From Candidatus Peregrinibacteria bacterium (GTDB taxonomy: Bacteria; Patescibacteriota; Gracilibacteria; UBA1369; JACRIC01), in assembly GCA_016235915.1 (NCBI GenBank), contig JACRIC010000005.1, positions 1 through 14,165 of the forward strand: DNA of 14,165 bases, given 5' to 3'. The notes under the pieces are model-generated. The model saw only the letters and a list, made by a program, of their open reading frames with translations. It searched no databases and was not told where the DNA came from. Both the position numbers and the translations under genes were made by a program. Positions 1 through 14,165 of the stretch are shown one piece after another (the first letter of the stretch is position 1; the number at the start of each line of letters is the position of its first letter).

Positions 1-1211
1 ACCTTCTGGTTTGCAATATCATCTTTCAGGCCTTCGCCGCGCAGTTTTCCAATCATATCGGAAATTATCCCGGATCCGATTCCTTTTTCTCCCGTTACCA
101 TTTCCAGACCTCCTGTAAGATAGCCGGTACTGATGAGTAAAGCCGGATTTGTGAAAAATTTTACAAGGTCGCTTTTCAAAAGACCTTTATTCGCGAGGAC
201 ATTGAGAAGGATGCCCATGGAGCCCGCAAAAGCCAAATACGCTCCGGCCAATGATCGGAGCGGCGATTGAGTGAGTACTTCAACCGCATTCACCTTTTCG
301 GGAAAGATACCTTCGGTTTTTCCTTGTTGAATGTCTTCGAGACTCACGGTCTGGTTTTTTCTATATGTTCCGTTGGTGATTCTTTGACTCACTATCGGAA
401 ATCGGCCGGCATATTCGGGATTTTCCTCAAAAATCTCGCTCGCAACCCCAAGATGCACAACCCTGTTTTTTATAAGATTGTCGATTTTCGGATCGAGAAC
501 TTCATCCTCTCTCCCATGATTTGCCATCTCAATGTATTCTTCCAGCCATATTTTCTGTTCGTTGTAGTCCAGAGTGTGCATTTCGTGTTGGATCCATGTG
601 AGTTTGGCTCCCGCGGAAATAATTTTTTCATTATTTTTCTTTTTGGCATCTGTTTCACTATCTAATTCGATATCCGTTTCGCAATACAGGGCGAGCAAGT
701 CTCTTCGTTTTTTTTCTTTTTCTTTGGCGCGAATGACAGGTTCGCTCAATCCTTTTTTTTCTTGCTCTGAAAGTTTTCCGAGATTTACCAATAGCCTTTC
801 TTCAAATTCTCCGTTTTCACCGCCATGTGCGAGTCCATAGAGTTCGTCTATAGACTGCCCTTTCTTCTTGAGTTCTTCTGGGCTGAATGTCGGCTTTTCC
901 GTGCTTTCAGGCGACCGCGATTCGCCAGCCAGACGACCCATACCGTTCGCTATGATTATCTTCGCGTTCTCTACTGCTTCCCTGAATTTTTTCTTGATAT
1001 TTTCTTTTTTTTCTTCAGTAAAATTTCCTTCGTTCACGCTTTCAGGATCTAACTTATATTTTTTGAGATTTCTTTTCAATAAATCTGAAACGAGTTTTTC
1101 ATTCAAACCTTCGATTTTCGCTCTGAAATCACGATAATCAAGATGCAATGTGTATGAGATGGCTTCCCTTCCTTCATCATTTTCAAAAAAAACTTTCGTT
1201 GTTTCATTCAA
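1..1211 (-). CDS. Large hypothetical protein, partial at left window edge
   Basis: One minus-strand frame stays open without a stop from 1211 to the left edge, giving at least 403 codons. I translated it base by base. No family is recognised. The first 300 or so residues are strongly charged and probably soluble, with runs of Lys and Glu near residues 65-80 and 165-200. Two hydrophobic stretches near residues 319-339 and 351-371 look like membrane or amphipathic helices. The only start at the 5' end is a TTG at 1209-1211, directly after the in-frame TAA of the 72-residue gene at 1212-1430. The first ATG lies roughly 100 codons further in. No good Shine-Dalgarno precedes the TTG. It is either the third gene of an operon with 1433-1972 and 1212-1430, or the main part of one larger gene cut by a stop codon. 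The coding nature is fairly sure; the function is unknown. Confidence 0.7.
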   Translation of the reverse strand, partial: MNETTKVFFENDEGREAISYTLHLDYRDFRAKIEGLNEKLVSDLLKRNLKKYKLDPESVNEGNFTEEKKENIKKKFREAVENAKIIIANGMGRLAGESRSPESTEKPTFSPEELKKKGQSIDELYGLAHGGENGEFEERLLVNLGKLSEQEKKGLSEPVIRAKEKEKKRRDLLALYCETDIELDSETDAKKKNNEKIISAGAKLTWIQHEMHTLDYNEQKIWLEEYIEMANHGREDEVLDPKIDNLIKNRVVHLGVASEIFEENPEYAGRFPIVSQRITNGTYRKNQTVSLEDIQQGKTEGIFPEKVNAVEVLTQSPLRSLAGAYLAFAGSMGILLNVLANKGLLKSDLVKFFTNPALLISTGYLTGGLEMVTGEKGIGSGIISDMIGKLRGEGLKDDIANQK

Positions 1212-1430
1212 TTACTCTAAAAAATTTTCCGCGTCAATGCACCAGATGTCATCCCAGAAATCGTTAAAATTCGCGAGATTTTCCGGAATTCTGAGCCACG
1301 GATTTATATCTAACTGCGTTTTCAGTTCTTCTATTTGAGCTTCTGTAAAATTCTCAGGGCAGTCAAGGTGTTCCAGCGCGGCGCCCCTTTCTTCGCTTGT
1401 CAATTGTTGTTTTGGTTCTGGGTCTGTCAT
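1212..1430 (-). CDS. Small acidic hypothetical protein (72 aa)
   Basis: The ATG at 1430 lies two bases after the stop of the upstream membrane-protein gene (TAA at 1433-1435), a typical operon junction. The 72-residue product is rich in Glu, Asp and Trp, has no membrane segment, and matches no family I know. The C-terminal half contains clustered aromatic and acidic residues (FNDFWDDIW, then CIDAENFLE). Its stop is TAA at 1212-1214, and the next codon in the same frame is TTG, which opens the long reading frame to the left edge. It may therefore be the N-terminal part of one protein interrupted by a nonsense codon rather than a separate gene. The open frame extends upstream to 1838, but that stretch is antisense-like shadow within the previous gene and is not included. 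Confidence 0.55.
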   Translation of the reverse strand: MTDPEPKQQLTSEERGAALEHLDCPENFTEAQIEELKTQLDINPWLRIPENLANFNDFWDDIWCIDAENFLE

Positions 1431-1432
1431 TT

Positions 1433-1972
1433 TTATATTCTTAAAATTCTTATCAGCACTTCCATCAGGCCTTCCTCTTTCCCCTCCCATTCCGGAATTT
1501 GGCGGGCGAGGTAGACCCTGACCGGCACAGGGTCCTGGCCGTCCAGCTGGACGACTTCCTCTTTGAAAAACCGGTCGATGGTGCGGAAATTCAGTGTTTT
1601 CACCAATGGCGGATGGTACTGAATCCAAAAGGCCTTGATTTGGGCGTAAGGATAGCATTTTGAGCCGATTTTGATGCCCATTTGTGAAATGATAATCGGC
1701 AAATGTCGCGGCTCGTGCGTGTGCGCGAGCAGGTACACGGCCGCGAGCACGATGAAAACCAGCACAGTGCTGAATGAACCGGTCTTTATGCCGTAGGCGA
1801 TGAGAAGCAAAATGACGATTCCCGCTACAATAAACCATGTTCTGCCTTTCTGGTGTTTGATGTATTCAGGAGCTTTCCATGCAATCACCGGCGTGTCAAA
1901 AGCGCCGTTTTGAACGTTTTCCTGCGGCTTGTGCCGATCGGGCGCGAATTTTGCGCGGAGGCGTTGGATCAT
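1433..1972 (-). CDS. Two-helix membrane protein with cytoplasmic domain, CPR-type
   Basis: The 179-residue product has a short basic N-terminus, a W32-x-APEY motif, and two adjacent hydrophobic helices at about 46-62 and 67-84. A roughly 95-residue soluble domain follows with a YPY motif near 107-109 and FWI near 115-117. I recognise this layout from uncharacterised membrane proteins common in Candidate Phyla Radiation genomes, possibly with a pleckstrin-like C-terminal domain; this is recall, not a search. The frame can be extended to a TTG at 2026. I chose the ATG at 1972 because a strong promoter (TTGAAT, 17 bases, TAAAAT) occupies 1998-2026 and would place the transcript start near 1991, inside that extension. 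It heads a likely operon with 1212-1430 and the edge gene. The function is unknown; a membrane-anchored scaffold or regulator is possible. Confidence 0.75.
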   Translation of the reverse strand: MIQRLRAKFAPDRHKPQENVQNGAFDTPVIAWKAPEYIKHQKGRTWFIVAGIVILLLIAYGIKTGSFSTVLVFIVLAAVYLLAHTHEPRHLPIIISQMGIKIGSKCYPYAQIKAFWIQYHPPLVKTLNFRTIDRFFKEEVVQLDGQDPVPVRVYLARQIPEWEGKEEGLMEVLIRILRI

Positions 1973-1997
1973 TTTGTGTTTGTTTTTAAATCTTTTT

Positions 1998-2026
1998 ATT
2001 TTACCATAAAACCTCTCGAAATTCAA
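1998..2026 (-). promoter_or_regulatory. Sigma-70-type promoter for the membrane protein operon
   Basis: Read on the minus strand, the -35 box TTGAAT (2021-2026) is separated by 17 bases from the -10 box TAAAAT (1998-2003). A TGG just upstream of the -10 forms an extended -10 element. Transcription would start near 1991, about 18 bases before the ATG at 1972. The spacer contains one copy of the AACCTCTC-type motif described among the findings. Confidence 0.6.
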
Positions 2027-2072
2027 TTATTTTCGGTTGTAAATTTTTCGCGCCATTCTCGACCGCATCGCG

Positions 2073-2093
2073 CAACGCGTGCCGCGCGCGTTG
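2073..2093. repeat. GC-rich inverted repeat downstream of the ATPase stub
   Basis: CAACGCG (2073-2079) and CGCGTTG (2087-2093) form a 7-bp stem with a 7-base loop. It lies in a short GC-rich island (about 2049-2105) that contrasts with the AT-rich flanks. No T-run follows on either strand, so it is not a standard terminator. It may mark the deletion scar that removed the rest of the ATPase gene. Confidence 0.35.
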
Positions 2094-2106
2094 TGGCAAC
2101 GGGCGT

Positions 2107-2286
2107 TCAGGGAGTGCTATTTGGAAGAAATAAATCTTCTGGCTCTTCGAGTAAGACATATTCAAGATGAGGGAAAAGCTTTTTCACCAATGTGGTTTTC
2201 CCTGATTGCCTCGGACCGGTGACGGACAGGATTGAAAACTGGGATGACGCTTTTCGAATAAAGTGAGCGATATGGCGTGAGATCAT
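2107..2286 (-). pseudogene. Truncated AAA_14-family (DUF4143-type) ATPase, N-terminal stub
   Basis: The frame encodes only about 59 residues. It contains a canonical P-loop, GPRQSGKTTL, preceded by the usual N-terminal segment and followed by a YVLLEEPED segment that matches the start of AAA_14 ATPases. Intact family members have several hundred residues, with Walker B, arginine finger and a C-terminal DUF4143 domain. None of these can be found here: the frame stops at 2107 and the following 80 bases in other frames show no continuation. The ATG at 2286 is the natural family start; an ATG at 2316 would overlap the end of proB. It directly follows proB on the same strand. It is most likely a decayed gene; a short functional P-loop peptide is possible but less likely. 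Confidence 0.65.
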
Positions 2287-2297
2287 AAGAAAAGGGA

Positions 2298-3422
2298 TTA
2301 AATCACTTTCAAGCATACACCATACCCCATCACTACGTTATCCCTCTGCATGATTTCTGGTTCAAATTGACCATCGAGAAGACGCGCGATTTCCTTTGAA
2401 TGTTGACCTTTTATCCGATTCGTATCTTTTGCGCTGTAATTCACCAGACCATACGCCACGATTTCGCCGTCATGACCTTTCACATTCACAATATCTCCTC
2501 GTTTAAAATCGCCTTGCACGGACACCACTCCTTTCGGCAGAAGGCTCGCCCCTTTTGATACCATCGCCGAAACCGCGCCCGCATCAATTTCAATCCATGC
2601 GTCCTTCACGATCTGCGGCTTCATCCATCGTTTCTTATTCTCTCCTTTCGCGCAAGTCGCCGGAAAAAATGTCCCGAGAGATTCTTTTTGTATCATCAAC
2701 CGACAGAGCACATTTTCTTCACGACCGGAGACCATCAGGGTGTCCACTCCCGATTGCGTCGCATATTCCGCCGCCGCGATTTTGCTCACCATTCCGCCGC
2801 AACTTTTTTTATTAATTTTTTTTCCTGCCATTTTTTTGATTGCTTCGGTAATTTTCGGAACTTTGGAGAGAATTTTTGCGTGAGGAGATGTGGCAGGATC
2901 TTCCGTATACAGCCCGTCAACATCCGTAAGAAGAATGAGCATATCGGCATCGATCATGGCGGAAAGCCGCGCGCTCAAATTATCATTATCTCCAAACTGG
3001 ATTTCATCGTACGCCGTCACATCATTTTCGTTCACAATGGGAATGACTCGAAGATTGAGAAGCCGACTGACAATATTTCTGGTATTGAGGAAATTTTTTC
3101 GGTGCGAAAAATCGAGGTTTGTGAGGAGCACTTGCGCAACTTTTAATTGATGTTTTGCAAAAAGTCTACAATACTCGTGCATGAGCACTCCCTGACCAAC
3201 CGCCGCCAGAACTTGCTTCACGGGAATATCCTTTTTTTCCTTCTCAAATTGTATGATACTCCGGCCACAAGCTACGGCTCCGGAAGTGACGAGGACGATT
3301 TCATGACCCTTGCGAGAAAGTTCAGCGATTTCTCTCACGATTTTTTCCATAAAAACCGTGTTTTGCGTGTTGTCCTCTTTCGTGAGGAGATTCGTGCCGA
3401 TTTTAATGATGAGGCGGGACAT
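2298..3422 (-). CDS. proB: Glutamate 5-kinase
   Basis: This cytoplasmic enzyme phosphorylates L-glutamate with ATP, the first step of proline synthesis. The 374-residue length is close to the usual 367 of the two-domain form. The amino acid kinase domain (about 1-255) carries the N-terminal KIGTNLL motif, LVTSGAVACG near 45-54, the NEND and FGDNDNLSA glutamate/nucleotide motifs, and LLTDVDGLYTEDP. The GGM(V/T)SK loop is present with Ser-Cys before Gly-Gly where Gly-Thr is more usual. A PUA domain follows at about 275-374. An AAGGA sequence lies eight bases before the ATG, one of the few clear Shine-Dalgarno sites in the window. It follows the HAD gene after an 85-bp palindromic spacer. No proA or proC is in the window, so the pathway must be completed elsewhere or is incomplete. 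Confidence 0.95.
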   Translation of the reverse strand: MSRLIIKIGTNLLTKEDNTQNTVFMEKIVREIAELSRKGHEIVLVTSGAVACGRSIIQFEKEKKDIPVKQVLAAVGQGVLMHEYCRLFAKHQLKVAQVLLTNLDFSHRKNFLNTRNIVSRLLNLRVIPIVNENDVTAYDEIQFGDNDNLSARLSAMIDADMLILLTDVDGLYTEDPATSPHAKILSKVPKITEAIKKMAGKKINKKSCGGMVSKIAAAEYATQSGVDTLMVSGREENVLCRLMIQKESLGTFFPATCAKGENKKRWMKPQIVKDAWIEIDAGAVSAMVSKGASLLPKGVVSVQGDFKRGDIVNVKGHDGEIVAYGLVNYSAKDTNRIKGQHSKEIARLLDGQFEPEIMQRDNVVMGYGVCLKVI

Positions 3423-3468
3423 GGGGTTATTCCTTATTATTTATTAACGAGTTGGGCATCTTGAGAGT

Positions 3469-3517
3469 ACGCACTTCGCGGAGTTTACCCTGAGCTGTGT
3501 CGAAGGGCTACGTGCGT
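3469..3517. repeat. Palindromic intergenic repeat between the HAD gene and proB
   Basis: ACGCAC (3469-3474) pairs with GTGCGT (3512-3517). Inside lie a near-palindrome ACTTCGCGGAGT (3473-3484) and a CCCTGAGC...GAAGGG unit (3488-3507). That inner unit resembles the CCCTTCGAC...CTCAGGG repeat that occurs dispersed in many bacterial genomes. The element overlaps the 3' end of the HAD coding sequence (stop at 3508-3510) and lies just upstream of proB. It may act as an mRNA hairpin or processing site between the genes; no T-run marks it as a terminator. Confidence 0.5.
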
Positions 3518-4161
3518 GACCGAAGGATCTCTGGCGTCCATTCATTCAACGATCGCAGGAGCACATCCGCTCCGGAAAGATCAACTCCCATGGTAAATCT
3601 GCTTGGTGCCGCGATACATTTCATTTTCGCCGCTCTCGCCGCCTCAATTCCCATAGGTGTATTTTCAAAAACCAAACATTCATCCGGCGTCACTCCCAAC
3701 TGTTTCGCCGCCGCAAGAAACATCTCAGGATCCGGCTTATTCTGTTTCACGCTGTCAAGACCGAAGCGCACCGGAAAATATTCCGCAAGGCCAGATGCAC
3801 GAAGCACCGCATCTACTTCTTCCAATCGCGAACCCGATGCCACGGCCAAACTGATATTTTCGCGTTTTGCAAAATCGAGTATCTTTTTTACTCCGGGCAT
3901 CACCGAAACTCCCTCCTTCAAAAACGTCTGAAACCTCTGCGCTTTTTCTAACTTCGCGACTGCCGCGTCAACGACCAGTTTTTGACTTTCTATCGCCCAC
4001 CGCATGCCCTTGGCTTTTATAAGCCACCATTCGATAAACTCCTCACGAGAAAGCGTCCCGCCGTATTTCTCAATCACTTCATGATACGCCTCAAAATGGA
4101 GCGCTTCAGAATCTACCAGCGTTCCGTCGAGATCGAAAATAAATGCCTGAAAAGCTGTCAT
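3508..4161 (-). CDS. HAD-family phosphatase/phosphomutase, beta-phosphoglucomutase-like
   Basis: A 217-residue haloacid dehalogenase superfamily protein, subfamily I with an alpha-helical cap. Motif I is FDLDGTLVDSE with nucleophile D10 and acid/base D12. Motif II is VASGS near 108-112, the motif III lysine lies in NKPDPEMF, and motif IV is VFENTPMGIEAA. The second acidic residue of motif IV is Asn rather than Asp, a variant common in this group. The cap domain occupies about 18-85. The family includes beta-phosphoglucomutases and sugar-phosphate or 2-deoxyglucose-6-phosphate phosphatases, and the sequence alone does not decide the substrate. I chose the ATG at 4161; a TTG two codons upstream (4167) is possible. 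It lies between the hairpin element after rpsR and proB and is probably transcribed from upstream, since I see no convincing promoter of its own. Confidence 0.88.
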   Translation of the reverse strand: MTAFQAFIFDLDGTLVDSEALHFEAYHEVIEKYGGTLSREEFIEWWLIKAKGMRWAIESQKLVVDAAVAKLEKAQRFQTFLKEGVSVMPGVKKILDFAKRENISLAVASGSRLEEVDAVLRASGLAEYFPVRFGLDSVKQNKPDPEMFLAAAKQLGVTPDECLVFENTPMGIEAARAAKMKCIAAPSRFTMGVDLSGADVLLRSLNEWTPEILRSRT

Positions 4162-4181
4162 CGTCAATGCAAATCAGAATT

Positions 4182-4305
4182 GAAACCTCTCAAAATTGTT
4201 GCAATGCGAGGAGGCAAGCCATTTCACGACCGAGCCGTACTCAAAGGTACGGCGAGGGAGGGAATGGCGTAGCCGACGAAGCAGTGCACAATTTTCAGAG
4301 GTTTC
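4182..4305. repeat. 124-bp hairpin element with terminal inverted repeats (REP/MITE-like)
   Basis: The left end GAAACCTCTCAAAATTGT (4182-4199) and the right end ACAATTTTCAGAGGTTTC (4288-4305) are inverted repeats with one mismatch in 18. The pairing continues inward through GCA/TGC with one bulged T. Further in, GCCATT (4218-4223) pairs with AATGGC (4263-4268), and GCCGTAC (4234-4240) pairs with GTACGGC (4247-4253) around a six-base loop TCAAAG. Nearly the whole element can therefore fold into one long imperfect hairpin. It starts one base after the rpsR stop codon (TAG at 4306-4308) and ends 21 bases before the HAD start. No transposase is encoded, and no flanking target duplication is obvious. 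Confidence 0.65.
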
Positions 4306-4518
4306 CTATCTAATGAAGGCGAGAAGTCCCATAAACCGAGCCCTCTTAATGGCGCGAGCAAGTTTTTTCTGATGATGAAGACACACGCCGGTATAATACC
4401 GTGGAGCGATACGGGCCAAACCCGATGTAAAATTGATGATCCTCTTCACATCTTTATAGTCAATGTAAGAGATCTTTTCTTCACAGAATTGGCATTTTCT
4501 TTTCTTTGGAGTGTTCAT
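4306..4518 (-). CDS. rpsR: Small ribosomal subunit protein S18
   Basis: This 70-residue protein binds 16S rRNA in the platform of the 30S subunit as a heterodimer with S6. The family signature appears in RIAPRYYTGVC (about 36-46) and in the basic C-terminal block KKLARAIKRARFMGLL. It belongs to the zinc-binding class: C9-x2-C12 at the N-terminus and C46-L-H48-H49 can provide the ligands. The ATG at 4518 lies nine bases after the ssb stop, in the classic rpsF-ssb-rpsR order. No Shine-Dalgarno is visible, so translation is probably coupled to ssb. Confidence 0.96.
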   Translation of the reverse strand: MNTPKKRKCQFCEEKISYIDYKDVKRIINFTSGLARIAPRYYTGVCLHHQKKLARAIKRARFMGLLAFIR

Positions 4519-4527
4519 ATACCGTGT

Positions 4528-4950
4528 TTAAGCGTTTTCCGAAGATTCGGCAGAACCGTTTTGTTCCATCTCATCCAACATTTCTTCTGCCACTTGCACG
4601 TGCGTTTCTTCTCCTGTTGCTCTTTTTTCCAAAATAATAAGATCTTGCACCACTACCTCGGTTTTAAAACGGCGAACTCCTTCGGGCGTGTCCCAACTTC
4701 TCGTTTTCAGATATCCTTCGACATAAATCAACTTTCCTTTCTTCAGATATTGATGACAAAACTCCGCAAGCTTGGCCCAAATAACCAGTTCATGAAATTC
4801 TGTAGAACCTTTCTTTTCGCCTCCTTGCGTGATCCAGTCGCGGTTCGTCGCAATGCCAAACGTACACATGGACTGACCATTTGCGGTCTGACGCAATTCC
4901 GGATTGCGGGTAAGATTTCCAATCAAAAAGACTTTGTTGACACTTCGCAT
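4528..4950 (-). CDS. ssb: Single-stranded DNA-binding protein
   Basis: The 140-residue protein binds single-stranded DNA during replication, repair and recombination. Residues 1 to about 108 form the OB-fold, with the typical opening VNKVFLIGNLTRNPEL, the aromatic segment around TNRDW, FHELVIWAKLAEFC, YLKKGKLIYVEGYLKTRSW and the closing VVVQDLIIL. The C-terminal tail is short and acidic (EEMLDEMEQNG, ending SENA). It lacks the DDIPF tip that recruits partner proteins in most bacteria. The gene lies nine bases after rpsF and nine before rpsR in the usual ribosomal operon. No Shine-Dalgarno precedes its ATG. Confidence 0.95.
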   Translation of the reverse strand: MRSVNKVFLIGNLTRNPELRQTANGQSMCTFGIATNRDWITQGGEKKGSTEFHELVIWAKLAEFCHQYLKKGKLIYVEGYLKTRSWDTPEGVRRFKTEVVVQDLIILEKRATGEETHVQVAEEMLDEMEQNGSAESSENA

Positions 4951-4959
4951 GGAGAGTTT

Positions 4960-5529
4960 TTAAAGATCTATATCGGGATTATCAATAATTGACTGGAGTT
5001 TTTTTTCAATGGAAGCGAGAGAAGGCTTCTCAGCAGGTTTTTCTCTCAGTTTCTCTTTCGGCTTTTCGATTTTTTGCTCGACGGTTTTCTTAACAGGTTT
5101 TTCTTGAGACTCTTCTTTCTTCACAGGAATCACTGGTTCTGCTCTTACTGCTACCTTTTCTTTTGCTTCCTCATCTTTCCGACGAGTTCGACGCGCAGGA
5201 AGCTGTATCTCTGATTTTTTCAACTCATAAGATTCTGGAACCCCTATAATGAGGTATCGAAGGATATTTTTTTCAAGTCTGAGCGTTTTGGCAAGTTCAA
5301 TCGTGGCTTGCGCCGACAGTTCACAATAAAAATCCACAAAGAAACCTCGATCATATTTTTTCATTTTATATGCCAGTCTCTGATCTCCTATAACATCTTC
5401 GAATTTCTGTTTCCATGATAAAGACTTCACGTACTCCATCACTTTTTCCATCTCTTCGGAAAGAGTCTTCTCTCCCAAAGCGAAGGGCATGAGAACCATT
5501 ATTTCGTACATTGAAACTGCTTTTTCCAT
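4960..5529 (-). CDS. rpsF: Small ribosomal subunit protein S6 with long charged tail
   Basis: The S6 fold covers about residues 7-98: MYEIMVLM beta strand, a helix, KMKKYDRGFFVDFYCEL, and the closing NILRYLIIGV. S6 pairs with S18 on the 30S platform. A 90-residue extension follows, made of alternating Lys/Glu/Pro stretches and ending in a predicted helix (SIEKKLQSIIDNPDIDL). The total is 189 residues against about 95-135 in most bacteria. The frame is open up to 5607, but that region holds the promoter and leader hairpin. I therefore start at the ATG at 5529, which lies two bases after the leader stem. A second ATG at 5511 would give a more standard N-terminus and remains possible. It is the first gene of rpsF-ssb-rpsR and is probably repressed at translation by the S6:S18 complex. 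Confidence 0.93.
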   Translation of the reverse strand: MEKAVSMYEIMVLMPFALGEKTLSEEMEKVMEYVKSLSWKQKFEDVIGDQRLAYKMKKYDRGFFVDFYCELSAQATIELAKTLRLEKNILRYLIIGVPESYELKKSEIQLPARRTRRKDEEAKEKVAVRAEPVIPVKKEESQEKPVKKTVEQKIEKPKEKLREKPAEKPSLASIEKKLQSIIDNPDIDL

Positions 5530-5531
5530 AA

Positions 5532-5575
5532 TGCGTTTTAATAGTGGAGCGGAAAGCTTTCGGCGAGAAAACGCA
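5532..5575 (-). promoter_or_regulatory. Candidate S6:S18-binding leader hairpin upstream of rpsF
   Basis: On the minus strand TGCGTTTT (5568-5575) pairs perfectly with AAAACGCA (5532-5539). The enclosed segment contains GCCGAAAGCTTTCCGC, which can form a short inner stem with a C-C mismatch and exposes CCG triplets. The published S6:S18 autoregulatory motif is a hairpin with a conserved CCG in a bulge that mimics the 16S rRNA site. The basal stem ends two bases before the rpsF ATG at 5529, which suits translational repression. The match is by position, gene context and the CCG feature, not by a covariance-model search. Confidence 0.5.
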
Positions 5576-5609
5576 CACCAAAAGCAAATAATCGAAGAAT
5601 AACGCATTT

Positions 5610-5637
5610 AAATTAGCAGAAATTTTTCAAAATGCAA
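5610..5637 (-). promoter_or_regulatory. Probable promoter of rpsF-ssb-rpsR
   Basis: On the minus strand, TTGCAT (5632-5637) lies 16 bases upstream of TAATTT (5610-5615), with TGC just before the -10 as an extended -10. Transcription would begin near 5603 and give a leader of about 75 bases, just enough to contain the hairpin at 5532-5575. Confidence 0.45.
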
Positions 5638-5883
5638 GTTTTTTGTTTCGTTGGCTATTTTGCGCAGTTTTATTTTTGTTTTTGCTTTATTTTAAGCCGA
5701 AAAACGTTATTTTTCCCTTCTTTTTTCCTAAATATTTCGCACCCTATTATTTAATATTTGTCTATGGTAAGTCATTGAATATCTCATTTTTCAGCGTAGC
5801 ATTTTAGCGATAAGCTTATTTCTTAATCGAAAAAGTTTATTTTTCATAAGCGAAGGGTAAAAATCGACCGGGCGCGGTATCGA
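5638..5883. other. AT-rich divergent intergenic region
   Basis: With the rpsF leader, the gene-free stretch between rpsF (start 5529) and the LysM/M23 gene (start 5884) is 354 bases. The part listed here is AT-rich and contains many T and A runs. I see no reading frame of protein-like character. A weak plus-strand promoter candidate is TTGAAT (5775-5780), 16 bases, TAGCAT. Inverted GCTTAT/ATAAGC sequences (about 5813-5850) could form a loose stem in the leader of the hydrolase gene. No Shine-Dalgarno lies close to the ATG at 5884. Confidence 0.35.
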
Positions 5884-6891
5884 ATGTTTGGCTCTCCGCG
5901 CCGAGTGACGCCGCGTTTCCTTTTTAAGAGATTCGTTGCTTTTATCGGTGTGTTTTTTGTTGTCAGCTCTTTTCAATTCAGCGAAGCAAGTTCTGCGGAA
6001 AGTTTTCTCGAAGGATATGGATATTCCTTGCAAGAAGCGAGTTTTATCATGAATGAAGAAGGATATCTTACTCAGGTCGTTCCGGCGGAAACCGAAGATG
6101 GCAACTGGGAAGGAATAGCGGGAACTCATACTGTGGCGCCAGGAGAGACGCTTTCACAAATTGCTACATCATATGGACTCCTGCCGTCGACCGTTATTTG
6201 GGAAAACGATCTCTCAAACTCCAATCTCCTCCAGATTGGACAAAAACTGCGGATACTTCCTGCTGACGGAGTGAGTTACAAAGTAAAAAAGGGCGATTCT
6301 CTTGAAAAAATTGGTGGAAAATATGAAATCGATAGCAAGGCCATCGCTTCTTCAAATAATATTTCAGGAGTGATCGAGCCGGGACAAATGATTTTTCTTC
6401 CTGGAGCGAAAAAAATCTATGAAGCTCCGAAATATATCGCCTCCTCAAGCGGAACTCCTGTGCGGAACAATACTTCGGCCTCGGTTGGTACCATTTCCAA
6501 GGTCAATGTGACTCCGCAAAGCAATAAGACGATGGTGTTCCCTACTACGGGAGTTATTACTCAAGGATTTTCCAGCGCACACTACGGAGTGGATATCAGC
6601 GATCCGTCTAAAGCCAATGTCTGGGTCGCGGCATCGGGCACGGTGAAAAAAGCCGCTACCGGTTGGAACGGTGGCTACGGAAATATGATTATCGTGGATC
6701 ATGGCGATGGATTGGAAACTCTCTATGCCCATCTTGATGCTTTTTATGTGGAAGTTGGGCAAGAAGTGGAACAGGGAGAAGTTATCGGACGGCAGGGAAA
6801 TACCGGTCGTACGTACGGCAGAACGGGCATTCATCTGCATTTTGAAGTGCATGAGAATGGGGAGAAGAGGAATCCGAAATACTATTATTGA
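5884..6891 (+). CDS. Secreted LysM-LysM-M23 peptidoglycan endopeptidase
   Basis: This 335-residue protein is exported or membrane-anchored: a basic N-terminus is followed by a hydrophobic segment at about 18-33 and a possible signal-peptidase site after SEASSA. Two LysM peptidoglycan-binding repeats follow, about 82-125 (HTVAPGETLSQIA) and 132-173 (YKVKKGDSLEKIG). A Ser/Thr/Asn-rich linker leads to an M23 (LytM/gluconate lysostaphin-type) zinc peptidase domain at about 218-331. The zinc ligands are present as H233-x3-D237 and H319 of the HLH motif (H317, H319), with H283 in YAHLD as the usual third histidine. It is therefore probably an active cell-wall hydrolase that cuts peptide cross-links, used in growth or separation. 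It stands alone opposite rpsF, and yidD follows 32 bases downstream. The ATG at 5884 is the first in frame, and no Shine-Dalgarno is close. Confidence 0.9.
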   Translation: MFGSPRRVTPRFLFKRFVAFIGVFFVVSSFQFSEASSAESFLEGYGYSLQEASFIMNEEGYLTQVVPAETEDGNWEGIAGTHTVAPGETLSQIATSYGLLPSTVIWENDLSNSNLLQIGQKLRILPADGVSYKVKKGDSLEKIGGKYEIDSKAIASSNNISGVIEPGQMIFLPGAKKIYEAPKYIASSSGTPVRNNTSASVGTISKVNVTPQSNKTMVFPTTGVITQGFSSAHYGVDISDPSKANVWVAASGTVKKAATGWNGGYGNMIIVDHGDGLETLYAHLDAFYVEVGQEVEQGEVIGRQGNTGRTYGRTGIHLHFEVHENGEKRNPKYYY

Positions 6892-6923
6892 AGGGTTCCC
6901 ACAAATAAGGTGAAATCCTTCCA

Positions 6924-7229
6924 TTGAAAAACGACCTTTTTTCCTGTTGTTTTCAAGTGTATCTCAATTTTTTCAGAAATTCAAAATTTTTTTTCCTTCC
7001 TCGCCGAGTAGCCATCGCGATCATTCGCTTCTATCAGAAAACCCTTTCACCGGATCATGGCTTTGTTCGGCATGCTTTTCCTTTTGGGTTGTGCCGGTTT
7101 GAGCCGAGCTGTTCGGAATATTCTGCTCTTGCCATTACCAAATATGGACTTCTGCGCGGTGGACTGAAGACCGTCTGGAGAATTCTCCGATGCAATCCAT
7201 GGAGCTGCGGAGGAGAAGATCGGCCGTAG
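6924..7229 (+). CDS. yidD: YidD membrane protein insertion efficiency factor
   Basis: The 101-residue product carries the YidD signature: an amphipathic N-terminal helix with IAIIRFYQKTLSP, then CRFEPSCSEYSALAI, KYGLLRGGLKTVWRILRCNPW and CGGEDRP at the C-terminus. The conserved cysteines of the CRFxPSCSEY and RCNP motifs are in place. YidD is a small inner-face membrane protein that assists YidC and Sec-dependent insertion; in many genomes it neighbours rnpA and yidC, which are not seen here. The start is a TTG at 6924, with AAGGTGA about 12 bases upstream. No ATG precedes the conserved core, and a later non-ATG start would remove only a weakly conserved N-terminus. The reading frame ends just before the purH promoter. 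Confidence 0.9.
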   Translation: MKNDLFSCCFQVYLNFFRNSKFFFLPRRVAIAIIRFYQKTLSPDHGFVRHAFPFGLCRFEPSCSEYSALAITKYGLLRGGLKTVWRILRCNPWSCGGEDRP

Positions 7230-7243
7230 TATGTTTCGCGTCA

Positions 7244-7271
7244 TTGACTTCAACTCGAAAAAGCCTACAAT
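7244..7271 (+). promoter_or_regulatory. Sigma-70-type promoter for purH
   Basis: TTGACT (7244-7249), a 16-base spacer and TACAAT (7266-7271) form a near-consensus promoter. Transcription would begin near 7278, about 30 bases before the ATG at 7309. This argues against the longer open frame from 7231 and fixes the purH start. Confidence 0.65.
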
Positions 7272-7308
7272 AGCTCAGGTTTTTCCTCGAGGGACAAATT
7301 TTTACCCT

Positions 7309-8853
7309 ATGTCCATTTCCTCTATCAAACGGGCTCTTGTCAGCGTGTCTGATAAAAGCGGGATTGTGGAATTTTCGCGCGAGCTTTCGAAGTTTGGCAT
7401 AGAAATCCTTTCCACCGGCGGGACCACGAAACTTCTTCGAGATCAAGGCATTCGCGTTCAGGAAGTATCCAGTTATACGGGATTCCCGGAAATCCTCAAT
7501 GGCAGAGTCAAAACGCTCCATCCAAAAATTCATGGCGGTATTTTGTCCCAACGACTGGAAGCCGATCAGGCGATTCTCGATCTTCATGGCATTGAGCCGA
7601 TCGATCTCGTTGTTGTTAATCTGTATCCTTTTGAGGACATTCTGCAAAAAGAAGGTGTTTCCGAAGCGGAAATTATTGAACACATCGATATCGGCGGGCC
7701 GACGCTCCTTCGCTCTGCCGCTAAAAATTTCCAATATGTGACGGCCGTAACGGAAAATTCTGATTATTCTGCTATTTTGTCTGAAATCCGCGCTTACGGC
7801 GGAACGACACTTGAACTCCGGCGACGACTTGCGTTTAAAGTGTTTCGTAAAACCTCTCATTACGATCAGGCTATTGCGGATTTTTTTCATGGAAATGGAG
7901 CGAAGCGCGAACTCCTCGACCTGCATTATGAAAAAGTTTTGAGTTTGCGTTATGGCGAAAATCCTCATCAAAAAGCGGCGTTTTTCCGTGATCTTACCAA
8001 TGACTACCCGAATGTCACGAATGCACGAATTCTTCAGGGAAAACAGCTTTCTTACAATAATATTCTCGATACGGATTCTGCTATCAAAATCGTGCAAGAT
8101 TTTGACCGGCCGACCGCCGCGGTTATCAAACATACCAATCCCTGCGGTGTTGCTTCGGCGGAAACGATCGCTGAAGCATTTGAAAAGGCTTATCTTTGCG
8201 ATCCGAAATCGTCTTTTGGCTGTATTATCGCGCTGAATCGTCCATGTGATAAAGAAATCGTGAAATTTTTCCGAAAACATAAAATGTTTGTGGAAATTGT
8301 GGTTGCGCCGTCTTTTAGCGAAAAAGCGTGCTCGCTCCTTTCAAAGAAAAATGACTTGCGTCTTCTGGCCACCGGCGATTTGCGGATCAATCCAAAGGAA
8401 CGGGATATTAAAAGTGTCGGAGGTGGAATTCTCGTGCAGAATATGGATTTTTCGGATATTTCACGAAGCGATCTTAAAATTGTCACGAGACGAGTTCCCA
8501 CCGATGAACAAATGACTGATCTTCTCTTTGCGCGAAAAATCGCGAAGCATGTGAAGTCTAATGCCGTGGTTTTCGCGAAAAACGAGGTCACGACTGGTAT
8601 TGGAGCCGGCCAAATGTCGCGAGTAGACAGTGTGTTTATCGCTGGGCATAAAGCTCTCGATCGCGCGAAGGATTCGGTGATGGCTTCAGATGCATTTTTC
8701 CCGTTTGCGGACGGGGTGACCGAAGCGTGGAAGGCAGGAATTACCGCCATTATTCAGCCAGGCGGCTCGATACGCGATGCCGAAGTAATCGCCAAAGCCG
8801 ATGAGCTGGGGATCGCGATGGTGTTTACGGGAGTGAGGAGTTTCAAGCATTGA
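7309..8853 (+). CDS. purH: Bifunctional AICAR transformylase/IMP cyclohydrolase
   Basis: PurH catalyses the last two steps of IMP synthesis: formylation of AICAR with 10-formyltetrahydrofolate, then closure of FAICAR to IMP. The 514 residues match the usual length (529 in E. coli). The N-terminal cyclohydrolase domain (about 1-195) has SVSDKSGIVEF, STGGTTKLL, GRVKTLHPKIHGG (65-77), NLYPF and IDIGGPTLLRSAAKN. The transformylase domain has RYGENPHQ, QLSYNNILD, the catalytic K274-H275 in KHTNPCG, DPKSSFG, and the C-terminal SDAFFPFADG. Both activities therefore look intact. The ATG at 7309 follows a promoter at 7244-7271; GAGGG lies about 15 bases upstream, rather far for a Shine-Dalgarno. The last 11 bases overlap the end of the toxin gene on the other strand. 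Two PurP-family genes lie 1.6 kb downstream. Confidence 0.97.
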   Translation: MSISSIKRALVSVSDKSGIVEFSRELSKFGIEILSTGGTTKLLRDQGIRVQEVSSYTGFPEILNGRVKTLHPKIHGGILSQRLEADQAILDLHGIEPIDLVVVNLYPFEDILQKEGVSEAEIIEHIDIGGPTLLRSAAKNFQYVTAVTENSDYSAILSEIRAYGGTTLELRRRLAFKVFRKTSHYDQAIADFFHGNGAKRELLDLHYEKVLSLRYGENPHQKAAFFRDLTNDYPNVTNARILQGKQLSYNNILDTDSAIKIVQDFDRPTAAVIKHTNPCGVASAETIAEAFEKAYLCDPKSSFGCIIALNRPCDKEIVKFFRKHKMFVEIVVAPSFSEKACSLLSKKNDLRLLATGDLRINPKERDIKSVGGGILVQNMDFSDISRSDLKIVTRRVPTDEQMTDLLFARKIAKHVKSNAVVFAKNEVTTGIGAGQMSRVDSVFIAGHKALDRAKDSVMASDAFFPFADGVTEAWKAGITAIIQPGGSIRDAEVIAKADELGIAMVFTGVRSFKH

Positions 8854-9193
8854 ACCCAAAAGCCGCGCCGAACGATGATTTCATTTTTCGAAGAAGAGCT
8901 GGATGTACATATCCCAATTCTCCGAGAATGAGTTTTTTATTCAAAGTCGCGATTTTATCAAAACGCACTACGGAATTCATTTTTAGGCCGGTATCTTGAA
9001 AATGAGCATCTGAACTTTTCAAAGAAAAATCCGATAACCGTTTCCTATGTTCCGTTTTGGTCGTTATGAAGGCCACAATGACATCTTCTTCTTTTCCTGA
9101 TGTTCTTGAAATAATCAAAGCAGGCCGCAATTTTGTTGAAGAAAGATCTGTGAATGGAAATGGTATAAGCACTATCGTACCGAATTTATACAT
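8843..9193 (-). CDS. PemK/MazF-like toxin of a type II toxin-antitoxin pair
   Basis: A 116-residue protein with the N-terminal signature of the PemK/MazF family: a hydrophobic strand, PFPFTDLSSTKLRPALIIS (about 11-29), then FITTK near 42-46. Family members are sequence-specific mRNA endoribonucleases; R23 of the LRPA motif is a likely active-site residue. The start ATG lies within the last codons of the upstream antitoxin gene (8-bp overlap, ATGTATAA), the usual coupled arrangement with the antitoxin first. The 3' end overlaps purH by 11 bases tail to tail. It appears full length, with no obvious lesions. The family is fairly sure; cleavage specificity cannot be read from the sequence. Confidence 0.85.
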   Translation of the reverse strand: MYKFGTIVLIPFPFTDLSSTKLRPALIISRTSGKEEDVIVAFITTKTEHRKRLSDFSLKSSDAHFQDTGLKMNSVVRFDKIATLNKKLILGELGYVHPALLRKMKSSFGAAFGFNA

Positions 9194-9431
9194 ATCTTTT
9201 TTTCAAATCTTTTAAAGAATACATATCCGGTTCATCTTCAAGAAATTTGAAACTCCTCGATGCCGCATTGATAGCGCTTATCGGCAATGCTTCTGCCATA
9301 TCCGGTTTTGGCACCATCAACACCTCTTCTTTGTTTCGGTGTCCAATCACCACAATAATTTTCTCATATTTTACGCGATTCAAAATTTCGCTGAAATGTT
9401 TCCTTGCTGATGATGCGCTGTAATGAAGCAT
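9186..9431 (-). CDS. Phd/YefM-like antitoxin
   Basis: The 81-residue product begins MLHYSASSARKHFSEILN, a typical Phd/YefM N-terminal DNA-binding segment (strand, then helix with the S-x-AR-x-x-F pattern). IIVVIGHRNKEEVLMVP completes the fold. The C-terminal half (about 45-81) is charged and would wrap the toxin. The frame runs upstream to 9527, but that part covers the promoter and operator, so I start at the ATG at 9431. It is the first gene of the pair and overlaps the toxin start by 8 bases. It probably represses its own promoter through the TTGTA(T/C) repeats upstream. Confidence 0.8.
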   Translation of the reverse strand: MLHYSASSARKHFSEILNRVKYEKIIVVIGHRNKEEVLMVPKPDMAEALPISAINAASRSFKFLEDEPDMYSLKDLKKRYV

Positions 9432-9435
9432 GTTT

Positions 9436-9488
9436 TTGTATAAATTGTACGTTTGTATATATTTTAGCGTTTTGTACAAAAAAAGCAA
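9436..9488 (-). promoter_or_regulatory. Toxin-antitoxin promoter with repeated operator half-sites
   Basis: On the minus strand TTGCTT (9483-9488), a 16-base spacer and TAAAAT (9461-9466) form a promoter with a predicted start near 9454, about 23 bases before the antitoxin ATG. On the plus strand the hexamers TTGTAT, TTGTAC, TTGTAT and TTGTAC begin at 9436, 9445, 9453 and 9472. The last lies in a perfect 10-base palindrome TTTGTACAAA (9471-9480). They flank the -10, as expected for autoregulation. Confidence 0.5.
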
Positions 9489-9504
9489 ATTTTGTTTAAT
9501 TTCC

Positions 9505-9533
9505 TTGTTTCTAAACATCTTTTCCATTACAAT
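9505..9533 (+). promoter_or_regulatory. Sigma-70-type promoter for uppP, predicting a leaderless message
   Basis: TTGTTT (9505-9510), a 17-base spacer and TACAAT (9528-9533). The expected start (6-8 bases after the -10) is at 9540-9541, which is the first base of the uppP ATG. Confidence 0.6.
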
Positions 9534-9540
9534 TGTTTTA

Positions 9541-10362
9541 ATGACTACCCTTCAAGTTCTCGTTCTCGGCGTTATCCAAGGCATTACGGAGTTTTTGCCG
9601 ATTTCTTCGTCCGGACATCTCGTACTGGTTGAAAATATTTTTGGTTTACAAGTCGAGGCGCTGAAAAGTTTCGACATCGCGCTTCATTTCGGAACTCTTT
9701 TGGCTATTTTTGTTTACTTTTGGCGTGATTTCGCAGGAATTCTGCTGGGAATTTTTGGAAAAACACTTCATAGCCGATTGGGATTGAACTCAAGCACGGC
9801 TGTCGATTACCGCCGCCTCCTTTTTTTCATTATCATTGGAACCATTCCCGCCGTGCTCTCTGCTATTTTTTTCGAAGATGGCATTGATCGAATTTTTCGC
9901 AATCCCGCAAGCGTTCTTTTTATGATGATCGCCGTCGGAGTTCTCTTTTTTTTCGCGGAAAAATTTCCTGCGAAAAAAGATCGAGCCGTGGGACGTTTCC
10001 GTGAAGCAATTTTTATCGGTCTCGCTCAATCTGCGGCTCTTATTCCCGGCGTTTCTCGATCCGGTGCCACGATTTCCGCCGGACTTTTTCAAGGAATTCG
10101 TCGAGAAGAATCTGCGCGTTTTTCTTTTCTCCTTGGAGCTCCTGCTATTTTCGGCGCCGGACTTTGGACCATTTTCAAAAATATTGATTCTCTTTCCGCT
10201 TTTACCACTGCGCCGGTGATCCTCGGATTCACTGCATCGCTTTTTTCCGGACTTTTCGCGGTCTCATTTCTCATGCGTTTTCTTAAAAATCATTCCCTCC
10301 GACTCTTTGGCTTCTATCGCATTGCTGTGGGCGTCGGAGGTCTCATCCTTCTTGCATTGTAG
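9541..10362 (+). CDS. uppP: Undecaprenyl-diphosphatase
   Basis: UppP (BacA family) is an integral membrane enzyme that removes phosphate from undecaprenyl diphosphate, recycling the lipid carrier for peptidoglycan and other wall polymers. The 273-residue length is typical. The conserved active-site segments are present: GVIQGITEFLPISSSGHL (about 12-29, including the catalytic Glu and Ser) and IPGVSRSGATISAGL in the second half. Several hydrophobic helices follow the family pattern. The open frame begins earlier, at 9430, but the family starts at the ATG at 9541, and the promoter at 9505-9533 places the transcript start there. No Shine-Dalgarno exists. purP follows 82 bases after the stop, with a separate promoter. 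Confidence 0.96.
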   Translation: MTTLQVLVLGVIQGITEFLPISSSGHLVLVENIFGLQVEALKSFDIALHFGTLLAIFVYFWRDFAGILLGIFGKTLHSRLGLNSSTAVDYRRLLFFIIIGTIPAVLSAIFFEDGIDRIFRNPASVLFMMIAVGVLFFFAEKFPAKKDRAVGRFREAIFIGLAQSAALIPGVSRSGATISAGLFQGIRREESARFSFLLGAPAIFGAGLWTIFKNIDSLSAFTTAPVILGFTASLFSGLFAVSFLMRFLKNHSLRLFGFYRIAVGVGGLILLAL

Positions 10363-10389
10363 CCATGTCTTTCTAAGTCTCAAATTTTA

Positions 10390-10419
10390 TTGGACTTTTT
10401 TTTTCGCGATTGATATAAT
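10390..10419 (+). promoter_or_regulatory. Extended -10 promoter for the first purP gene
   Basis: TTGGAC (10390-10395), 18 bases, TATAAT (10414-10419), with TG one base upstream of the -10. Transcription would start near 10426, about 19 bases before the ATG at 10445. That leader has no Shine-Dalgarno. It excludes the upstream extension of the open frame to 10307. Confidence 0.65.
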
Positions 10420-10444
10420 TGCTGAAAATCATTTTCTCTATTTT

Positions 10445-11461
10445 ATGAAATCGATTCGAGACTTCACCATCGCTACCCTCGGCAGTCATACCGCCCTTCA
10501 GATTCTCAAAGGTGCGAAGGATGAAGGGTTCAAAACCTTGTGCATCTGCCATAAAGATAGGAAAAAACCTTATGAAAGTTATGGAGTGGCTGATGAAATC
10601 CTTGAAATTGAAAATTATGAGGATTTTTTCAAAATTGAAGATGAGCTGATCGCAAAAAACGCCATCATCATTCCGCATGGATCGTTTGTAAGCTACATCG
10701 GATTTGAACGCATGAAAGAGCTCCGCGTCATGCACTACGGTACGAAAGGTATTCTGGAATGGGAATCCGATCGAGTGAAAGAACGAGTGTGGCTTAAAAA
10801 GTCGGGGCTGACTCTTCCTCGTATTTATAAAAATCCCGAAGAAATCGACCGAGCCGTTATCGTTAAATTTCACGGCGCCAAGGGAGGCAAGGGTTATTTT
10901 ATCGCCAATAATTCGCAGGAATTCCATGAAAATATTAAAAAATATCCGGGCGAAAATGATTATGTTCTTCAGGAGTATGTTGTCGGGGTTCCGGTGTATA
11001 CGCATTACTTCTATTCGCGGCTCAATGACGAGTTGGAGGTCATGAGCTTTGATAAACGCTATGAGTCCAACGCGGATTCCATCGGACGAATTGCGGCGCG
11101 AGACCAGCTGGATGTGAATATTCTGACGAGCTACACGATTACTGGCAATATTCCGATCGTGATGCGAGAATCGCTCCTGCCTGAAATTTTTACGATGGGT
11201 GAAAATGTGGTAAAAACGTCGCGCGAATTTGTTTCCGGCGGACTTTTTGGACCATTTTGTCTGGAGGCGATTATTGATCCAAATTTGAATTTTTATGTTT
11301 TTGAAATTTCGGCGCGCATTGTGGCTGGAACGAATCCTTACATCAACGGATCGCCGTATACATGGCTCCGATATCATGAACCTATGAGCACGGGACGGAG
11401 GATTGCTAGAGATATTCGCGAGGCGATTGAGAAGGACGCGCTTTCAAAAGTACTTGGATGA
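10445..11461 (+). CDS. purP: FAICAR synthetase (formate- and ATP-dependent), PurP
   Basis: PurP converts AICAR, formate and ATP into FAICAR without folate. It is an ATP-grasp enzyme characterised in Archaea. The 338 residues carry the family motifs in order: ATLGSHTALQILKGAKDEGFKT (10-31), IPHGSFVSYIG (76-86), GILEWESDR (102-110), HGAKGGKGYF (143-152), DKRYESNADSIGR (203-215), RESLLP (241-246), GPFCLE (269-274), EISARIVAGTN (287-297) and GRRIAR (317-322). It is slightly shorter than characterised archaeal enzymes (about 360), mainly lacking the N-terminal helix, and looks catalytically intact. The ATG at 10445 follows a strong promoter. A divergent paralogue lies 73 bases downstream and purH 1.6 kb upstream. 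Presence in a bacterium suggests ancient transfer from Archaea. Another role of the family in formylating a related substrate cannot be excluded. Confidence 0.9.
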   Translation: MKSIRDFTIATLGSHTALQILKGAKDEGFKTLCICHKDRKKPYESYGVADEILEIENYEDFFKIEDELIAKNAIIIPHGSFVSYIGFERMKELRVMHYGTKGILEWESDRVKERVWLKKSGLTLPRIYKNPEEIDRAVIVKFHGAKGGKGYFIANNSQEFHENIKKYPGENDYVLQEYVVGVPVYTHYFYSRLNDELEVMSFDKRYESNADSIGRIAARDQLDVNILTSYTITGNIPIVMRESLLPEIFTMGENVVKTSREFVSGGLFGPFCLEAIIDPNLNFYVFEISARIVAGTNPYINGSPYTWLRYHEPMSTGRRIARDIREAIEKDALSKVLG

Positions 11462-11504
11462 TTTCAAGGAGATATATTCCTTGAAATTGATTTATTTCAA
11501 GGAA
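11461..11504 (+). repeat. Three-copy repeat forming alternative hairpins between the purP genes
   Basis: Copy 1 ATTTCAAGGA (11461-11470), copy 2 inverted TTCCTTGAAAT (11477-11487) and copy 3 ATTTCAAGGAA (11494-11504) lie within 44 bases. Copies 1 and 2 can form a 10-bp stem with a 7-base loop; copies 2 and 3 can form a perfect 11-bp stem with a 6-base loop followed by TTTTAT. The two structures exclude each other. The first overlaps the purP stop codon; the second spans the -35 region of the next gene's promoter. It may serve as terminator, attenuator or operator. Confidence 0.6.
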
Positions 11505-11515
11505 TTTTATATACT
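11487..11515 (+). promoter_or_regulatory. Promoter for the second purP-family gene
   Basis: TTGATT (11487-11492), 17 bases, TATACT (11510-11515). Transcription would start near 11522, 13 bases before the ATG at 11535, with no Shine-Dalgarno. The -35 lies in the loop and edge of the repeat hairpin. Confidence 0.5.
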
Positions 11516-11534
11516 GGGGAACCTCTGAAAAACT

Positions 11535-12674
11535 ATGTTTCATAACGAAATTTACAAAATTCTTTCACAATATAACCTTGACGATATTACGATTGGGGTT
11601 CTTGGAGGACACAGCGCGCTGGATGTGTGTCATGGAGCGAAAAAGCATGGCTTTAAGACGCTTGCGGTTTGTCGAATTGGACGCGAAAAAACATACGCCA
11701 AATATTATAAGACGCGAGACGGTAAAGGTTGTGTCGATGACGTGATTCTTGTTGAATCTTTTTCTGATATTTTGAAACCTGAAATTCAAGAGGAGCTTCG
11801 GAAGAGAAACACGATTTTTATCCACAATCGCTATTTTTGGGTGTATTTTTCCGATCCGAGCCGCGTGGAAAAAGAGTTTTTCGTACCAATTTTCGGGTCT
11901 CGCGAGATGCTCAAGCTCGAGGAGCGTGATGTTGAAAAAAATCAATATTATCTCCTTCAGTCAGCGGGGATTCGCACGCCGAAAATTTATGACAATCCGA
12001 AAGAAATTCATCCTGATCGGACGGGGCCGGTTATTGTCAAAGTGAATGAGGCGATTCGAGGATATGAACGGTCGTTTTTTGTTGCAAAGGATTATGCGGA
12101 TTTTTGTGCACAACGCGACAGGCTCATTTCTGAAGGGAAAATTACGAAGGCGGCACTTGATCGAGCAGTTATCGAAGAATTTGTCCTCGGCGCGCCCATC
12201 AATTTCAACTATTTTTATTCTCCTTTGACCGGCGAATTAGAACTCATAGGGACGGATATTCGACGGCAAACGAGTCTGGATGGTTTTTTGAGGCTTCCTG
12301 CAGATATTCAGATGGATGTTTTGGGAAAATGCCGTCCGACCATGGTGGAAACTGGGCATATTGCCTGTACCACCAAGGAATCCATTTTGGAAAAAGCATT
12401 TGAAATCGGTGAAAAATTTATTGCGCTGACTGCGAAAGAGGTCCCGCCCGGGATTATCGGGCCTTTTGCGCTTCAGGGAGCGGTCTCGGCTGAGAAAGGG
12501 TGCGAGGAAATCGTGATTTTTGACGTGAGTATGCGGATTCCCGGCTCTCCGGGAACGAGATTTACTCCCCTCACGGGCTATCTCTACGGCGATACGATCA
12601 GTTATGGGGAAAGAATTGCGATGGAGATTCGGGAGGGGGTGAAGAGCGGGAGGATGATTGAACTTTTGACGTAA
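11535..12674 (+). CDS. Divergent PurP-family ATP-grasp protein
   Basis: The 379-residue product aligns by eye over its full length with archaeal PurP. It has the N-terminal helix and DDITIGVLGGHSALDVCHGAKKHGF (16-40), VPIFGSREML (117-126), VIEEFVLGAPINFNYFYSPL (212-231), VPPGIIGPFALQ (303-314) and GERIAMEI (358-365). Several positions invariant in the working enzyme are changed. IPHGSF has become FIHNRYF (95-101). The Gly-rich ATP loop GAKGGxGYF has become VNEAIRGYERSFF (170-182). RYESNxDG has become RRQTSLDG (243-250), RESLL has become TKESIL, and EISARIxxGTN has become DVSMRIPGSPGTR (330-342). It may use another substrate, regulate the intact PurP as a partner subunit, or be inactive. It has its own promoter, and no frame damage is seen. 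The family is sure; the activity is not. Confidence 0.8.
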   Translation: MFHNEIYKILSQYNLDDITIGVLGGHSALDVCHGAKKHGFKTLAVCRIGREKTYAKYYKTRDGKGCVDDVILVESFSDILKPEIQEELRKRNTIFIHNRYFWVYFSDPSRVEKEFFVPIFGSREMLKLEERDVEKNQYYLLQSAGIRTPKIYDNPKEIHPDRTGPVIVKVNEAIRGYERSFFVAKDYADFCAQRDRLISEGKITKAALDRAVIEEFVLGAPINFNYFYSPLTGELELIGTDIRRQTSLDGFLRLPADIQMDVLGKCRPTMVETGHIACTTKESILEKAFEIGEKFIALTAKEVPPGIIGPFALQGAVSAEKGCEEIVIFDVSMRIPGSPGTRFTPLTGYLYGDTISYGERIAMEIREGVKSGRMIELLT

Positions 12675-12683
12675 GGGAAGGAA

Positions 12684-12712
12684 GCGAAAATTTCCAAAAT
12701 GGAAATTTTCGC
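12684..12712. repeat. Perfect 12-bp hairpin after the second purP gene
   Basis: GCGAAAATTTCC (12684-12695) and GGAAATTTTCGC (12701-12712) are perfect inverted repeats around a five-base loop AAAAT, starting nine bases after the stop codon at 12672-12674. No T-run follows directly (five T only at about 12730-12734), so termination would be weak. It also lies at the -35 position of a possible -10 TAGAAT (12715-12720) for the next gene, as in the purP-purP spacer. Confidence 0.6.
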
Positions 12713-12745
12713 GCTAGAATACAGGCGAATTTTTGTTTTACTCTT

Positions 12746-14095
12746 ATGAAAGTCATTTTTCTCGCGGCGGGACGGAGCAAGCGCATGGCGCCCATTCCTG
12801 ATAAAAATTTTTTGGAGTTTTGCGGACGTTCGCTGATATTTCGCCAATTTGAAATTTTGACTCAAGCGGGTTTTTTCGATTTCCTTATTATTGGAGGAGC
12901 GCATAATATCGAGAAATTGCGCGAATTTGCAAAAAATCCGGAAACACAGAGACTTTTTGGCAATCGGAAGTCAAATATTGTCGTTTTAGAGCAAGTTGAT
13001 CTCGATTCTGGCATGGCTGGGGCGGTTTTGACCGCGCAGTCTTCCCTTTCCGATGAGCCCGTGCTCGTCGTCAACAGCAATGATATTCTTGATCTTACTG
13101 CTTTTTCAGCGGTGCTCAATGCCTCGAAAGATGAAATTTTTGAGAGTTTTCTCTTGGCAAAAAAGGTTTCTGAATATTTTCCCGGCGGATATCTGGAGGT
13201 TGGCGCAGACGGCTCTCTTTCCACCATTATTGAAAAACCCGCAAAAGGAAGCGAGTCGAGCGACCTCGTAAATATTGTGGTCCATTTTCATAGAAATCCT
13301 ACAAAACTTTTTCAATATCTGAAAAATACCCACAGCGATCGCGATGATCGTTATGAAATGGCTTTATCGTCCATGCTCCACGATGGCATTCGGATGAAGG
13401 CAGTTCCGTATGACGACTTCTGGCAGGCCATAAAATATCCTTGGCATATTTTTCCCGCCGAGCGGCATTTTTTTTCCGAAATATTTTTAAAAACTGCGAA
13501 AAAAATAGCTGATTCGGCTGACATCGCGCCTTCCGCCGTCATAAAAGGAGACGTGATTATCGGCGAAGGGGTGCGGATTTTTGACGTGGCGTGTGTGAAT
13601 GGGCCGGCCTATATCGGCGATGGCACGATCGTGGCGAATCATGCTTTGGTGCGAGATTCTTTTATCGGGAGAAATTGCGTAATCGGATATTCGACGGAAG
13701 TGGCGCGGAGCGTGGTCGGAAATGATGTGTGGTTTCATACGAATTACATCGGAGACAGCGTGATTTGCGATAACTGTGCTTTTGGATCAGGAGCGGTGAC
13801 GGGAAATCTGCGGCTGGATGAAAAAAATGTGTGTGTGGAGACTCATGGCGAAAAAATCGATTGTGGATCGAATAAAATAGGGGCTCTTGTCGGACCGAAT
13901 GTTCGCATCGGCATCAATACGAGCCTTATGCCCGGAGTAAAAATCGGAGCGGATACTTTTATCGGATCAGGAATTGTTGTGGGAAAAGATATTGCTGAAG
14001 GGAGTTATGTCACGGGAAAATGGGAGCTTGAGATTCGTCCGAATAGGACTTCTATGAACGTGTCGGCAAGAGAGAAAATGCGAAAGAATCTTTAG
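12746..14095 (+). CDS. GlmU-like sugar-1-phosphate nucleotidyltransferase with left-handed beta-helix domain
   Basis: The 449-residue protein has an N-terminal nucleotidyltransferase domain (about 1-235). It opens with VIFLAAGRSKRM (3-14), a variant of the LAAGxGxRM nucleotide loop, followed by GMAGAVL, VVNSNDIL (the position of the metal-binding DxD/GD motif), IIEKPAKG and IKYPWHIF. The second domain (about 250-440) is built of hexapeptide repeats (IAPSAVIKGDVIIGEGVRI and similar), the left-handed beta-helix of acyltransferases. The layout matches the archaeal-type GlmU-like family, which makes UDP-GlcNAc, UDP-glucose or dTDP-glucose. Sugar and nucleotide are not determined by what I can see. 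A role in cell-envelope precursor supply fits nearby uppP. The ATG at 12746 is about 19 bases after the likely transcript start and has no Shine-Dalgarno. Confidence 0.85.
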   Translation: MKVIFLAAGRSKRMAPIPDKNFLEFCGRSLIFRQFEILTQAGFFDFLIIGGAHNIEKLREFAKNPETQRLFGNRKSNIVVLEQVDLDSGMAGAVLTAQSSLSDEPVLVVNSNDILDLTAFSAVLNASKDEIFESFLLAKKVSEYFPGGYLEVGADGSLSTIIEKPAKGSESSDLVNIVVHFHRNPTKLFQYLKNTHSDRDDRYEMALSSMLHDGIRMKAVPYDDFWQAIKYPWHIFPAERHFFSEIFLKTAKKIADSADIAPSAVIKGDVIIGEGVRIFDVACVNGPAYIGDGTIVANHALVRDSFIGRNCVIGYSTEVARSVVGNDVWFHTNYIGDSVICDNCAFGSGAVTGNLRLDEKNVCVETHGEKIDCGSNKIGALVGPNVRIGINTSLMPGVKIGADTFIGSGIVVGKDIAEGSYVTGKWELEIRPNRTSMNVSAREKMRKNL

Positions 14096-14165
14096 GATTT
14101 CTTCCAATTTTCCGGCCGAAGCTCTCTCACTCTTTTCCCCGCCTGCCACATCTCGGAACTGGCCA
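14092..14165 (-). CDS. Possible C-terminal end of a minus-strand gene, partial at right edge
   Basis: A minus-strand frame open from the right edge ends at TAA (14092-14094) and encodes about 23 residues, ending MWQAGKRVRELRPENWKKS. The basic, Trp-containing tail looks protein-like, and a convergent 4-bp overlap with the preceding gene would be typical for this compact genome. Too little is visible to identify it, and it may be spurious. Confidence 0.35.
   Translation of the reverse strand, partial: ASSEMWQAGKRVRELRPENWKKS

Follow-up and report, generated by a model that had tools for sequence, protein, structure and literature searches.

A conserved pair of PurP-family ATP-grasp proteins in Patescibacteria and archaea as a putative two-subunit AICAR-formylating enzyme beside PurH

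Two adjoining genes of a Candidatus Peregrinibacteria genome encode the PurP-family proteins P1 and P2, which together may constitute a two-subunit formate- and ATP-dependent AICAR-formylating enzyme that works as a FAICAR synthetase beside PurH, a reading whose chances we place at about even. The reading builds on the family and fold of the two proteins, the conserved replacements in P2, near-constant co-occurrence, close gene arrangement and a tie to purine genes, and extends from these to a physical P1–P2 complex, a reaction and a division of labour that the two subunits would share. The genes lie in a stretch of 14,165 nucleotides, the window, on contig JACRIC010000005.1 of an assembly (GCA_016235915.1) of 683 kb in 120 contigs that is 80% complete, and the closest bacterial relatives of the locus are Peregrinibacteria, Peribacteria, Gracilibacteria or Patescibacteria by their public-record names. 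The principal features are as follows:

7231..8853, plus strand: PurH, full-length (AICAR transformylase and IMP cyclohydrolase), the usual companion of the pair
10445..11461, plus strand: P1, ATG start, 338 aa, PurP-family ATP-grasp protein of cluster I type
11462..11534, plus strand: P1–P2 intergenic stretch of 73 nt with two overlapping hairpins
11535..12674, plus strand: P2, ATG start, 379 aa, PurP-family protein with the cluster II signature, HNRYW subtype

PurH and UppP are located 5′ of the pair and a GlmU-like nucleotidyltransferase is located 3′ of it. The window PurH scores 710 bits against an NCBIfam cut-off of 402 and carries an intact Lys-His motif. Between PurH and UppP lie two small adjoining minus-strand ORFs (8843-9527), which by eye resemble a toxin-antitoxin module. 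The GlmU-like nucleotidyltransferase/hexapeptide protein (12746-14095) obtains its best scores from archaeal models, below their cut-offs, and its family is present in 26 of the compared loci at a median distance of 268 nt from the pair. Within the P1–P2 gap, three alternating TTTCAAGGA/TTCCTTGAA copies (11459-11505) generate two mutually exclusive hairpins, the first spanning 11459-11489 and the second 11476-11505, followed by a T-rich tail. This region has a fold z-score of -2.69, an Rfam search of the whole window at E up to 1 returned no matches, and the repeats and hairpins may represent an attenuator or what is left of a small repeat.

Both genes encode full-length PurP-family ATP-grasp proteins, as the initial annotation had proposed, a conclusion carried by the ORF calls, by DUF1246 and DUF1297 domains well above Pfam cut-offs in both, and by PDB matches. 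Specifically, the closest PDB relative of P1 is PF1517 of P. furiosus (2r84; E 6.5e-117) and the closest PDB match of P2 is MJ0136 of M. jannaschii (2r7k; E 2.5e-66), while P1 and P2 are 31% identical to each other. The NCBIfam FAICAR-ligase models match both proteins under their curated cut-offs, the best scores being 444 bits against 580 for P1 and 269 bits against 556 for P2, so neither is filed as a FAICAR synthetase by sequence, and the claim made here is that the pair works like one. Structure models of P2 reached a pLDDT of 63.3 with a 13-row alignment and 91.3 with a 107-row alignment; the best fold match of the latter is FAICAR synthetase 2r7m (TMt 0.93, rmsd 2.0), with PurK, PurD and biotin carboxylase among the next matches, which places the predicted fold of P2 in the ATP-grasp superfamily. 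PurP-family relatives number 7,123 at E up to 0.001 among 8,000 scored.

The catalytic site of P1 closely follows that of MJ0136, whose numbering is used throughout. At 23 compared sites P1 reads HPHGSVKGGKRYESNRESCEESR, against HPHGSIKGGRRYESNRESCQESR in MJ0136. Residue counts derive from 90 distinct P1 and 111 distinct P2 proteins aligned from Patescibacteria matches, the best 80 of 379 named loci, their P1 loci and fetched stretches, a set that leans to close relatives and excludes shorter pieces (6 listed). H27, N258, E310, S312 and R314 are present in 90/90 P1 proteins. An MJ0136-like catalytic site is true of P1 and not of P2, which differs at the loop and at sites 94, 258 and 310. The Gly-rich loop is suspected of ATP binding in a passage of PMC3261824. 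The alignment locates the corresponding segments of P1 at:

10673..10687, plus strand: PHGSF segment, with the site aligned with MJ0136 Ser94
10865..10900, plus strand: Lys156 and the Gly-rich loop KFHGAKGGKGYF
11054..11068, plus strand: KRYES segment
11303..11335, plus strand: EISARIVAGTN segment (E310, S312, R314)

In P2, the same alignment confirms the earlier claim that four segments (Gly-rich loop, PHGSF, RYES and EISAR...GTN) are altered. The replacements, together with the cluster II hallmark at site 258, lie at:

11823..11840, plus strand: HNRYFW in place of PHGSF, Ser94 replaced by Tyr (Y94 in 106/111, S94 in the other 5)
12039..12080, plus strand: KVNEAIRGYERSFF in place of the Gly-rich loop, Lys156 retained
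12261..12272, plus strand: RRQT in place of RYES, R228 retained
12351..12365, plus strand: TGHIA, Asn258 replaced by His, the cluster II hallmark (H258 in 111/111 P2)
12522..12554, plus strand: DVSMRIPGSPG in place of EISARIVAGTN, E310 replaced by D, S312 and R314 retained

The P2 loop changes from GAKGGKG to EAIRGYER, loses the (K/R)GG(K/R)G consensus at 161-165, is positively charged and is two residues longer than that of P1, with R162 in 110/111 and R164 in 111/111. Residues K156, D226, R228, E265, S266, Q297 and R314 are retained in 111/111 P2 proteins, D310 and S312 each occur in 110/111, and H27 in 109/111 (one gap, one Arg), the window P2 carrying both H27 and R314. Among the 5′-phosphate contacts, S266 is invariant (111/111), and site 94 is Tyr in 106/111, the window protein included. 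The proposed rebuilding of the P2 active site therefore stands for the four segments but not in degree, since H27, K156, D226, R228, E265, S266, Q297, S312 and R314 are retained. An additional set of 14 P2 proteins from the phylum of G414 (Thermoplasmatales-named), 36-54% identical by BLAST, keeps H27, R93, K156, R164, D226, R228, H258, E265, S266, Q297, D310 and R314 in 14/14; here site 162 is Lys in 11, S312 is replaced by Ala in 11, and site 94 holds Ser in 10 proteins, with Tyr and Ala in 2 each. Judged by residues 91-96, P2 proteins fall into at least three subtypes, namely the HNRYW-like form of the window (ESRYW in two), a PHRSE form in five Patescibacteria genomes and a PNRST-like form.

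The replacements in P2 are shared across a lineage. In a tree of 99 rows (quick method, midpoint root; 41 P1 and 56 P2 rows), P1 and P2 each form one side of a branch with support of 100, and the P1 side also takes in MJ0136 and PF1517; the tree contains no named cluster II protein, so the assignment of P2 to cluster II rests on its signature. In the tree check suggested at the outset, P2 forms a clade of its own with conserved replacement residues, and the refuting condition named there, replacements that are random or genes that are frequently broken among relatives, does not hold. Decay of a duplicate would explain the loss of motifs relative to P1, and one copy, in G235, is clearly decayed; the altered set nevertheless hardly varies among 111 distinct P2 proteins, G235 being the one clear exception, P2 is a single clade with 100% support, and its 120 listed relatives are 64-74% identical, which renders decay scarcely credible and upholds the initial view of concerted change. 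Near-constant pairing and a strictly conserved site make P2 probably a working partner, of unspecified role, rather than a broken copy. The data point to strong selection on P2, to its association with P1 and to a link with purine synthesis. The description of the genes as tandem paralogues is correct in that they adjoin; a local duplication in the window genome was considered and rejected, since each protein belongs to a clade of its own and both clades recur in many genomes, and the arrangement fits the ancient archaeal cluster Ib/II pair described in passages of PMC3261824. Archaeal P2 rows are intermixed with Patescibacteria rows on weakly supported branches, so that transfer between archaea and Patescibacteria, in either direction, is likely. 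Two records show irregularities of their own: at L085:65-1084, P1 is present as two ORFs with an in-frame stop between them and an intact P2 beside it in the record, and L106 (JAACEU010000114.1) is a Nitrospirae-labelled contig whose P1–P2 pair falls inside Patescibacteria tree rows and which is probably mis-binned.

The two proteins occur together in nearly all genomes that carry either. Among the matches listed, at least two PurP matches are found in 154 of 158 PurP-positive genomes (732 searched, even draws from three phyla). In the even draw from the window's phylum, PurP is present in 38/379 genomes and both types in 37/38, the sole exception being G235, with P2 only. Counts for the other two phyla are of PurP matches, not each typed as P1 or P2 and some of them fragments: in the phylum of G434 (Woesearchaeota-named) PurP occurs in 27/237 genomes, with at least two matches in 27/27, and in that of G414 it occurs in 93/116, with at least two matches in 90 and one in 3 among the matches listed. 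The single PurP gene of these 3 genomes is P1-type in the two that were fetched. P1 and P2 share a piece in 32 of the best 80 of 379 named loci, among them L085 with its in-frame stop, and the remaining 48 comprise 40 with P1 elsewhere and 8 with P2 alone. All 8 P2-alone genomes carry the full P2 signature, and so P2 is not always decayed where no P1 is found in the assembly; this weakens strict P1–P2 obligacy, unless the assemblies are incomplete. Several of the P2-alone and single-PurP cases are small or contig-edge assemblies, which does not account for all of them.

Gene order adds a second line of evidence. P1 lies first and on the same strand in 59/59 loci with both genes on the piece (unique P2), with gaps of -43 to 7,401 nt, 100 nt or less in 33. 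The reverse order, with P2 first, is found in three G414-phylum genomes (L185, L186 and L187), where the P1 reading frame stays open through the P2 stop, which the likely P1 start overlaps by 4 nt; these starts (TTG, GTG and TTG, respectively) are inferred, there being no ATG nearby. That the genes are often closely packed in either order suggests that their joint production has been selected more than once, and together with the near all-or-none occurrence this bears out the pairing envisaged in the initial annotation, whereas the hetero-oligomer, new substrate or pseudoenzyme that it also raised stay conjectural. In archaea the genes are often unlinked, P1 being absent from the piece of P2 in 48/80 (best 80 of 379 named loci). 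No natural P1–P2 fusion occurs among 120 listed of 383 matches, and the distance correlation over 24 loci, lower for P1–P2 (0.85) than for P1–PurH (0.93), is uninformative. In L047, L058, L089 and other Thermoplasmata-named loci, P2 adjoins a threonyl-tRNA synthetase of archaeal type (family in 35 loci), and a 5-formyl-THF cyclo-ligase (family in 32 loci) is often a further neighbour, one representative of each having been Pfam-checked; the genomic tie of P2 to the synthetase in Thermoplasmatota-named loci is present and not interpretable.

These distributions bear on whether the two proteins act jointly. P1 alone might be the FAICAR synthetase, with P2 a separate enzyme that acts on another substrate and shares only the pathway. 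P2 keeps Lys156, Q297, D310, S312 and R314 and hence may still be an active ATP-grasp ligase, and the unlinked genes of many archaea and the intact P2 with no P1 found in 8/80 (best 80 of 379) point in the same direction. Set against this are the near all-or-none co-occurrence, the apparent 4-nt overlaps and the inactivity reported for PF1517 alone in a passage of PMC3261824; on balance, two independent enzymes seem improbable.

The pair is closely associated with PurH. In the window's phylum, PurH is present in 80/379 genomes, 36/38 with PurP versus 44/341 without it (Fisher p 1.2e-25, kinship uncorrected; 12/13 family codes). A further 54 P2-bearing genomes were searched for PurH and PurO, comprising 46/48 named genomes with unlinked P1 or P2 alone and 8 DPANN genomes and leaving out G426, G427 and other named genomes with tandem genes; PurH was found in 49/54 and PurO in 0/54, the latter result being neutral on the cyclohydrolase question. 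PurH thus accompanies the pair or P2 in 85/92 genomes tested (36/38 and 49/54), as detected by a model that covers the transformylase part, the cyclohydrolase part having been read in fetched sequences alone. PurC and FolD were each sought in 80 genomes, 13 of them without PurP; in the other 67, which carry the pair or P2, PurC is matched in 64 and FolD in 62. The Lys-His motif is present in the PurH of PurP-bearing sequences read that cover it and, with FolD in 62/67, leaves no pathway gap that needs filling. The idea that PurP substitutes for a dead PurH was rejected, as L145 and L148 show KHLSPCG with Lys-His intact.

Individual loci display the same purine context. L148 has the order P1-P2-PurH-PurB-PurE-PurC, PurB being seen only as Lyase_1, and in L146 the two PurP genes flank PurA. 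In family f9, 13/15 genomes have the pair and PurH. G235 of this family (L151, G235:C3) lacks both P1 and PurH, its PurC match is weak and broken into two pieces, its P2 has lost H27, D310 and S312, and it is perhaps a natural example of pathway loss; G167, also of f9, is without the pair, PurH and PurC. The PurH of L166 (G080) is apparently encoded by two ORFs, one of 223 aa that is IMP-cyclohydrolase-like and one of 342 aa for the transformylase.

The companionship with PurH informs two further alternatives. For archaea without PurO and PurH, passages of Brown et al. (PMC3261824) speculate that the role of the missing IMP cyclohydrolase is filled by one of the two PurP proteins; assigning this role to P2 is very unlikely here, as P2 is accompanied by PurH (49/54 and 36/38), which normally brings its own cyclohydrolase domain. 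Alternatively, P1 and P2 may jointly couple formate, or some other small acid, to a ribonucleotide other than AICAR in purine metabolism and make no FAICAR. This would explain the persistence of the pair next to a complete PurH, found in 85/92 P2-bearing genomes with Lys-His kept where read and with FolD in 62/67, and it agrees with the replacement of N258, the contact to the AICAR carboxamide, by His in 111/111 P2 proteins and with the frequent position of P2 beside the 5-formyl-THF cyclo-ligase in Thermoplasmatota-named loci (family in 32 loci, one Pfam-checked). However, P1 is nearly identical to MJ0136 at the compared sites and crystals of PF1517 hold AICAR, which makes AICAR the obvious substrate of P1. 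A different joint reaction is accordingly doubtful, though it ranks next to AICAR formylation since these genomes do not need a second FAICAR route.

In the favoured two-subunit reading, the pair would serve de novo purine synthesis alongside the folate-dependent PurH. P1, with all catalytic residues present, would make formyl phosphate and formylate AICAR. P2, which keeps the His/Arg pair that contacts formate, the lysine of the ATP-grasp site and the residues on the metal side, and whose phosphate loop and nucleotide pocket are rebuilt, may act as a partner or regulatory subunit, such that P1 would be poorly active or unregulated without it. In passages of PMC3261824 citing another paper, PF1517 and PF0421 are each reported to be without AICAR formyltransferase activity; subunits tested apart might behave in this way, and the inactivity of each singly favours a two-subunit, FAICAR-synthetase-like enzyme. 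The MJ0136-like site of P1, the AMP and AICAR in PF1517 crystals and the residue losses in the P2 of G235, where P1 and PurH are missing, also speak for it. Counting against it are the P2-alone genomes (8/80), the single-PurP genomes, archaeal unlinking, the absence of a pathway gap, the lack of a fusion and the higher P1–PurH correlation. As a tentative extension, more doubtful than the two-subunit reading itself, P1–P2 might be an obligate heteromeric ATP-grasp ligase whose conserved, re-tooled paralogue, by binding another nucleotide, controls or diverts the catalytic subunit, providing a second, formate-fed and regulated branch at or near the AICAR step despite a complete PurH, and a two-gene enzyme passed between archaea and Patescibacteria. 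Pairing, close arrangement and PurH coexistence turn the puzzle of purP duplication into a simple test, namely assay of both proteins together. Should the pair be a two-subunit formate-dependent enzyme beside PurH, a very large family would need to be re-annotated, and its activity may have gone unnoticed in assays of single genes.

In E. coli, one formylation step is served by the folate-using PurN and the formate-using ATP-grasp enzyme PurT, the latter a single-gene enzyme acting on GAR. In the favoured reading, PurH and the pair would resemble this system in serving one formylation step with a folate-using enzyme and a formate-using ATP-grasp enzyme, and differ from it in that PurT is encoded by a single gene and takes GAR as substrate.

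Among PurP proteins, MJ0136 (cluster Ia, PDB 2r7k-2r7n) shares its fold with both proteins and its site residues with P1, and is unlike P2 at the loop and at sites 94, 258 and 310; unlike the window pair, the MJ0136 group has a single purP and no PurH1 according to passages of PMC3261824. The cluster Ib protein PF1517 (PDB 2r84-2r87), whose crystals contain AMP and AICAR by their PDB titles, has the same site residues as P1, save a Thr at 92, and differs in that the host of P1 is bacterial. Brown et al. 2011 (PMC3261824) describe, in the passages concerned, an archaeal pair of cluster Ib and cluster II proteins, to which the window pair would belong by its signature. There, cluster II, exemplified by PF0421 and AF0256, is without demonstrated function, the purP duplication has no biochemical or regulatory explanation, and Methanosarcinales have PurH plus typically two PurP genes. 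Cluster II is always accompanied by a cluster I partner in the same passages, adjacent to it in Sulfolobales, Pyrobaculum islandicum and Korarchaeum; in the window, P1 adjoins P2. Passages of PMC6797443 still mark cluster II separately and give no activity, and a passage of PMC9012536 mentions PurP only as a formate-using alternative. Among the matches listed from the open-access literature, outside which subscription journals mostly lie, there is no later experiment on cluster II, and neither a Patescibacteria pair nor a heteromeric PurP is reported. The pair itself is known in archaea; new here are its near all-or-none occurrence, its full-PurH companionship, the apparent overlaps in reverse order and the Tyr94 subtype. 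Like the archaeal cluster II proteins in passages of PMC3261824, P2 has His258, retains H27 and R314 and carries a positive loop two residues longer; unlike those described, it is found in Patescibacteria, DPANN and Thermoplasmatota-named genomes, bears Tyr94 in its HNRYW subtype and is accompanied by a full PurH.
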